In this document: piece by piece, positions 1 to 50,248 of the stretch | Layout of the letters: every line of letters starts with the position of its first letter | How positions within the stretch are numbered: the stretch's first letter is position 1 | Assembly: GCA_017528825.1 (NCBI GenBank) | Contig: JAFXOI010000025.1 | Location: 1-50,248 of the forward strand | DNA from: Elusimicrobiaceae bacterium | Lineage (GTDB): Bacteria > Elusimicrobiota > Elusimicrobia > Elusimicrobiales > Elusimicrobiaceae | Length of the DNA stretch: 50,248 bases | Reading direction: 5' to 3' | Made by a program: the position numbers and the translations under genes | Notes under the pieces: model-generated | Databases searched by the model: none | What the model saw: only the letters and a program-made list of their open reading frames with translations | Told to the model about the DNA's origin: nothing

Positions 1-7
1 AGAAACT

Positions 8-1552
8 ATGAAAAAAGGTTTCACGTTAATTGAATTATTAATAGTTGTGTTAATTATCGGTGTGTTAACTGCAATTGCTTTGCCGCAGTACCAAACCGCC
101 ACCGATAAAAGCCGGTACGCTACTTTGATGCCGATGGCCAAGAGTGTGGCTAATGCCCAAGAAGCATTTTACATGAACGGCGGACACTATTCGGAAGATT
201 TGGCATACTTAGATGTACAGTTACCCAATGACCCGAGCGGTACGGTAGCTAACATAGGAGACGGATTAAAAGTAGAGATTAGTGAAGATACGGATTATGG
301 ATATGTGAAAATGTCCAAAGAGGGGTTAGAGAATAACTACATTATTTACCAAGATAACAGTCTAAACTATCCCAAAGAAATCCATTGTGAAGCGTTAAGC
401 GGTAGTGACCGGGCAGAGCGGTTGTGTAAAGCATTAGGCGGCTCCTATATCAGCGGGAGCTTAAGTGAGGGATATGATACGTATGTGCTGGAAGGGGGCG
501 GCAGTGGTACTCCGTGGAGCTTAGCACATGCCGACACAGGCACTACGGGTGTGGAAGGATGTGAATCCTATCCGTGTATTAAGGAATGTACAGGGGCTAT
601 TAGTGCTTGGGTTGCACAAGCTTTCGGGGCAACTCCGAGTTGCGAGGCAATTTATCAAGAAGATGGGAGTTTTGTGGAAAAAGCTTGTATAACAGGACAA
701 GGCTGCATGGTTGTTGATTATACAGAGAACGGTATGGATGGAATGTTGTGTGACGAAAGTGGAACAGTATGTCCGATTTCAGGCCAAACAGATGCCAATG
801 GTAATATTACCTCCTACCGGAGTTGTGAAAGTTCTTTAAACATAGGGGCAGACGGTAAGTGTGCTGGTTATGATTATGGGTATGATGCTACTTACGATGG
901 TAATGGCAACCAAACCTCTTATCGACATTGTGCGTTTGATGAAAATGGGCAATGTAGCAGCTATGATTATGGGAGTGACTATACTTATTATGCTAATGGA
1001 CAAGAGGCTACAAGGAGCGATTTTAGTGAAGACGGTTCTGGAGATAACTATACTTTTGATGAGAATGGTAATGTAACCTCTTTTAGGTACTGCTCTGCTG
1101 TTGACGGGAACAAGCAATGTACCGGGGAATATTATTCCGGTGGTACCTATACTTACAACGGAAATGGTGATCTGATAGCTTCTAGTTCTTTTTATTATGG
1201 CTCTGGAAATGAGACTACTTACGATGGAAATGGCCATACTGTATCTACTCGAAGCTGTGCTACTGACGGAGAGGGTGCATGTACCGGTGGTTATACTTCG
1301 GGGACGGATTATTCAGGTTATGATGAAAGTGGTAATTATTTATCATATACGTGTGCAATTGTAGATGGACAATGTAATAGTTACAGTACCGCTTATGTGT
1401 TCAAAAAAAGAACAGAGGGTAGCTGGGGTGGTGTCGCAGAATGTAAAGCTTGGAGTGGAAAAACTTGTACTTCTTGGTGTCGTACTCGATATGGCTATAC
1501 TCATCAATGCAGTTCTTCACCAGAAACTTTTTTACTAGATGATAATGTGTAA
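8..1552 (+). CDS. Type IV pilin-like protein with long repetitive Cys-rich tail
   Basis: Class III prepilin start MKKG^FTLIELLIVV: a 4-residue leader, Gly at -1, Phe at +1 and Glu at +5, followed by the hydrophobic N-terminal helix. Residues ~1-150 resemble the pilins at 17777 and 49960, including a SDRAERLC-type motif shared with the 17777 gene. At 514 aa it is 3-4 times longer than a normal pilin. From about residue 230 the tail is built of imperfect repeats with the pattern R-x-C, D-G-x(2-3)-C, Y, then Y-D-x-N-G-N, somewhat like YD/RHS repeats, with regularly spaced Cys pairs that could form disulfides outside the cell. It is expected to be processed by PilD and displayed on a pilus, pseudopilus or the cell surface. 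The tail's role is unknown; adhesion or antigen variation is inference. Only 7 bases precede the ATG, so its promoter lies outside the window. Confidence 0.85.
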   Translation: MKKGFTLIELLIVVLIIGVLTAIALPQYQTATDKSRYATLMPMAKSVANAQEAFYMNGGHYSEDLAYLDVQLPNDPSGTVANIGDGLKVEISEDTDYGYVKMSKEGLENNYIIYQDNSLNYPKEIHCEALSGSDRAERLCKALGGSYISGSLSEGYDTYVLEGGGSGTPWSLAHADTGTTGVEGCESYPCIKECTGAISAWVAQAFGATPSCEAIYQEDGSFVEKACITGQGCMVVDYTENGMDGMLCDESGTVCPISGQTDANGNITSYRSCESSLNIGADGKCAGYDYGYDATYDGNGNQTSYRHCAFDENGQCSSYDYGSDYTYYANGQEATRSDFSEDGSGDNYTFDENGNVTSFRYCSAVDGNKQCTGEYYSGGTYTYNGNGDLIASSSFYYGSGNETTYDGNGHTVSTRSCATDGEGACTGGYTSGTDYSGYDESGNYLSYTCAIVDGQCNSYSTAYVFKKRTEGSWGGVAECKAWSGKTCTSWCRTRYGYTHQCSSSPETFLLDDNV

Positions 1553-1621
1553 CAGAGAAGTTACGAAAATTTAAATTTTCCGTATGCGTGCGTGCAGAGC
1601 TTACATAGATGATATCTTTAC

Positions 1622-1650
1622 CAGCCGTCCTATTTTGGGCGGCTGTTTTT
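1622..1650 (+). terminator. Rho-independent terminator after the first pilin
   Basis: The stem CAGCCG-TCC pairs with GGG-CGGCTG (one G-T wobble) across a 6-nt loop and is followed by T5. It lies 70 bp after the pilin stop and before the A2M gene, so the two are separate transcripts. Confidence 0.8.
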
Positions 1651-1739
1651 ATGGCGTCATATTTTCCTAGTTAAACAAATAGATAGTTTTACGTGCCTAA
1701 AAAGGTACAATATAGCTATCTATATAGAAAGGAGTTTGT

Positions 1740-4700
1740 ATGCTAAAAAAATCATTTTTTTCTCTTTTATTTATTAGTTGTTTTTCGCTGGCGGGGGCGG
1801 AGCCGTTGCAAGTGGTATCTGTTTCTCCCAAGGGAGATGTTTCTCATGCCGGAAAGCGGGCCATCCAAGTTACCTTTAATCAACCGGTCGTGGCCTTGTC
1901 TGAAAAAAATGCTTTTGCTCAAGGAAACTGCCCGCTGGTTATTACGCCTGCCGTTGCCGGCACTTGCCGATACACAGGCACTCAAACCTTACAATTTGAA
2001 CCTGCTGAAAACTGGAAAAATGCTACAGAGTATAAAGTTTCTTTACCGGCCGGATTTTCTTCTTCCGTGTCTAAACAGAAACTAGCCAAAGAGGAAAGCT
2101 GGTCTTTTACGACCCCTCGCCCGTCGGTGCAACAGGTACTTCCCAGCTCCAACGAACAATGGATTGATGTGCGCCCGCTCATTTATGTCAAAATGTCTCA
2201 GCCGGTAGATTTAGAAATAGCTAAACAAGCCTTTCATTTGACTCATCCGCTAGCGGCACAAGAGCCCAGCTGGTGGGAGCGTATCAAAGCGTATGTATGG
2301 TCAGAAAATTTGCCATCTAATTCACAAGTGGCAGAAGTGCCCGTGACATTGCGTCGTCTTACCGCCAAAGAAAAAGAAGATAATTATTCCTATTTAACGC
2401 ATACCAATCAAGTGTTTGTAGCAGAAGTGCAAAAAGATTTACCGGTGCAAACCCCTGTTACAATTACCCTTTCTAAAAATTTGCACGGTACGGAAGGCCC
2501 TTTGGGTTTAGCAGAAGATTTTACTTCTGTTTTCCATACCTATCCTAAACTTCAAGTGGCCGGAGCCAATGTGGAGGGGTGTTTGCCATTTGACGCACAT
2601 ATAGATTTTACTTCTCCGGTGCGCTTGTCAGATTTAATGAAGCATATGACGATTTCCCCGCAGGCGGCCTTGGCTGAGATTACAGAACAAGAAGCCCAGA
2701 CCTTAGGCTATCAACGTTACGTGCCGGAAAAGCAGGAAGAAGAAAAACCGGTTTCACATCCGGTGCGATTGCCCGCCGGTACGGGTTACTTTGTCATGCC
2801 TCTTTCCTTTTTGCGTTTGCAACCTCATCAGCCGGTTACGGTTACGATTGATAAAGATTTGACAGATATTTACGGACAGAAATTGGGTCGGTCTCGCACG
2901 TTTACAGTAACTAATAACGGGTATTGTCCTGCGGTCGTATTTAAGGGAGGAACCGGCGTATTAGAAAGCTATTTGCCGGCCCGTCATCCCATTGATGTGC
3001 TCAATGAGGAATCGGTCGAGGTATATGCGGCTCGGTACGGAAAAGAAACTTTTATTCCGTTTGCACAAAAAGATATTCCTTATTGCAAACAAGCGGAACT
3101 GGATAAAGCGGCGGTGCAGTATAACGGAAAATATGATTTCCATATTTCTGCGGACAAAACCCGAAAAACTTATTTAGATTTATCACGCTTTCACCCCAGT
3201 GCCCATGAGAGCATTATCTTTTCACAAGTGCGGGTTCCCAGTGCGTATCGGGCAGATGGTTTCTGCTGGGTGGGCGCTACGGATAATATTACCGATCTGG
3301 GAGTCACTCTTAAAACTTCCCAAGAAAATACGTTAGTGTGGGTTACTTCTTTGCAAACAGGAGAGCCGCAAGGCAATTTGAACGTAGAACTCAGAGACAG
3401 CTCTAACCGCACGGTATGGAGCGGTAGCACCGATGCGAACGGATTAGCTTGGGCTCCCGGGTGGAAAGAATTAAATGTAAAAGCCGCCAATCGTTGGAGC
3501 CGACCGATTTTATATGCTTTTGTCAGTAGCGTGGGAGGAGACGCGGTACTAGCCAGTGACTGGAATGACGGACTGGAATTATGGCGTTTTAACATCAATT
3601 ATGATTATTCTCCGCAGGGTAGTACACTTAAAACCGCGCTTTTTACAGACCGTGGCGTATATCGTCCGGGAGAGACCGTTTATCTAAAAGGACTCACGCG
3701 TCAGTTGAAAAAAGGAGCGTGGCAATTACCGGAAGTTTCGAAGGTATTGGTGAAAATTTACAATTCTCGCGGAGACGAGATGTTTAAGCAAACAATCAGC
3801 TATCAAAAAGGATCGTTTGACTGGTCTTTCGTGCTGCCCAAAGAAGCCACAACAGGTACCTGGCAAGTATATGCAGTACCTGAGAATAGCGAAGAAGATA
3901 CCATTTACTCTTTTCAGGTAGAAGCCGTCAAGCAAGCAGATTTTGAAGTGAATGTGCGTGAATTGCAGCCGTCATATATCGGTGGACAAAAAGCAGAATT
4001 TACTGCCTCTGCCCAATATCTTTTCGGAGCACCGGTAGCCGGCGGAAAAGTAAAGTGGACCGTACGCCGAGCGAATGAATGGTTTGATCCGAAAGGGTAT
4101 GATGATTATATTTTCGTTCCCTATTTCCTGTCACGGGAAGATCAAACAAAAGATGGCTTGTTGGTGGAATCTTCGGGAGAGTTAGATGAGCAAGGAAAAA
4201 TTAATTTTTCCGTTCCATTGCCTAAAGTATCTCGCATGCAAATGCTGTATGCAGAGGTAGGAGTACAAGCTCCCACCGGCCAAGAATTATTTGCTAGAAA
4301 AAGTATCCCTTTGTATCCGGCCGAATTCTATTTGGGAGCTTATATGGAACGCTGGTCGACCGAACTGGGAGAACCGGTCAAAGCCCAGTTGCTTGCGGTG
4401 AATGAAAAAGGAAAACGTGTTGGCCCCGTGCAGGTCAAAGCCACGATTGAAAAAGAAGAGTATTTATCCATTCGTAAAAACGGTCTTGCCGGGCGTTTGG
4501 AATGGGTTAGCCAGCGACGTACGAAAAAATATCCTTCTCAAACATTCACGGTTGGTATGGACGGATATGATTTTTCTTTCGTGCCTGACAAAGCCGGTAG
4601 TTATTTGATTACCCTGTCGGCTAAAGACAGTCAAGGGCGCACCGTACGCGGCGGTTTTGAAGTGACGGTATATGGAAAAGGCGAGGCCTATTGGAAGCAA

Positions 4701-7427
4701 AATGATGATGATATCCTCGTACTCAAACAGGATAAGAATTCTTACCAAATTGGAGATACGGCCCGTATTTTAGTGCAAAGTCCGTACGAGAATGCAACCG
4801 CACTGGTGAGCGTCGAACAGAATGGAGTATTAGACAGTTGGGTCACTCCAATTTCTGCCGGAGCCGATTCAATCGAGGTGCCCATCAAGGCCAGTTATAC
4901 TCCAAATGTATTTGTGAGCGTGACGTTGGTGCGCGGCCGCGCCGAAAAAGCAGCTTACGACGAAGAAGGATTAGATTTAGCAAAACCGCAGGGAAAAACG
5001 GGATATGTACAGTTGATTGTTTCGCAAGAAGAACGGGAAATTACGACGACGGTTTCTCCCGCTAAAACTGCGTACCGACCCGGGGAAGAAGTGCGGGTCA
5101 AAATTAATACGCGAGTGCAAGATAAACCGACACCGGCCGAAGTAACATTTATGGCAGTGGATGACGGAATACTTTTGCTAACCGGTTATCAAGTACCCAA
5201 TTTAATGAAAGTATTTTATTTCTTGCGGCCGTTAACTGTTTTAACTGCTGACAACCGTTCCTTTTTAATCGGCCAGCGTAATTTCGGTGAAAAAGGAGAA
5301 AATCGCGGCGGCGGCGGTGGGTTAGGCAATAAATTAGGCGGCGCGGATTTACGTAGCCATTTTGAGTTCACCCCTTACTTTAATGCGACCGTGCGTACCA
5401 ATGACAAAGGAAAGGCAGAAGTGAAATTCAAATTGCCGGATAATTTGACGAAATTCCGTTTGATGGCCGTGGCATCTACCGTCAAAGAATTCGGATCCGG
5501 AGAAGCTACCATTACGGTGTCAAAGCCTTTGATGATTACGCCGAAAATGCCGCGTTTTGCCCGCCAGTCAGATGAGTTTTCATGCGGCGCAGTCGTCTAC
5601 AATTATGAAGATGAAAAAGGAATCATTACGGTCACCGCGCGTGCTTCCGGCGCAGTAACACTGGCAGAAAAGACGCAACAAATCCACGTGCAAAAAGGAG
5701 CCGCGCAAGAAGTAACGTGGCCGTGTCAGGCTAAGGAACTGGGGCAGGCAAGTGTGATCTTTACTGCTAAAGGAGCGAAAGAAGAAGATGCCGTGCAACA
5801 TGCATTTTCTGTTATCCCCGTGGAAAAACAACAGACGCTGGCGTTGTATAGTGCTACAGAAGACACGCAAACCCAGCAATTAGAGAAACCGGATTCTGTC
5901 AATCCGCAAGTACCCAGTACCGTAAATCTTTCACTCGCTTCTACGGCTCTATTGAATTTACGGGGAAGCATGTTGTATTTGCTCACGTATCCGTACGATT
6001 GTTTAGAGCAGAAAATGTCTAAAATTTGGCCGGTCATAGAAGGCGCTGATCTGATAAAAGATTTCAAGTTGGGCGACACCACTTCCTATCGGAAAAAAAC
6101 GCAGGAAATTTTAGATGAAATACCCTCTTACCAACACAGTTCCGGCGGATTGGGTTATTGGCCGCAAGTACAGCCCGATCCGTATGTAACGGCTTATGCT
6201 TTAGAGACAGCTTATCACGCCCAAAAAGCAGGTTACAAAGTGCCTACGGACTCTTTGAAAAAGGCCAAAACTTGGTTGAAAGGTATTTTTAACGGTAACA
6301 AGATGCACGCTTATCCATACTCGTCTTTGGAAAATCAAACCGTACGTGCGTATGCCGTGTACGTATTGGCTTTATACGGGGAGAAATTGGAAAGTCATTT
6401 CAATACGTTATATAGCCATCGTAACGGATTGAGTTTGGCCGGGCAGGCTTATTTGTTGCAAGCGGCTAAATTGCTTGGCAAAGGAGCAGAAATCGAGAAA
6501 ACATTGGCACAAGGATTACTAAATCAAGCGCAATACGGAGCTCAGACCATTCATTTCTCAAGCGGAGAAAATCAGCCGTGGTTGCATATGAGTGCCGTGA
6601 AAGAAACTGCTGTGAGTTTGGATGCTTTATTAAAAGCGGGTGCTTATTTGCAACAACCGTATCAGGTCGTGCGTTGGCTCATAGAACAGCTTAATGCACA
6701 AGGTCACTGGCAAAATACCAATGCAAATGCCGCTGTATTTAGAGCTTTGCATACATACTATACGTTGCAAGAAGCGCAGGAGCCGCAGTTTAAGGCGGCT
6801 GTTTCACTGGACGGGAAAGAAGTGTTTCACGCTCGTTTTGAAGGACGCAGTGTCGAAACACAGCAGACTGCTTGGCCCTTTAATCAGGTATATGCCAAAC
6901 AAGATCAGGCGACTGTACGGGTGCAAAAATCCGGCGCAGGACGAGTTTATTATACCTTGGCCCAGACCTATGCGCCTAAGGCATATACAACGCCCATTCA
7001 GGCCGGTTTTACGCTCACGCGTCAGCTGACAGACTTGAAAGGCAATCCTGTTACTCGCTTGCAAGCCGGTGAGCGCTATAAAGTAACCTTGAAAACAAGT
7101 ACTTCATCGGCCTATTCTTTTGTGGTGCTGGAGGATTTTATTCCTGCCGGTTTTGAGATCGTCAATACCAACTTAGCCACCGAAAGCCGCAACGATGCAG
7201 ATTCTCTGCAAAATTCGGATTGGGGTGGTTTTGAACGGGATGAAAAATACGACGACCGCATTGCTATTTTTGCGGATTATTTGAACGCCGGTGAAAATGA
7301 GTACAGTTATTTGGTACAGGCGATGACAGCCGGCACTTATCAATATCCCAGCGCATGGGCCAGCCAAATGTATGATCCGGCGGTATTTGGGCGTAACACT
7401 ACGCAAACATGGACAATTGAACCTTAA
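1740..7427 (+). CDS. Bacterial alpha-2-macroglobulin family protein (YfhM-like)
   Basis: An 1895-aa periplasmic or envelope protease trap. Family knowledge: bacterial A2Ms expose a bait region, and on cleavage a Cys-Gln thioester captures the protease; they are thought to guard periplasmic proteins when peptidoglycan is breached. Seen: a signal peptide ending near AGA-EP, repeated MG-type beta domains, and the thioester motif YPYDCLEQ with C1421 and Q1424, so the trap is predicted to be active. A Gly-rich stretch sits near residues 1190-1205. No clear lipobox: the early Cys14 is preceded by F-I-S, a poor match, so soluble versus lipidated is open. The start follows an AAAGGAG ribosome site. 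It overlaps pbpC by one base (TAATG), so the pair is translationally coupled, as in many Gram-negatives. Confidence 0.95.
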   Translation: MLKKSFFSLLFISCFSLAGAEPLQVVSVSPKGDVSHAGKRAIQVTFNQPVVALSEKNAFAQGNCPLVITPAVAGTCRYTGTQTLQFEPAENWKNATEYKVSLPAGFSSSVSKQKLAKEESWSFTTPRPSVQQVLPSSNEQWIDVRPLIYVKMSQPVDLEIAKQAFHLTHPLAAQEPSWWERIKAYVWSENLPSNSQVAEVPVTLRRLTAKEKEDNYSYLTHTNQVFVAEVQKDLPVQTPVTITLSKNLHGTEGPLGLAEDFTSVFHTYPKLQVAGANVEGCLPFDAHIDFTSPVRLSDLMKHMTISPQAALAEITEQEAQTLGYQRYVPEKQEEEKPVSHPVRLPAGTGYFVMPLSFLRLQPHQPVTVTIDKDLTDIYGQKLGRSRTFTVTNNGYCPAVVFKGGTGVLESYLPARHPIDVLNEESVEVYAARYGKETFIPFAQKDIPYCKQAELDKAAVQYNGKYDFHISADKTRKTYLDLSRFHPSAHESIIFSQVRVPSAYRADGFCWVGATDNITDLGVTLKTSQENTLVWVTSLQTGEPQGNLNVELRDSSNRTVWSGSTDANGLAWAPGWKELNVKAANRWSRPILYAFVSSVGGDAVLASDWNDGLELWRFNINYDYSPQGSTLKTALFTDRGVYRPGETVYLKGLTRQLKKGAWQLPEVSKVLVKIYNSRGDEMFKQTISYQKGSFDWSFVLPKEATTGTWQVYAVPENSEEDTIYSFQVEAVKQADFEVNVRELQPSYIGGQKAEFTASAQYLFGAPVAGGKVKWTVRRANEWFDPKGYDDYIFVPYFLSREDQTKDGLLVESSGELDEQGKINFSVPLPKVSRMQMLYAEVGVQAPTGQELFARKSIPLYPAEFYLGAYMERWSTELGEPVKAQLLAVNEKGKRVGPVQVKATIEKEEYLSIRKNGLAGRLEWVSQRRTKKYPSQTFTVGMDGYDFSFVPDKAGSYLITLSAKDSQGRTVRGGFEVTVYGKGEAYWKQNDDDILVLKQDKNSYQIGDTARILVQSPYENATALVSVEQNGVLDSWVTPISAGADSIEVPIKASYTPNVFVSVTLVRGRAEKAAYDEEGLDLAKPQGKTGYVQLIVSQEEREITTTVSPAKTAYRPGEEVRVKINTRVQDKPTPAEVTFMAVDDGILLLTGYQVPNLMKVFYFLRPLTVLTADNRSFLIGQRNFGEKGENRGGGGGLGNKLGGADLRSHFEFTPYFNATVRTNDKGKAEVKFKLPDNLTKFRLMAVASTVKEFGSGEATITVSKPLMITPKMPRFARQSDEFSCGAVVYNYEDEKGIITVTARASGAVTLAEKTQQIHVQKGAAQEVTWPCQAKELGQASVIFTAKGAKEEDAVQHAFSVIPVEKQQTLALYSATEDTQTQQLEKPDSVNPQVPSTVNLSLASTALLNLRGSMLYLLTYPYDCLEQKMSKIWPVIEGADLIKDFKLGDTTSYRKKTQEILDEIPSYQHSSGGLGYWPQVQPDPYVTAYALETAYHAQKAGYKVPTDSLKKAKTWLKGIFNGNKMHAYPYSSLENQTVRAYAVYVLALYGEKLESHFNTLYSHRNGLSLAGQAYLLQAAKLLGKGAEIEKTLAQGLLNQAQYGAQTIHFSSGENQPWLHMSAVKETAVSLDALLKAGAYLQQPYQVVRWLIEQLNAQGHWQNTNANAAVFRALHTYYTLQEAQEPQFKAAVSLDGKEVFHARFEGRSVETQQTAWPFNQVYAKQDQATVRVQKSGAGRVYYTLAQTYAPKAYTTPIQAGFTLTRQLTDLKGNPVTRLQAGERYKVTLKTSTSSAYSFVVLEDFIPAGFEIVNTNLATESRNDADSLQNSDWGGFERDEKYDDRIAIFADYLNAGENEYSYLVQAMTAGTYQYPSAWASQMYDPAVFGRNTTQTWTIEP

Positions 7428-9550
7428 TGAAAAAGTTAGCAGTTTATTTGGCAATGGGACTTGTTTTACTTCCCCGTCTAACGAACGGGGAAGTATTGTC
7501 TGTAGAGGCGGGCGCGGTATCTGTGCCGGCTTCCGTGCAAGTATTGGATAATCAAAATCATCCGTTACAGACTTTTTTATCTAATCGCCAAACTTATTCC
7601 GAACCGGTGTCTTTATCAGACATTTCTCCTTTTGTTTTGCTAGCCGTACAGGCGGCAGAAGACCGTCGTTTTTATAAACACCATGGCATTGATTTTAAGG
7701 CGGTGTTGCGCGCAGTTTGGCAAAATGTACGATGGCACGGTATTGTGTCGGGGGCTTCTACGATTACCCAGCAATTGGTGCGCGCCTTGCATCCTCGGCC
7801 TAAGAATTGGCGTAACAAATGGATAGAAGCGTGGGATGCGTGGCAGTTAGAGCGAAAGTATTCTAAAGATGAGATCTTGCAGCAATATCTAAATATACTG
7901 GAGTTTGGTAATCATACGCAGGGTATTGAAGCCGCGGCGCGGTTTTACTTTGGTGTGCCGGCCAGTGAATTATCCGTGGCACAGAGTGCCTTGCTTGCCG
8001 GACTGATTCAATCGCCTACGCGGTTAAATCCGCTTAAAAATCCGGAAGGGGCACTGGTCCGTCGCAATCGAGTACTGCAAGCTATGTATCGAAATCAGTT
8101 TATTACGCAAGAGGACTATCACTTGGCTTTATCTGAACCCTTGGCTTTGCAAGCTACTACCCGTCCGGTACAGGCACCGCATTTTTCACGACTGATTTCA
8201 CGCTTAACTTCACCCGGAGAACAGGTGCAGACTTTTTTGGACGCAGATTTGCAACAGTATGCTGAAACTACCTTGCAAAGACACGTAGATCGCTTGGCAG
8301 AGGAACATGTGACCAATGCCGCCGCTGTGGTGCTGGATAATCAGACAGGAGCGGTTTTGGCCTATGTGGGATCAGCTGATTTTGAGGATGTGGAGCATGC
8401 CGGACAAGTAGACGGAGTGCTGGCTAAGCGGCAACCGGGATCTGCCTTGAAACCGTTCGTGTATGCATTAGCTTTGGAAAACGGATTTACGGCGGCTAGT
8501 ATTTTGCAAGATGAAGATACTTTTTTCGAAGGAGGATTCCGGCCGCGTAATTACGATGGTAAATTCCATGGGGGAGTATCGGTACGACGTGCATTGGCCA
8601 ATTCGTATAATGTGCCTGTTGTGCGCGTGGCAGAGACGTTAGGCGCGGCGCGTATTTTGCAAGAGTTACATGCTTTTGGATTTGCTTCATTAAATCATCC
8701 GGCAGAATTTTATGGACTGGGAATTGCCTTAGGTGGGGGGGAAGTAACTTTGTTAGAACTGGCTAATGCTTATAGCGCTTTGGCACGCGGGGGACTTGTA
8801 AAACCAGTGGTTTTTGCGCGCGAACCACGACTGCAAAGCAATACTGTTTCCGTGCGTGCAGTGCCGGAGGAAATCAGCTATATCATTACCGATATCTTGG
8901 CTGATAATGCCGCGCGGGCGGATGCTTTTGGCTTAAATTCTGCGTTACAATTTCCTTTTCCGGCGGCTGCCAAAACCGGCACGAGCAAAGATTATAAAGA
9001 TAATTTTGCAATCGGTTATACTGCGCGTATTACGGTGGCGGTTTGGGCGGGAAACTTTGACGGATCTTCGATGCAAAAAGTATCCGGTGTGACGGGGGCG
9101 GCTCCCATTTTGCATGATATTTTAGTTTATGCAACTAAGCGTTATCCGGCCGGTCCGTTTGCAAAACCGTACGGAGTAGTGTCTGCACGTATTTGTACGC
9201 ACAGCGGACTTTTAGCCGGAGAGAATTGTGCCGCTACGCGCGAAGAACTTTTTACAACGGACACCATACCTACGCAAATTTGTGACGGCACACATGAGAG
9301 TATGCCGGCTCCGTTACAATTTATTTTCCCCGTGCGAGGAGATGTGTTTGTGTATGATAAATCTTTGCCCGATACTTCTCAACAACTGCACATACAGGTT
9401 TCCGCGCAAGCGCCGTGTTCGTGGCGGTTAAACGACCAGCCGCTACCGGAGACGGAGTCTGAATTTTGGTGGCCGCTTCAAAAAGGCAAATTTGACTTAA
9501 CGGTTACATGCTCGGGGCAGACGGCCCAAACATTTTTTACGGTATTGTAA
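7427..9550 (+). CDS. pbpC: Penicillin-binding protein 1C (bifunctional transglycosylase/transpeptidase)
   Basis: 707 aa. Signal/TM segment at residues 1-22. GT51 transglycosylase domain with E78 in EDRRFY, then GASTITQQLVR and the YLN..EFG region. Transpeptidase domain with S339-x-x-K342 (GSALKPF), S393-Y-N and K516-T-G. A C-terminal ~90-residue BiPBP_C-type beta domain ends the protein, which separates PBP1C from other class A PBPs. It polymerises and cross-links peptidoglycan at the outer face of the inner membrane. Its start overlaps the A2M stop; A2M-PBP1C pairs are a well-known conserved couple thought to link wall repair with protease defence. All catalytic motifs are intact. Confidence 0.95.
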   Translation: MKKLAVYLAMGLVLLPRLTNGEVLSVEAGAVSVPASVQVLDNQNHPLQTFLSNRQTYSEPVSLSDISPFVLLAVQAAEDRRFYKHHGIDFKAVLRAVWQNVRWHGIVSGASTITQQLVRALHPRPKNWRNKWIEAWDAWQLERKYSKDEILQQYLNILEFGNHTQGIEAAARFYFGVPASELSVAQSALLAGLIQSPTRLNPLKNPEGALVRRNRVLQAMYRNQFITQEDYHLALSEPLALQATTRPVQAPHFSRLISRLTSPGEQVQTFLDADLQQYAETTLQRHVDRLAEEHVTNAAAVVLDNQTGAVLAYVGSADFEDVEHAGQVDGVLAKRQPGSALKPFVYALALENGFTAASILQDEDTFFEGGFRPRNYDGKFHGGVSVRRALANSYNVPVVRVAETLGAARILQELHAFGFASLNHPAEFYGLGIALGGGEVTLLELANAYSALARGGLVKPVVFAREPRLQSNTVSVRAVPEEISYIITDILADNAARADAFGLNSALQFPFPAAAKTGTSKDYKDNFAIGYTARITVAVWAGNFDGSSMQKVSGVTGAAPILHDILVYATKRYPAGPFAKPYGVVSARICTHSGLLAGENCAATREELFTTDTIPTQICDGTHESMPAPLQFIFPVRGDVFVYDKSLPDTSQQLHIQVSAQAPCSWRLNDQPLPETESEFWWPLQKGKFDLTVTCSGQTAQTFFTVL

Positions 9551-9563
9551 ATCTTTTCTTTGT

Positions 9564-9626
9564 TTGGCCGTTTTTTCGTCGGGAAATAAAAAAGGCTTGA
9601 CATCGTTTTTTTTTTTTTTATACCAT
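9564..9626 (+). promoter_or_regulatory. Poly-T spacer pilin promoter, copy A
   Basis: A block starting TTGGCCG, followed by a TCGTCGGGAAATAAAAAAGGC segment, leads into -35 TTGACA (9597-9602). A spacer dominated by T14 (9606-9619) follows, then -10-like TACCAT (9621-9626), giving an 18-nt spacer. Copies B (17630) and C (49813) share the upstream block and have T12. Copy A has the longest T tract and the poorest -10 match. Confidence 0.7.
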
Positions 9627-9695
9627 TTAAAAAATTAATTCTCGGCCGTGCGTTATTTTGCAGAAAATGCACTGTCATTCCGCAGAACACACACT

Positions 9696-9776
9696 GTCAT
9701 CCCGCAGTGTCGTAGTGCGGGATATAAGTAGTTTCGCAACGGCGTTATACCCCGCACAGAAATCTTGCGGGGTGAC
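9696..9776. repeat. Palindromic dispersed repeat, copy 1
   Basis: The 81-bp element starts GTCATCCCGCA and ends TGCGGGGTGAC, and these ends pair over 11 bp. Inside are two hairpins: CCCGCA/TGCGGG (9701-9721) and CCCCGCA/TGCGGGG (9750-9772). A partial extra unit beginning TGTCATTCCGCA precedes it at 9672. It lies between the pilin promoter and the ribosome site. It resembles the GTCATCCCGG-type element at 30381 and REP/RPE-like repeats of other genomes. Confidence 0.65.
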
Positions 9777-9801
9777 GGCAGGGAAAAAAGGAGGGTTGTT
9801 T

Positions 9802-10311
9802 ATGTTTGTAAGAAATAACAGAGCTTTTACGCTTATTGAGCTGTTAGTAGTAGTCTTGATTATTGGTATTTTATCGGCCATCGCCCTGCCTCAATATGAA
9901 AAAGCGGTTGTTAAATCGCGCTTTGCGGAAGCTTTTGTGAATTTAAAAACAATTGCTAATGCTGTGCAAGTATGTGAATTAGAAACAGGGACACAAGCTG
10001 CAAATAATCATAATATTGGATGTGCTAATTTTGACAATTTAAGTATTGATATAGGAGATATAGCGGAGGATGGTGCTCGGGCTACAACAGAGAAATTTTG
10101 GTATTACGCAGGCCCTCATACTGCTTTGATAAGTGATAATGTTAAAGCAGTTGCTGTTAGTAGAGAGTGGGAGTATTGTGTATGTATATATGGTGATGGA
10201 CATTTTGAGGGCCATGTAGATGATGGTGCTTATACAGGAGGGAAAATACCTACATTTGATATTTCTAAACTTTTACAAATAGAGGATACTGGAACCTGTG
10301 AATGTGCGTAG
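9802..10311 (+). CDS. Type IV pilin-like protein
   Basis: 169 aa. I chose the ATG at 9802 because an AAGGAGGG ribosome site lies 7-8 nt upstream; the frame is open back to 9658 but that part is the palindromic repeat. Leader MFVRNNRA^FTLIELL with Ala at -1 and Glu at +5, then the pilin helix and [10 protein letters not shown]. The mature part is short with about five Cys near the end (CxC and CECA), and it ends in a Cys-rich tail. This is the [10 protein letters not shown] subclass shared with 30511 and 40127, but it uses the poly-T promoter of the other subclass. Its 5' UTR is about 90 bp longer than those at 17777 and 49960 because of the inserted repeat. Function as major, minor or pseudopilin cannot be told. 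Confidence 0.85.
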   Translation: MFVRNNRAFTLIELLVVVLIIGILSAIALPQYEKAVVKSRFAEAFVNLKTIANAVQVCELETGTQAANNHNIGCANFDNLSIDIGDIAEDGARATTEKFWYYAGPHTALISDNVKAVAVSREWEYCVCIYGDGHFEGHVDDGAYTGGKIPTFDISKLLQIEDTGTCECA

Positions 10312-10323
10312 ATAAATTATTTT

Positions 10324-10353
10324 AAAAGTCCTACTCAATCGAGTAGGACTTTT
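10324..10353. terminator. Bidirectional terminator between pilin and pyrG
   Basis: A perfect 13-bp stem, AAAAGTCCTACTC with GAGTAGGACTTTT, and a 4-nt loop, with A and T runs on both sides. It serves the convergent pilin and pyrG transcripts. Confidence 0.85.
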
Positions 10354-10356
10354 ATA

Positions 10357-11946
10357 TTATCTTTCTTTTTGATGTTTCAAACTGGCCTTGACTAGTCCGT
10401 CAAATAAGGGGTGCGGACGCTGCGGGCGAGAGGCAAATTCCGGGTGGAATTGTCCGGCGATGAAATACGGGTGATCGTGACGCTCCACAATTTCCGGCAA
10501 CACGCCTGCATGCCATCCGGTTACATAGAGCCCGGCTTTTTGCAATGCTTTGACGAACTTGGGATTGAATTCGTAGCGGTGGCGGTGACGTTCTACAATG
10601 TGGTCTTTTTTGTACAATTTGTGCGCTAAAGAACCTTTTTCCAAGTCTGCGGTGTAATTGCCCAAACGCATGGTGCCGCCTTTATAAACGACTTTCTTTT
10701 GTTGCGGTGTCAAATCCACTACAGGATGTTTCGTTTTGGGATTAAATTCCGTAGAGTTAGCATCTTTCATACCGCATAAGTGGCGGGCGGTTTCTATCAC
10801 GGCGCATTGCATACCCACACAAATGCCCAAGAAGGGTAATTTGTTTTCCCGTGCGTAGCGGATGGTTTCAATTTTTCCTTCAATTCCGCGCGTACCAAAT
10901 CCGCCCGGAATTAATACCCCGTCCACTTCTTTTAGTTTAGCCACGACATCATCTTTTTCGGTATTAATATAGAGAATTTGTACCTTGGTGTCATATTTCA
11001 TACCTGCATGACGCAAGGCCTCGTTGACAGATTTATAAGCATCTTGCAGTTCGGAGTATTTTCCGGCGATGGCGATTTTAACTGTTTTGGACGGATTTAA
11101 GGCCTTATCAAAGAAAGCAAATGATTTTTCATCTACGGATTTTTTAGCCTTTAATCCCAGTAGCGACAGTACGCGTTGATCCACTTTTTGGTGATAAAAA
11201 TTTTTAGGTACTTCGTAAATGGATTTCGCATCCGTACATTCAATCACATTTTCTGCCGGCAAACTACAGAATAAAGAAAGTTTATCTTTCAGTTTTTTAG
11301 AAAGCGGTTTTTCCGTACGGCAAATCAGCATGCTGGGTTGGATACCCAGTTCACGCAATTTATTGACGGAGTGCTGAGAGGGTTTTGTCTTGAGTTCTTG
11401 CGCTACTGCAATGTAAGGAATGAGGGTCACATGCACACTAATTACGTTAGCAGGGCCTTTTTCTTGGATTAATTGGCGGGCCGCTTCTAAGAAGGGCAAA
11501 GACTCAATATCGCCTACCGTTCCGCCGATTTCAATGATAGACACATCAAAATCTTTTTCAAACGCGCAAAAACGTTTTTTGATTTCGTTCGTAATGTGAG
11601 GAATAACTTGTACGGTAGCTCCCAGGTATTCGCCACGGCGCTCTTTGTCAATCACGGTTTGATAAATGCTGCCGGCGGTGTTGGTATTTGCTTTGGTCAT
11701 TTCTACGTCTAAGAAACGTTCATAGTGGCCCAAATCCAAATCCGCTTCCGCGCCGTCCACCGTCACAAATACTTCTCCATGTTGATAAGGGGACATAGTG
11801 CCCGGGTCCACATTAATATATGGATCGCACTTAATCATATTTACTTTTAGGCCGTGTAACTGCAATAGTCTTCCGATACTGGCGCCGGAAATTCCTTTTC
11901 CCAAAGAACTAACTACCCCGCCGGTAATAATAATAAATTTGCTCAT
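10357..11946 (-). CDS. pyrG: CTP synthase (glutamine-hydrolysing)
   Basis: 529 aa, normal length. Makes CTP from UTP, ATP and glutamine in the cytosol, the last step of de novo pyrimidine nucleotide synthesis. The N-terminal synthetase domain has GGVVSSLGKG (P-loop-like) and DPYINVDPGTMSP. The C-terminal class I glutaminase has nucleophile C376 in GICVGMQC and the H501/E503 pair in GQFHPEF. The start follows an AAAGGAG site. It sits downstream of kdsB, whose CMP-KDO reaction uses CTP, but a strong terminator separates them, so pyrG may have its own promoter or depend on read-through. Confidence 0.98.
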   Translation of the reverse strand: MSKFIIITGGVVSSLGKGISGASIGRLLQLHGLKVNMIKCDPYINVDPGTMSPYQHGEVFVTVDGAEADLDLGHYERFLDVEMTKANTNTAGSIYQTVIDKERRGEYLGATVQVIPHITNEIKKRFCAFEKDFDVSIIEIGGTVGDIESLPFLEAARQLIQEKGPANVISVHVTLIPYIAVAQELKTKPSQHSVNKLRELGIQPSMLICRTEKPLSKKLKDKLSLFCSLPAENVIECTDAKSIYEVPKNFYHQKVDQRVLSLLGLKAKKSVDEKSFAFFDKALNPSKTVKIAIAGKYSELQDAYKSVNEALRHAGMKYDTKVQILYINTEKDDVVAKLKEVDGVLIPGGFGTRGIEGKIETIRYARENKLPFLGICVGMQCAVIETARHLCGMKDANSTEFNPKTKHPVVDLTPQQKKVVYKGGTMRLGNYTADLEKGSLAHKLYKKDHIVERHRHRYEFNPKFVKALQKAGLYVTGWHAGVLPEIVERHDHPYFIAGQFHPEFASRPQRPHPLFDGLVKASLKHQKER

Positions 11947-11978
11947 TTAATTCTCCTTTATCAATAAAAAATCTGCTC

Positions 11979-12010
11979 AAAAAAGGGAACTCCCGCCAAA
12001 GCGGGAGTTC
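11979..12010 (-). terminator. Terminator after kdsB
   Basis: Read on the minus strand, a perfect 10-bp stem GAACTCCCGC/GCGGGAGTTC with a 4-nt loop, then CCC and T6. It lies 5 bp after the kdsB stop and upstream of pyrG. Confidence 0.85.
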
Positions 12011-12015
12011 TCGCT

Positions 12016-12753
12016 TTAAGAAAGTTTTAGATACGCTTCGGCGGCCAATAAATCTTGCTCTGTATCGATGGCCGGGCCGGTACCTTCAATAACTACGCAC
12101 TTTAAGGTCATGCCATCTTCCAAAGCGCGTAACTGTTCCAGTTTTTCCAGTTTTTCCAGCGGGCTCTGCGGTAACTGTACAAAGCGTTCCAACGCTTTAC
12201 GTTGATACCCATAGATACCGCAATGTTGCCAATAAGGAATGTTTTTGTTGGCGTCCGTAATTTCTCGTTTGTAGGGAACACGAGAGCGTGAAAAATACAA
12301 AGCTTTTCCGTCTTTATTGAGCACGGCTTTGACACAGTTAGGATTGTCAATTTTCTTGTCATCTAAGGTGGCAATCACGGCGGAAGCAATGTCACAATCG
12401 GGCTCTGCTTGCAAGAGAGCAGCAATTTTTTGGATGGTAGAGGGAGCAATAAAAGGCTCATCTCCCTGTACATTAATAATGATTTGCTCCGGACGATCTT
12501 TAGCAGCCTCATAAATGCGGTCTGTTCCGCTCTGGCAGGTATCGCTGGTCAGTACGGCATGAGCGCCAAATTTGGCCAAAGCATCCACTACGAGTTGACT
12601 TTCTGTGGCAATCAGCACTTCGCCAACGTTTGCTTTTTTACAGGCTTCGTACACATGCATGACAACGGGTTTACCGGCTAAAAGTTTCAACATTTTACCC
12701 GGCAAGCGCGAAGAACCATACCGCGCAGGAATGACAATCAAAACATCTTTCAT
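12016..12753 (-). CDS. kdsB: 3-deoxy-manno-octulosonate cytidylyltransferase (CMP-KDO synthetase)
   Basis: 245 aa. Activates KDO with CTP to CMP-KDO for transfer to lipid A. N-terminal nucleotide-binding motif IPARYGSSRLPGK, then the NVQGDEPFI metal/CTP-binding region and the SRSRVPY motif typical of KdsB. Length matches the family (~250). The start overlaps the upstream kinase stop by 4 bases (ATGA), so the two are coupled. It closes a minus-strand operon of LPS genes running from 16346. Confidence 0.97.
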   Translation of the reverse strand: MKDVLIVIPARYGSSRLPGKMLKLLAGKPVVMHVYEACKKANVGEVLIATESQLVVDALAKFGAHAVLTSDTCQSGTDRIYEAAKDRPEQIIINVQGDEPFIAPSTIQKIAALLQAEPDCDIASAVIATLDDKKIDNPNCVKAVLNKDGKALYFSRSRVPYKREITDANKNIPYWQHCGIYGYQRKALERFVQLPQSPLEKLEKLEQLRALEDGMTLKCVVIEGTGPAIDTEQDLLAAEAYLKLS

Positions 12754-13739
12754 GGTAGTACCTTTTCGATCTCTTGTACGGTGGCGGTAGCCGTGCCAGA
12801 TTTGCTCACCACAATGCCGGCTGCATAGTTGGACAGTACGGCGGCTTCATGCAGTTTGGCTCCGCAGGCTAAGGCTAAAGTGAAAACAGAAATTACCGTG
12901 TCACCCGCACCTGTTACATCATATACTTCCTGTGCGGTGGCTTTTACGGTGGTGGGTTTGGCTTTTCCTTTTTCAAACAAACTCATACCGTCTGCACTAC
13001 GGGTAATTAAAATAGAATCAGCCTGTAACATTTTCAAAATTTTCTGACCCAATTTTTCGATGGCTTCTTCGCCGCTTTGGGGGGATAAACCGGCTCCTTC
13101 CCAAGCTTCTTTCGTGTTGGGGGTCATACAAGTAATATTTTTGTATTTTTTGAAATTATCCAACTTAGGATCCACACATACGGGGATTTTGCGTTTGCGG
13201 CAGGCGTCTACCAAAGTTTTGATATTGCTGTCGCTGAGCATTCCTTTACCGTAGTCGGATAAAATAACCCCTTTGGCCGTTTTAAGTGCGTGATTAAAAT
13301 TCTGCATACATTCCACGCTTACTGCCGGAGAAATAGTGTGTTTACTTTCGCGGTCATAGCGGACGATTTGTTGTTGCTCTGCCATAACACGGATTTTTTG
13401 CGTGGTAGGGCGGTCATAATCTTCTGCAATCCCCTGAATGTTAACTTGTTGTTTGCGCAAAAATTCTTTCAAAATTTCACCGCCGGCATCCCGACCGACG
13501 ACAGATATCAAGGTAGGCTTGGCACCTAAAGCCGCCAAATTGACGGCTACGTTACCCGCTCCGCCGGCTACAAAAAATTCCTTGTTTACTGCCACCACAG
13601 GCACCGGAGCTTCCGGTGATATGCGAGAGACAGAGCCCTTGATAAAGTGATCTAGCATCACATCGCCGACCACGATCATTTCTTTGCCTTTAAAAGCGCG
13701 TAAAATTTCTTTGAGTCTTTTGGTTGTTACGGTTTTCAT
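12750..13739 (-). CDS. hldA: D-glycero-beta-D-manno-heptose-7-phosphate kinase (HldA/RfaE domain I)
   Basis: 329 aa, PfkB sugar-kinase fold with the GDVMLDHF start, GGAGNVAVNLAALG sugar-binding region and the DVTGAGDT anion-hole motif with the catalytic Asp. Phosphorylates heptose-7-phosphate to the 1,7-bisphosphate for inner-core LPS. It matches only the kinase half of E. coli HldE; the nucleotidyltransferase half is missing and must be a separate gene elsewhere (hldC type). The 1,7-bisphosphate phosphatase gmhB is two genes upstream in the same operon, which supports the call over other PfkB kinases. Confidence 0.92.
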   Translation of the reverse strand: MKTVTTKRLKEILRAFKGKEMIVVGDVMLDHFIKGSVSRISPEAPVPVVAVNKEFFVAGGAGNVAVNLAALGAKPTLISVVGRDAGGEILKEFLRKQQVNIQGIAEDYDRPTTQKIRVMAEQQQIVRYDRESKHTISPAVSVECMQNFNHALKTAKGVILSDYGKGMLSDSNIKTLVDACRKRKIPVCVDPKLDNFKKYKNITCMTPNTKEAWEGAGLSPQSGEEAIEKLGQKILKMLQADSILITRSADGMSLFEKGKAKPTTVKATAQEVYDVTGAGDTVISVFTLALACGAKLHEAAVLSNYAAGIVVSKSGTATATVQEIEKVLP

Positions 13740-13757
13740 GAGGTCCTCTTGTAATCA

Positions 13758-14873
13758 TTATAAAATATTTGTAGGGGCTTGTCTTTGATAAGCCAACAGC
13801 TCCGCCGATACAGAGCCGATAAACACTTCCACCGACATTTTGACAGGCATTTTATACTCATCATCTGTTAGCCAGACTTTGAGACTTTTTCCTTTGGATA
13901 CAAAAATGCCTTCTTCGCGTATTTGCGGTTCTACGACTACACAATTAAATTTGCCGGCGGCGGTTTTAACAGTTTCTTTTTTTAATACTTTTACGACTAA
14001 CGGATATTGTTTTTCCCGATTGACAATGTCAAAAATAATATCTCGGCCGATTTCTATTTTCTGGGCACGCACATAGTATAAAGCACTGAGCACATCTAAT
14101 ACTTTTATTTCCAGCGGCCCCTGGATATTTTTGGGGGCTTCTTTTTTTCGAATTTGTCCTCGATATTGGTGGTTTGTATAATCAAAAGTAAGCCATTCAT
14201 CGCGTTTGTAATTGCCTTCCCGAACACTTTGTCCGTATCCGAGGGAGTAGAGTTCTGCTGCGTCCAGCCAAGACTGGTTGATATCCCGCACTTTGAACAC
14301 GGCATCAATTGCAGCTGCGGAGAATGCGGTTGTTTGTAATAAGTAGGTCGGCCGGCCGTTGATTTGCATGAGTCCGCGGTTGTGAATATAAGCAGTTCCG
14401 GCTTTCACAAAAGAATAATAAATACCGTATTTTAACTGTTCGTATGCCCAAGGCGCCTGTTGCGGCTTATCTTTTTCTAAAGATTCAGAGGCATACGGGT
14501 GTAGTAAACGATTGGTCAAATCAATGGTATCTTCGTGGTCAAAAGTGGGTTGTTGGGCAAGCGGAGCTTTTATTTCCGGTTCGACGGGAGCAGGGACAGT
14601 GGTGGCCTGTTGCACAGTTGTCTTGCTGGGCGCCGCCGTGGAAGCGGTGGTGCGAGGTTTCGGCGTAGTTACGACGATCTTTTGAGCGGAAGGAGCCGCA
14701 GATACCGTAGCGGTTTTCACTTCCGTAACAGGCGTTGGTGTGTAGTCGGTTTGTGTAATAGTTTCTTGTTTGGTTTGTTGGGGGGTAGAAGTGACGACAG
14801 CGTTTTGTTGACGGCTGTGGCAGGCTAAAAGTAGCAAAGGGAGGACAAATGCGAATGCTATTTTAGTAGTCAT
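13758..14873 (-). CDS. DUF3108 domain lipoprotein
   Basis: 371 aa. Lipobox LLAC with Cys at residue 18, so a predicted lipoprotein. Residues ~20-130 are a Pro/Thr/Ala-rich low-complexity linker. From ~145 the sequence YGIYYSFVKAGTA marks a DUF3108 domain, a beta-rich periplasmic domain of unknown role often encoded near envelope genes. It overlaps the gmhB stop by 11 bases and lies 18 bp before hldA, so it is part of the LPS operon. A role in LPS assembly or transport is suggested by position only. Confidence 0.8.
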   Translation of the reverse strand: MTTKIAFAFVLPLLLLACHSRQQNAVVTSTPQQTKQETITQTDYTPTPVTEVKTATVSAAPSAQKIVVTTPKPRTTASTAAPSKTTVQQATTVPAPVEPEIKAPLAQQPTFDHEDTIDLTNRLLHPYASESLEKDKPQQAPWAYEQLKYGIYYSFVKAGTAYIHNRGLMQINGRPTYLLQTTAFSAAAIDAVFKVRDINQSWLDAAELYSLGYGQSVREGNYKRDEWLTFDYTNHQYRGQIRKKEAPKNIQGPLEIKVLDVLSALYYVRAQKIEIGRDIIFDIVNREKQYPLVVKVLKKETVKTAAGKFNCVVVEPQIREEGIFVSKGKSLKVWLTDDEYKMPVKMSVEVFIGSVSAELLAYQRQAPTNIL

Positions 14874-15426
14874 CTTGTTTGTCCTCTTTCAAAATATATC
14901 GTGCCGCAGTCAGCATATCAGACGCAATGAAATCAGGTTTTAGATCGGGATATTTTTGCAAATGATGTTTACCGTTGGCAGTTGTTACCAGTACTGCGCG
15001 GCAACCCAATTTTTGACCAAAGAGTATATCTGCTTTTTTATCTCCCACCATAAAGGAATGGCTGACATCGATATTGTATTTTTGAATCAATTGCTCGCCC
15101 AGTAAAGTGCCTGGTTTACGGCAGGAACAAGCCTGATCGGGCGCGTGCGGGCAAAATACAATATCACGTATTTGAATCGGTTTTAATAGTTCTTTCAAAC
15201 GGTTATGTACCGCCAGCACTTCCTTTTCCGTAAAGTAACCGCGACCAATACCGGATTGATTGGAAACAATAAAAAGTTGAAAGCCGGCTTTGGTAAGCCG
15301 AGCCAAGGCTTTAGGGACGGGAGCATACAATCGCACCGCAGCCGGATCGGATAGATAAGTGCCCGGTCTTTCGTGGATTAATGTGCCGTCACGGTCAAAG
15401 AAAACAGCTTTTATTTTATTTGACAT
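14863..15426 (-). CDS. gmhB: D-glycero-beta-D-manno-heptose 1,7-bisphosphate 7-phosphatase
   Basis: 187 aa HAD phosphatase. Catalytic D11-x-D13-G-T, the SNQSGIGRG segment, and a zinc loop made by C92, H94, C100 and C102, which is characteristic of GmhB against other HAD enzymes. The motif GDKKADILFG gives the distal Asp residues. Converts heptose-1,7-bisphosphate to heptose-1-phosphate, directly after HldA. Overlaps the acyltransferase gene by 16 bases and the DUF3108 gene by 11. Confidence 0.95.
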   Translation of the reverse strand: MSNKIKAVFFDRDGTLIHERPGTYLSDPAAVRLYAPVPKALARLTKAGFQLFIVSNQSGIGRGYFTEKEVLAVHNRLKELLKPIQIRDIVFCPHAPDQACSCRKPGTLLGEQLIQKYNIDVSHSFMVGDKKADILFGQKLGCRAVLVTTANGKHHLQKYPDLKPDFIASDMLTAARYILKEDKQDDY

Positions 15427-16346
15427 TCCGGATGCTCCTCAAACCATTTCTGACCCTCTTTTTCGCGTTTCCAACGGTTATGAGCCCAAAGCCAATTTCC
15501 CGGATACTGGCGTATCCATCGTTCGTAAACATCGGTTAATTGACGCGTGAACGCTCGAATATTTTCTTGGCTATATTCCGTCGGTGGAAGCAGGGGGTCT
15601 TCTACGGTACAAATGATGCGCCCGTTTTCCCGCGTGACCTTGATGGGAAATACGGGAAGTTGTAAGCGAATAGACAATAATGCGGTGATGGGGGACACGG
15701 CGGCCACCCGTCCCAAAAAGTGCATAAAAATTTCACTGGCGACGGCATTTTGATCCGTTAAAATGCCTAACATTTGATGTTTTTTTAATAATCGAACAGC
15801 AGTAAAAAAGGGATTGGCGTGATGATTGCTGTACACGGTTATTCCACCAAATACATGGCGCAAACGATTTGTTTCTTCGTCGACATAAGGGTTGTCCACT
15901 TTTTGGGCCATGCTGTTAGATTCAATCCCTGCCACGCCGACAGCTAAACCAAATGCTTCCCAGTTGGTAAAGTGCCCGATGTGTATAATACCGCCGGTGT
16001 GCTGGCGAGCATAGTGCAATTTTTCTATTCCGCGTATTTCCACTTTTTGCGTAACTTCGTCAGCAGACATGGCCGATAAATGCACAAATTCCGCTAAAAT
16101 TTGCCCCATATTACGCCATGATTCACGCGCAATTTCTCTTGCTTCTTCGATGGATTTTTCGGGGAATGCGAGTTGTACATCGTGTACACTGCGCTCAAAA
16201 CGTTTTTTTAGGATATAAGTTATGTTGCCGGTGCAAAAACGGCCCAAAGCGCAAGCCGCACGATAAGGAATTAATCGCAAACAAAAACAGGCTGTTTTCA
16301 GCCCGACATATTGCATGAAATAAGAAGGAGATTTCTTAAAGCGCAT
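15411..16346 (-). CDS. Lipid A biosynthesis acyltransferase (LpxL/HtrB family)
   Basis: 311 aa. Inner-membrane enzyme that adds a secondary acyl chain to KDO-lipid A. Motif H125-F-T-N-W-E130 is the family H(x4)D/E catalytic dyad; one hydrophobic segment lies near residues 15-35. LpxL and LpxM cannot be told apart from sequence alone. The first gene of the LPS operon and divergent from lpxK. No good ribosome site; TATAAT (16352-16357, minus) lies only 5 nt before the ATG, so the mRNA may be leaderless. Confidence 0.93.
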   Translation of the reverse strand: MRFKKSPSYFMQYVGLKTACFCLRLIPYRAACALGRFCTGNITYILKKRFERSVHDVQLAFPEKSIEEAREIARESWRNMGQILAEFVHLSAMSADEVTQKVEIRGIEKLHYARQHTGGIIHIGHFTNWEAFGLAVGVAGIESNSMAQKVDNPYVDEETNRLRHVFGGITVYSNHHANPFFTAVRLLKKHQMLGILTDQNAVASEIFMHFLGRVAAVSPITALLSIRLQLPVFPIKVTRENGRIICTVEDPLLPPTEYSQENIRAFTRQLTDVYERWIRQYPGNWLWAHNRWKREKEGQKWFEEHPECQIK

Positions 16347-16444
16347 ACCTTATTATACTAACTTTATCCGGCAATAGGGCAAGGCCGACAAGTTTTGCAA
16401 TAAATGCTACAATATATCCACTTTACTTAGTAGTGAGGATAATT

Positions 16445-17548
16445 ATGGACGCACTCAAATTACGGGAAAAATGGAAACAAAATTGGGCGGGACGATTTCT
16501 TTTGTTAATAGCCAGCAAAATATATGGATTAGGGGTATATTTGAACCGATTGGCCTACGAGAACGGTTGGAAGGCGGTGCGGTCCGTCAATTCTCGGGTG
16601 GTGTGTATCGGCAATATCACAGCCGGAGGAACCGGTAAAACTACGGCAGTGTTGCTAGCCGCTATGGCACTGGCCAAAGAAGGAATAAGAGTGAGTATTG
16701 TGTCGCGCGGATATAAACGCCAGCAACAAAATAAAGACGAGGTGGTTATTTTGTTCGATAATCCAGATGCGGACTGGCGCTTGGCCGGAGATGAGCCGTA
16801 TATGATGAGCCGTTTGCTCATCCAATATAAAGTACCCATTGTCATCGGTCGCAACCGTGCAGCCGCCGCCACGGAAGCATTGCGCCGCTTCAAAAGCCAG
16901 ATTATTTTGTTAGACGACGGATTACAACACCATGCATTAAAAAGAGATGCTAACATTATTTTAATTGATGCTAAAAATCCGTTTGGAGGTGGGCACCTGT
17001 TACCGTTGGGAAATTTGCGCGAGCCGTTGTCTGCACTTAAAAGAGCTAATTTGGTGGTGCTGACACATTGTGATCAGGTGGACATGCGGAGCTTGGAAGA
17101 AACGAAAGATAAAATCCGCGAATATAACGATTTGGTAGATATAGTTGAAAGTGTGCATGAGCCGGATTATTATTTCGACGTATGCAACGCGCAAAAAGTG
17201 GATTTGAAAGAAATCAAAGGCGAAGTAACTTGCTTTAGTGCCTTAGGCCATCCGGAGACTTTTGAAAATACCTTAAAGGGGTTGGGCTTGACGCTAAAGC
17301 AAGTGTGGCGTTTCCCGGATCATCAACGTTACACGGAGGAGCATTTGCGTACTTTTGAACAGACGCGTCACGGTCTGCCTTTGGTGACTACCTTTAAGGA
17401 TTTTGTGAAGTTCCCGGATAATTGGCGCGAGATTTTAACTACGGATGTATATGTACTTTCCGTCAATCTAAAAATTCGCGGAGGGGAAGGGGAATTTGAT
17501 AAATTTACCGACGCTCTTTATCCCAAATTCTCTCGTATGAGAAGATAA
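16445..17548 (+). CDS. lpxK: Tetraacyldisaccharide 4'-kinase
   Basis: 367 aa. Phosphorylates the 4' position of the lipid A disaccharide on the inner face of the inner membrane. A short N-terminal hydrophobic helix is followed by the Walker A motif GNITAGGTGKTT (56-67) and a DDGLQHH motif, both standard for LpxK. I chose ATG 16445 because GTGAGG just upstream acts as the ribosome site; a GTG start at 16433 is in frame but would consume that site. Divergent from the LPS operon across a 98-bp gap, so lipid A acylation and phosphorylation genes share a control region. Confidence 0.95.
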   Translation: MDALKLREKWKQNWAGRFLLLIASKIYGLGVYLNRLAYENGWKAVRSVNSRVVCIGNITAGGTGKTTAVLLAAMALAKEGIRVSIVSRGYKRQQQNKDEVVILFDNPDADWRLAGDEPYMMSRLLIQYKVPIVIGRNRAAAATEALRRFKSQIILLDDGLQHHALKRDANIILIDAKNPFGGGHLLPLGNLREPLSALKRANLVVLTHCDQVDMRSLEETKDKIREYNDLVDIVESVHEPDYYFDVCNAQKVDLKEIKGEVTCFSALGHPETFENTLKGLGLTLKQVWRFPDHQRYTEEHLRTFEQTRHGLPLVTTFKDFVKFPDNWREILTTDVYVLSVNLKIRGGEGEFDKFTDALYPKFSRMRR

Positions 17549-17591
17549 TAACCGCTTTTTACGGGTTATTTTATTTCTATTAAAAACTAGT

Positions 17592-17626
17592 AATGCGCAA
17601 GGGAAAATCCCTTGCGCATTTTTTAT
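17592..17626 (+). terminator. Strong terminator after lpxK
   Basis: A perfect 13-bp stem AATGCGCAAGGGA/TCCCTTGCGCATT with a 3-nt loop, followed by a T-rich tail. It insulates the poly-T pilin promoter just downstream. Confidence 0.9.
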
Positions 17627-17629
17627 TTG

Positions 17630-17690
17630 TTGGCCGTTTTATCGTCGGGAAATAAAAAAGGCTTGACTCGTTTTTTTTTTTTGCTACGAT
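17630..17690 (+). promoter_or_regulatory. Poly-T spacer pilin promoter, copy B
   Basis: The same upstream block as at 9564 (TTGGCCG then TCGTCGGGAAATAAAAAAGG). -35 TTGACT (17663-17668), spacer 16 nt made of CG, T12 (17671-17682) and GC, then -10 TACGAT (17685-17690). It drives the pilin at 17777. The 5' UTR holds an AACGCC/GGGCGTT pair that copy C keeps with a wobble. Confidence 0.75.
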
Positions 17691-17776
17691 TTCTTAGAAC
17701 GCCGCTGTTTTCAAGGCACTTGCTTGTGAAAGATTGCATTACGGGCGTTTTAAGATGATTAAACAGGAGAATAGAA

Positions 17777-18778
17777 ATGTCAAGGAAAGCCTTTACTTTA
17801 ATTGAATTACTAATCGTAGTTCTGATTATCGGTATTTTGTCAGCTATTGCTATCCCCATGTATCAAAGTGCAGTAGATAAGAGCCGCTGGAGCACTTTAT
17901 TAGCTCCGGCCAAAGCCTTGCAAACTGCCCAAGCCGCTGCTCATATGGAAACCGGAGCTTATGCCGATAATACCAGCGCCTTGGTGGTGTCGTTAGCAGG
18001 CGAAGCCGAAGACAATAAATATATTATGGCTGACGCAGAATATAGTATTGATACCAAAAACGATAATCAAAGCACGATTACGGGAGCATTAACGGCATTA
18101 CCCAATGTGCGCTTATCCATGTTCTTAAAAGATCCGGAAACGTATTTATTTTGTGATGCTAAGACTGGGGATAGTAGAGCCGAGCGCTTATGCGGGAGTT
18201 TATTAGGTGGTACGAAAGCCAGCACGAAGGACGGCTACACAAAATATCTATTAGATTATCCCGGCCCATGTGCATGGGCTAACAGTACGGGACAATGTTA
18301 TACTAGCGAAGAAGCACGTTGCACAGCTTTGGGTATGCCATATAATAATGGAACATGTGGATATAAGAACGAAAATGGTGCTACGATTAATGAAGGCGGT
18401 GTTTGTGACGGTGATGACAGTTGGGGTAATAACAGTAATAGTGCTGAGAGATATGAACATCAATGTCGTCATGCAATCGTAAATGAAGATGCAATTTGTC
18501 TTTCAAGTGGTTATGGATCCTGTGCAGATTCTGAAATAAATAATGGAGGAATTTGTAAAGTAACAGGAAGACAATATGGTTGTATTCGGGCAATTATTAA
18601 TGCAGGAGGCGTATGTCTTGGAGAGGGGGGGCAAAATTCTTGCATAAATGTTACAGTTAACGGTGGAAAATGTATTGCAAAAACTTCAGGGGCATGTGCG
18701 GGAGGCACCTACACTAATGGTGGGTGTTGCGAAGATTATGGACAAGGTTATTGCCCGTCAGACGCTCCAAAATGTTAG
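17777..18778 (+). CDS. Type IV pilin-like protein with Cys-rich variable tail
   Basis: 333 aa. Leader MSRKA^FTLIELL with Glu at +5; the N-terminal ~150 residues share IAIPMYQ, AVDKSRW and AERLC blocks with the pilins at 8 and 49960. The C-terminal half (~170-333) is Cys-rich, with irregular repeats of N-x-G-G-x-C spaced 15-25 residues, over 20 Cys in all, and ends in Cys. It is twice normal pilin length. Start chosen at ATG 17777 after CAGGAG. The tail differs wholly from the tail of the gene at 8, although the N-terminal parts align. Likely surface-exposed with disulfides; target unknown. Confidence 0.85.
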   Translation: MSRKAFTLIELLIVVLIIGILSAIAIPMYQSAVDKSRWSTLLAPAKALQTAQAAAHMETGAYADNTSALVVSLAGEAEDNKYIMADAEYSIDTKNDNQSTITGALTALPNVRLSMFLKDPETYLFCDAKTGDSRAERLCGSLLGGTKASTKDGYTKYLLDYPGPCAWANSTGQCYTSEEARCTALGMPYNNGTCGYKNENGATINEGGVCDGDDSWGNNSNSAERYEHQCRHAIVNEDAICLSSGYGSCADSEINNGGICKVTGRQYGCIRAIINAGGVCLGEGGQNSCINVTVNGGKCIAKTSGACAGGTYTNGGCCEDYGQGYCPSDAPKC

Positions 18779-18785
18779 TATATTT

Positions 18786-18814
18786 TTGAATAAACCCCTC
18801 TCTTTTTCTACAAT
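18786..18814 (+). promoter_or_regulatory. Promoter for the small ORF at 18834
   Basis: -35 TTGAAT, 17-nt spacer, -10 TACAAT, placed 20 bp before the ATG. A GGGGGGGAG purine run follows as ribosome site. Confidence 0.5.
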
Positions 18815-18833
18815 GTAAAAAGGGGGGGAGAAG

Positions 18834-19076
18834 ATGAAAAAAACTATTTATAATTTGCAGTTTAACGAGAGTTTAACCTATCAGCAAGGTCATCTGACCT
18901 ACACGTGGATACGTGTGCCGGGCGGATGGAATTTGACGGTAGAAAATGCGACGGGGGGAATAACCAATACATTCATTCCGCAGCGCAATGAATTTACCGA
19001 AGTGGCGCGCGAAATGGAAAACAAAGCGACGGATATGGTGGGACTGAAAGTCCTTGAAAGAGAAAAAACAAATTAA
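18834..19076 (+). CDS. Small hypothetical protein (80 aa)
   Basis: Not recognised. A soluble 80-residue protein, no signal peptide or TM. The start has a strong purine-rich ribosome site (GGGGGGGAGAAG) and its own likely promoter. The sequence has an amphipathic, beta-like middle (TYTWIRVPGGWNLTVENATG) and a charged C-terminal helix. It lies alone between a pilin gene and a long non-coding stretch. The codon pattern and clear start signals suggest it is real. Confidence 0.6.
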   Translation: MKKTIYNLQFNESLTYQQGHLTYTWIRVPGGWNLTVENATGGITNTFIPQRNEFTEVAREMENKATDMVGLKVLEREKTN

Positions 19077-19521
19077 AATTATAACGATATAAAAAGGGGG
19101 GAATAACTACTTTTTCCCCTCTTTCTTAATGGAAAAATTATTCCTCAAACGCGTAAACTAAAGAAAAGTCCTGGTTTTCCCCCTGTTATTTCTTTCTGCA
19201 TTTGCGCGCGAGATGGCGCCCGATATAGGCTATATTTCCTTGTTTGTGCCTAACTGCACACGTGTTTTCTCAATAAATTCCTAGCAATATACTAGCAAAA
19301 CCCTTTTATACAGGTTGTTTTCGGTTAGAATAGTGTCGCATGTAGGGTTTCTTGTTATGTTAGGACCCTATGCCACCGGCTTTTCTGCTACATGCTACAC
19401 CGGCTTTTCCGTTTAGACCCTAGCCCAATACCCCCATTTAATAAATAAAAGGGTCTTGGCAGATCCCCAAACGGATAAATTCAAGAAAATTAAAACTAAT
19501 TAAAATGCCCTAGATTGTTTT

Positions 19522-19564
19522 GCCCCATACCCTAGGTACCCCAAAATCAATCTGGGGCGTTTTT
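19522..19564 (+). terminator. Terminator-like stem with a competing upstream helix
   Basis: GCCCCA (19522-19527) pairs with TGGGGC (19553-19558), then GT5. A competing helix AGATTGTTTTG (19512-19522) pairs with CAAAATCAATCT (19542-19553, one bulge), and the two cannot form together. Confidence 0.45.
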
Positions 19565-19869
19565 GCAAAAATGCTATTAAATTTGCATTTTCAAAAACAG
19601 CAAAAAAGGAACAATTTTGTGCCTAAAGATGGCAAAATGGGGAACAAAAATTTAGGTCAATACAAAAATAGACACAATTTTTTTGCCTGCTAAAATCTGC
19701 TTAAAGTTGGTTTTATAAAAAATCTAAATTTATCTATAGAAATATATAAAAAATACTTAAAAAATATATATTTTTATATTTTTTATAATATTCTATTTAG
19801 AAAATAAAAATACTCTTTTCTACCTGCTTTAGTTAACATAATAAAAATTATCGTTAGTTATTAATATCA

Positions 19870-19898
19870 AAAAAACGGCCCCCCTTGAGCCGTTTTTT
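19870..19898. terminator. Bidirectional terminator
   Basis: AAAAAACGGC pairs with GCCGTTTTTT over 10 bp around a 9-nt loop. It could end the transcript of the minus-strand gene at 20097. Its core resembles the terminators of the two pilin leader RNAs. Confidence 0.65.
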
Positions 19899-20096
19899 AT
19901 GACAATTTGCAAAAAATGTAGATTAGGTTGTATTTTGAAAAATCTAATAATCCAAATTAGATTTTCTACGCTAGAAAAAGGGGAGAAAAAGAGACATTTA
20001 TGTTTTTTTATCAGACCGTAAATGGGGAAAAAGTCCGCTTTTTTAGGGCTAAGAACAAACTCAAAAAAAGTGTTCATCCCCCCTTTTTCTCTAAAA

Positions 20097-20816
20097 TTAT
20101 GGATTTTGCGTCAGTTTACCGGCTAATACATAGGCTTTTGCAAAGCCTTCGTCAGAGAGAAGATAGAGACGCGAGCGTTTACTGCCGACGGAGCGGACGG
20201 TGCCCATTTTCATTTCCCCGCCCAAGACGCGGTCCAGTCTTTCCCCTCCGTAGCCGGACTTTTTGAGAGATTTTGAAAGGGCTAATGCGCTATAGCCGTC
20301 GGGGAGGCCGAGTAATACCTTGGCCGCGGCCAGCAACACCAACGCCGCCGTATCGGAGGTAAGTAAGCGGTTTTTCCGACGGAGAAATACCATATTATCT
20401 TCCACTCTTACGATTTCCTCCCATAATCGCACATCCGGCATGCTTTGTGTCGAAGAGGGCGCGACCCTTTTGGCGGCGCGTTCTGCGGCGGAAATGGTCG
20501 TATTAATTGGCGGTAGCGCCGTTGGTTGGTTTCCCCCCTCTGCCGTCGGCCAATGATGGGGCCACGCGGCAGATCCGCTTCCGGCAGATTCCTCGACGGA
20601 CGGCGTATAGGAAATAGTCGGGTCTGTTTCGACGAGGTGCGTGGCAGATGCCGCAACAGCCGGTACGCGCGATGTTTTCCGGCCGTCTTTTCCTATTAAT
20701 TGCAGGAAGTCCGAGCGTTGTTTGTCAATAAAATCAGGGCTTCCTTCGGCTTCAAATTCTTCACCGGAGCGGAATTTGAAACGGATCTTGACCTTATCGT
20801 TTGAGCTCTGTTCCAT
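20097..20816 (-). CDS. Hypothetical protein, possible DNA-binding C-terminus
   Basis: 239 aa, family not recognised. Residues ~8-45 are a small charged domain (IRFKFRSGEEFEAEG). Residues ~50-115 are a Ser/Pro/Ala/Thr-rich linker. Residues ~125-239 are mostly helical with a block ending in KRSRLYLLSDEGFAKAY that looks like the wing and last helix of a winged-helix domain; this is inference from pattern only. The start has a GAGGGAG site. It stands alone between two long non-coding stretches, and its promoter overlaps a phased operator array, which would fit an autoregulated DNA-binding or replication-linked protein. Confidence 0.6.
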   Translation of the reverse strand: MEQSSNDKVKIRFKFRSGEEFEAEGSPDFIDKQRSDFLQLIGKDGRKTSRVPAVAASATHLVETDPTISYTPSVEESAGSGSAAWPHHWPTAEGGNQPTALPPINTTISAAERAAKRVAPSSTQSMPDVRLWEEIVRVEDNMVFLRRKNRLLTSDTAALVLLAAAKVLLGLPDGYSALALSKSLKKSGYGGERLDRVLGGEMKMGTVRSVGSKRSRLYLLSDEGFAKAYVLAGKLTQNP

Positions 20817-20877
20817 ATTGCAAAATCTCCCTCAAAAATGCATTTCAAAAGTTATCCACTGCGTCTTTCACAGCTTA

Positions 20878-20944
20878 TTGACATATAATAAAACATTTTT
20901 TGACATATGTCAATATATGTCAATTATATGTCATTTTATGTCAA
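20878..20944. repeat. Helically phased TATGTCAA repeat array
   Basis: Direct half-sites TATGTCAA at 20906, 20916, 20927 (last base T) and 20937, with spacing 10, 11 and 10 bp. Inverted half-sites TTGACATA at 20878 and 20900, 22 bp apart. The 14-bp palindrome TTGACATATGTCAA (20900-20913) joins them. All sites fall on nearly one face of the helix. Confidence 0.7.
20885..20913 (-). promoter_or_regulatory. Near-consensus promoter of the 20816 gene, overlapped by operator
   Basis: On the minus strand: -35 TTGACA (20913-20908), 17-nt spacer, -10 TATTAT (20890-20885). The -35 lies inside the TTGACATATGTCAA palindrome, so a protein bound there would block RNA polymerase. Confidence 0.65.
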
Positions 20945-21122
20945 AATCTTGTGAATAACTATTTTTCTCGACGAGAAAATAAAAAATTTAAGTCTTTGCC
21001 TTACGGAAAAAACGCAAAAATCCGGTTGATTTTCGGCAAAAAATGCCACCTAATAAAGATTATTAGATTTTTTTGTGGCTAAAATGGGGCAGGCGCGGGA
21101 TGTTTTGATTTGGGCAAAATGC

Positions 21123-21238
21123 AAAAAAAGAGCCTAAAATGAGAACTGCCATTTTAGGCTCCAAACAGCAAAACTGCAAAATTAAGGTTGATTTTGCGTG
21201 GTTTATTTTTTAACAACAACCACAATTTGAAGAGTCCT
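21123..21238 (-). ncRNA. Candidate small RNA upstream of mutY
   Basis: No minus-strand gene ends here, yet a strong minus-strand terminator does: GAGCCTAAAATG/CATTTTAGGCTC (12-bp perfect stem, 21130-21161) followed by T7. Upstream on the same strand are -35-like TTGATT (21268-21263) and -10-like TATACC (21246-21241) with a 16-nt spacer. The ~115-nt product would hold a GTGGTT/AACCAC hairpin too. The promoter is weak, so this is a suggestion. Confidence 0.35.
21130..21161 (-). terminator. Orphan minus-strand terminator
   Basis: A perfect 12-bp stem with 8-nt loop and T7 on the minus strand (A7 at 21123-21129). No annotated gene reads into it from the right. Confidence 0.75.
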
Positions 21239-21303
21239 CTGGTATATTCAATAATTTTGAGTAATCAAAGCTAGTTGCTTTCTAAAAGTGCTAAAATAAA
21301 TCT

Positions 21304-22326
21304 ATGAAACAGTTTGCCCCCCTCCTCTTAAAGTGGTACGGCGTACATAAGCGCACGTTGCCTTGGCGGGATATCAAAGACCCCTATAAAATTTGGATTT
21401 CCGAAATTATCCTGCAGCAAACCCGCGTGGCACAGGGGTATGATTATTTTGTGCGTTTTATCAAAAAATTTCCGGACGTTAAAAGTTTAGCCGCCGCCAA
21501 AGAGGATGAGGTGCTCAAACTATGGCAGGGCCTTGGCTATTACAGCCGCGCGCGCAATTTACACGCGGCGGCCAAAAGTATGGGCGGAGTTTTCCCCCGC
21601 ACTTACGAGGGCGTGCGCGCACTCAAGGGAGTGGGCGATTATACGGCGGCGGCTATTTGTTCGTTTGCCTATAATATGCCGCATGCGGTGGTGGACGGAA
21701 ATGTATATCGGGTGCTATCCCGCGTGTTCGGCATAGATACGCCGATAGACAGTACCGTTGGGAAAAAAGAATTTTCGGCACGGGCGCAAGAGCTACTCGA
21801 TAAGCAAAATGCCGGCGATTATAATCAAGCCATCATGGATTTCGGGGCGACGTGTTGTACGCCGCAAGCGCCGCAGTGTGGCAGTTGTCCGATGCGGAAA
21901 TTTTGTGTGGCTTGTGAGAAAAATCTGCAAGATAAATTGCCCGTCAAAACGCAAAAGACTAAAATTTCTACACGTTACTTCCATTATATATATGTGGAGC
22001 AAGGTAAATTTACGTGGCTTCATAAACGCGGGGCAGGCGATGTATGGCAAAATTTATATGAGCTGCCTCTTTTAGAGACACCGACGGAAAAATTGGATGT
22101 TTCGGCTGAAAAGCAACTCAAAAAATGGTTTGGCGCGGCGCAGGTAATGCCTGCCGGAAAGCCGGTCAAACACGTTTTGTCACACCGCATTATCTATGCA
22201 CATATATATAAAGTAGTACTCCCCCCCACTCGCAAAGTACCGACGGAATTTTTGCGCGTGCCGATTAAAAATTTACCGAAATACGCTATCTCTCGCCTGG
22301 TGCAAAAATTATTGGAAAAGATATAA
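21304..22326 (+). CDS. mutY: A/G-specific adenine DNA glycosylase
   Basis: 340 aa. Removes adenine mispaired with 8-oxoguanine. HhH-GPD domain with E34 in SEIILQQT, the LKGVGDYTAAA hairpin and catalytic D131 in VVDGN. The iron-sulfur loop has C185-x6-C192-x2-C195-x5-C201, which fits MutY. The C-terminal Nudix-like domain (about 225-340) reads the 8-oxoG. There is no ribosome site; TGCTAAAAT (extended -10) ends 6 nt before the ATG, so translation may be leaderless. A C6 run (21317-21322) lies just after the start and a C7 run at 22221-22227, both possible slippage points. Confidence 0.95.
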   Translation: MKQFAPLLLKWYGVHKRTLPWRDIKDPYKIWISEIILQQTRVAQGYDYFVRFIKKFPDVKSLAAAKEDEVLKLWQGLGYYSRARNLHAAAKSMGGVFPRTYEGVRALKGVGDYTAAAICSFAYNMPHAVVDGNVYRVLSRVFGIDTPIDSTVGKKEFSARAQELLDKQNAGDYNQAIMDFGATCCTPQAPQCGSCPMRKFCVACEKNLQDKLPVKTQKTKISTRYFHYIYVEQGKFTWLHKRGAGDVWQNLYELPLLETPTEKLDVSAEKQLKKWFGAAQVMPAGKPVKHVLSHRIIYAHIYKVVLPPTRKVPTEFLRVPIKNLPKYAISRLVQKLLEKI

Positions 22327-22327
22327 A

Positions 22328-22353
22328 AAAACCCCACCTTTCGGCGGGGTTTT
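22328..22353. terminator. Bidirectional terminator between mutY and the FadL-like gene
   Basis: AACCCC-a-CC pairs with GG-c-GGGGTT around a TTTC loop, flanked by A6 and T4. It sits between convergent genes. Confidence 0.8.
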
Positions 22354-22370
22354 ATGTATTACGAAACGAA

Positions 22371-23615
22371 TTAGAACTTATATCCTACGGTCAAGCTATA
22401 CATATCGCTGCGACCTTCGGAGTATTTCATGGGCATGGAATTATATTGGGTGCTGGCAGTTCCATTTAAATTTCTGCCGAAGATATGAGCATAAGCAATG
22501 TCAACACTCCATGTATCGTTGCGGTAGCCAAATCCGATACTGCCGATATGGCGATCGTCCACCGGGACCAGTGTGTCCATGGAATGGCGATTAATCGGAG
22601 ATTTATCAAATACATATCCGGCGCGCACGGCCCAATTTTGGAGGAACCAATATTCCGTACCAAAATTGAGACGGAATGTGTCTTTATAATTCTTCATATT
22701 ATGGATAGTCGGCGTGGCTTCCATATCTTTGTATTCGATTAAGATTTGGTCGTAAGAGCTCCAGAAAGTGCCTATGATGCCGGCTTCTAACGTCCAGTTA
22801 TCCGTCGGGCGGAAGGACAAACCAGCCGTGACACTGTCGGGCAAGGTAATGGCGCCTTTCGCATCTGCATCATAAATGTTGCGTGCTGGATAATTCATGC
22901 GGGCATCAATACCACCATTTAAATTTTGTTTTACTTTAGTGCGATACATCGCGCCGAAGGCCCATTTTTCAGCCCACTGCGGACGATAGGTAAAGGAGTA
23001 ATTTCCCCCCCAACTGATACCGGTACCATGGATTCTGTATTGAGAAGCATCTCCCAATGGCGGAGACAATAAAGAAGATTGTTTAAAATCAATTGTCATA
23101 GCTTCTAAGCCCATCGCTACGGAAACTTCATCACTGAGTTTTACTGCAATGGTCGGGGTGAAAGAGAAGGTTTCCAATTCCACTTTATAAGCTAAGGTAC
23201 TGCCAGTCCAGTTTCGGTGATCTTTATATTCGCCGCCTAATCCATAGCGTGAAAAACCGCCGATACCAAAATAAACTTGGTCGCTCCATTGGTAGGTAGC
23301 GTAGAAATTAGGTAATGCCCAAACATCTTTTTTTAAAGAGCGGGCATCACCGTTAACAGTTGCTTTTGCATGAGCCGTTACAACGGTGCCGCCTAATTGT
23401 ACTTGCGTACCTTCCAACTCTGTAATCAAAGACGGGTTAGTAGCTAAAGAAGCCGGTTCAGCTTCGTTGGCCACAGTGGCGCCTCCCATAGCGACGCCGC
23501 GGGCACTGTATTCATACAGCGCAAAGCCGGCACCTTGTGCGGTGACAGCAAACATCACAAATGGCAAAACAACCGCCACTAGTTTTTTAATTGTATTTTT
23601 CATAAAGGTTTCCAT
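22371..23615 (-). CDS. OmpP1/FadL/TodX-type outer membrane transport protein
   Basis: 414 aa (410 if the second Met at 23603 is used; that start gives the more usual MKN signal peptide). Signal peptide ends near TAQGAG. The N-terminus GFALYEYSARGVAMGGATVA is the typical FadL hatch region, followed by NPS and then alternating beta strands ending in an aromatic residue (VGYKF), as outer-membrane barrels do. Family members carry hydrophobic compounds such as fatty acids across the outer membrane. Substrate unknown. The gene is monocistronic with a terminator behind it. Confidence 0.9.
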   Translation of the reverse strand: METFMKNTIKKLVAVVLPFVMFAVTAQGAGFALYEYSARGVAMGGATVANEAEPASLATNPSLITELEGTQVQLGGTVVTAHAKATVNGDARSLKKDVWALPNFYATYQWSDQVYFGIGGFSRYGLGGEYKDHRNWTGSTLAYKVELETFSFTPTIAVKLSDEVSVAMGLEAMTIDFKQSSLLSPPLGDASQYRIHGTGISWGGNYSFTYRPQWAEKWAFGAMYRTKVKQNLNGGIDARMNYPARNIYDADAKGAITLPDSVTAGLSFRPTDNWTLEAGIIGTFWSSYDQILIEYKDMEATPTIHNMKNYKDTFRLNFGTEYWFLQNWAVRAGYVFDKSPINRHSMDTLVPVDDRHIGSIGFGYRNDTWSVDIAYAHIFGRNLNGTASTQYNSMPMKYSEGRSDMYSLTVGYKF

Positions 23616-23653
23616 ACATAGAAATCCCTCTTGTTGGGCAAGAGGGATATGAA

Positions 23654-24307
23654 TTATTTGGTTAATTGTGTAATTTTATCTTTGGCAAACACACCAAAAT
23701 AAGTTTTGGTATAGTCTTCCAAGATTTTTTTGTAAGTGTCCAAGGCGGCAGTTTTGTCGCCGGAGAGTTCTTGACTAATAGCTAAAGTAAGGTAAGCTTG
23801 GGGTAAAGCAAAGCTGGTCGGATTATGTGCGATGAACTCTTGTGCCGTTTTGATGGAGGCGGCATAATCTTGCGTGGCTTGTTGGGCCCCTGCCAAAGAA
23901 ATAGCGGCAACAGTGCGCACGTGCGCATTTTTGGCCGTCATCAATTTTTGGTACATATCCGCTGCTTGTGCATAGTTTTCTTGTGTGAAAAGCACATCTG
24001 CCAGCAACAACTGTCCGTAATAAGCCGCATCAGAATTCGGATAAGCGGCCGTCAGAGCTTCTACCGCTTGAGTAGCTTGGGCTTGTCCTTGCGTAAATAG
24101 TGCCACTTGGACCGCGTAGTATTGTGCCCAACTGTTTTGACGCACTTTTTCTTGATGGGACGTATACCCAGCGACAGCCGCCAATACGACGGCAATTACT
24201 ATCACACTTCCCAACACCAGTTTGGCATGGGCTTTGCAATAGTCAATCGTTTTAGAAACGAACAAAGTCAAAGAATCTTGATTATTTTGAGTAGTATTTT
24301 TAGCCAT
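23654..24307 (-). CDS. Membrane-anchored tetratricopeptide protein (YfgM-like)
   Basis: 217 aa. I start at the Met of MAKNTTQ (24307); the frame is open further up but without a start signal. Cytosolic N-terminus, one TM helix at about residues 36-56, then a periplasmic helical region with TPR-like units of Ala/Tyr-rich pairs. The layout matches YfgM/TPR_21 proteins, which assist periplasmic chaperones. TATAAT on the minus strand (24315-24320) lies 7 nt before the ATG with no ribosome site, so it may be leaderless. Specific partners unknown. Confidence 0.75.
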   Translation of the reverse strand: MAKNTTQNNQDSLTLFVSKTIDYCKAHAKLVLGSVIVIAVVLAAVAGYTSHQEKVRQNSWAQYYAVQVALFTQGQAQATQAVEALTAAYPNSDAAYYGQLLLADVLFTQENYAQAADMYQKLMTAKNAHVRTVAAISLAGAQQATQDYAASIKTAQEFIAHNPTSFALPQAYLTLAISQELSGDKTAALDTYKKILEDYTKTYFGVFAKDKITQLTK

Positions 24308-24345
24308 ATATCTTATTATAGTAAAAAAGTAACGGGGCAGGCCAG

Positions 24346-24852
24346 TTACTCTAACTCCTTTTCCGTAAGTTGGCGGCACTCAATACCGTTTTTATTTAAG
24401 AAAATTAAACCGTCTTGACTGCGGTCGTAAAGCGTTTTGAAGAACACGCGCGTAATACCGGCGGCCACAATCACTTTGGCACAATGAATGCAGGGAGAAA
24501 ACGTTACATACAAAGTGCTTCCTGTTGTGGAAATGCCGTTTTTGGCCGCGAATAAAATAGCATTCTGTTCGGCGTGTAACTCATTTTCATTGGAGAATTT
24601 GCCGTGCTCATCATAGAAGGTGCGGCTGGCATGATAATCTTCAAACGAGGGAAATTCTTGGGAGTATTGGGCTTGGTAAACTTTTGCGAAGTAATCTTCA
24701 CAATGTTCCTGCCCGGAAGCCGTGCCGTTAAATCCGATGCTGATGACGCGGTTGTCTTTTACTAGTACCGCGCCTACATGCATCCGGCAGCAGGTGGATT
24801 GATCAGCCACTAACTCGGCCATTTTAGTAAATAATTTATGTTTATGTTTCAT
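24346..24852 (-). CDS. dCMP deaminase (ComEB type)
   Basis: 168 aa. Converts dCMP to dUMP for thymidylate synthesis. Zinc motifs H93-A-E95 and P120-C121-x-x-C124 of the cytidine deaminase superfamily; the N-terminal CCRMHVGAVLV and FNGTASG segments are typical of dCMP deaminases. There is an insert of ~20 residues (about 50-85) before the HAE motif, as in many bacterial forms. AGAGG ribosome site; 6 bp downstream of the DUF486 gene, so probably co-transcribed. Confidence 0.93.
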   Translation of the reverse strand: MKHKHKLFTKMAELVADQSTCCRMHVGAVLVKDNRVISIGFNGTASGQEHCEDYFAKVYQAQYSQEFPSFEDYHASRTFYDEHGKFSNENELHAEQNAILFAAKNGISTTGSTLYVTFSPCIHCAKVIVAAGITRVFFKTLYDRSQDGLIFLNKNGIECRQLTEKELE

Positions 24853-24858
24853 ATGCCT

Positions 24859-25197
24859 CTACCATTTCTTAAAAATTAAAAATACGGCGCACACCAGTAA
24901 GCAAAATGCCAGCAAGTGATTCCAGCGGAAGTGTTCATGGAAATATAAGGCCGAGAATATCGCAAATACCGTTAAGGTAATGATTTCTTGTGCTACTTTA
25001 AGTTGTGTAACGGTAAAATAAGCGCTACCGAGTCGGTTAGCCGGTATTAACAAACAATACTCAAAGAAGGCAATTCCCCAACTAATTAGTATTACTGCCC
25101 ACAGAGCAGTCCCTTTGTATTTGAGGTGTCCATACCACGCGGCCGTCATGAATAGATTAGAAACTACTAATAAAGCAAAAGGTTTCCACATATACAT
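24859..25197 (-). CDS. DUF486/DMT-type small membrane protein
   Basis: 112 aa with four predicted TM helices, WKPFALLVVSNLFMTAAWYG at the start and the family segment QLKVAQEIITL. DUF486 proteins are small relatives of drug/metabolite transporters; substrate unknown. A second Met (25191) is an alternative start. TATAAT (25203-25208, minus) lies 5 nt before the first ATG with no ribosome site, so the transcript may be leaderless. The dCMP deaminase gene follows. Confidence 0.88.
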   Translation of the reverse strand: MYMWKPFALLVVSNLFMTAAWYGHLKYKGTALWAVILISWGIAFFEYCLLIPANRLGSAYFTVTQLKVAQEIITLTVFAIFSALYFHEHFRWNHLLAFCLLVCAVFLIFKKW

Positions 25198-25317
25198 ATT
25201 ATATTATAATAAGAGGTTAACTGTGAAATGTTGCAATAAAAGAGCCGTTACACGTGTTGTATAACCAGATGCAAATTGATTCCAATATAGAAAGTAGAAT
25301 TTATATAATAAAAGAAT

Positions 25318-26667
25318 ATGAAAAAAATATCCATTTTAATGAGTAGTTTACTATTAATTTGTGGGCTAAATGCACAAAGTTTGCCTACCATTTCAGACGC
25401 GCAAACGGCAGATGAATCGGTGCAAGCGATTCAAGCCTTAGCAGACGAGGCAGGCGAGCTCCCCTCTTTGGACGGTGAGTTGACGGTGCAGGATTGTGTA
25501 CGTATTGCTTTGGCCAATAGTCCCAAAGCAATTAGTGCTCGCTTGGCGGTACAATCGGCGGCAGTTTCTTTAAGTAATGCTAAAAATGTGCTATTGCCTA
25601 AAGTATCGGCGGAGATACAAACGGGTGCCACCAACACGAAAATAGCGGGAGCACCACGCAATAATGACCAACAAGTATCTTCTTCTATTGACGCAAGCCT
25701 GAGTATTTCTGGGTTGACCGATATCGGGCGGACGATTCGTACGCAACAATTAGCTTTAGAACAAGCGCAACTGTCCTTGGCTAATACCGAAAATGCCATT
25801 GTGGCCAGTGTTAAAAATGCCTATTATGCGTTGTTGGCGGCGCAACGGACAGTGCAAATTCGTACCCAATCGCGTGATTTATACCAAGATCAATATGACC
25901 GCACAAAAGCCTTCTATGATCAAGGACTGCGCCCGAAGGTGGATGTTACGACCGCGGAAGTGGATCTAAATAATGCTATTTTAAGTTTGATTCGGGCCAC
26001 GAATTTAGCAAAAACTAAAAATTCTACGTTGGCCAATGTGATGGGCGTTACGCATGCGGAAGAATTCAAATTAAACGGAGAGATTGAAACCGAAGAATTT
26101 ACTTATACGTTTGAGCAAGCCTTAACGCAAGCATATGCCCAACGTCCCGATGTACACTCTTCTAAAACGGGCCTGCGTATCCAAGAAATCAAACTCACGC
26201 AAGCTAAAGCAGCTTATTGGCCTACTTTTACCATGGGGGCTGTTTTTAGCAAGAGCGGCGATGAATTTAAGTTGGACAATGATCAAACTCGTTTGTTTGC
26301 CGGAGTGGAAATTCCTATTTTCAGCGCGTTGAAAGTATATAACGGAGTTAAACAGGCGAAGATTAATTTGGCCTCTGCACAAAACAGTGATCGCAGTTTA
26401 TCCAACGATGTATATTTGGAAGTACAAAATGCTTTTGTAAAATTAAACGAAGCGGCAGAAAGCATTCCGGTAGCGGTTTCTAATGTGGAAAAAGCAAAGG
26501 AAAATATGGAATTGGCTCAAGGCCGTTATAATGAAGGTATCGGCGATATGATTTCTTTGAAAGATGCGCAAGTCGCTTATACTAATGCGGAACTGAGCCT
26601 ACTTACCGCGCGCTATGATTACGCGGTAGCGTTGGCAGAACTTAAACAAGCAATGGGTGCAAAATAA
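25318..26667 (+). CDS. TolC-family outer membrane efflux protein
   Basis: 449 aa. Signal peptide (MKKISILMSSLLLICGLNAQS), then two long homologous halves of coiled helices with Ala/Gln/Asn/Leu patterns (SVKNAYYALLAAQRTV and EVQNAFVKLNEA), the usual TolC internal repeat. Forms the outer-membrane exit duct for the transporter encoded next. TATAAT (25304-25309) is 8 nt before the ATG and no ribosome site is seen, so the operon mRNA may be leaderless. Confidence 0.93.
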   Translation: MKKISILMSSLLLICGLNAQSLPTISDAQTADESVQAIQALADEAGELPSLDGELTVQDCVRIALANSPKAISARLAVQSAAVSLSNAKNVLLPKVSAEIQTGATNTKIAGAPRNNDQQVSSSIDASLSISGLTDIGRTIRTQQLALEQAQLSLANTENAIVASVKNAYYALLAAQRTVQIRTQSRDLYQDQYDRTKAFYDQGLRPKVDVTTAEVDLNNAILSLIRATNLAKTKNSTLANVMGVTHAEEFKLNGEIETEEFTYTFEQALTQAYAQRPDVHSSKTGLRIQEIKLTQAKAAYWPTFTMGAVFSKSGDEFKLDNDQTRLFAGVEIPIFSALKVYNGVKQAKINLASAQNSDRSLSNDVYLEVQNAFVKLNEAAESIPVAVSNVEKAKENMELAQGRYNEGIGDMISLKDAQVAYTNAELSLLTARYDYAVALAELKQAMGAK

Positions 26668-26668
26668 T

Positions 26669-27883
26669 ATGAACATACTAAAAACTTTCTTTTCTAAACT
26701 ATGGCACATGCCGTGGTGGCTTAAATTAATTATTATCCTGCTCATCGTAGCGGGCGGCTGGTGGTTGCATAAACGTTTCATTCGCAAACCTCCTATGCCT
26801 AAATATAAACTGGCCGAGGTGAAAAAAGGCGAAATTAAGGACATTGTCAAAGCGTCCGGTCCTTTGGCTCCGATTAATACAACCGAAGTGGGCGCGCTGG
26901 TGTCCGGTGAGATTTTGAAAATCTATGTGGATTACAATTCGAAGGTGAAGAAAGGGGATTTAATGGCCTTGATTGACCCGACCCAAGTGCAGGCGGCTTA
27001 TGAACAGGCGCAGGCCAGTTTGTCTTCTGCCAAAGAGGAATTGGAATCGGTCAAGATGACCTATAATTTAGCGCAGGCCAACCTTAAACGCTATCAAACT
27101 TTGTATAGGAAAAACTATGTGGCTAAGACGGATTTGGAGCAATATGAGCTAGCCTTTGCCAATGCCAAAAGCGGCTTAAATTCGGCTCAGTCTCGTGTCA
27201 TCCAAGCGCAAGCTAGCTTAGACCGTGCGCAAAAAGATTTGGACAATACCCGCATTATTGCGCCGATTGACGGCACGGTGCTGGGTAAAAAAGTAAGCGA
27301 AGGGCAATCCTTAACTTCCGGTTATGCCACGCCGGAAATGTTTACTTTGGCGCAAGATTTGACCAAAATGCAAATTGAAGCCAAAGTGTCTGAAGCCGAT
27401 GTGGTTAAAATTAAACAAGGACAAGAGGCCGCGTTCACGTTAGACGGATATCCGGACGAGAAATTTAAAGGCACCATCCGCCAAGTGCGCACCAATTATT
27501 CTGCGTCTTCTTCCTCTAATTCTTCCAGCAACAGCACCACCACATATATGGTCGTAATCGACGTAGATAATACCGAAGGAAAATTTATGCCCGGGATGAC
27601 GGCTACTATTACCATTACCGCAGATGACAAAAAAGATGTTTTATTAGTGCCTAATGAAGCGTTACGGTTTTCCCCCTCTTTCAATAAAGAAAAATTTACG
27701 ACCACCGGTGTGTGGGTGATGCAGCGTGGTGAAAAACCCAAACGCGTGGATGTGTCGATTGGCATTATTGCTGAGAAAGAAACCGAAATTAAATCCGGCG
27801 ATTTACAAGTAGGACAAAAAGTCATTCTTTCCGAAGATAAAACCGGACAAATGGCAGAAGGTTTTGGCCGCCGCAGAAGATAA
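26669..27883 (+). CDS. Periplasmic adaptor protein (MacA/HlyD family)
   Basis: About 404 aa. Start at ATG 26669, one base after the tolC stop; an in-frame GTG at 26657 overlaps tolC. One TM helix (residues ~15-35), a biotinyl/lipoyl half-motif, a coiled-coil hairpin (about 100-185, rich in Ala/Gln/Ser), the second lipoyl half (IIAPIDGTV) and a beta barrel, in the order expected for MacA. A Ser/Asn-rich insert (about 280-290) is low complexity. It bridges the MacB-like permease and TolC. Confidence 0.93.
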   Translation: MNILKTFFSKLWHMPWWLKLIIILLIVAGGWWLHKRFIRKPPMPKYKLAEVKKGEIKDIVKASGPLAPINTTEVGALVSGEILKIYVDYNSKVKKGDLMALIDPTQVQAAYEQAQASLSSAKEELESVKMTYNLAQANLKRYQTLYRKNYVAKTDLEQYELAFANAKSGLNSAQSRVIQAQASLDRAQKDLDNTRIIAPIDGTVLGKKVSEGQSLTSGYATPEMFTLAQDLTKMQIEAKVSEADVVKIKQGQEAAFTLDGYPDEKFKGTIRQVRTNYSASSSSNSSSNSTTTYMVVIDVDNTEGKFMPGMTATITITADDKKDVLLVPNEALRFSPSFNKEKFTTTGVWVMQRGEKPKRVDVSIGIIAEKETEIKSGDLQVGQKVILSEDKTGQMAEGFGRRRR

Positions 27884-27892
27884 GGATTTATC

Positions 27893-28579
27893 ATGAGCTT
27901 AATTGAAACAACTGACTTATTCAAAACCTATGTTTTAGGAGATGTGCAAGTGCACGCGCTGCAAGGGGTCAGTGTGTCGATTGAGCGCGGCGAATTTGTG
28001 GCGGTTATGGGGCCTTCCGGCAGCGGCAAATCTACTTTTATGAACATTTTGGGCTGCTTGGATAAACCCACCAGCGGCAAATATATCTTAGACGGAATTG
28101 ATGTGACGGCGACAAATTTGTCTAAACTGGCCGGGGTACGTAACCGCAAAATCGGATTTGTCTTTCAGGGGTTTAATTTAATCAGCCGTACGACGGCCCT
28201 TGAAAATGTAGAACTTCCGATGATTTACAATCATACCCCTGCGCATTTGCGCCGGAAAAAGGCCTTAGAATGTTTAGAGGCGGTAGGCCTTGCACAGCGC
28301 GCCTATCATATGCCCAATCAACTCTCCGGCGGGCAACAACAGCGCGTAGCGATTGCACGCAGCTTGGTGTGCGACGCACCGATTATTTTTGCCGACGAGC
28401 CGACAGGAAACTTAGATACCAAAATGAGTATCGAAGTAATGGAATTATTTACGCGCTTAAATAAAGAGTTGGGCAAAACCATTATTTTGATTACGCACGA
28501 GCCGGATATTGCCGAATATGCCGGGCGTTTGATTACTTTCCGTGATGGGAAAAAAGTAAGTGATGAGGTGAAAAAATGA
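27893..28579 (+). CDS. ABC transporter ATP-binding protein (MacB/LolD type)
   Basis: 228 aa. Walker A GPSGSGKST (40-48), Q-loop FQGFNL, signature LSGGQQQR (144-151) and Walker B with ADEPTGNLD (167-175), all intact. The sequence is of the MacB/LolD/FtsE class. It powers the permease encoded next; the stop and next start overlap by 4 bases (ATGA). Confidence 0.96.
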   Translation: MSLIETTDLFKTYVLGDVQVHALQGVSVSIERGEFVAVMGPSGSGKSTFMNILGCLDKPTSGKYILDGIDVTATNLSKLAGVRNRKIGFVFQGFNLISRTTALENVELPMIYNHTPAHLRRKKALECLEAVGLAQRAYHMPNQLSGGQQQRVAIARSLVCDAPIIFADEPTGNLDTKMSIEVMELFTRLNKELGKTIILITHEPDIAEYAGRLITFRDGKKVSDEVKK

Positions 28580-29811
28580 TTGATACCTTTGTGTCGGTTT
28601 TCCGCATTTCCCTCAAAGCCATTTTTGCCAATAAAATGCGCTCGGCACTGACGAGCTTGGGTATTGTGATTGGGGTAGCCGCGGTGATTACGATGTTAGC
28701 GGTGGGCTCGGGCACGCAGCAAAATATGAATGAGCGCTTTGCGCGTTTTGGCACGAACACTTTATATTTAGGAAAACCGTGGAATTTAGATGAAAGTATT
28801 TCCTCTCCCAAAGATATTACTATGGATGATGTGCGCGCGGTGCGTGAAGTGGCGGGTGTAAAGGCCGCTTCCCCGTATATTACCGATGGCTTTTCGGTGA
28901 AATATGGTTTTACGTCTACTTCGGTGGATGTATTGGCAACCGATACTTCTATTTTCGAAGTGTACGACTGGCAGTTGGCGACGGGGCGCACCTTCACCGA
29001 GCAAGAAATAAGTACTTATGCGCAAGTAGCGGTATTGGGCGATACGGTGGCAAAAACGGTTTTTTCCGACATGGATCCTATCGGCAAAACGATTATATTT
29101 GATGAAATTCCGTTTACGGTGATTGGGGTGATGAAGAAAAACGGACAAGGCGGTTTTGGCTTTGATATGGATGAAGGAACCTTAATCCCCTATACGACAG
29201 GTAGAGTGAAAATGAACACCGGTTGGACTTGGCGCAGTAGTGATCGGCTGGCATTGGATCGCGTGATTATTCGGGTGGAAGATATTAATCAAATTGAAAA
29301 TGTGAAGGAAGGCATTTCAAATGCCGTGCGCAATACCCATAAAATACATCCGATGGCGCAAGATGATTTTGAAATTACCGATATGGCCTCTTGGGTGGAA
29401 CAGGCCAAAGCCGCCAGCAAAACAATGAGTATTTTGTTGGCAGTGATTGGAATTGTATCTTTGTTGGTGGGCGGTATTGGGGTCATGAACATTATGCTCG
29501 TGTCTGTGACGGAGCGCACGCGCGAAATCGGCATTCGTATGGCTATTGGGGCTACCAGTGCCGATATCCGTTTGCAATTTTTGGCCGAAGCGGTGACCTT
29601 GTCTTGCCTAGGTGGACTAATTGGGGTACTGATAGGGGTGGGAGTCAGTCTGTTTATAGCTTCCCATGCCGATAATATCCCCGCTCAACTGAATATTTTT
29701 TCTATTATTATTTCGTTTGGCTTTTCTGCCGCAACGGGTATTTTCTTCGGGTTTTACCCCGCCTACAAGGCCTCTAAACTCACGCCTATTGATGCATTAA
29801 GGTATGAGTAA
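28576..29811 (+). CDS. MacB-type ABC transporter permease
   Basis: 411 aa. N-terminal TM helix, a large periplasmic MacB_PCD domain (about 45-250), then three C-terminal TM helices in an FtsX domain with the VTERTREIGIRMAIGA motif. With the ATPase, adaptor and TolC protein it makes a complete MacAB-TolC-like tripartite pump. Unlike E. coli MacB the ATPase is a separate protein. Substrate unknown: macrolides, lipopeptides or toxins in relatives. Confidence 0.95.
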   Translation: MIDTFVSVFRISLKAIFANKMRSALTSLGIVIGVAAVITMLAVGSGTQQNMNERFARFGTNTLYLGKPWNLDESISSPKDITMDDVRAVREVAGVKAASPYITDGFSVKYGFTSTSVDVLATDTSIFEVYDWQLATGRTFTEQEISTYAQVAVLGDTVAKTVFSDMDPIGKTIIFDEIPFTVIGVMKKNGQGGFGFDMDEGTLIPYTTGRVKMNTGWTWRSSDRLALDRVIIRVEDINQIENVKEGISNAVRNTHKIHPMAQDDFEITDMASWVEQAKAASKTMSILLAVIGIVSLLVGGIGVMNIMLVSVTERTREIGIRMAIGATSADIRLQFLAEAVTLSCLGGLIGVLIGVGVSLFIASHADNIPAQLNIFSIIISFGFSAATGIFFGFYPAYKASKLTPIDALRYE

Positions 29812-29830
29812 GTAAAATTTAGTGCTCATT

Positions 29831-30511
29831 CTATGGAAGTATATATTCATAGGCGCAACCAGTTCCCTTGTAAGAGCCATTAAAAATTTTTTGGCAATAA
29901 TCACCTTTATTTTTAGTAAATTTGTAATTTGTGTTGATACAACTAAAATATTCGGAACAAGAAATATTTCCGTTAGCCTCAGACATATTTGGTTTATAAA
30001 ATGAAACGATTCGAAAGGTGCCCCCTTTATAAGGACCTGTTAAACGTACCATATTAAAAGCTATTGTTTCATGATTTTGATACAATTGAAGTGCCCAGTC
30101 TTTATTCGTTTTTTGATCTACAACAACACTAGCAATGATTTCACGTGTGTCTTGTTGTAAAGGAATATCTATATCCAATAAATCAAAACGATTTGCATAT
30201 TCTCCATTGGCTAAGTAATATCGTTCATTCGCAAGCCATACCTGTCTCAGTAATTGTATGGCTTCTGTAGCTTTTGCCTTTTCTACGGCCTTTTCATATT
30301 GCGGCAGGGCAATAGCAGATAAAATACCGATAATCAGTACGACGACCAACAATTCAATGAGTGTAAAAGCTTTTTTTGTCGTCATCCCGGACATGGATCC
30401 GGGATCCAGTCTGTTTATGAAGGTATTTTCCTTATTAACGGCCTGGATTGTGGGTCCACGCCCGCAATGACGGCTTTTTTGATTGTTTCTATTTTCTTTT
30501 TTCATCATCAT
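29831..30511 (-). CDS. Type IV pilin-like protein with repeat-extended leader
   Basis: 226 aa as read from 30511. The pilin signal is TTKKA^FTLIELL with mature Phe at residue 49, so the leader is 48 residues, against 4-8 in its relatives. The extra leader is the in-frame translation of a palindromic repeat (30381-30471). An alternative start is ATG 30385 (MTTKKA), which has only a poor ribosome site; the upstream start MMMKK also has just a weak GAG. The mature part is of the [15 protein letters not shown] subclass, with CSEYFSC and two further Cys near the end. A structured RNA ends about 40 bp upstream. An A7 tract in the KK codons just before the cleavage site is a possible slippage point. 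Confidence 0.8.
30381..30471. repeat. Palindromic dispersed repeat, copy 2, inside the pilin leader
   Basis: A 91-bp element with GTCAT and ATGAC at the ends, an inner CCCGGA/TCCGGG hairpin, an ATCCAG (30404)/CTGGAT pair, and a TGTGGG/CCCGCA pair near the right end. It is flanked by near-identical GCTTTTTTTG (30369-30378) and GCTTTTTTG (30473-30481), which could be a target duplication. It remains open in the pilin frame. Confidence 0.7.
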
Positions 30512-30549
30512 TTTCTCGTATTTTTATACTCGGGCTCAAACAAGGCCAT

Positions 30550-30575
30550 AAAAAACGGCTGCCTTATTTGAGCCG
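30550..30575 (-). terminator. Terminator of pilin leader RNA 1
   Basis: CGGCT pairs with AGCCG around a 10-nt loop, followed by T6 on the minus strand. The 3' arm CAGCCGT can instead pair with ACGGCTG of the RNA core (7 bp), an antiterminator-like alternative. Confidence 0.75.
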
Positions 30576-30812
30576 ATCTGAACAACCCAAATAAAACAGC
30601 CGTGGTCTGCCGTTCTTGCGAACGGCAAACACTTGGCACAAAACAAACGGCTCATGACTTCCGTTCATTTTGTGCCTATAACGACTGCTTTTGGATTCAG
30701 ATCGTGTTTTCAGTTTTCTGAAAACAAGTCCGCATTCTACATGCGGTTCCAAAAACAGATTAAATTGTAATTTGCGCCCTTGTGGGGCGGTTTCATCCTC
30801 CCTAAATAGGAT
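30550..30812 (-). ncRNA. Pilin leader RNA, copy 1 (unrecognised structured RNA)
   Basis: About 260 nt, 5' end near 30812. Stems in order on the RNA: 30785-30789/30775-30779; CCGCAT/ATGCGG (30746-30730); an U-rich hairpin TTTTCAG/CTGAAAA; a long-range closing helix (30703-30696 with 30582-30575) enclosing CAGTCGT/ACGGCTG (30687-30681 with 30603-30597), GGCACAAAA/TTTTGTGCC (30676-30668 with 30643-30635) and an 11-bp hairpin with a GCAA GNRA loop (30630-30605). A terminator follows (30575-30550). The copy at 40159 has the same fold with compensatory changes. Confidence 0.8.
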
Positions 30813-30818
30813 AATTTT

Positions 30819-30846
30819 ATTATACTAATTTGTTTTTATTCGTCAA
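30819..30846 (-). promoter_or_regulatory. Promoter of pilin leader RNA 1
   Basis: Minus strand: -35 TTGACG (30846-30841), 16-nt spacer, -10 TATAAT (30824-30819), a near-consensus promoter placed to start the structured RNA. Confidence 0.75.
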
Positions 30847-30950
30847 TCTTTTTCATTTTTCCCCCTCGTCAATGAGGGGCTTTTTTTGCTATCTTAAAAA
30901 TAGTTGCAATAAAATTGCCATCTTTTGTGTTATATAGATGTGAGGCGTTT

Positions 30951-31514
30951 ATGAGCCAGCGTAGCGATGATGAATTGGTACAAGGGTGCCAGCAAGGGAA
31001 AGAGGAAGATTTTAATGAATTAGTATATCGGTATAAAAACAGTTTATACCAATATATTCTGGCTCTCACACGCGACGAAGGAGCCGCGGGAGATATTTTC
31101 CAAGAGGTGTTTTTAAGTTTCTACCGTCGTATTGGAGAATATAAACCGGAAGGAAAATTGAAAAGTTATTTATTCACTTCGGCGCGCAATCGGGTACTTA
31201 ATTATTTTCGGGATCGGGATAAAGCGATTTCTTTGGATGATACCGATGAGGAAGGAACGCCGTATTTGCACCAAGAAGTAGCCGGAAATGATCTTTCACC
31301 GTTGGAGGGATTGGCGCAGGCGGAAGGATTAGAAAAAATTCGTATGGCATCGCTCTTGCTCCCCCCCAAACAACGGGAAGCGGTATATTTGAAACAATTA
31401 ATGACGTTTCAGGAAATGGCCGAAATGTTACAACGCCCCTTAGGAAGTGTACTGGCGGATTATCATCGGGGCATACGTAAAATGCAAGAAGTATTAAAAG
31501 AGGAAAATTTATGA
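30951..31514 (+). CDS. ECF-type RNA polymerase sigma factor
   Basis: 187 aa from the ATG at 30951, which has GAGG upstream. Region 2 (DELVQGCQQG.. through FQEVFLSFYRRI..YLFTSARN) and region 4 (about 130-180, PPKQREAVYLKQL..EMAEML..GSVLADYHRG) are both present; no region 3, as in ECF factors. Directs transcription of an envelope or stress regulon that cannot be read here. The stop overlaps the anti-sigma gene start by 4 bases. A C7 run at 31361-31367, between regions 2 and 4, could slip and inactivate it. Confidence 0.93.
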   Translation: MSQRSDDELVQGCQQGKEEDFNELVYRYKNSLYQYILALTRDEGAAGDIFQEVFLSFYRRIGEYKPEGKLKSYLFTSARNRVLNYFRDRDKAISLDDTDEEGTPYLHQEVAGNDLSPLEGLAQAEGLEKIRMASLLLPPKQREAVYLKQLMTFQEMAEMLQRPLGSVLADYHRGIRKMQEVLKEENL

Positions 31515-31909
31515 AAAATATATGCGAACAAGCGGCTTTGTATTTTTACGGTGAAATGGACGCACAGCAAGCCGCTCAATTTAAGCAACATCTTGCTAAT
31601 TGTGAGGCCTGCCGACGGGAAATAGCCTTTTTGCAGGCCACGCAGGAGGCTTTGTTCCCCCCCGCCGCGCCGCAAGCGATTGTAGAGCGGGTTTTGCAAG
31701 GGAAAAAAATACCTTTTTGGAAACGTGTGTATAAACTGGCTTTGGGAGGAGCTTTGGTGTTGATACTGGGGGTATATGGATTTTTCCATTTGCCTTTGAA
31801 TCAGACCGAACAGAACAACACGGACTGGATTGCTTATGTGTCTGTAGAAGCGGATACACAATATCAAAGTTTTGTGACGGATTTTGAAGCATTTGAAAAC
31901 GATTTTTAG
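31511..31909 (+). CDS. Membrane anti-sigma factor with zinc-finger (ZAS/zf-HC2) domain
   Basis: 132 aa. Cytosolic N-terminal zinc-finger with H27-x3-C31-x2-C34, one TM helix at about 76-94, and a short periplasmic tail. It would hold the upstream sigma factor at the membrane until a signal releases it. Overlapped start and ATGA coupling fit sigma/anti-sigma pairs. A C7 tract (31657-31663) lies between the zinc-finger and TM regions. Confidence 0.88.
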   Translation: MKNICEQAALYFYGEMDAQQAAQFKQHLANCEACRREIAFLQATQEALFPPAAPQAIVERVLQGKKIPFWKRVYKLALGGALVLILGVYGFFHLPLNQTEQNNTDWIAYVSVEADTQYQSFVTDFEAFENDF

Positions 31910-31930
31910 AATAAAACAGGAGGGTTGTAT

Positions 31931-32560
31931 ATGATGAAAAAAGTAATAATGTTAGCAGCTGTACTGGCTTTGTGTGCGCCGGTATTTGCGGCTGAAGAGC
32001 AGGGAAAAGGAGCACCGCAGAAGGATTTCCACCCGTCTATGCATGCTCAAAAGGGCCCGCATGGTATGAAGGGTGGCTTGCAAAAAGGCATGATGTTTGG
32101 AAACAAAGAAAACTTGGAAAAAATGAAAGAAGCTCAAGCCAAACATAAAGCTGATTCGGAGCAATTGGAAAAGTTGGTAAAAGAATATAAAAAGGCAAAA
32201 GACGGCAGCAAAAAACAAACCGCTGCCCGTGAAGAAATCGCCAAAAAATTAGGCGAAATGCGTGAGGAACAAATCCAAAATCGCCGTGAAAAAATAGCTG
32301 GGTTTGAAAAACGCATTGACGAAATGAAGAGTCGTTTGGCTGAAGAAGAAAAACCGGAAGCTAAAGAAGCTTGGCTCAATGATATGACCGAACAAGTGAT
32401 TAAAAACGACGGTAAATTTAATCCGGCTTTTCGGGTAGGACCCAAAGGACAGGGCAGAGAAGGTTTCGGCGGACCGAGAGAAGGTGGCCCGCAAGGCCCG
32501 GGGTTTGACGGTGAAGTACATCCTTTACCGATGCCGCCGGCTCCTGCAGAAGAAAAATAA
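31931..32560 (+). CDS. Secreted Met/Lys-rich coiled-coil protein (CpxP/Spy-like in layout)
   Basis: About 209 aa, start at 31931 after an AGGAGGG site. Signal peptide ending PVFA-AE. A Gly/Met/His-rich stretch (about 25-65), a long charged coiled coil (about 65-160, Lys/Glu/Ala-rich) and a Gly/Pro-rich tail. No known family was recognised. As third gene of the sigma/anti-sigma operon it resembles small periplasmic sensor or chaperone proteins such as CpxP, Spy or CnrX, which feed back on envelope-stress sigma systems; this is inference from context and shape. Confidence 0.7.
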   Translation: MMKKVIMLAAVLALCAPVFAAEEQGKGAPQKDFHPSMHAQKGPHGMKGGLQKGMMFGNKENLEKMKEAQAKHKADSEQLEKLVKEYKKAKDGSKKQTAAREEIAKKLGEMREEQIQNRREKIAGFEKRIDEMKSRLAEEEKPEAKEAWLNDMTEQVIKNDGKFNPAFRVGPKGQGREGFGGPREGGPQGPGFDGEVHPLPMPPAPAEEK

Positions 32561-32582
32561 TAGCAGTAGTTTCTAAAGCATA

Positions 32583-32613
32583 AAAAACCCGCCCGGTATG
32601 GGCGGGTTTTTTT
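32583..32613. terminator. Bidirectional terminator
   Basis: AAACCCGCCC pairs with GGGCGGGTTT around GGTAT, with A6 before and T7 after. Between convergent transcripts. Confidence 0.9.
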
Positions 32614-32626
32614 AAGTATGAAATAC

Positions 32627-32950
32627 TTAGTTGCTCAACGCTTCTTTCCAAGCTTGTTTCTCGTCGTTTAATTGAGTCTTAACGGTATTTACTTTTTCTT
32701 GGACAGCTTGCTTAGCTAAGTCGGCAGCTGAAACGGACGAAGAGTCTGTATTAGTCGCCGAAGCAGCCGCTTTGGCGTTTTGATAAGCTTGTTTGGCTTC
32801 GATTAATTTTTGACGAGTTTCAGCCGATTTTTGTAATGCTTCTTCTAAAGTTAACGGAGTGTTAGCGGAAGAAGTAGCGGTATCTGCAGTGCTGGCACAA
32901 CCGGCAAAAGCCATGGCGGCCAACAAGGTAAAGAATACAGTTTTTTTCAT
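32627..32950 (-). CDS. Small Ala-rich lipoprotein
   Basis: 107 aa. Signal peptide with lipobox FAGC (Cys 18). The mature part is short and helical, rich in Ala, Lys, Glu and Gln with heptad-like spacing (a likely coiled coil), somewhat like Lpp-type or other structural lipoproteins, though without a clear Lpp C-terminal Lys. Ser/Thr/Asn-rich linkers precede and split it. Not recognised further. Convergent with the ECF operon and divergent from rmuC. Confidence 0.8.
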   Translation of the reverse strand: MKKTVFFTLLAAMAFAGCASTADTATSSANTPLTLEEALQKSAETRQKLIEAKQAYQNAKAAASATNTDSSSVSAADLAKQAVQEKVNTVKTQLNDEKQAWKEALSN

Positions 32951-33077
32951 GTCAACCTCTTTGTGTAGAATATACCTATATTGTAAAAAAAATACTTTTG
33001 TTGTGCAATTTTTTCTTTGCAGAGTTGGGGTTTCCCTCCGAAAATGTTATGATAGAAAAAAAGAGACAGGAGTGCAT

Positions 33078-34424
33078 ATGAGCATTTTGGCAATAGCAAT
33101 TTGTTTGGTAATTGGGATCATTATTGGGGCGGCAGTGTTATATATCTATGAAAAACCCCGTCAACAGGCTTTGGAACAGGAAGTGGTTCGGTTGCGTGGT
33201 GAAGTGGCTGACATGGCAGACTTGCGCCGCCAACAGGTCGTTTTAACAGCCGATAATGCACGCCTGAAAGAACAAACGCTTTCCCTGGAAAAAGAGCGGG
33301 CTCTTATTGAAAAGAATTTTGCGGATTTGTCTGCTACCTATCAGGCCCAGTTTGCCGATTTGGCCGGTAAAATTTTAGAAGAAAAAACAAAAGGACTTGA
33401 AAATAAAAATACGGAAGTATTGCGCCCGTTGGCCCTACAACTGGAAGGTTTTGTCAAACGGGTAGCCGATATGGAACGTATGACGGCAGAAAAGCAAGCC
33501 CGTTTAGAAAAAGGCCTCTATGATGTGATGAAATCTACCGAGAAAATTGACCAAAGTGCCGTGAGTTTGGCCAATGCCATTAAAGGCGAGTCTATCGTGC
33601 GTGGTAGCTGGGGTGAAGAGGCCTTAAAACATATTTTAGATAGTGCCGGCATGAAAGCGGGGGTGGATTATTTTGAACAAGTTTCCGAAGAAGGCAAGCG
33701 CGTAGATGTGCAAATTGCTTTGCCCAATGATCGGTGGATTGTGGTAGATTCTAAGACGATTTTTAATCATTATATGCAGTATTATAACGAACAAGATCCG
33801 AAACAAAAAGAGGCGTTGTTAGAGGCACATGTTAAAGACGTTAAGAAAACTATTCGGGATTTATCTTCCAAAAAATACTATAAGAAATTTGAACAGACCG
33901 GCGACAAGGTACAACCCGATTATACCTTGATGTTTGTATATCCGGAAAGCGCATTGTTGGCGGCGGTATCCCAAGACACGGAAGTGTTGCAAGAGGCATG
34001 GAAAAATAATATTGCGCTGGTGTCGGCTACTTCTTTGATGAGTACGTTAAAAATGGTGTCTAAACTGTGGGATATTGATAAGCAGCATGCTTATATGGAA
34101 AGCTGGAAAGAAGACATTGTGAAATTTTTAGAAAAATTTAACGACTTCTTAATCAATTTTGCTAAGACGGAAAATGCAGTCTTAAATGCTGCAGAAAGCA
34201 TCAAAGTAGCCCGCGGCCATGTGGACGGTAATAAAGGGGCACTCTTACCCGTTGTGCAACGCATTGTGGACATGTATGAAGTGCCGGTTAGCAAAGAAAG
34301 CGCTCGCCTGCTTAAACGGTTAGACTATGAATATACCGGCAGTAAAAAACGCGGGGCTACTACTAAAAAAGATACAGAAGAAATTACTTCCCAGACGAAT
34401 TCTTTGCCTTTTGAGCAGGCATAG
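33078..34424 (+). CDS. rmuC: DNA recombination protein RmuC
   Basis: 448 aa. Start at ATG 33078 after AGGAG; the frame is open upstream but overlaps the divergent lipoprotein. One N-terminal TM helix (residues 1-22), a long coiled coil (about 25-150), then the RmuC domain with IKGESIVRGSWGEEALKHIL and the nuclease-like VDSKTIFNHY core. RmuC limits inversions at short repeats in E. coli, which may matter in a genome with many repeats and pilin paralogues. Its 3' end overlaps the convergent glycosyltransferase gene by 41 bp. Confidence 0.93.
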   Translation: MSILAIAICLVIGIIIGAAVLYIYEKPRQQALEQEVVRLRGEVADMADLRRQQVVLTADNARLKEQTLSLEKERALIEKNFADLSATYQAQFADLAGKILEEKTKGLENKNTEVLRPLALQLEGFVKRVADMERMTAEKQARLEKGLYDVMKSTEKIDQSAVSLANAIKGESIVRGSWGEEALKHILDSAGMKAGVDYFEQVSEEGKRVDVQIALPNDRWIVVDSKTIFNHYMQYYNEQDPKQKEALLEAHVKDVKKTIRDLSSKKYYKKFEQTGDKVQPDYTLMFVYPESALLAAVSQDTEVLQEAWKNNIALVSATSLMSTLKMVSKLWDIDKQHAYMESWKEDIVKFLEKFNDFLINFAKTENAVLNAAESIKVARGHVDGNKGALLPVVQRIVDMYEVPVSKESARLLKRLDYEYTGSKKRGATTKKDTEEITSQTNSLPFEQA

Positions 34425-35943
34425 CAGGCACGGGTGGCAAGTCCGGCAACGTATCTAGGTTTTTAATTTGACAAAAACCGTTCGTGCATCTTGTTTTGAC
34501 CAAGTGGCTGTTCCACTCTTTATTTAGTTTTTCCAGTTTCCAATCTTCAAACATCATCATATACAAAGTAGCAGTAGGGTCACCCAAAATAGCATTTCGC
34601 TCGTTAGCAGGCAAGAGGGTGATATCTTTGGCGGGGATATCTGATTTGAAGTAGGTACGCAAGTACCAAGAAAACAAATCATCATAAGTGTGCTTCGGAA
34701 ATCCTTCTACTGTAATTGTATATACATTGGGGGATTGAACGCGCATCATATGGGTGGCAAAAAATCTTGCGTTAGAGCCTAAATAGTCAAATCCATAGGG
34801 GGCCTGCTTAGCAAAGCACAAAAGATAGCAAATACAATGCAACAGAATAAGTAATATCATCCATCTAAAGCGGGAAAAGACGGGAGTCAGTAATAGAGCA
34901 ATAGCCAAAAATACAGCCGGTATAAAGGGTATGAAATAACGGAACATTAGTAACAAGATAATACGAAATGCCAGTATATTCACGGTAAATACCAACAGAC
35001 CGGGAATAAGCAACAGGATGATTTCTTTGGCATAAGGAATCTTGCGATATCTTTCGTAGCTGATTCCTGCACAGAAGACACATAATAGTCCAATGGTCCA
35101 CTGCCCCCATCGGTTACTACATAGCTCATGCCAAAATTCAGTTGATTTGTAGTCCGCTAAATTCCAAGTGCTGGGAATCTCTTTCGCCCACCAAATATTG
35201 GACCACCACTGTCCTGAAAATTTTGCTCTTCCGATATTTTCCCACAAGTTAGGCCACAGCCACGGCAAAAAACAAATAAAGACAAGTAACGGCACATAAA
35301 TAAACCATCTGATTTCTTGTTTATATTTCAACGCCAGCAGAAATAAAATCACGGAACAGAGTCCGAACAACAAAGCTCCGAAATAATGCGTGTAACACAA
35401 TAAAACAGACAGACAGGCATACAAGATCCATTGTCGACGGCTAATGGGCGTTTTTTCCCACACAGAGTGGATCATATTCAGATACAGAAAAGTAAATGAA
35501 ATGGACAACAAGAGTAGTAAACTGTAGGCGCGCATATACGAAGTGTATATAATGAGCGTCTCGTTAAAACCTAGCAATAGGACAAAAATCCAGCGGGCTA
35601 TAGAACGGTGTTTTTTGTCTAAGAAAGTAGGGAAATAGTGCCACGCCACGAGTAATGCAACGATCCCGAAAAACAAACTGGGCAATCTGCCTATCCATTC
35701 CGGTCCATATGGAAAGATATGGTTCCAGATCCATGTGATGAAAGTGTGTAACGGCGGATGTACATCTATCAGTAAATAGTGTTTTAAAATATATCCCCAA
35801 GAGAGAGCCGGATTGGCCGACAGAGCGGTATAAATCTCGTCGTAATCAAAACTGCGCGTAATAGCAATAAACCGCAACACAATACTTTCAAAAAAAAGTA
35901 TTGCGGCCACCAGCGTAATAGGTTTTGAAAAAAATCGGCGCAT
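34384..35943 (-). CDS. GT-C fold glycosyltransferase (ArnT/PMT-like, GT39/GT83 class)
   Basis: 519 aa multi-spanning protein with about 11-13 TM helices. The first loop has FDYDEIY (D33 and D35/E36), the metal/lipid-phosphate-sugar site of GT-C enzymes, and a second DVHPPLH motif follows. Family members move sugars from a polyprenyl-phosphate donor to lipid A, cell-wall polymers or proteins in the periplasm. The acceptor is unknown; LPS decoration or pilin glycosylation are possible. The C-terminal cytosol/periplasm tail overlaps rmuC on the other strand. Confidence 0.82.
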   Translation of the reverse strand: MRRFFSKPITLVAAILFFESIVLRFIAITRSFDYDEIYTALSANPALSWGYILKHYLLIDVHPPLHTFITWIWNHIFPYGPEWIGRLPSLFFGIVALLVAWHYFPTFLDKKHRSIARWIFVLLLGFNETLIIYTSYMRAYSLLLLLSISFTFLYLNMIHSVWEKTPISRRQWILYACLSVLLCYTHYFGALLFGLCSVILFLLALKYKQEIRWFIYVPLLVFICFLPWLWPNLWENIGRAKFSGQWWSNIWWAKEIPSTWNLADYKSTEFWHELCSNRWGQWTIGLLCVFCAGISYERYRKIPYAKEIILLLIPGLLVFTVNILAFRIILLLMFRYFIPFIPAVFLAIALLLTPVFSRFRWMILLILLHCICYLLCFAKQAPYGFDYLGSNARFFATHMMRVQSPNVYTITVEGFPKHTYDDLFSWYLRTYFKSDIPAKDITLLPANERNAILGDPTATLYMMMFEDWKLEKLNKEWNSHLVKTRCTNGFCQIKNLDTLPDLPPVPAMPAQKAKNSSGK

Positions 35944-36190
35944 AGGAAATAAACGTTTTATTTTCAGAATAAAAAGGTCTCTTTATTATATACAATTTCT
36001 GCTATTTATGTGAGAGGATCTCAGTAGCATTTTCAAAAAAATAATTAGATTTTGTTCTTCTAATCTTTTTCCCCCGCCTGAAAAATAAAAAATTGCTAAT
36101 CCGTTTCTTTTTATCTTATTGCCTCGGAACGATAGAAAATCATATCTTACTGATGTTGTTTAACTTATCTTAATCTCGGGGGTAGACTCA

Positions 36191-37444
36191 ATGAAAATCA
36201 GGATGACAGAGGTCTTAGCAGGCCTTTTTATTTTGTGCCCGTTGTTTGTTGCGGCACAAAATATGCCCGCCGCTAAACATGAGCGGCGCCAAGCACAACA
36301 AATCGTTGTGTTTGAATATGACGAAGAGGAATTGTGGGAAGGAGAAGCAGTTACGCACGAACGTTCCTTGGCGCAAAGCTATCTTCATATGAAGAAATTG
36401 CTTAAGGATAAGACCGGTATACAGTTGGGCGCAGATATCAGCTATACCGCCCAGCGCGGGGCACCGGGTGGCAAGCAAACTGCTATCCAAGGGTATTACT
36501 ATCCATATATGACGTGGGATGTATTCAAAGACACATTCATGGGTAGTGGCCAAATTAACGTTAACTACAATTTTATTCGGTATTGGGGAATGGAGGGCAG
36601 CACTTTGCAGAATCGCTTGGGAGTGGCGGCTGCGCCGAACGATTATACCGCCAATCAAGAAATTTTTTCGCAAGCGTCTTTTACACATACGCTGCCCGGA
36701 GAAATGGATTGGCTGAGTTGGACGGCGGGACAATTCCCCCTCTACAATTTTGACGGAGCCAATTATTTAGATAACCAACAAACGGGGCTGATTAATTTTG
36801 CCATGTCGCAAAATGCTTCTGCCACGTATGCCAATGCCGGCTTTGGTGGATACCTACAAGCTGCTCCGGGGAATTGGACATTTGTTGCGGGTTATCAAGA
36901 TGCCAGCAACATCAGCGGTCAAACAATACGGTTGCATACGGCTTTTAACGGAAAATATACGTATTTTGGGTATTTGTCTTATGCTCCGGAAATTCACGGA
37001 CTGGGGCAAGGGCAATACAGCTTTTTGTATTATTATCAACCGTCCGTCAAAGAACAGGAAGGTATTTCCCGTGGATACTCATTTAATATGAACCAAAATT
37101 TGAGCGAAAAATGGGTATTGTCCGGCCGGGCCAACTGGTCTGATGGGCACATTGCTCCCATCAAAAATTCCTATGTCTTAGCGGCTACGTGGGTCAATCC
37201 GCTTGAGCGCAATGCCAATGATGCCATCACATTGGGCGTGTCATACAATCGCCTAGACCGTAGTCTCTTAGGAGCGGTACCGTCTGTTCGCAAATATGAA
37301 AATGCGGTGGAACTGCAATGGGTATGGGGCATTGGCAAACTCATCACGATCACGCCGGATTTACAACTCTATCCGAAAGCGGCCGTGGGAGATGGACATA
37401 AATTTGTAACCGTAGCCGGCCTACGCGCTGCGGTCTTGTTGTAA
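36191..37444 (+). CDS. aaxA: Outer membrane porin, AaxA-like
   Basis: 417 aa. Signal peptide ending FVAAQN, then a charged ~60-residue region and alternating beta strands with many Tyr/Trp/Asn, matching OprB-type carbohydrate porins. In Chlamydia the AaxA porin (OprB family) is encoded with the pyruvoyl arginine decarboxylase AaxB and antiporter AaxC; the same order and strand are found here. It would admit arginine and let agmatine out across the outer membrane. The symbol rests on this context, so the call is firmer for 'porin' than for 'AaxA'. A GGGGGT ribosome site precedes the ATG. Confidence 0.78.
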   Translation: MKIRMTEVLAGLFILCPLFVAAQNMPAAKHERRQAQQIVVFEYDEEELWEGEAVTHERSLAQSYLHMKKLLKDKTGIQLGADISYTAQRGAPGGKQTAIQGYYYPYMTWDVFKDTFMGSGQINVNYNFIRYWGMEGSTLQNRLGVAAAPNDYTANQEIFSQASFTHTLPGEMDWLSWTAGQFPLYNFDGANYLDNQQTGLINFAMSQNASATYANAGFGGYLQAAPGNWTFVAGYQDASNISGQTIRLHTAFNGKYTYFGYLSYAPEIHGLGQGQYSFLYYYQPSVKEQEGISRGYSFNMNQNLSEKWVLSGRANWSDGHIAPIKNSYVLAATWVNPLERNANDAITLGVSYNRLDRSLLGAVPSVRKYENAVELQWVWGIGKLITITPDLQLYPKAAVGDGHKFVTVAGLRAAVLL

Positions 37445-37466
37445 AAAATAACAGGGGGTAATAATC

Positions 37467-38078
37467 ATGGAAGAATTACAATTAGGAACTAGATATCCGA
37501 CTTTGGCTTTTATTACGGGCGGCGGCGGTTGTGCCGAAGACGGTATCCCGCCTCAACCGTTTGAAACGTTCTGCTATGACTCTGCATTGTTGCAGGCCAA
37601 AATTGAGAACTTTAATATCGTGCCGTACACCTCGGTATTGCCCAAAGAACTGTTTGGCAATATTGTGCCGGTCGATAGTGTACTAGACCAATTCAAACAC
37701 GGTGCGGTATTGGAAACAATTATCGCCGGTAACGGTGCTCGCCAAGAAGAACACAAAGCCATTGCTACCGGTGTGGGCGTGTGCTGGGGTAAGGATAAAA
37801 AAGGCAATTTAATTGGCGGCTGGGCGGCAGAATATGTGGAATATTTTGACACGTTTATTGACGACGATATTGCCAAAGGTCATTGTGAAATGTGGCTTAA
37901 CAAATCACTTAATCACGAATTGGAAATTCGCGGAGTGGCTAAACACAGTGATTTCCAAATCTGGCACAATTACGTCAATATCACCAAGCCCTTCGGTTAT
38001 TGTTTAACCGCTATGGGTTTCTTGAACTTCAAATTCGCGCCTTTAGCTAAAGCGAAAGACGCTATGCCGTTGGATTAG
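37467..38078 (+). CDS. aaxB: Pyruvoyl-dependent arginine decarboxylase
   Basis: 203 aa. Removes CO2 from arginine to give agmatine and consumes a proton. The proenzyme self-cleaves before a Ser to make the pyruvoyl group: here [10 protein letters not shown] gives T55-S56, and Thr-Ser is the cleavage pair I recall for chlamydial AaxB. Downstream PvlArgDC motifs [10 protein letters not shown] and ATGVGVCWG are intact, so it should be active. It starts 22 bp after the porin and ends 18 bp before the antiporter, one operon. Confidence 0.94.
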
Positions 38079-38096
38079 TATTATCTTGGGGGAGTT

Positions 38097-39548
38097 ATGG
38101 CAGAAAATCAAGTTAAAAAACTAGGCGTAATCGGTCTAGCCGCCATTGTGGTTAGCTCTATGGTTGGGGGCGGGGTTTTCTCCCTCCCCCAAAATATGGC
38201 CGCCGGAGCCAGTGCAGGGGCGGTGCTGCTGGCGTGGCTGATTACGGGTATCGGGATTTATTTTATCGCCAATACTTTTAGTATTTTGTCGCGCGTAAAG
38301 CCGGACTTGACCGCCGGTATTTATATGTATGCGCGCGACGGGTTTGGCCCGTATGCCGGTTTTACCATTGGGTGGGGCTATTGGCTATGCCAAATCTTTG
38401 GCAATGTGGGTTATGCGGTTATTACAATGGACGCGCTCAATTACTTTTTCCCCCCTTATTTTCAGGGCGGAAATAATTTGTGGTCCATTGTGGGTGGTTC
38501 GGTGCTGATTTGGTTTTTCAATTTTGTCGTTTTGCGCGGCGTGCGTCAAGCGGCGATTATGAATTTGATTGGTACGATTGGAAAACTGGTGCCGCTACTT
38601 TTATTTATCCTAATTTTGCTGTTTAGTTTTCACTTGGATAAATTTGATTTTAACTTCTGGGGCAAACTGGCCGAGGACGGCAAAACACTAGGCGGATTGG
38701 GAGCGCAACTCAAAAGCACCATGCTCGTGACCTTATGGGCCTTTATCGGTATTGAAGGCGCGGTGGTCATGTCTAACCGTGCCAAAAGTCAAGCGGCCGT
38801 CAGCCGGGCTACGTTTCTTGGATTTTTGGGTTGTTTAGTGATTTATATCGGGCTTTCTGTGTTGCCGTTTGGATTTTTGACACAAGCCGAAATCGCCGCG
38901 GTGGCCAATCCTTCTACCGCCGGAGTTTTGGAAAAAGTAGTCGGTCCGTGGGGCGCGTGGCTGATGAATATCGGACTATTAATTGCGGTATTATCCTCGT
39001 GGCTGGCGTGGACGATGATTACAGCCGAAATTCCGCAGGCCGCGGCACAAAACGGCACGTTTCCCAGACAGTTTGCCAAAGAAAATGAGAACGGGGCCCC
39101 GAGTGTGTCTTTGTGGGTAACCAGTATTTTAATGCAACTGGCCATTTTACTTGTGTATTTCTCCAACGATGCGTGGAACACTATGCTCTCTATCACGGGT
39201 GTAATGGTACTTCCGGCGTATATTTTCAGCACCGCTTATTTATGGAAACTGGTGGAGGACGGAGAGTATGCGCGCGTGAGCAAAACCGGTCGAGCAGGGG
39301 CGCTGTTTACCGCCACAGCGGGCACTTTGTACGGTTTGTGGCTGGTGTATGCGGCGGGCGTGAAATATCTGTTCCTAGCGGTTATTTTCCTAGCGGCCGG
39401 AGTGCCGGTGTTTATATGGGCGCGCAAACAACAAAACGACGGAAAGCGTATTTTTGCCGGAAAAGGCGAAAAATGTTTTATGGGACTTTTGGTGTTATTT
39501 GCACTGGTGGCGATATATGTATTTAGCCGCGGTCTTGTGAAGATATAA
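38097..39548 (+). CDS. aaxC: Arginine/agmatine antiporter (APC family)
   Basis: 483 aa with ~12 TM helices. The first helix has [14 protein letters not shown], the glycine-rich substrate site of AdiC/ArcD-like APC antiporters, and helix 6 has [14 protein letters not shown] with the Trp/Phe gate and Glu. It exchanges outside arginine for inside agmatine, which completes an acid-resistance or arginine-scavenging cycle with the two upstream proteins. GGGGGAG ribosome site. Confidence 0.9.
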
Positions 39549-39580
39549 GCCTAAATCCATGGGGAATAAAGTAGTACGAC

Positions 39581-39610
39581 ACAGCCCGGTCATTTGACCG
39601 GGCTGTTTGT
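39581..39610. terminator. Terminator after the aax operon
   Basis: A perfect 12-bp stem ACAGCCCGGTCA/TGACCGGGCTGT with a 2-nt apical gap, then TTTG. Between the aax operon and the convergent pilin. Confidence 0.8.
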
Positions 39611-39626
39611 GAAAAAAGAGCAAAAA

Positions 39627-40127
39627 TTATAGGTCATTATCTACATATTCCCAACCTAGCGCTTCATATTGCTTACAAATCTTACGGCCTAAATCGTTGG
39701 TCTCTGTAATACAAGCATTATACCAACCATCTACTGCTGAATCATCATTGTAGATTTTCTCTTGAGTGCTACGTAGGGCATACAGATCTCCTTGAGCTCC
39801 TGTTCTATAAATTTCAATATATCCACCAGAACTAGTAATACCTGCACCATACTGAAAATATTTTGTAAAGCAACTATTAGCATCCCACTCGCAGGGTAAT
39901 TCCACATTTGCAAACTCTTCATATCCTATTCTATCACTTGGCAATCCGTTTTCCATAATATACACTTGCATTTGTCGTTTCATGGTTGCAATATTAGTCA
40001 TGGCTTCGGCGGCGCGGGATTTTTCCACTGCAATCGTATATTGCGGCAAGGCAATGGCCGACAAAATGCCTATAATCAATACGACCACTAATAATTCAAT
40101 CAGGGTAAAACCTCTTTTATGTTTCAT
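39627..40127 (-). CDS. Type IV pilin-like protein
   Basis: 166 aa from ATG 40127, after an AAGGAG site; upstream in-frame sequence is the structured RNA. Leader MKHKRG^FTLIELL with Gly at -1 and Glu at +5; IALPQYTIAVEKSRAAEAM places it with the 9802 and 30511 subclass. The tail has three or four spaced Cys (CEWDANSC, C..C), and is of normal pilin length. The same unrecognised RNA precedes it as at 30511. Its N-terminus is near identical to other pilins here while the tail is not. Confidence 0.87.
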   Translation of the reverse strand: MKHKRGFTLIELLVVVLIIGILSAIALPQYTIAVEKSRAAEAMTNIATMKRQMQVYIMENGLPSDRIGYEEFANVELPCEWDANSCFTKYFQYGAGITSSGGYIEIYRTGAQGDLYALRSTQEKIYNDDSAVDGWYNACITETNDLGRKICKQYEALGWEYVDNDL

Positions 40128-40158
40128 ACAAGCTCCTTTTTGTTTTTGGAACAGACAT

Positions 40159-40184
40159 AAAAAACGGCCGCTACGCTTGAGCCT
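40159..40184 (-). terminator. Terminator of pilin leader RNA 2
   Basis: GGCT pairs with GGCC (one wobble) across a 9-10-nt loop and is followed by T6. The 3' arm CGGCCGT can also pair with the core strand ACGGCTG. Confidence 0.65.
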
Positions 40185-40401
40185 ATCTAGGTAACCCAAT
40201 ACATAACAGCCGTGGTCTGCCACTCTTGCGAGTGGCAAACACTCGGCACTAAACAGCCGGGTAATTAGTCCGTCCATTTAGTGCCTAAAACGACTGTTCT
40301 TGGACCTAGATAGTGCCTTGTCTGTACAAAGCTCTCCGTGTTCTGCACACGGTTCCAAAAACAGAATAAATTGTAAGCAGGGGATTGGCCTGCGGTACTA
40401 C
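40159..40401 (-). ncRNA. Pilin leader RNA, copy 2 (unrecognised structured RNA)
   Basis: About 243 nt, 5' end near 40401. Same stem order as copy 1: GCAGG/CCTGC (40393-40377); CCGTGT/ACACGG (40352-40336); a CTTTGT/ACAAGG hairpin; closing helix 40313-40304 with 40192-40183; CAGTCGT/ACGGCTG (40296-40290 with 40213-40207); GGCACTAAA/TTTAGTGCC (40285-40277 with 40253-40245); the 11-bp GNRA-capped hairpin (40240-40215); terminator. Unpaired blocks TTTTTGGAACCG and AGGCAC are identical in both copies. Confidence 0.8.
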
Positions 40402-40407
40402 CTTGAT

Positions 40408-40435
40408 AGTATAGCTTATTTTTGCTTTTATGCAA
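40408..40435 (-). promoter_or_regulatory. Promoter of pilin leader RNA 2
   Basis: Minus strand: -35 TTGCAT (40435-40430), 16-nt spacer, -10 TATACT (40413-40408). The same spacer length as copy 1. The -35 lies 15 bp from the -10 of the divergent decarboxylase gene, so the two promoters overlap. Confidence 0.65.
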
Positions 40436-40450
40436 ACAGAAATTTTTTTA

Positions 40451-40456
40451 TATAAT
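40451..40456 (+). promoter_or_regulatory. TATAAT box giving a probable leaderless decarboxylase mRNA
   Basis: Consensus TATAAT whose last base is 7 nt before the ATG at 40464, with no ribosome site between. Transcription would start at or next to the A of the ATG. The -35 is poor (TTATGC). Confidence 0.55.
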
Positions 40457-40463
40457 AACTGCT

Positions 40464-42332
40464 ATGGAAAAAGACGAAAAAGATACTTTTCTCCCCCCTT
40501 TTTACCGTGCGCTGAAAAACTACGCCAAGGGAAAACCCGCGCTGTGGAGTACGCCCGGCCACGCCAGCGGAAACGGCTTGAAATCCTGCCCGGCCGGGAA
40601 GGATTTTTATGAGTTTTTCGGACATAATTTATTTCAAACCGATATGTCTAGCAGTGTTGAGGAACTGGGCTCGCTGTTAGAGCATGAAGGCGCTCCGGCC
40701 GAAGCGGAAAAACGCGCCGCCGAAGCATTCGGGGCCGATACCACGTTTTTTGTGCTAAACGGTACGTCCACCGCTAATAAAGTGGTCTTTTTTGCCACGG
40801 TTAAACCCGGCGATTTGGTGCTAGTGGGGCGCAATTGCCATAAATCTATCATCCATGCCATTATCATGAACGAGGCCATTCCCGTTTATTTAACTCCTAA
40901 GCCGTGTTCGTATGGAATGATTGGCCCGATTGATTTTAGTCAATTAACCAAAGAAAGCATCCGCGCCAAAATTGCCGCTAGTAAATTAACCACTAACCCC
41001 AAAGCGGCCAAAGTGCAATTAACCGTGATTACCAACTCCACCTACGACGGCGTGATTTATCACGCGGGAAAAGTTAAAACACAACTGGCCGACTTGACTC
41101 ATTTTTTACTTTTTGATGAGGCCTGGTACGCGTATGCGGCATTTCACCCGTTTTATGAACACCGTTACGCAATGGCCCCGCGCGCCCGTCGGCGTATGCA
41201 GATGCCGGCTTTGTTTGCCACGCAGTCCACGCATAAACTGCTCTTGGCGTTTTCGCAATGCTCTATGCTTCATTTCCGGCAGGGTTCCGGCCCGCAAGAG
41301 TTGGACCCGCAAGGCCTCGTAGAAGCCAATTTGATGCATGCCAGCACGTCGCCTTTTTATCCGCTGTTTGCCTCGTTAGACGTTAATACGCAAATCATGA
41401 AAGACAGCGGCTATGACCTCATCAACAAAGCACTGGATATTGCGTTGCGTTTTAGAGCAGCTGTCCGCCGTGCCGGAGCGCGTTTTGCCAAGAGAGGTGA
41501 CTGGTGGTTTACCCCATGGCAACCGGTGGGTAAACGACTGGAAAAAGATCCGGCGCATTGGGCCTTAAAACCCAACGATAAATGGACCGGGATGCAGATT
41601 AAGCCAGAGGATGATTATATTTTAGATCCCTTAAAAGTAACCTTATTAACGCCCGGAGTGTGCGCCGACGGAACCATGGAAAATTTCGGCATTCCGGCGG
41701 TGGTAGTCAAAAAATATATGGCCGCGCGCGGTGTGGTGGCTGAGAAAAACGGATTTTATAATTTGCTTTTCTTGTTTGCGCCCGGCGTGAGTACCACCCG
41801 CACCGCACAACTACTGCGCGTACTACACGATTTCAAATTAGAATATGCCGATAATACGCCCGTTTCCCAATGGTTTCCGACGATTTATCAGGCACATCCG
41901 TCTCATTATCAAGGAATGGGCCTGGCTGATTTATGTCGGAAAATGCATGCATTTTTGAAGGAGTATGATATCATGCGCCGTAGCCAGGATTTGTACACAC
42001 ATCTGCCCGAACAGGCACTTGCTCCGCATAAAGCGTATTACGGTTTGGCTTCGGGCCGCACGGAATATGTACCTTTAGAAGAAGCGGCCGGACGTGTGAG
42101 CGTATTTGCTATTCTGCCTTATCCCCCCGGCGTGCCGGTAATTATGCCCGGAGAGCGATTTGGGGCAACAGATAGTCCGGTGATGGATTATTTGCGTATC
42201 AATGAAGAGTTTGACAATCGTTTCCCAGGGTTTGAAACGGAGTTCCACGGCGTTAAAAAAATGTGGGAAAATGGTCGTCTGCGCTACTATGTGTGCGTGC
42301 TCAATAAAACTAAAAAAGGCGGCAAGGTGTAA
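40464..42332 (+). CDS. PLP-dependent Orn/Lys/Arg decarboxylase
   Basis: 622 aa from ATG 40464. Fold type I, with PLP site STHKLL (K258), D218 in FDEAWYAY and the GTSTANK phosphate region; the C-terminal domain has the PPGVPVIMPGERF motif of the biodegradative family. Lacks the N-terminal response-regulator-like wing of E. coli CadA/AdiA (those are ~710-755 aa), like the shorter SpeA/CAD group of Firmicutes. Whether lysine, arginine or ornithine is the substrate cannot be settled. The gene is divergent from the pilin RNA and 0.9 kb from the AaxABC-like operon, so two amino-acid decarboxylases are neighbours. Confidence 0.9.
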   Translation: MEKDEKDTFLPPFYRALKNYAKGKPALWSTPGHASGNGLKSCPAGKDFYEFFGHNLFQTDMSSSVEELGSLLEHEGAPAEAEKRAAEAFGADTTFFVLNGTSTANKVVFFATVKPGDLVLVGRNCHKSIIHAIIMNEAIPVYLTPKPCSYGMIGPIDFSQLTKESIRAKIAASKLTTNPKAAKVQLTVITNSTYDGVIYHAGKVKTQLADLTHFLLFDEAWYAYAAFHPFYEHRYAMAPRARRRMQMPALFATQSTHKLLLAFSQCSMLHFRQGSGPQELDPQGLVEANLMHASTSPFYPLFASLDVNTQIMKDSGYDLINKALDIALRFRAAVRRAGARFAKRGDWWFTPWQPVGKRLEKDPAHWALKPNDKWTGMQIKPEDDYILDPLKVTLLTPGVCADGTMENFGIPAVVVKKYMAARGVVAEKNGFYNLLFLFAPGVSTTRTAQLLRVLHDFKLEYADNTPVSQWFPTIYQAHPSHYQGMGLADLCRKMHAFLKEYDIMRRSQDLYTHLPEQALAPHKAYYGLASGRTEYVPLEEAAGRVSVFAILPYPPGVPVIMPGERFGATDSPVMDYLRINEEFDNRFPGFETEFHGVKKMWENGRLRYYVCVLNKTKKGGKV

Positions 42333-42334
42333 AA

Positions 42335-43150
42335 TTATTCGGTCGGCGTTTTTTCCGAAAAGTACACGGCAGCAGATAATTTATGAGCATTGCAAAACGC
42401 TAGAATTTCCTTACGCAAGTTGTGCCAGTAGTTCCCATTATTCTCTTCGTAAATTTGATGATATAACGCCTTCAAATGCGGCTGTTTTTGCGTGATATAC
42501 AGTAACACTCGATGTAATGCCGAAGCGCGCAACTTTAAATTTTCAAAGGCGTATCGATCTACAAATCCTAAAGAGGATTGCACTAGGTTTTTCCAATCCG
42601 TTAGTCCGGGGCAAACCGGGGCCACGTTGAGCCAAGTGCGAATGCCTGCCCGGTGTAGGGTTTCTAAAGCCGCTAGGCGCTCTTGTATAGCCGGAGCGCC
42701 GGGTTCTATTTGTTGACGGATTTCATCTTGGTGGGTACTGACAGAAATACCGACTGTCACTTCCGGTATTTGTTTCAAAATATCAATATCTCGCAGTACC
42801 AAAGGAGATTTAGTCAAAATAGTAATTTGCGCGCCGCTGTGACGTAATTGCTCTAGTAATTGGCGGGTTAAGCGGTATTTTTCTTCTAAAAAATTATAAC
42901 AGTCAGTAACCGAGCTAAGTAGTATTGTTTTGCCTTGCAAATCAAGCGGTTTATGAGAAATGCTGCGCGTTTTGACATCTAGAAAATCGCCCCATGCTTC
43001 TTCGTGACTGGTGAGCCGTTTCATATATTCAGCATAACAATAGATACACCGGTGCGGACATCCCACATAGGGATTAATGACATAATCAAATCCCGGTAAT
43101 TTGGAAGGCGTAATATATCCTTTGGTCACTATTTCTTTTACGGTAAGCAT
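42335..43150 (-). CDS. Radical SAM protein of the SplB/Rv2578c type
   Basis: 271 aa from ATG 43150; an upstream GTG (43168) is in frame but lies in the GAGGA that would serve as ribosome site. Cluster motif C31-x3-C35-x2-C38 in GCPHRCIYCYA. The region NPYVGCPHRC and the later GISVSTHQDEIRQQIEP block resemble the SPL-like PA0069/Rv2578c proteins. Spore photoproduct lyase itself needs a distinct C-terminal Cys, so a photolyase role is unproven. It ends 3 bp from the decarboxylase stop (convergent). Confidence 0.8.
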   Translation of the reverse strand: MLTVKEIVTKGYITPSKLPGFDYVINPYVGCPHRCIYCYAEYMKRLTSHEEAWGDFLDVKTRSISHKPLDLQGKTILLSSVTDCYNFLEEKYRLTRQLLEQLRHSGAQITILTKSPLVLRDIDILKQIPEVTVGISVSTHQDEIRQQIEPGAPAIQERLAALETLHRAGIRTWLNVAPVCPGLTDWKNLVQSSLGFVDRYAFENLKLRASALHRVLLYITQKQPHLKALYHQIYEENNGNYWHNLRKEILAFCNAHKLSAAVYFSEKTPTE

Positions 43151-43184
43151 AGCAAGCAAGTTCCTCACTAAGTGAGATATTTTA

Positions 43185-43191
43185 TATTATA
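43185..43191. promoter_or_regulatory. Shared symmetric -10 between two divergent genes
   Basis: TATTAT on plus (43185-43190) and TATAAT on minus (43191-43186) overlap by five bases. The plus copy is 6 nt before the sirtuin ATG, and the minus copy serves the radical SAM gene with an extended TGC upstream. Confidence 0.5.
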
Positions 43192-43196
43192 GCAGT

Positions 43197-43916
43197 ATGA
43201 GAGAAGCATTTGAATTAATCAAAAACGCTCAAAGTGGCGTTGTATTTACTGGGGCAGGAGTGTCTGTGGAAAGTGGCATTCCCCCCTTTACCGGTGCGGG
43301 TGGCCTATGGAATAAGTATGATCCAAAATTTATTGAACTGGATTTTTTCTACCGTGATCCAAAACGCAGTTGGGAAGAAATGAAAAAGATTTTCTTTACC
43401 TGTATGGAAGAAGCGCATCCCAATAAAGCGCATGAAGTCATTGCACAACTGGAAAAGAGAGGCGGCTTTCAAGGGGTAATTACACAGAATATCGACGGAT
43501 TACATCAAAGAGCCGGCAGTAAAAATGTGCAAGAATTTCACGGCACCATTCATCAAATGCACTGTCTAAACTGCGGTCGCAAATACCGCACGGAAGATAT
43601 TGATTTAACAGAAGTTCCCCCCACTTGTTTATGTGGAGGAGTGCTCAAACCGGATTTTGTTTTTTATGGGGAAGGAATTCCCCCTGCGGTGTATGCCCGT
43701 TCCGAAGAGATGGCGTGTTCGTGTGATGTAATGATTATTGTGGGGACCGCCGGACAGGTAATGCCGGCGTGCAGCATGCCACTAACGGCTAAACAGTACG
43801 GGGCTAAAATTATTGAAGTCAATACTTTGCCTTCTGCTTTTACAGACACCGTGAGTGATTATTTCTATCAAGTGAAGGCTACAGAGTTCTTTGCCGAATT
43901 GGAAAAAGAGTTATAA
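43197..43916 (+). CDS. cobB: NAD-dependent protein deacylase (sirtuin, CobB type)
   Basis: 239 aa. Removes acyl groups from protein lysines using NAD. Rossmann motif GAGVSVESGIPPF, catalytic TQNIDGLHQRAG (QNID 97-100) and H115 in FHG. Structural zinc by C123-x2-C126 and C144-x-C146. No ribosome site: the -10 is 6 nt from the ATG. Fourth gene over no known substrate; its acetylation targets cannot be read here. Confidence 0.94.
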   Translation: MREAFELIKNAQSGVVFTGAGVSVESGIPPFTGAGGLWNKYDPKFIELDFFYRDPKRSWEEMKKIFFTCMEEAHPNKAHEVIAQLEKRGGFQGVITQNIDGLHQRAGSKNVQEFHGTIHQMHCLNCGRKYRTEDIDLTEVPPTCLCGGVLKPDFVFYGEGIPPAVYARSEEMACSCDVMIIVGTAGQVMPACSMPLTAKQYGAKIIEVNTLPSAFTDTVSDYFYQVKATEFFAELEKEL

Positions 43917-43927
43917 AGAGAAAACCT

Positions 43928-44350
43928 ATGGAAAAACTGCTGGCCTGTTTTAAAGGATTTTGTTTGTGGATAGAGCGTTGGACGCATATCCCGGAGCAGA
44001 TGTGGCGTTTTTTAATGATTGGGGCCCTTAATACGGCTTTTGCGTATGGACTGTATGCTTTGTTTATTTTTGTAGGATTACACTATACGCTGGCGGTATT
44101 ATTGTCCACGGTAATCGGTATTTGTTTTAGCTTTAAAACCTTGGGCGGGCTGGTTTTTGATAATCCCGATAACCGACTGATTTTTAAGTTTTTTGCCGTA
44201 TATACCGGGTGCTATTTTCTAAATATTTTTCTGCTGGGTCTGTTTAGCCGCTATGTGTGGAATAATCTATATGCGGCCGGCCTGTTTAGCTCGCTAGTGG
44301 TGGCGGCGGTCAGTTTTTGCATTAATAAATATTTCGTATTTAAGAAATAA
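43928..44350 (+). CDS. GtrA-like membrane protein
   Basis: 140 aa, four TM helices, with WRFLMIGALNTAFAYGLYAL in the first helix and FSFCINKYFVFKK at the end, both standard for GtrA/DPMS-associated proteins. They are thought to flip polyprenyl-linked sugars for surface polysaccharides. 11 bp after the sirtuin gene, so likely co-transcribed. Its end overlaps the HD gene by 11 bp (convergent). Confidence 0.9.
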   Translation: MEKLLACFKGFCLWIERWTHIPEQMWRFLMIGALNTAFAYGLYALFIFVGLHYTLAVLLSTVIGICFSFKTLGGLVFDNPDNRLIFKFFAVYTGCYFLNIFLLGLFSRYVWNNLYAAGLFSSLVVAAVSFCINKYFVFKK

Positions 44351-44924
44351 CCTGTTGCGCAATTTCTTTTTCTGTTGTACGCATAGCTTGCAAGGTGTCA
44401 CCCAGTAATTTGTCCAGTTCCCACCCCAACATCTCTGCGCCTTGTCTAATAATGTCGCGCGAGCATCCGGCGGCAAATTTTTTATCTTTAAATTTTTTCT
44501 TTAGACTAGCTAGCTCCATATCTTGCGTACTTTTAGACGGGCGCATGCGAGCCGCGGCTCCGATTAGTCCCGTCAGTTCGTCTACCGCAAACAATACTTT
44601 TTCCATTTCATGCTCGGGTTTTACATCACAAGAAATGCCATATCCGTGTGAACAGACGGCGTGTACCAATTCTGGTTCGGCTTGAATTTCGGCCAGAAGT
44701 TCGGGTGCTTTTTTACAATGTTCTTGCGGAAACTTTTCAAAATCAATATCGTGCAGTAAGCCGCACAATCCCCAAAAATCTTTTTCCGCGCCATAACCCA
44801 GGTTTTCGGCAAAATGGCGCATTACCGCTTCTACGGTAAAAGCATGTAAAAGATGAAACGGCTCTTGATTGTATTTTTTGAGCAAGGCAATTGCTATGTC
44901 GCGAGTAATAGCGGTACTAGTCAT
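44340..44924 (-). CDS. HD-domain protein
   Basis: 194 aa. H27, H58-D59 (LLHDIDFE) and further His form an HD-type metal site, as in small bacterial predicted hydrolases that act on nucleotides or phosphorylated substrates. The sequence SHGYGISCDVKPEHEMEKVLFAVDELTGLI matches the HDIG-like group with an AVDELTG segment. Substrate unknown. AGGAG ribosome site; its start overlaps the FAM151-like gene stop by 8 bp. Confidence 0.85.
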   Translation of the reverse strand: MTSTAITRDIAIALLKKYNQEPFHLLHAFTVEAVMRHFAENLGYGAEKDFWGLCGLLHDIDFEKFPQEHCKKAPELLAEIQAEPELVHAVCSHGYGISCDVKPEHEMEKVLFAVDELTGLIGAAARMRPSKSTQDMELASLKKKFKDKKFAAGCSRDIIRQGAEMLGWELDKLLGDTLQAMRTTEKEIAQQVIS

Positions 44925-45747
44925 TTTTAACTCCTAAATTATCCCAATTATATTCATCGGTTAAAAAGATACGTACCGACGGGTCTTTGGCAATCAAACG
45001 GCGCATAAAATATTTTTTGAGGCTGGGTCGTTTGGTGGTATTGTAACAAATGGCTTTCGGGTAATTAGGGAAATAAGCCTTTAGATAAGGATAGAGGCCC
45101 ATCCCGCTAGAAATACCCCATGGTTGTATTTCTTCAATACGATGTTGAGTTTTATCTACTAAGGCTTGTGTTTGTTCGGCATTGAATTCTTTTTCGAAAC
45201 CGGTTATAAATAAAATCACCCGCAATCCGTTTTGTGTGAGCAGTTTGGCTTGTGCATCGTCTTTATAAGGCGGTTCAAAAATTAAATTTTCAAGCGGTAC
45301 ACCGCACAGGCGGGCAATGTTTTTGACCTCGTCTATTTGTGCTTGTGTGAGGGAGCTTTTCATATCAATCCAGAAAAAGTTTTCGGCAGGCTCTTTCGGA
45401 ATAGAAAAAGCAGCTTGCAAGGTCATTTTATATTTGAATTGCCGCGGATCATGCGCTACATATAGCGTAGGATCGTTGGGCTGCGTGTATAAATCAATTT
45501 CAAAGCCGTGATAGCGTTTGGATTTAGTAAGCATCCGTTGGCGTTCATTGGTTTGGTGAATGAACGAAAACGCCGTAGGCCCCCAAGATCCCGTCGGTGT
45601 TCCCAGATAAGGGGTGGCTATGGGGGTAATAGGGCGCAGATGATTGCAGACCAAAATGTACGACACTCCTGCATAAATACCCACTAAAATAGCCAATAGC
45701 ACGATTATTTTGCTCAAACGATATAACCAGGTATGTTTTGTTTTCAT
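44917..45747 (-). CDS. FAM151/menorin-like (GDPD-type TIM barrel) membrane-anchored protein, paralogue 1
   Basis: 276 aa. N-terminal TM anchor at about 12-34, then an outer domain with HGFEIDLYT (GDPD-like E-x-D), VAHDP, WIDMKS and FEPPY motifs that fit a PLC-like phosphodiesterase or FAM151 barrel. The similarity to FAM151 is my reading of motifs, not a search. A paralogue with the same FEID, AHD and RPSLKKYF blocks lies next to it (45767). Function unknown. GAGGAG ribosome site. Confidence 0.65.
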   Translation of the reverse strand: MKTKHTWLYRLSKIIVLLAILVGIYAGVSYILVCNHLRPITPIATPYLGTPTGSWGPTAFSFIHQTNERQRMLTKSKRYHGFEIDLYTQPNDPTLYVAHDPRQFKYKMTLQAAFSIPKEPAENFFWIDMKSSLTQAQIDEVKNIARLCGVPLENLIFEPPYKDDAQAKLLTQNGLRVILFITGFEKEFNAEQTQALVDKTQHRIEEIQPWGISSGMGLYPYLKAYFPNYPKAICYNTTKRPSLKKYFMRRLIAKDPSVRIFLTDEYNWDNLGVKND

Positions 45748-45766
45748 GAAAATCTCCTCAAGAAAG

Positions 45767-46555
45767 TTAAAACGGCAAAGCGGTATATTGATCTTGCATC
45801 CAAATGCGTACCGTAGGGTCTTGGTGAATGGCGCGAGTCAAGAAATATTTTTTGAGGCTGGGCCGCTTGGTAGTGGAAGAATAAATCGCTTTATTATATT
45901 TTGGGAAATACGCTTGTAAATAGGGATATTTGCCCAAGCTGGCCGCAATGGCCCACGGATGATAACGACGCAATAAATCTTCCAATTCTGCATTGAGTAA
46001 AATTCGTTTTTGCGGATCATTTTCATCTTCGTGAAAATGCGAAGAAATCTGTAGCAAAATAGGGAAACCGTTGGCACTTAGTAAATCGGCTGTTTCTCCC
46101 CCTTTCACTTCAAAAAAGATACGTCTGGGATGGATGTGATATTGTTTGGCAATTTGTTTGATATATTGAATATCTTCTTGAGTTAATGGGGTTTTCAAAT
46201 CGAGCCAAAAAGTTTTTTCTTCCGGATGTGCTATTGCCGCAAAAATTTCTTCCAATGCCGGAGCTTTTGCAAAGGTGGATGCATCGTGCGCGGCTACTAA
46301 TTTTTTTTGGTATTTGCTCACGTCTATTTCAAAGCCATTGAACGCTTTTTCTTTGGTTTGTGCGCGGTGAACGGAATTGACTGCATGTAGCATGTTTACG
46401 TCGGGCCGTATGTCATAAGAAGCTACTGCGGAAACGGGTGCAATCGGCTGTAGCGGCTGCATTTTTAACCAAATGTATCCGTACATGGATGTGGTATAGA
46501 GTAAAGCAATAGCGCAAAGCAGAACAAAGATTTTGCAAACGTTTTTCATAGGCAT
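45767..46555 (-). CDS. FAM151/menorin-like (GDPD-type TIM barrel) membrane-anchored protein, paralogue 2
   Basis: 262 aa. N-terminal TM at about 7-28 and motifs HAVNS (close to the FAM151 signature), GFEIDV, AAHDAS, FWLDLKTPL and FFEVKGG, with the same SSTTKRPSLKKYF block as paralogue 1. The first ATG (46555) directly abuts the T5 of the upstream terminator and no ribosome site is present; a second Met (46549, MKNV) is an alternative start. A tandem duplication with paralogue 1, 19 bp apart, likely co-transcribed. Confidence 0.65.
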   Translation of the reverse strand: MPMKNVCKIFVLLCAIALLYTTSMYGYIWLKMQPLQPIAPVSAVASYDIRPDVNMLHAVNSVHRAQTKEKAFNGFEIDVSKYQKKLVAAHDASTFAKAPALEEIFAAIAHPEEKTFWLDLKTPLTQEDIQYIKQIAKQYHIHPRRIFFEVKGGETADLLSANGFPILLQISSHFHEDENDPQKRILLNAELEDLLRRYHPWAIAASLGKYPYLQAYFPKYNKAIYSSTTKRPSLKKYFLTRAIHQDPTVRIWMQDQYTALPF

Positions 46556-46578
46556 AAAAACGCCCGCCGGAGCGGGCG
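46556..46578 (-). terminator. Terminator of the DUF805 gene, abutting the next start codon
   Basis: Minus strand: CGCCCGC/GCGGGCG stem, loop of 4, then T5 (A5 at 46556-46560), and the next base begins an ATG of the downstream gene. Confidence 0.8.
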
Positions 46579-46592
46579 CTTTTCCAAGTATA

Positions 46593-46937
46593 TTAGAAGC
46601 GATTCGGTTCTTTGCTGGGCAAGATGTAGAACACTAACAAAGTAAGAGGCCCTACAACCGGAATGAACACTAACAGTACCCACCAACCGCGAAAGTTAAT
46701 ATCGTGCAAGCGGCGCACAGTTAAACCCAAGCTGGGAAGAAGTAACACTAAACTGTAAATGTAATACAGCGTGCGGAACAAAGTTCCGACAGAGCCACTC
46801 ATGGTTCCTAAGGCTGTCAAAATGACCAAAAAGATCAAATTGAACAACGTAAACAGCCAAAACTGTTTGCGGGTAGCACGGCCTTTGAAATCAAAGAAAT
46901 GCTGAGTAATTACGTCCATGAAATACGTTTTAAACAT
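46593..46937 (-). CDS. DUF805 membrane protein
   Basis: 114 aa. The typical DUF805 layout: FFDFKGRATRKQFWLF at the N-terminus, then three or four TM helices and RRLHDINFRGWW in the cytosolic loop. Family function is unknown. AAGGAG ribosome site. Confidence 0.93.
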   Translation of the reverse strand: MFKTYFMDVITQHFFDFKGRATRKQFWLFTLFNLIFLVILTALGTMSGSVGTLFRTLYYIYSLVLLLPSLGLTVRRLHDINFRGWWVLLVFIPVVGPLTLLVFYILPSKEPNRF

Positions 46938-46997
46938 GCCTTTTCTCCTTGATGAAATAGACTACTCTCATACTATAGCATTTTTTAGCTTTTTTGG

Positions 46998-48797
46998 CTA
47001 TTTGTAGAAATGACTAAATTCTTTCAAACTTTCGTTTAGTGCTTTGGCGCTTACCGGTGTGTCTGTGGAGGTAAAATCTTCGTCGTAGGTTACCATGCCG
47101 CCGTAATTATTTAATACAGAGATTTTATTGCCTTCCTGCACGGCTTTGTTGGTGTAACTGGAGATAATCGTCCAAGGACGCGGAGTAGTGTCCAGCAAAT
47201 CATAGCCCGAGCTATAATCGGACACTGCATTGTTGCAAAGCAGTGCATGGCGTAAAAGCAGAGGCACAATATCATAGTGGGCGGTGCGGCGATCTACTTG
47301 CTGGCCTTGCATACCGGGCCACCAAACTAGTAACGGAACCCGCGTTTGGTATTTTGCAAAATTACTGTTATGGCCCCAAAAATTGTGACGGGTATCGTTT
47401 ACTTCTTGTCCGTGGTCGCCTGTCAAAATAATCACCGTATTTTTATCTAATCCTTTTTCTTTCAGACGGGTAAAAACCTGGTGCAACAGTCCGTCAATAT
47501 AGTGCACAGAATTTTTATAACGGTTCAAATACGGGGTCGGATCTGTATTTTTGGTTAATAACAAATAGTTCATCACGTCCGGCGCACTGGGGGCAAACGG
47601 CCCTTGATAATCCGGCGGTAAGGACTGCCCGTGGGCGGAGTCATAAAATAAAAATCCGAAGAAAGGTTGCTGGGGATTGCGTGTATCTAAGAAATGTAAA
47701 AAATCTTGTTGCGCATCTTCGTCACGTTGCCATTTCTCTTCTCCCTTAGAAGATAAGCGTAAATTTTCAATGTCAGCAAACACATTTTGGTTAAACTCAG
47801 GACTGTTTAGGCGGGAACTGGCAAAAATGCCGAATTGATAGCCCTGTTTATCCAACTCTGCCATTAAGACAGGACGCATTTTGGCACCGGTAATAGTATC
47901 CCAATAAGCATAAGGCATAGAATAAAACAGGGAAAACACGCCTGCTTCGGTGGCATTACCGCCTGATAAGTGATTCGTAAAATAAAAGGCATCAGGGGCA
48001 TTTTTATAAGCCGCATAGGTGTAAGGCATCGTTTGCGCAGTAAAAGAATCGGCCCGCCACGCATCAATCAAAATGACTAGGATATTGGGCTTTTGCTGGG
48101 GCGCGCAAGATAAGGGAGCCACCGGATAATTCAAAGCACCGGCCCGCGGGGTTTCATAAGGCTCGTGTTTCGGCTCAAAACCCATTTTGCGCAGACGTCG
48201 GTTCATGCTCATGGGGTTTGCCCAAGGTAGATAGGTTACTTGCGTGAGGACTGACGGAACTAACATAAATTTTCCCCAAGCATACATGCCATTATATCCG
48301 GCAAAACACAGCACCGCCATTAAACTCATGCAACTCATCATTTTGACGGATAATTGCCATTTGCAGGCCAGACGTACTAGTCCCCAAGTGGCTGCCAAAA
48401 TAACAATTAAAGCGACCGCTAGTACGAAGTAAGTGGAAGTTGGAAAGACAAAAATTTCTCGTCCGGCCGGACCAAAAAAGAGTTGCAACATAGCCCCACT
48501 GATATGGAAGCGATATTGCGTATATACAAAAATGTCCAGCAGTAGCGTGGTGTTTACTAAAAATCCTATCAGCAGACTGCCCCAATAAGCTGTTTTTTCC
48601 CCTATCAGGCGACACAAGGCCAGCAGTATGAATAAACCCAGTGCCAGTAAAAAGAAATGTCCCGTGATAAACAGGGCGGTAAAAATCCCCCCTGTTACGG
48701 TAGGATAGAACCCGCTGATCATAAAATAAATCAGCGCCAACAAACAGCACAACACATATTCTGCGCTACAGAAGGAAAAAATTTGTTTTAGGTTCAT
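46998..48797 (-). CDS. YejM/LapC-like inner-membrane sulfatase-domain protein (DUF3413)
   Basis: 599 aa from ATG 48797; upstream frame is not supported by a start signal. Five N-terminal TM helices (DUF3413, about 1-175) and a periplasmic alkaline-phosphatase/sulfatase-like domain beginning PNILVILIDAWRAD (238-250) with NATEAG, GDHGQE and WGHNSNF. In E. coli YejM (PbgA/LapC) controls LPS synthesis via LapB/LpxC; a related role here would fit this LPS-rich genome, but orthology is inferred. TATAAT (48804-48809, minus) is 6 nt before the ATG. Confidence 0.88.
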   Translation of the reverse strand: MNLKQIFSFCSAEYVLCCLLALIYFMISGFYPTVTGGIFTALFITGHFFLLALGLFILLALCRLIGEKTAYWGSLLIGFLVNTTLLLDIFVYTQYRFHISGAMLQLFFGPAGREIFVFPTSTYFVLAVALIVILAATWGLVRLACKWQLSVKMMSCMSLMAVLCFAGYNGMYAWGKFMLVPSVLTQVTYLPWANPMSMNRRLRKMGFEPKHEPYETPRAGALNYPVAPLSCAPQQKPNILVILIDAWRADSFTAQTMPYTYAAYKNAPDAFYFTNHLSGGNATEAGVFSLFYSMPYAYWDTITGAKMRPVLMAELDKQGYQFGIFASSRLNSPEFNQNVFADIENLRLSSKGEEKWQRDEDAQQDFLHFLDTRNPQQPFFGFLFYDSAHGQSLPPDYQGPFAPSAPDVMNYLLLTKNTDPTPYLNRYKNSVHYIDGLLHQVFTRLKEKGLDKNTVIILTGDHGQEVNDTRHNFWGHNSNFAKYQTRVPLLVWWPGMQGQQVDRRTAHYDIVPLLLRHALLCNNAVSDYSSGYDLLDTTPRPWTIISSYTNKAVQEGNKISVLNNYGGMVTYDEDFTSTDTPVSAKALNESLKEFSHFYK

Positions 48798-48810
48798 ATA
48801 TAAATTATAC

Positions 48811-49728
48811 CTATTTCGTGTGTGGGAACAGTACGTCAATTGTTTCAAGCACGGCTAACAGACAAATTTGTTGAGCGGTTGGCCGTAGTGGGTTTTTTTC
48901 CACAATTTCTTTTCCGATATGTATATAGTTGCGGTGCATACGGGCCGCGCGGCAGAGACGCAAGACGTGAGCAGGCAAGAGTTGTTTTTGCGCGTATATG
49001 CTCAGTAAATCGCTGAGGTTTAAATCAAAAACAGTTCTGGACTTTTTCCCGTTGGGAGCGGCCTGCGTGAGATGTAATTTTTCATGTAAATAGAGGGCCA
49101 GTAACAATTCTAATAAAGCACCGGATAATACGACCACACTGCGTACGTGTTCTAATAAATAATTTAAGATTAATTCATCAAACTGTTCAAGCACCAGGGT
49201 GCGATAGATTTTTGGCACGCGGGCCAGTTGTTTTTGTTTGCGGAAATAGTCCACGTGCGCCAAGGATTGAGGTGTAATTCGGCCCAGTTTAGTTTGCCAA
49301 GCATCAGGCAATTTGGACGGACAACGTACGCTGATGGTACGTTGGGCATAACGGCTTAGCGTACTGATTGGAGTATAACCGGGCAAAGTGCTTTCTTGTC
49401 TGATTTTTAGTCCGGTCATGAGTTTTTTTGTCTCCGGATCTTGGGGGATGAGCTGTTGTAAAATACGGGCACAACAGATCGCTTCTTCCGCCATTTGCAA
49501 CGAAATAAAGGCTTGTAGCAAAGCAGGATGATACAAGGATTCTTTTTTCCCCTCCGGCACGTACAAGCGCAACAGTTGATAAATTTGCACCATTTGGCGA
49601 TACTGAGCGCTTAGGCGTAAATCCGTGTATAGACGTTCCAAGTCGTCTTCGAAAGGACGGCCGGATAGTATGGCAGTTTTGATGCTTTCCACGCGTCGCT
49701 GAGAAGTATTTTTTAATAAACCGGACAT
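48811..49728 (-). CDS. Hypothetical helical protein with HEPN-like C-terminus
   Basis: 305 aa, not assigned. The N-terminal ~120 residues look TPR-like (pairs of helices with LYTDLRLSAQY..QIYQLLRLY and AEEAICCARILQQL). The C-terminal ~130 residues are helical with HRNYIHIGKE, which contains an R-N-x-x-H pattern of HEPN/DUF4145-like domains. This pattern is suggestive only. The gene lies 13 bp upstream of the YejM-like gene. TATGAT with a TGC extension (49735-49740 region, minus) is 6 nt before its ATG. Membrane segments were not seen. Confidence 0.6.
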   Translation of the reverse strand: MSGLLKNTSQRRVESIKTAILSGRPFEDDLERLYTDLRLSAQYRQMVQIYQLLRLYVPEGKKESLYHPALLQAFISLQMAEEAICCARILQQLIPQDPETKKLMTGLKIRQESTLPGYTPISTLSRYAQRTISVRCPSKLPDAWQTKLGRITPQSLAHVDYFRKQKQLARVPKIYRTLVLEQFDELILNYLLEHVRSVVVLSGALLELLLALYLHEKLHLTQAAPNGKKSRTVFDLNLSDLLSIYAQKQLLPAHVLRLCRAARMHRNYIHIGKEIVEKNPLRPTAQQICLLAVLETIDVLFPHTK

Positions 49729-49812
49729 AGTCTTATCATAGCAAATGTAGAAGGAATGAACGATTAAGATTTACGCGGTTTGCTGAAAAAAAGACATTTT
49801 TAATTTTCTTGT

Positions 49813-49873
49813 TTGGCCGTTTTGTTGTCGGGAAATAGAAAAGGCTTGACTCGTTTTTTTTTTTTGCTACAAT
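49813..49873 (+). promoter_or_regulatory. Poly-T spacer pilin promoter, copy C
   Basis: The same upstream block as copies A and B. -35 TTGACT (49846-49851), 16-nt spacer with T12 (49854-49865), -10 TACAAT (49868-49873), the best -10 of the three. Confidence 0.75.
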
Positions 49874-49959
49874 TTCCCAGAATGCCACTGTTTTTCAAGA
49901 CACTAAGTCTTTAAAGGTTGTACTGTGGGCGTTTTAGGCTGTTTAACAGGAGAATAAAA

Positions 49960-50248
49960 ATGTCAAAGAAAGCCTTTACTTTAATAGAGTTGTTGATAGT
50001 AGTACTTATTATTGGAGTATTAAGTGCTATTGCTATCCCAATGTATCAAGGAGCAGTAGACAAAAGTCATTGGAGCACGATGTTACCGGGAGCCAAAGCG
50101 ATAAAAGACGCAGAAGAAGCTTTTAAAATGGCCAATGCGGGATATACCGACACCATGGCTAATTTAGACGTAACAATGGAAAACAATGATTTAACATTTA
50201 ATTTAATTACTCCTAATAATACATCTGACCCCAATGTAATCAGAGTAA
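49960..50248 (+). CDS. Type IV pilin-like protein (truncated by window end)
   Basis: Starts at ATG 49960 after CAGGAG. Leader MSKKA^FTLIELL, then IAIPMYQGAVDKSHW, the same subclass as the pilins at 8 and 17777. The frame is still open at the last base, so at least 96 residues are seen and the tail is missing. By analogy the tail may be long and Cys-rich. Its promoter and 5' UTR are homologous to those of the 17777 gene, so the upstream segment and N-terminus move together as one unit. Confidence 0.85.
   Translation, partial: MSKKAFTLIELLIVVLIIGVLSAIAIPMYQGAVDKSHWSTMLPGAKAIKDAEEAFKMANAGYTDTMANLDVTMENNDLTFNLITPNNTSDPNVIRV

What the first reader, a model, noticed from the sequence alone, without database searches (positions are those of the whole stretch)
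17630..17690. Phase-variable pilin promoter family with homopolymeric T spacer
Seen: three pilin genes (9802, 17777, 49960) share an almost identical 61-63-bp block whose -35 to -10 spacer is mostly T12 or T14. Established: homopolymer tracts in promoter spacers drive slipped-strand phase variation, for example in Neisseria and Haemophilus. Spacing differs here (16, 18 and 16 nt), as expected from tract length change. Each pilin could be switched on and off separately.
Basis: partly seen in the sequence, partly recalled or inferred. Interest (0 to 1): 0.78.

Follow-up and report, generated by a model that had tools for sequence, protein, structure and literature searches.

The report
T-run promoters on pilin gene family
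In an uncultured Elusimicrobium-like gut bacterium every long run of T in the genome sits inside the promoter of a type IV pilin gene, a design that should let run-length mistakes tune or switch dozens of surface proteins one by one, although the switching itself has not been seen.

Summary
The three window promoters match a 61-63 bp block and belong to a genome-wide family. All 32 T runs of 10 or more in this 1.53 Mb Elusimicrobiota MAG follow TTGAC with a -10-like hexamer next, and all point into a pilin gene 33-205 bp downstream. The genome has 113 pilins. The same layout recurs in sister species with different flanking bases, in two of them also as poly-A, and is absent from 250 genomes outside the family. 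Across 23 congeners pilin number tracks T-run number (rho 0.88). The -35/-10 spacer is held at 16 nt (104 of 159), with 15 or 17 in 42 and rarer 12-14, 18 and 20. Orthologous spacers differ by 0 or 1. Tracts are pure: 0 interruptions in 206 positions. Best reading: slippage-prone contingency promoters that set pilin transcription, with length kept near one favoured value. 'Each pilin switched on and off separately' is plausible but unproven; uniform T12 at the large pilins argues against free random switching, and 1-nt steps may tune rather than switch. Structural T-tract and recombination readings remain. No read-level, strain-level or transcription data were available.

The parts
17630..17662 (+). 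conserved block upstream of -35 (TTGGCCGTTTTATCGTCGGGAAATAAAAAAGGC), possible regulator or insulator element
   Evidence: shared by 17 sites genome-wide, ungapped over 44 nt
17663..17668 (+). -35-like hexamer TTGACT
   Evidence: invariant TTGAC in all 32 T-run promoters
17671..17682 (+). T12 tract in the spacer (spacer 17669-17684, 16 nt)
17685..17690 (+). -10-like hexamer TACGAT
17777..18778 (+). class A pilin, 333 aa, conserved N-terminus and variable Cys-rich C-terminus
   Evidence: PF07963 E 2.5e-6; family comparison
9564..9596 (+). conserved upstream block
9597..9602 (+). -35-like hexamer TTGACA
9606..9619 (+). T14 tract in the spacer (spacer 9603-9620, 18 nt)
9621..9626 (+). -10-like hexamer TACCAT
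9802..10311 (+). class B pilin, 169 aa
   Evidence: PF07963 E 1.9e-8
49813..49845 (+). conserved upstream block
49846..49851 (+). -35-like hexamer TTGACT
49854..49865 (+). T12 tract in the spacer (spacer 49852-49867, 16 nt)
49868..49873 (+). -10-like hexamer TACAAT
49960..50248 (+). class A pilin, cut by the contig end
   Evidence: PF07963 E 6.9e-7

Best explanation
These are sigma70-like core promoters of a very large type IV pilin gene family in which most of the -35/-10 spacer is a pure run of T. Shown: sequence, placement, exclusivity, purity, spread over species, and spacer-length differences of about 1 nt between paralogs and between orthologs. Inferred: replication slippage adds or removes T's, which changes the -35/-10 spacing and so the transcription of that one pilin gene, giving cells of one population different mixes of pilins (contingency promoters). 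Selection keeps the population-modal length at the value giving a 16-nt spacer, so outlying copies (spacers 12-14 or 20) would be the low or off states and 15-17 graded states. The expected behaviour is therefore closer to a dial with occasional off states than to a symmetric on/off switch.
For: All 32 T runs of 10 or more in the genome are in TTGAC-T-run promoters that lead into a pilin ORF; about 0.9% of strand-specific positions lie that close upstream of a pilin. Other long A/T runs are missing although models expect about 1-4 of 10 or more per 50 kb. Across 23 congeners pilin number and T-run number correlate, rho 0.88, p 4e-8; 14 genomes of another family show no correlation. Tract purity 0/206 against 50/357 substitutions in neighbouring upstream positions, p 4e-11, and 14/391 in the block proper, p 0.003. 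Length varies between copies while the 44 nt upstream has no indel. Orthologous loci: spacers equal in 4 pairs and differing by 1 in 3. Poly-A replaces poly-T in G011 and G015, with the same 16-nt spacing in G011 if GATAAT is the -10, so a homopolymer rather than T is kept. Pilin N-termini are conserved and the rest diverse, median identity 59% class A and 24% class B. Precedents: M. hyorhinis vlp poly-A promoters (PMC10502178), B. pertussis fim C-stretch (PMC1891110).
Against: No reads, strains or transcripts were seen. Modal length is very uniform: 16-nt spacer in 104 of 159; T12 in 11 of 12 class A promoters of the length-blind set. Fast unselected slippage would spread lengths more. Spacers 15-19 all support good expression in an E. 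coli synthetic library (PMC8695583). Only about a third of the 113 pilins have such a promoter. Most length counts come from patterns that require T of 10 or more, so short tracts are undercounted (one search adds three T8 cases).
Confidence: 0.55

Rival explanations
1. The T (or A) tract is a fixed structural part of the promoter: stiff A-tract DNA in the spacer sets strength, supercoiling response or binding of a dedicated regulator. Length is held by purifying selection and slippage is a cost, not a use.
For: Spacer held at 16 nt while flanking bases change; T and non-T lengths compensate, Spearman -0.57 (partly trivial because a substitution at the tract edge does the same). Poly-A and poly-T both occur and give the same duplex. 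Spacer sequence alone can change promoter strength about tenfold (PMC8695583). A T-tract near the H. pylori sabA promoter acts through DNA shape (PMC11162790).
Against: Spacers from 12 to 20 exist, 3 of 7 orthologous pairs differ by 1, and the feature is confined to a diverse surface-protein family. A structural element would not need an uninterrupted, error-prone run.
Confidence: 0.3
2. The shared promoters are a by-product of gene duplication and gene conversion among pilin cassettes; the tract was copied with the cassette and also serves as homology for cassette exchange. No function lies in tract length.
For: Promoter block, 5'UTR and pilin N-terminus are near-identical among class A copies. 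Cassette exchange is visible at orthologous loci: pilin replaced between kept flanks (L113/L124) or promoter and 5'UTR replaced before a 94% identical pilin (L139/L142).
Against: The tract survives in species whose flanks share little similarity and in two different upstream contexts in the own genome; tract purity exceeds that of the rest of the block.
Confidence: 0.12
3. Hairpin plus T run is an intrinsic terminator or attenuator rather than a promoter spacer.
For: An inverted repeat often lies just before TTGAC, GC-rich in some species (G085, G011).
Against: 8-9 nt (TTGAC plus 3-4) separate hairpin and T run; a -10-like TANNAT follows at near-fixed distance; pilin starts lie as near as 33-40 nt, leaving room only for initiation after the tract; the poly-A version cannot terminate in that direction.
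Confidence: 0.03

Closest known systems
Mycoplasma hyorhinis vlp promoters (poly-A tract)
   Same: multigene surface-protein family, each gene with its own promoter carrying a homopolymeric A/T tract; on/off transcription tied to indels in the tract (PMC10502178)
   Different: here the tract fills the -35/-10 spacer, the genes are type IV pilins, 30-80 copies per genome, modal length conserved between species; switching not shown
Bordetella pertussis fim2/fim3/fimX C-stretch promoters
   Same: several fimbrial subunit genes with homopolymer promoters whose length changes transcription (PMC1891110)
   Different: C tract, chaperone-usher fimbriae (own knowledge), few genes, 'fim box' element; T tract and type IV pilins here
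Neisseria meningitidis porA / H. influenzae hif promoter spacers (from own knowledge, not tested)
   Same: repeat in the -35/-10 spacer, spacing sets expression
   Different: poly-G or TA repeats, one or two genes
Helicobacter pylori sabA T-tract
   Same: mononucleotide T-tract near the promoter of a surface protein, length changes transcription (PMC11162790)
   Different: tract lies upstream of the core promoter and works through UP-like elements, one gene

Membership tests
Simple-sequence-repeat phase variation of promoters | homopolymer tract between or next to -35 and -10 elements | tested here: met
Simple-sequence-repeat phase variation of promoters | tract longer than chance in its genome | tested here: met
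   all 32 T runs of 10 or more are in these promoters
Simple-sequence-repeat phase variation of promoters | tract length differs between strains or related genomes at the same locus | tested here: inconclusive
   3 of 7 orthologous pairs differ by 1 nt in spacer length, between species not strains
Simple-sequence-repeat phase variation of promoters | length mixed within a clonal population, reversible and frequent | not testable with these tools
   no reads; MAG consensus only
Simple-sequence-repeat phase variation of promoters | transcription depends on tract length | not testable with these tools
   needs reporter or RNA data
Type IV pilin / pseudopilin | N-terminal prepilin cleavage and methylation motif | tested here: met
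   PF07963 above cut-off for 113 loci and the window pilins
Type IV pilin / pseudopilin | pilin fold and assembly into a filament | not tested
   no structure prediction run
Intrinsic terminator | GC hairpin directly followed by the T run | tested here: not met
   8-9 nt between hairpin and T run; many hairpins AT-rich

The most novel reading that the evidence does not exclude
A whole bacterial family has turned the promoters of its expanded pilin repertoire into a shared homopolymer-spacer design (poly-T or poly-A, 16-nt set point), so that slippage tunes tens of surface filament subunits independently: an unusually large promoter-based contingency system of one gene family, with selection on the set point rather than random on/off states.
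Probability: 0.4. Interest if true: 0.8.

Novelty: new variant of a known kind. Interest (0 to 1): 0.62.

Why it matters
If tract length sets pilin expression, these gut and rumen bacteria carry 30 or more independently adjustable surface genes in a 1.5 Mb genome, in a phylum where my library searches found no description of phase variation. It would explain what an exceptional pilin expansion is for, and it is directly testable in existing metagenome reads. It also offers a natural library of promoters that differ mainly in spacer length.

Tried and rejected
Viral contigs: no hit. The one genome-contig scan gave a single named relative, RUG12698, no second strain. A syntenic comparison at the 17.6-kb locus found only distant relatives (best 73% identity); one of them, G006:C66, has a T12 promoter at the matching place. 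Terminator reading considered and rejected (distances, poly-A version). The strict pattern misses congeners with other -10 sequences (for example L106, G008), so zero counts are lower bounds. The compensation of T and non-T lengths was considered as proof of length selection but partly follows from edge substitutions, so it is used only as evidence that total spacing is conserved. The E. minutum genome paper was not held.

Full report
Observation. The three promoters are at the stated places. Block identities are 57/63, 55/63 and 57/61; tracts are T14, T12 and T12; spacers are 18, 16 and 16 nt in window order. Each leads into an ORF with the PF07963 prepilin motif. The shared block has no chance counterpart in shuffles, and the three tracts are the only A/T runs of 9 or more in the window.

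Genome-wide. The window is contig C25 of a 1.53 Mb, 41-contig MAG. The nearest named relative with the motif is an uncultured Elusimicrobium sp. MAG, RUG12698, where the same promoter again precedes a pilin. The genome has 113 N_methyl loci. It has 32 T runs of 10 or more (17 forward, 15 reverse); 31 match TTGAC-T-run-TANNAT with no hit to the reversed control, and the last, C5:47473, has TTGACACTTAC-T11-GTACCT before a pilin. Thirty-one of 32 have a pilin ORF start within 205 bp; the 32nd, C39:53695, runs off the contig after ATGTCAAAGA, the start of a class A pilin. Three further T8 copies precede pilins with a 13-nt spacer (read against the pilin positions).

Two classes. Class A (TTGAC[TC][TC]G-T12-GC-TAC[GCA]AT) drives 300-470 aa pilins with a conserved N-terminus (median 93% over 30 residues) and a divergent Cys-rich remainder (median 59%, maximum 75%). 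Class B (TTGACA[TC][TC]G-Tn-...-TATMAT and similar) drives 150-200 aa pilins (90% and 24%). Upstream there are two block types: TTGGCCGTTTTNTCGTCGGGAAATAAAAAAGGC and an inverted repeat ATACTTTTTCTT-CGGA-AAGAAAAAGTAT.

Spread. A stricter pattern over 340 genomes of the phylum hits 25 of the 66 genomes of the own genus and 3 genomes of a sister genus of the same family, none of 250 others, with zero reversed-control hits. Copy numbers reach 83-84. Flanking bases are species-specific. In G011 and G015 pilin promoters occur also with poly-A in the coding strand, TTGACAAATC-A11-CGATAAT. In 23 congeners pilin count and T-run count go together, rho 0.88 (the pilin count of G011 is capped at 150). Congeners hold 22 to at least 150 pilins, genomes of the neighbouring family 3-11.

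Length and purity. In 159 promoters from 10 species the spacer is 16 in 104, 15 in 26, 17 in 16, and 12-14, 18 or 20 in 13 (transcribed; T of 10 or more required in most, so short tracts are undercounted). In the 17 own-genome sites found by the upstream block alone, tract lengths are 10-16 with 12 in 12 sites, no tract is interrupted (0/206 positions), and the 44 nt upstream show 64 substitutions but no indel; part of those 44 nt was the ungapped search pattern itself, so indels there would have been missed. For seven pairs of loci with orthologous flanks (73-92% identity) spacers are equal in four and differ by one in three. At several of these loci pilins or promoter-UTR modules have been exchanged while the T-tract core remained.

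Mechanism. Shown: the core promoter layout, its exclusive use for pilins, kept homopolymer purity, small length changes. Inferred from established knowledge of SSR promoters (vlp, PMC10502178; fim, PMC1891110; sabA T-tract, PMC11162790): slippage changes spacing and transcription. In E. coli synthetic promoters 16-18 nt are best, 15-19 still high, shorter spacers weak (PMC8695583); with the non-consensus -10 (TACGAT) used here the effect could be steeper, but a one-base slip may well be a modest change. The data fit contingency promoters with a selected set point better than random independent on/off switches; they do not exclude a purely structural role of the tract.

Limits. MAG consensus lengths only; no strain, read or RNA data; transcription start sites not mapped; pilin call rests on the N-terminal motif.

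Noticed in passing
L078-L081 (G011), L084-L085 (G015): Pilin promoters with poly-A instead of poly-T in the coding-strand spacer, TTGACAAATC-A11-CGATAAT, similar spacing.
   Followed up: partly
L106 (G008), L104 (G016), L110 (G021): In some congeners the -10 and the pilin start codon lie in one inverted repeat, for example GATAAATTTTGCCTATGAGCAAAATTTATC, right after the T tract.
   Followed up: no
17630-17662 and G000 C1, C4, C9, C17, C31, C35, C39: Inverted repeats lie before the -35 more than in shuffled sequence (94 promoters, p 8e-5); one own-genome type is a palindrome with 12-nt arms. Possible regulator site.
   Followed up: partly
L113/L124, L139/L142, L136/L147: Cassette exchange at orthologous pilin loci: pilin replaced between conserved flanks, or promoter and 5'UTR replaced before a conserved pilin.
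   Followed up: partly
49960-50248 and ends of contigs C5, C9, C13, C17, C39: Several contigs end inside or just before class A or other T-run pilins, so assembly breaks at these repeats and the true copy number may be higher.
   Followed up: no
1740-9550: Bacterial alpha-2-macroglobulin gene followed by a penicillin-binding protein of the PBP1C type, directly upstream of the 9802 promoter.
   Followed up: no

What the first reader, a model, noticed from the sequence alone, without database searches (positions are those of the whole stretch)
30550..30812. Unrecognised structured RNA upstream of a pilin, copy 1
Seen: about 260 nt between a near-consensus promoter and an intrinsic terminator, just before a pilin gene. 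Compared with copy 2 (40159-40401) the fold is kept while pairs change together. In the closing helix G-C becomes U-A, G-C becomes A-U, and two A-U become G-C. In the GNRA-capped hairpin G-C becomes A-U and U-A becomes C-G. There are two compensating pairs in the CCGCAT/CCGTGT hairpin and one in GGCACAAAA/GGCACUAAA. About nine compensatory changes in two sequences is strong evidence of a selected RNA fold. I do not recognise it as a known riboswitch, 6S, tmRNA, SRP or RNase P RNA. It may be a standalone RNA or a pilin-control riboswitch.
Basis: partly seen in the sequence, partly recalled or inferred. Interest (0 to 1): 0.87.

Follow-up and report, generated by a model that had tools for sequence, protein, structure and literature searches.

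The report
Multicopy RNA switch before pilin genes
Gut bacteria of the phylum Elusimicrobiota carry up to about 120 copies per genome of a previously undescribed RNA switch, each placed before a pilin or other surface gene, which can fold in two mutually exclusive ways and so appears to decide whether that gene is transcribed.

Summary
The RNA lies on the minus strand. No Rfam family matches. The genome holds about 45 diverged copies and a relative about 120. 63 of 199 Elusimicrobiota genomes have it. At least 33 of 38 copies here precede a type IV pilin ORF. In other genomes it also precedes outer-membrane proteins, glycosyltransferases and restriction genes.

It is a cis-acting transcription attenuator with two mutually exclusive folds. 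One is helix P1 plus an intrinsic terminator. The other is a long antiterminator whose outer 9 pairs differ in almost every copy yet stay complementary. Both folds show covariation. Predicted folding switches as expected.

A hairpin loop carries one of six different 6-nt palindromes (86 of 123 gap-free copies; null maximum 27), suggesting kissing-loop dimers. A downstream segment is copy-specifically complementary to the ribosome-binding site. The effector is unknown. No paper describing it was found.

The parts
30819..30846 (-). copy 1 promoter TTGACG-16-TATAAT
   Evidence: 11 of 12 consensus positions
30749..30758 (-). copy 1 P1 5' arm CUGUUUUUGG (nearly invariant)
30730..30746 (-). copy 1 hairpin P2 (CCGCAU..AUGCGG)
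   Evidence: covariation
30706..30725 (-). copy 1 hairpin P3
30695..30703 (-). copy 1 antiterminator strand a (copy-specific)
   Evidence: pairs with strand b
30682..30694 (-). copy 1 P1 3' arm plus YCG (CCAAAAGCAGUCG); pairs either with the P1 5' arm or with the terminator 5' arm
30635..30676 (-). copy 1 hairpin P4 with palindromic apical loop (AAGUCAUGAG; UCAUGA)
30602..30632 (-). copy 1 hairpin P5 (GNRA loop, bulged U, covarying basal R-Y pair)
30556..30602 (-). copy 1 intrinsic terminator hairpin (T5/T3), followed by U-tract 30555-30550
30575..30582 (-). copy 1 antiterminator strand b, in the terminator apical loop
30533..30546 (-). copy 1 post-terminator segment complementary to the terminator 3' arm (class A)
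   Evidence: read from sequence
29831..30511 (-). controlled gene, copy 1: type IV pilin-like protein with N_methyl domain
   Evidence: PF07963, PF16732
40408..40436 (-). copy 2 promoter TTTGCA-17-TATACT
40355..40364 (-). copy 2 P1 5' arm
40336..40352 (-). copy 2 hairpin P2
40304..40312 (-). copy 2 antiterminator strand a
40291..40303 (-). copy 2 P1 3' arm plus YCG
40245..40285 (-). copy 2 hairpin P4, loop palindrome UAAUUA at 40262-40267
40212..40242 (-). copy 2 hairpin P5
40165..40212 (-). copy 2 terminator hairpin, then U-tract; strand b at 40184-40192
40141..40151 (-). copy 2 post-terminator CCAAAAACA, complementary to the P1 5' arm (class B)
39627..40127 (-). controlled gene, copy 2: type IV pilin-like protein (N_methyl); SD AAGGAG within 40133-40141

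Best explanation
It is a cis-acting transcription-attenuation leader RNA of about 250 nt, present in many copies per genome. Its own promoter makes an RNA that folds in one of two mutually exclusive ways. OFF: P1 (CUGUUUUUGG:CCAAAAACAG) plus terminator T5:T3 and its U-tract stop transcription. ON: strand a plus the P1 3' arm plus YCG pair with the terminator 5' arm plus strand b, a long antiterminator that encloses P4 and P5. This breaks P1 and frees the terminator's 3' arm, so polymerase reads into the pilin or other surface gene. In the read-through RNA a post-terminator segment can cover the ribosome-binding site. The P1 5' arm, or the terminator 3' arm, freed in the ON state, is complementary to that segment and could uncover it. 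SHOWN by sequence comparison: both helices exist and are selected; promoter, terminator and gene order; palindromic P4 loop; complementarity to the SD/start region. INFERRED: that the switch is used in the cell, which way the signal pushes it, the post-terminator lock, and the signal itself. The most likely signal input is the conserved P4/P5 junction (a protein, a ligand, or an RNA partner joining through the P4 loop).
For: Terminator-state helices: 96.8% of 6632 cells paired, 36 of 47 pairs with double changes, 0 of 500 shuffles reach this; slid controls give 34-51%. Antiterminator helix: 94.7% of 2257 cells paired, 578 double-change cells against 169 in shuffles, slid controls 27-44%. Against a null that reshuffles substitutions along a tree, all nine a:b pairs score above every null alignment in the fitted alignment, and seven of the nine do in an alignment made without structure. 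The a:b complementarity is copy-specific in all four groups, z = 16 to 43, including the distant family f10. Predicted folds: transcripts ending after strand b have antiterminator probability 0.98 and P1 0.00; full-length have P1 0.98 and terminator 0.98 (own genome). YCG after P1 is unpaired in the OFF fold but conserved. Gene order promoter, RNA, terminator, SD, ORF in nearly all copies. G-U far exceeds A-C in the helices (458 against 88), so this strand is the one that folds.
Against: No expression or probing data. The effector is not identified, and sequences were compared only within one phylum. Thermodynamic folding ignores kinetics, proteins and tertiary contacts. The post-terminator ribosome-site pairing is not significant in family f10, and the downstream P1-arm complement is weak in G103. 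In the full-length RNA the a:b strands could in principle also form a pseudoknot with the terminator loop, so a:b covariation alone does not order the two states in time.
Confidence: 0.85

Rival explanations
1. Metabolite or second-messenger riboswitch in the strict sense: the P4/P5 junction (or the P1/P2/P3 junction) is an aptamer for a small molecule such as a cyclic dinucleotide, which picks between the two folds.
For: The anatomy is that of a riboswitch expression platform. Some junction positions outside helices are strongly conserved (A136, A165, A93, U138). Three GGDEF-domain genes exist in the genome, so c-di-GMP is possible, and pilins are known c-di-GMP targets (established knowledge).
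Against: No match to any riboswitch family in Rfam. Most invariant columns are switching strands rather than an unpaired core. About 120 copies in one genome would be unprecedented for a ligand riboswitch (from memory).
Confidence: 0.4
2. RNA-RNA control: leaders dimerise through palindromic P4 loops (a kissing complex like the retroviral dimerisation site), so terminated leader RNAs act on nascent leaders of the same loop class and couple expression of many pilin genes.
For: 86 of 123 gap-free loop hexamers are perfect palindromes of six different sequences; column-shuffle null mean 15, maximum 27 in 2000 shuffles. Columns 113-116 covary as Watson-Crick pairs though only two bases lie between them, which one hairpin can hardly form. 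Common loops have the 2+6+1 layout of a DIS loop (the comparison is from memory).
Against: About a third of copies have non-palindromic hexamers, mainly the loop CUGAUCC with only GAUC self-complementary. No dimer has been measured. Whether dimers favour ON or OFF is unknown.
Confidence: 0.4
3. Protein-directed antitermination, for example a specialised NusG paralogue (RfaH, UpxY or LoaP type) or an RNA-binding antiterminator that holds the P4/P5 junction.
For: Targets are surface-structure genes, as for RfaH and UpxY (established knowledge). Conserved hairpins precede the terminator.
Against: The genome has one NusG-domain gene, the ordinary one beside L11 and L1. The RNA itself encodes a complete antiterminator, which NusG paralogues do not need. 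Other RNA-binding proteins were not searched for.
Confidence: 0.15
4. Leader-peptide attenuation or a T-box: translation of a short ORF, or a bound tRNA, selects the fold.
For: Two-state attenuator anatomy; UUGGAA superficially resembles the UGGN of T-boxes.
Against: Few copies have an SD plus start codon in the 5' leader, and the short ORFs share no sequence. No T-box hit in Rfam.
Confidence: 0.04
5. A multicopy DNA repeat or mobile element (attC-like or REP-like folded DNA), not a regulatory RNA.
For: Many diverged copies; two contigs end inside a copy.
Against: The order promoter, element, U-tract, SD, ORF is fixed and always in the same orientation to the gene; two mutually exclusive helices are selected.
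Confidence: 0.03

Closest known systems
Transcription-attenuating riboswitches (SAM-I, guanine, lysine type expression platforms)
   Same: Multi-helix domain, P1-like helix competing with an antiterminator, intrinsic terminator before the SD and ORF
   Different: No ligand known; no Rfam match; tens to over 100 copies per genome; antiterminator outer helix has a different sequence in almost every copy; palindromic loop
c-di-GMP and cAMP-GMP riboswitches (GEMM), which also control pilin-related genes
   Same: Control of pilins; leader with terminator
   Different: No Rfam hit; different helices and motifs
RfaH/ops, UpxY and LoaP leader antitermination
   Same: Surface-structure genes blocked by leader termination
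   Different: No NusG paralogue found in this genome; antiterminator encoded in the RNA
Retroviral dimerisation initiation site (DIS) kissing loop
   Same: 9-nt loop holding a 6-nt palindrome with 2 nt before and 1 after
   Different: Bacterial leader; palindrome sequence changes between copies; dimer not measured
Plasmid RNA-RNA attenuation (RNAI/RNAII type)
   Same: Possible trans action of a loop on a nascent leader that decides termination
   Different: Partners here would be copies of the same leader, not an antisense RNA

Membership tests
Rfam release 15 families (all 4227) | covariance-model score at or above the gathering threshold | tested here: not met
   none over the element in the window and 18 loci; only chance-level weak hits
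Two-state transcription attenuator | intrinsic terminator directly before the controlled gene | tested here: met
Two-state transcription attenuator | antiterminator mutually exclusive with the terminator, supported by covariation | tested here: met
Two-state transcription attenuator | signal-dependent change in read-through | not testable with these tools
   needs transcription assays
Riboswitch (ligand-binding) | direct binding of a small molecule | not testable with these tools
   no probing possible
Riboswitch (ligand-binding) | conserved unpaired core | tested here: inconclusive
   several invariant junction bases, but most invariant columns are switching strands
T-box | match to the T-box model | tested here: not met
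Leader-peptide attenuation | conserved translated short ORF in the leader | tested here: not met
RfaH/UpxY/LoaP antitermination | specialised NusG paralogue in the genome | tested here: not met
   one canonical NusG in a 95% complete genome
Kissing-loop dimer RNA | self-complementary apical loop kept under sequence change | tested here: met
Kissing-loop dimer RNA | dimer in solution | not testable with these tools
   needs native gel or SAXS
6S RNA, tmRNA, SRP RNA, RNase P RNA | match to the family model | tested here: not met

The most novel reading that the evidence does not exclude
A self-recognising gene-control network: tens to over a hundred leader RNAs in one genome share a few palindromic kissing-loop classes, so terminated leaders bind nascent leaders in trans and set which pilin and surface genes are transcribed. 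This would be an RNA-only, dosage- or identity-sensing system for surface variation.
Probability: 0.3. Interest if true: 0.95.

Novelty: new variant of a known kind. Interest (0 to 1): 0.82.

Why it matters
It adds a large, apparently undescribed class of bacterial control RNA in a poorly studied gut phylum, with far more copies per genome than any leader RNA I know of (from memory). Because each copy is a separate variant, the family is a natural mutagenesis experiment in which both states of a switch can be read from sequence. It gives a handle on how bacteria with 58 to more than 150 pilin genes choose which to express. The changing palindromic loops make an old question, whether leader RNAs of different genes act on each other, directly testable.

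Tried and rejected
Plus-strand RNA: rejected. Promoter, terminator and SD lie on the minus strand, and G-U exceeds A-C 458 to 88 when read on that strand. Pseudoknot as the main reading of a:b: I first read it so, then found that a:b continues the nested P1 3' arm:T5 helix, so it is the antiterminator. Selection for orthogonal a:b strings between copies: rejected; trans pairs of at least 8 of 9 are about 1%, not fewer than random strings would give (and arithmetic). Viral carriers: five viral contigs matched the P1 pattern, but only over the P1 segment (model positions 13-85) at low scores. c-di-GMP switch by Rfam: no hit; GGDEF genes present, so open as chemistry. NusG paralogue: none. A first promoter/leader scan mistook the conserved TACAAT for a -10 box and was discarded, then redone. 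The first antiterminator-probability script misplaced T5 in some copies, including copy 2, and was redone by alignment columns. One structure string was too short and was repeated. The first version of the post-terminator script stopped with an error before reaching family f10. R-scape itself was not available; an R-scape-like null was written instead.

Full report
WHAT IS THERE. The element lies on the minus strand at 30550-30812 and 40159-40412. Copy 1 has a near-consensus promoter (TTGACG-16-TATAAT) and a 20-pair terminator with six Us; copy 2 has a weaker promoter. Both fold far better than dinucleotide shuffles, z = -9.4 and -7.1. Rfam gives nothing at gathering level in the window or over the element in 18 other loci, and only chance-level hits below it. 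The genes that follow both copies carry the pilin N-methylation domain.

HOW MANY AND WHERE. A DNA search of the host genome (1.53 Mb, 41 contigs) found about 40 diverged copies. A covariance model built from 38 of them finds about 45 at E below 1e-16. In 199 genomes of the phylum, 63 have a match. They lie in two genera of the same family (f1) and in several genera of one other family (f10); a single borderline f19 hit was not confirmed. Counts vary widely: about 128 matches in G103, 48 in G013, 25 in G100, 22 in G170, and none above the threshold in G055. The counts may include a few antisense echoes, and the G103 count is limited by the number of scored candidates. Five viral contigs match only weakly over P1.

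WHAT IT CONTROLS. In this genome at least 33 of 38 full copies lead straight into a type IV pilin ORF, 34 if one with an extended leader and a variant motif (C5:83040) is counted by eye. Others precede a lipoprotein-like ORF, a DUF4422-like protein (by its similarity in reading to the DUF4422 protein of L127) and unassigned ORFs. In G103 at least 72 of 80 precede pilins. In other genomes the best-scoring copies mostly precede other genes: outer-membrane beta-barrels, lipoproteins, polysaccharide pyruvyl transferase, rhamnan synthesis protein, family 8 glycosyltransferases, DUF4422, a sulfatase, and restriction or DNA-modification genes such as GmrSD and an EcoRI-type methylase. The genome has 114 N-methylation-domain pilin matches, so only about a third carry the RNA; G034 has 80 and G055 has 58, with no RNA in G034 and none above 1e-6 in G055. 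The RNA is thus a module attached to some pilins and some other surface or accessory genes, not a part of pilin genes as such.

THE TWO FOLDS. The terminator fold has P1 (CUGUUUUUGG:CCAAAAACAG) closing P2 and P3, then P4, P5 and the terminator T5:T3. In 142 sequences 96.8% of cells pair, and 36 of 47 pairs show double changes. A second helix joins strand a (just 5' of the P1 3' arm) to strand b (in the terminator loop) and continues inward as the P1 3' arm plus YCG against T5. It uses the P1 3' arm and T5, so it excludes both P1 and the terminator. There 94.7% of cells pair, with 578 double-change cells against 169 in shuffles. In a null that reshuffles substitutions along the tree, all nine a:b pairs exceed the null in the fitted alignment and seven of nine in an alignment made without structure. 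The helix also holds in the distant family f10: cis against trans z = 15.9.

Partition-function folding agrees. Transcripts that end after strand b, before the terminator's 3' arm is made, have antiterminator probability 0.98, a:b 0.84 and P1 0.00 in this genome. Full-length transcripts have P1 0.98 and terminator 0.98. Copy 1 and copy 2 both behave this way. This is a textbook attenuator. The prediction ignores kinetics and any bound partner, so it does not say which outcome prevails in the cell.

THE PALINDROMIC LOOP. The apical loop of P4 holds a perfect 6-nt palindrome in 86 of 123 gap-free copies: UAAUUA, UUAUAA, UCAUGA, UUCGAA, UUGCAA and CUAUAG. Independent column shuffles give 15 on average and never more than 27. 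The inner columns covary as Watson-Crick pairs although only two bases separate them, which a hairpin can hardly form. The simplest reading is a selected intermolecular kissing contact. The common layout, two bases, palindrome, one base, is that of the retroviral DIS loop (from memory). The main other loop, CUGAUCC, keeps only GAUC. Dimerisation is an inference.

AFTER THE TERMINATOR. In this genome 67% of copies carry, before the SD, a copy of the P1 3' arm (complementary to the P1 5' arm) against 5% at a control position. Some copies, such as copy 1, instead carry a copy-specific complement of the terminator 3' arm (read from sequence). Separately, the post-terminator segment is copy-specifically complementary to the SD/start region: z = 8.7, 9.2 and 7.8 in three groups, but not in f10. 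So the read-through RNA probably hides its ribosome site, and strands freed in the antiterminated state could uncover it. This step is inferred.

WHAT SETS THE SWITCH. Unknown. A NusG paralogue is unlikely: one gene, the ordinary one next to L11 and L1. A leader peptide is unlikely. A small molecule, a protein at the P4/P5 junction, or other leader RNAs through the P4 loop all remain; I rate the first and the last about equally.

LITERATURE. Searches of the open-access library for the phylum with riboswitch, noncoding RNA, RNA motif, pilin and kissing-loop terms found no description of this element. Two Endomicrobium papers mention pilins but, in the passages found, not their control (PMC8809381, PMC11257099). 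Subscription papers are not covered, so prior description cannot be excluded.

LIMITS. Paralogous copies are related, and covariation counts are not independent events. E-values of the model are rough. Copy counts come from MAGs. All functional statements are from sequence and predicted folding.

Noticed in passing
window 30370-30511 (-); also L034, L043, L054: Several RNA-linked pilins have the N-terminal leader (before the FTLIELL motif) lengthened by about 20-45 residues encoded by repeat-like DNA, reminiscent of in-frame palindromic insertions; in copy 1 this holds GTCATTGCGGGCGTGGACCC, found once in the window.
   Followed up: partly
whole genome G000: 114 matches to the pilin N-methylation domain in a 1.5 Mb genome; G034 has 80 and G055 has 58 with no confident RNA copy.
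   Followed up: partly
G000:C15:1-141 and G000:C16:1-141: Two contigs end inside an identical 141-nt stretch of the element, so the repeats break the assembly and copy counts are approximate.
   Followed up: no
window 30915-31909 (+): Divergent from copy 1 is what reads like an ECF sigma factor gene followed by a short zinc-finger-like protein (reading of the sequence only).
   Followed up: no
L149:1268-1696 (-): Two copies of the element in tandem before an EcoRI-type methylase gene in family f10.
   Followed up: no
5' end of many copies, upstream of P1: A variable hairpin and a conserved ACAAUUUAAU precede P1; some copies also carry an AGGAG without a start codon after it.
   Followed up: partly

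Follow-up and report, generated by a model that had tools for sequence, protein, structure and literature searches.

A repeated, riboswitch-like leader RNA with rival terminator and antiterminator helices ahead of prepilin and other surface genes in Elusimicrobiaceae

The present analysis concerns a window, i.e., the whole stretch of 50,248 nucleotides that was analyzed (contig JAFXOI010000025.1 of the Elusimicrobiaceae bacterium assembly GCA_017528825.1), whose minus strand carries two copies of the same leader element, each followed by a prepilin gene. The initial annotation had placed three short strands, designated here A, B and C, in both copies, and re-reading of the sequence recovered all of them on the minus strand where they had been placed. 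The two copies and their genes comprise the following features.

30819..30846, minus strand: promoter of copy 1, TTGACG - 16 nt - TATAAT (11 of 12 consensus matches)
30549..30760, minus strand: leader RNA copy 1, whole element (covariance model R1, 192.7 bits, E 8e-55)
30748..30758, minus strand: X1 CUGUUUUUGGA of copy 1, 5' strand of P1, near-invariant (covaries with X'1 in variants)
30730..30746, minus strand: hairpin P2 of copy 1, CCGCAU..AUGCGG (alignment)
30705..30726, minus strand: hairpin P3 of copy 1, variable (alignment)
30695..30704, minus strand: 5' strand of P4 in copy 1, CGAUCUGAAU, partner of the terminator loop (complementarity, covariation)
30687..30694, minus strand: X'1 CCAAAAGC of copy 1, 3' strand of P1 and part of the antiterminator 5' strand (compensation in variants)
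30681..30687, minus strand: A strand of copy 1, CAGUCGU, antiterminator partner of B
30635..30676, minus strand: hairpin P6 of copy 1, tip AAGUCAUGAG
30652..30657, minus strand: self-complementary hexamer UCAUGA in the P6 tip of copy 1
30605..30630, minus strand: hairpin P7 of copy 1 (alignment)
30597..30603, minus strand: B strand of copy 1, ACGGCUG, start of the terminator 5' arm or partner of A
30574..30583, minus strand: P4' of copy 1, GUUCAGAUCG, terminator loop and partner of P4
30556..30602, minus strand: terminator hairpin T of copy 1, 20 bp, loop of 7
30555-30561, minus strand: C strand of copy 1, CAGCCGT, then T6
30550..30555, minus strand: terminator U-run of copy 1
29831..30382, minus strand: prepilin gene behind copy 1, frame of the mature part, ORF from 30511 (PF07963)
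40408..40436, minus strand: promoter of copy 2, TTTGCA - 17 nt - TATACT (9 of 12)
40158..40366, minus strand: leader RNA copy 2, whole element (R1, 198.3 bits, E 2e-56)
40354..40364, minus strand: X1 of copy 2
40304..40313, minus strand: 5' strand of P4 in copy 2, CUAUCUAGGU
40290..40296, minus strand: A strand of copy 2, CAGUCGU
40245..40285, minus strand: hairpin P6 of copy 2, hexamer UAAUUA at 40262-40267
40207..40213, minus strand: B strand of copy 2, ACGGCTG
40183..40192, minus strand: P4' of copy 2, ACCUAGAUAG
40165..40212, minus strand: terminator hairpin of copy 2, 19 bp
40164-40170, minus strand: C strand of copy 2, CGGCCGT
40159..40164, minus strand: U-run of copy 2
40141..40152, minus strand: X'2 GUUCCAAAAACA of copy 2, between terminator and ribosome-binding site, second possible partner of X1
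39627..40127, minus strand: prepilin gene behind copy 2 (PF07963 at 40047-40127)

Among 200 dinucleotide shuffles, none folds as well as copy 1 (z -11.1), and the predicted fold of copy 2 is likewise better than those of its dinucleotide shuffles (z -6.5). As had been claimed, B and C form seven perfect pairs in copy 1 and include one U-G wobble in copy 2. A can pair with B (CAGTCGT/ACGGCTG), with one U-G pair in both copies. The seven pairs of B with C are correct and understate the terminator: B belongs to its 5' arm, and the pairing extends over 20 and 19 bp in copies 1 and 2, respectively.

The leader RNA is about 215 nt long and has a constant order of parts. A promoter (TATAAT or TATACT -10 box, often TG-extended) is followed by an optional covarying hairpin, ACAAUUU, X1 CUGUUUUUGGA and P2; then come the variable P3, P4 (10 nt, different in nearly every copy), X'1 (CCAAARRC), A (CAGYCG), P6 and P7; the 3' part consists of B ACGGCUGUU, a variable stretch, UUGGG, P4', CUCAA, C (CRGCCG) and U5-7. 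X'2 UUCCAAAAACAG is found in about half of the copies, where it lies 3' of the U-run, ahead of the ribosome-binding site and the gene. P1 (X1:X'1) and P4:P4' cross, so that the core is predicted to be an H-type pseudoknot with 0 nt between P4 and X'1 and with P2 and P3 enclosed, next to a predicted three-way junction closed by A:B and bearing hairpins P6 and P7. Few unpaired positions are more than 95% conserved; the strongly conserved unpaired bases (the A before P6, the A and GUU after P6, and AAAC-n-A) are few and lie around the three-way junction.

Several minor features accompany this anatomy. X'2, just 5' of the ribosome-binding site, repeats X'1, and its pairing with X1 reaches -11 kcal/mol or better in 20 of 38 copies (0.9% in shuffles); this pairing may fix the RNA in its read-through state or act on translation. 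At loci L001, L005, L012, L017, L034 and L036, a second type of post-terminator ribosome site, GGGCCCGA or GAGCCCGAG-like, replaces X'2. In many copies of the genome, the stretch from the -10 box to ACAAUUU includes an extra hairpin of copy-specific sequence, of which relatives carry a conserved AUAAGCC..GGCUUAU version, and AGGAG or GGAGG is found 43-52 nt 5' of X1 in 12 of 38 copies. Candidates that were discarded are GGCUC beside the loop as terminator 5' arm, since GGCUC varies and the true 5' arm begins at B, and TACAAT as -10 box, since TATAAT/TATACT boxes lie further upstream and the intervening hairpin varies with compensation (as judged by eye).

Of the 38 copies, 32 have a TATAnT -10 box in the 100 nt upstream of X1, versus 9.9 in shuffles. 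The initial annotation had pointed out that the pilin could be transcribed from a separate promoter located 3' of the terminator; when searched for, TATAnT at most 60 nt past the U-run was found in only one copy out of 38, below the 4.2 found in shuffles. Since the -10 boxes lie upstream of X1 and hardly ever after the U-run, the pilin genes most likely depend on read-through. Furthermore, the start codon is usually located 30-45 nt past the U-run; therefore, the element sits in the 5' leader of the downstream gene.

The own genome of the window (1.53 Mb in 41 contigs) contains 40 copies according to blastn and about 45 according to the covariance model, two of them being cut by contig ends. 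It also encodes 114 prepilins (PF07963). Among the 40 blastn copies, 35 directly precede a prepilin gene, and the covariance model adds at least three such copies (C39:6136, C3:28736 and C19:14517), i.e., at least 38 in total. About two thirds of the 114 prepilin-type genes are devoid of such a leader. The exceptions in this genome are followed by genes encoding a lipoprotein-like protein, a HAD-like protein (both named from sequence only) and a DUF4422/GT8 protein. In other species, 63 of 118 copies are located before prepilin genes and 52 before something else, three being unassigned to either; the named targets other than pilins include GT8 glycosyltransferases, polysaccharide pyruvyl transferase, rhamnan synthesis proteins, outer-membrane beta-barrels, a TRL-like protein, a sulfatase-fold membrane protein and one PLD/SNF2 protein. 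The term "pilin leader" used at the outset is thus apt for most copies and slightly too narrow, as other surface genes also carry the element; the predicted regulon consists mainly of cell-surface genes.

The covariance model detected the element in 85 of the 294 sampled genomes of the phylum and in 8 of 90 genera, covering two genera of the family of the window (Elusimicrobiaceae) and one Endomicrobia-like family, which is probably Endomicrobiaceae. All the genomes concerned are metagenome assemblies as far as they are named. The number of copies per genome ranges from 1 to about 70, one genome of the second genus having 71 listed matches, of which a few are fragments. Among the matches listed, all exact-pattern records with a named organism come from metagenome-assembled genomes of Elusimicrobiota from rumen, bird, horse or termite gut. 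No convincing match was found in three genomes of the same genus nor in a single-contig genome of a sister genus.

The arrangement of the strands is kept in all 38 complete copies of the own genome and in 91 parsed copies from other species, and is therefore not due to chance; it should be emphasized that loci L153-L232 were found by a pattern fixing parts of B and C, so that conservation is biased in that set, and that the other loci from other species were found by the covariance model only. The terminator, a hairpin of 15-20 bp followed by a U-run, is present in 38 of 38 complete own copies, with a mean of -24.4 kcal/mol. Its inner arms score -9.8 with their own partner compared to -5.8 (sd 0.35) with the partners of other copies (0 of 5000 permutations). 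Compensatory cells of the terminator exceed those of all 500 shuffles in two gapless multi-species alignments, shuffle counts overstating independence because paralogous copies share ancestry, even if P4 sequences look unrelated between most copies.

As for the antiterminator, the 5' arm and the loop of the terminator can pair with upstream sequence in 38 of 38 complete own copies. The P4:P4' helix (9-12 bp) differs in sequence in nearly every copy and keeps its complementarity: the own P4' is strictly the best partner of P4 in 34 of 36 copies of the genome, and the P4:P4' score is at least 18 in 88 of 91 copies from other species, compared to a cross-copy mean of 11. In sets of equal length, for which length, motif and redundancy were the sole selection criteria, canonical pairs make up 84-91% of P4 cells versus 44-51% after permutation. 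The covariation score of P4:P4' in alignment A6 is 0.511 versus 0.169 when shuffled and at most 0.13 when slid, the percentages of the equal-length sets being the fairer number since alignments A5 and A6 omit sequences with another register or a broken P4 (e.g., L182 and L195). Compensation in P1 was seen in five X1 variants, one of them being an own copy that has gained one base on both strands. For A:B, no two-sided covariation was seen, B being nearly invariant, and the pairing is kept by one-sided changes only; the invariance of B, which has two partners, is expected if both pairings matter.

Folding predictions place the antiterminator and the terminator in succession. In nascent RNAs ending before the 3' arm, P4:P4', i.e., the antiterminator, is formed in 38 of 38 own copies. 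The complete leader folds as the terminator in 37 of 38, with a mean difference (terminator minus antiterminator) of -8.3 kcal/mol (sd 3.4), these energies ignoring the P1/P4 pseudoknot. The proposal of the initial annotation that core and terminator are mutually exclusive, in the manner of an expression platform, is therefore corroborated by the shared strand B, by compensatory changes in both the terminator and the antiterminator, and by the exchange of folds when the 3' arm appears. Covariation across copies and species argues that both rival helices are kept by selection.

The element is very probably a cis-acting transcription attenuator, i.e., a riboswitch-like leader RNA, for which we infer a co-transcriptional timing, a default-off state and the existence of a regulating signal. 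Transcription would start just upstream of the element. As long as the 3' arm of the terminator is still inside RNA polymerase, the nascent core would fold, forming P1 and the P4:P4' pseudoknot, with A:B closing the junction that bears P6 and P7, and would thereby occupy both B (the terminator 5' arm) and P4' (the terminator loop). Once CUCAA...GCCG emerges, the 3' arm would take over B and its continuation, and a terminator of 15-20 bp would form ahead of the U-run and stop transcription before the pilin gene. The complete RNA would favor termination, leaving the gene off by default, and a signal that holds the A:B core or delays the exchange would allow polymerase to pass. As the same switch is copied, one signal could control dozens of pilin and other surface genes together. 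Our first guess is that this signal, a small molecule or a protein, acts at the three-way junction, because the few conserved unpaired bases lie mostly there and the junction exists only in the ON state.

The tip of hairpin P6 exhibits an unexpected self-complementarity. A 6-nt palindrome is present in the P6 tip of 74 of 116 distinct copies compared to 6.6 (maximum 12) in shuffles, which keep base composition only; the same few tips recur across genera, so that these counts are not independent events. Different hexamers (UAAUUA, UUAUAA, UCAUGA, UUCGAA and UUGCAA) occupy the same place, mostly in 9-nt loops of 2+6+1 nt, and that five or more different hexamers are all palindromes is unexpected by chance. 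The tips of P2, P3 and P7 are not enriched in palindromes, and the P6 palindrome recurs at another site of its own RNA in 2 of 75 cases, below chance. GACG is the tip of shorter P6 variants; in tips of 5-7 nt, palindromes are limited to 4 nt, and UCGCU has none. No association was seen by eye between the type of P6 tip and the type of pilin. A small set of tips (ACUAAUUAC, CUGAUCC, AAGUCAUGAG, GUAGCUC, ACUUAUAAU and GACG) recurs across genera on stems that drift, as if modules were exchanged.

These tips resemble known dimerization loops. HIV-1 dimerizes via a 6-nt palindrome in an apical loop, and GACG forms kissing loops in murine leukemia virus (PMC7357161, PMC5874298). The likeness of P6 to HIV-1 DIS and to the MoMuLV GACG kissing loops lies in the palindromic tip of 6 nt and in the GACG tetraloop of short variants. 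However, P6 belongs to a bacterial leader, its palindromes are A+U-rich, and its flanking purines are not conserved: the purines flanking the HIV-1 palindrome are needed there (PMC7357161), whereas the 5' flanks at P6 are AC, CC, CU or AU and the 3' flank is mostly C. Dimerization of the leader via P6 is thus proposed as a hypothesis. A wider proposal, which we regard as doubtful, is that of a new RNA class that would recognize itself at two levels, with the copy-specific helix of P4 and the terminator loop as a barcode holding each switch in cis and with P6 for dimerization, the read-through of dozens of pilin genes being set by leader concentration or by partner leaders and not by a metabolite.

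Several triggers could be envisioned for this attenuator. A small molecule, for which the A:B/P6/P7 junction and the P1/P4 pseudoknot would be the aptamer of an ON riboswitch responding to a metabolite or a second messenger, is a tentative yet real possibility: the architecture is that of a riboswitch and includes an exclusive expression platform, the conserved unpaired bases, few in number, surround a junction present in the ON state alone, and pilus genes are elsewhere under the control of cyclic-dinucleotide riboswitches. However, a handful of strongly conserved unpaired bases is little for a ligand pocket, Rfam gave no match to a known riboswitch family, and the targets are surface genes and not a metabolic pathway. 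X1 CUGUUUUUGGAA and B hardly vary at all and are more strictly conserved than pairing alone would require, X1 remaining fixed while X'1 drifts between A and G, and the very many copies per genome fit a global factor; both points are consistent with a leader-binding protein (antiterminator or terminator factor) that would set the read-through of all copies together, although the conservation of X1 could also be explained by its two partners X'1 and X'2, and we hold this trigger to be rather unlikely. The abundance of several palindromic hexamers in one place of P6 and not in P2, P3 or P7, their similarity to the type of loop found in the HIV-1 dimerization site, and GACG being a known two-pair kissing loop (PMC7357161, PMC5874298) point to RNA as the trigger, either by pairing of leaders via their P6 tips or by action of terminated leaders in trans, with read-through depending on leader concentration. 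This is unlikely, since P6 is present in both the terminator and antiterminator forms, which makes its coupling to the switch not obvious, many palindromes contain only A and U and lack flanking purines of the HIV-1 type, and the small loops have shorter palindromes or, for UCGCU, none.

Other readings are less probable. The promoter and the strong terminator bound a 215-nt RNA, and a few copies have no pilin behind them, as expected for an independent small RNA gene ended by a constitutive terminator, the downstream gene being expressed otherwise; yet this is improbable given the deficit of promoter-like sites between terminator and start codon, the short distance that mostly separates the two, and the covarying pairing of P4 with the loop, which a plain terminator does not need. 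A terminator with a fixed leak would similarly share the terminator arm but need no covarying P4. Ribosome-mediated attenuation via a leader peptide has a precedent for a pilus, Pil1 of Streptococcus gallolyticus (PMC3894217), but no conserved leader ORF was found here: an ORF of at least six codons preceded by a ribosome site exists in 9 of 38 copies, at unrelated positions and with unrelated sequences, which makes this mechanism very improbable. Equally remote is a DNA-level element (recombination site or mobile hairpin) that would not be a regulatory RNA. Many copies are dispersed, and in a good part of them X1 and X'2 constitute terminal inverted repeats; however, their orientation and spacing before gene starts are fixed, a promoter lies upstream, the U-run is always on the RNA strand, and the compensatory changes in RNA helices include G-U pairs.

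The leader can be compared with several known systems. Like transcription-terminating riboswitches, the leader is located in 5' position and its compact fold excludes a terminator with U-run; unlike them, it has few conserved unpaired bases, no Rfam match and up to about 70 copies per genome. Riboswitches for c-di-GMP or cGAMP (GEMM) also control pilus and surface genes through a leader RNA, but Rfam detects no match in sequence or structure between them and the present leader, which is about twice as long as GEMM. T-box leaders are also long, with a rival terminator and antiterminator; in contrast with them, the leader has no Rfam match and precedes surface-protein genes, not amino-acid genes. 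The pil1 operon of S. gallolyticus shares with it a premature terminator ahead of pilus genes, which is opened there by a translated ORF bearing repeats (PMC3894217), whereas the leader has no conserved ORF.

More generally, no relevant Rfam match was obtained for the window, for the element alone (E up to 10) nor for 13 homologous loci, and no description of the element was found in the open-access literature. The element appears to represent a class of bacterial gene-control RNA that had not been described, with unusually many copies, in a phylum that has hardly any genetics. Should it sense something, the pili and surface structures displayed by a gut or termite symbiont could be set by a single signal. 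Because its alternative helices covary, it lends itself directly to tests in vitro, and the palindromic tips of P6 raise the possibility of regulation by RNA dimerization, of which few natural cases are known.

Other observations concern the neighborhood of the leaders. Weak Rfam matches to Leu_leader and rnk_pseudo at positions 32550-32640 of the window correspond to one bidirectional GC-rich terminator (CCCGCCC..GGGCGGG) and not to a leader. A palindromic repeat, GTCATTGCGGGCGTGGACCCACAATCCAG...CTGGATCCCGGATCCATGTCCGGGATGAC (window 30386-30511), lies in frame within the 5' end of the pilin ORF that follows copy 1. Relatives carry similar in-frame extensions (HAELDSAS..., LNQVQDD...) ahead of the prepilin cleavage motif, within the segment that would be cut off by prepilin peptidase.
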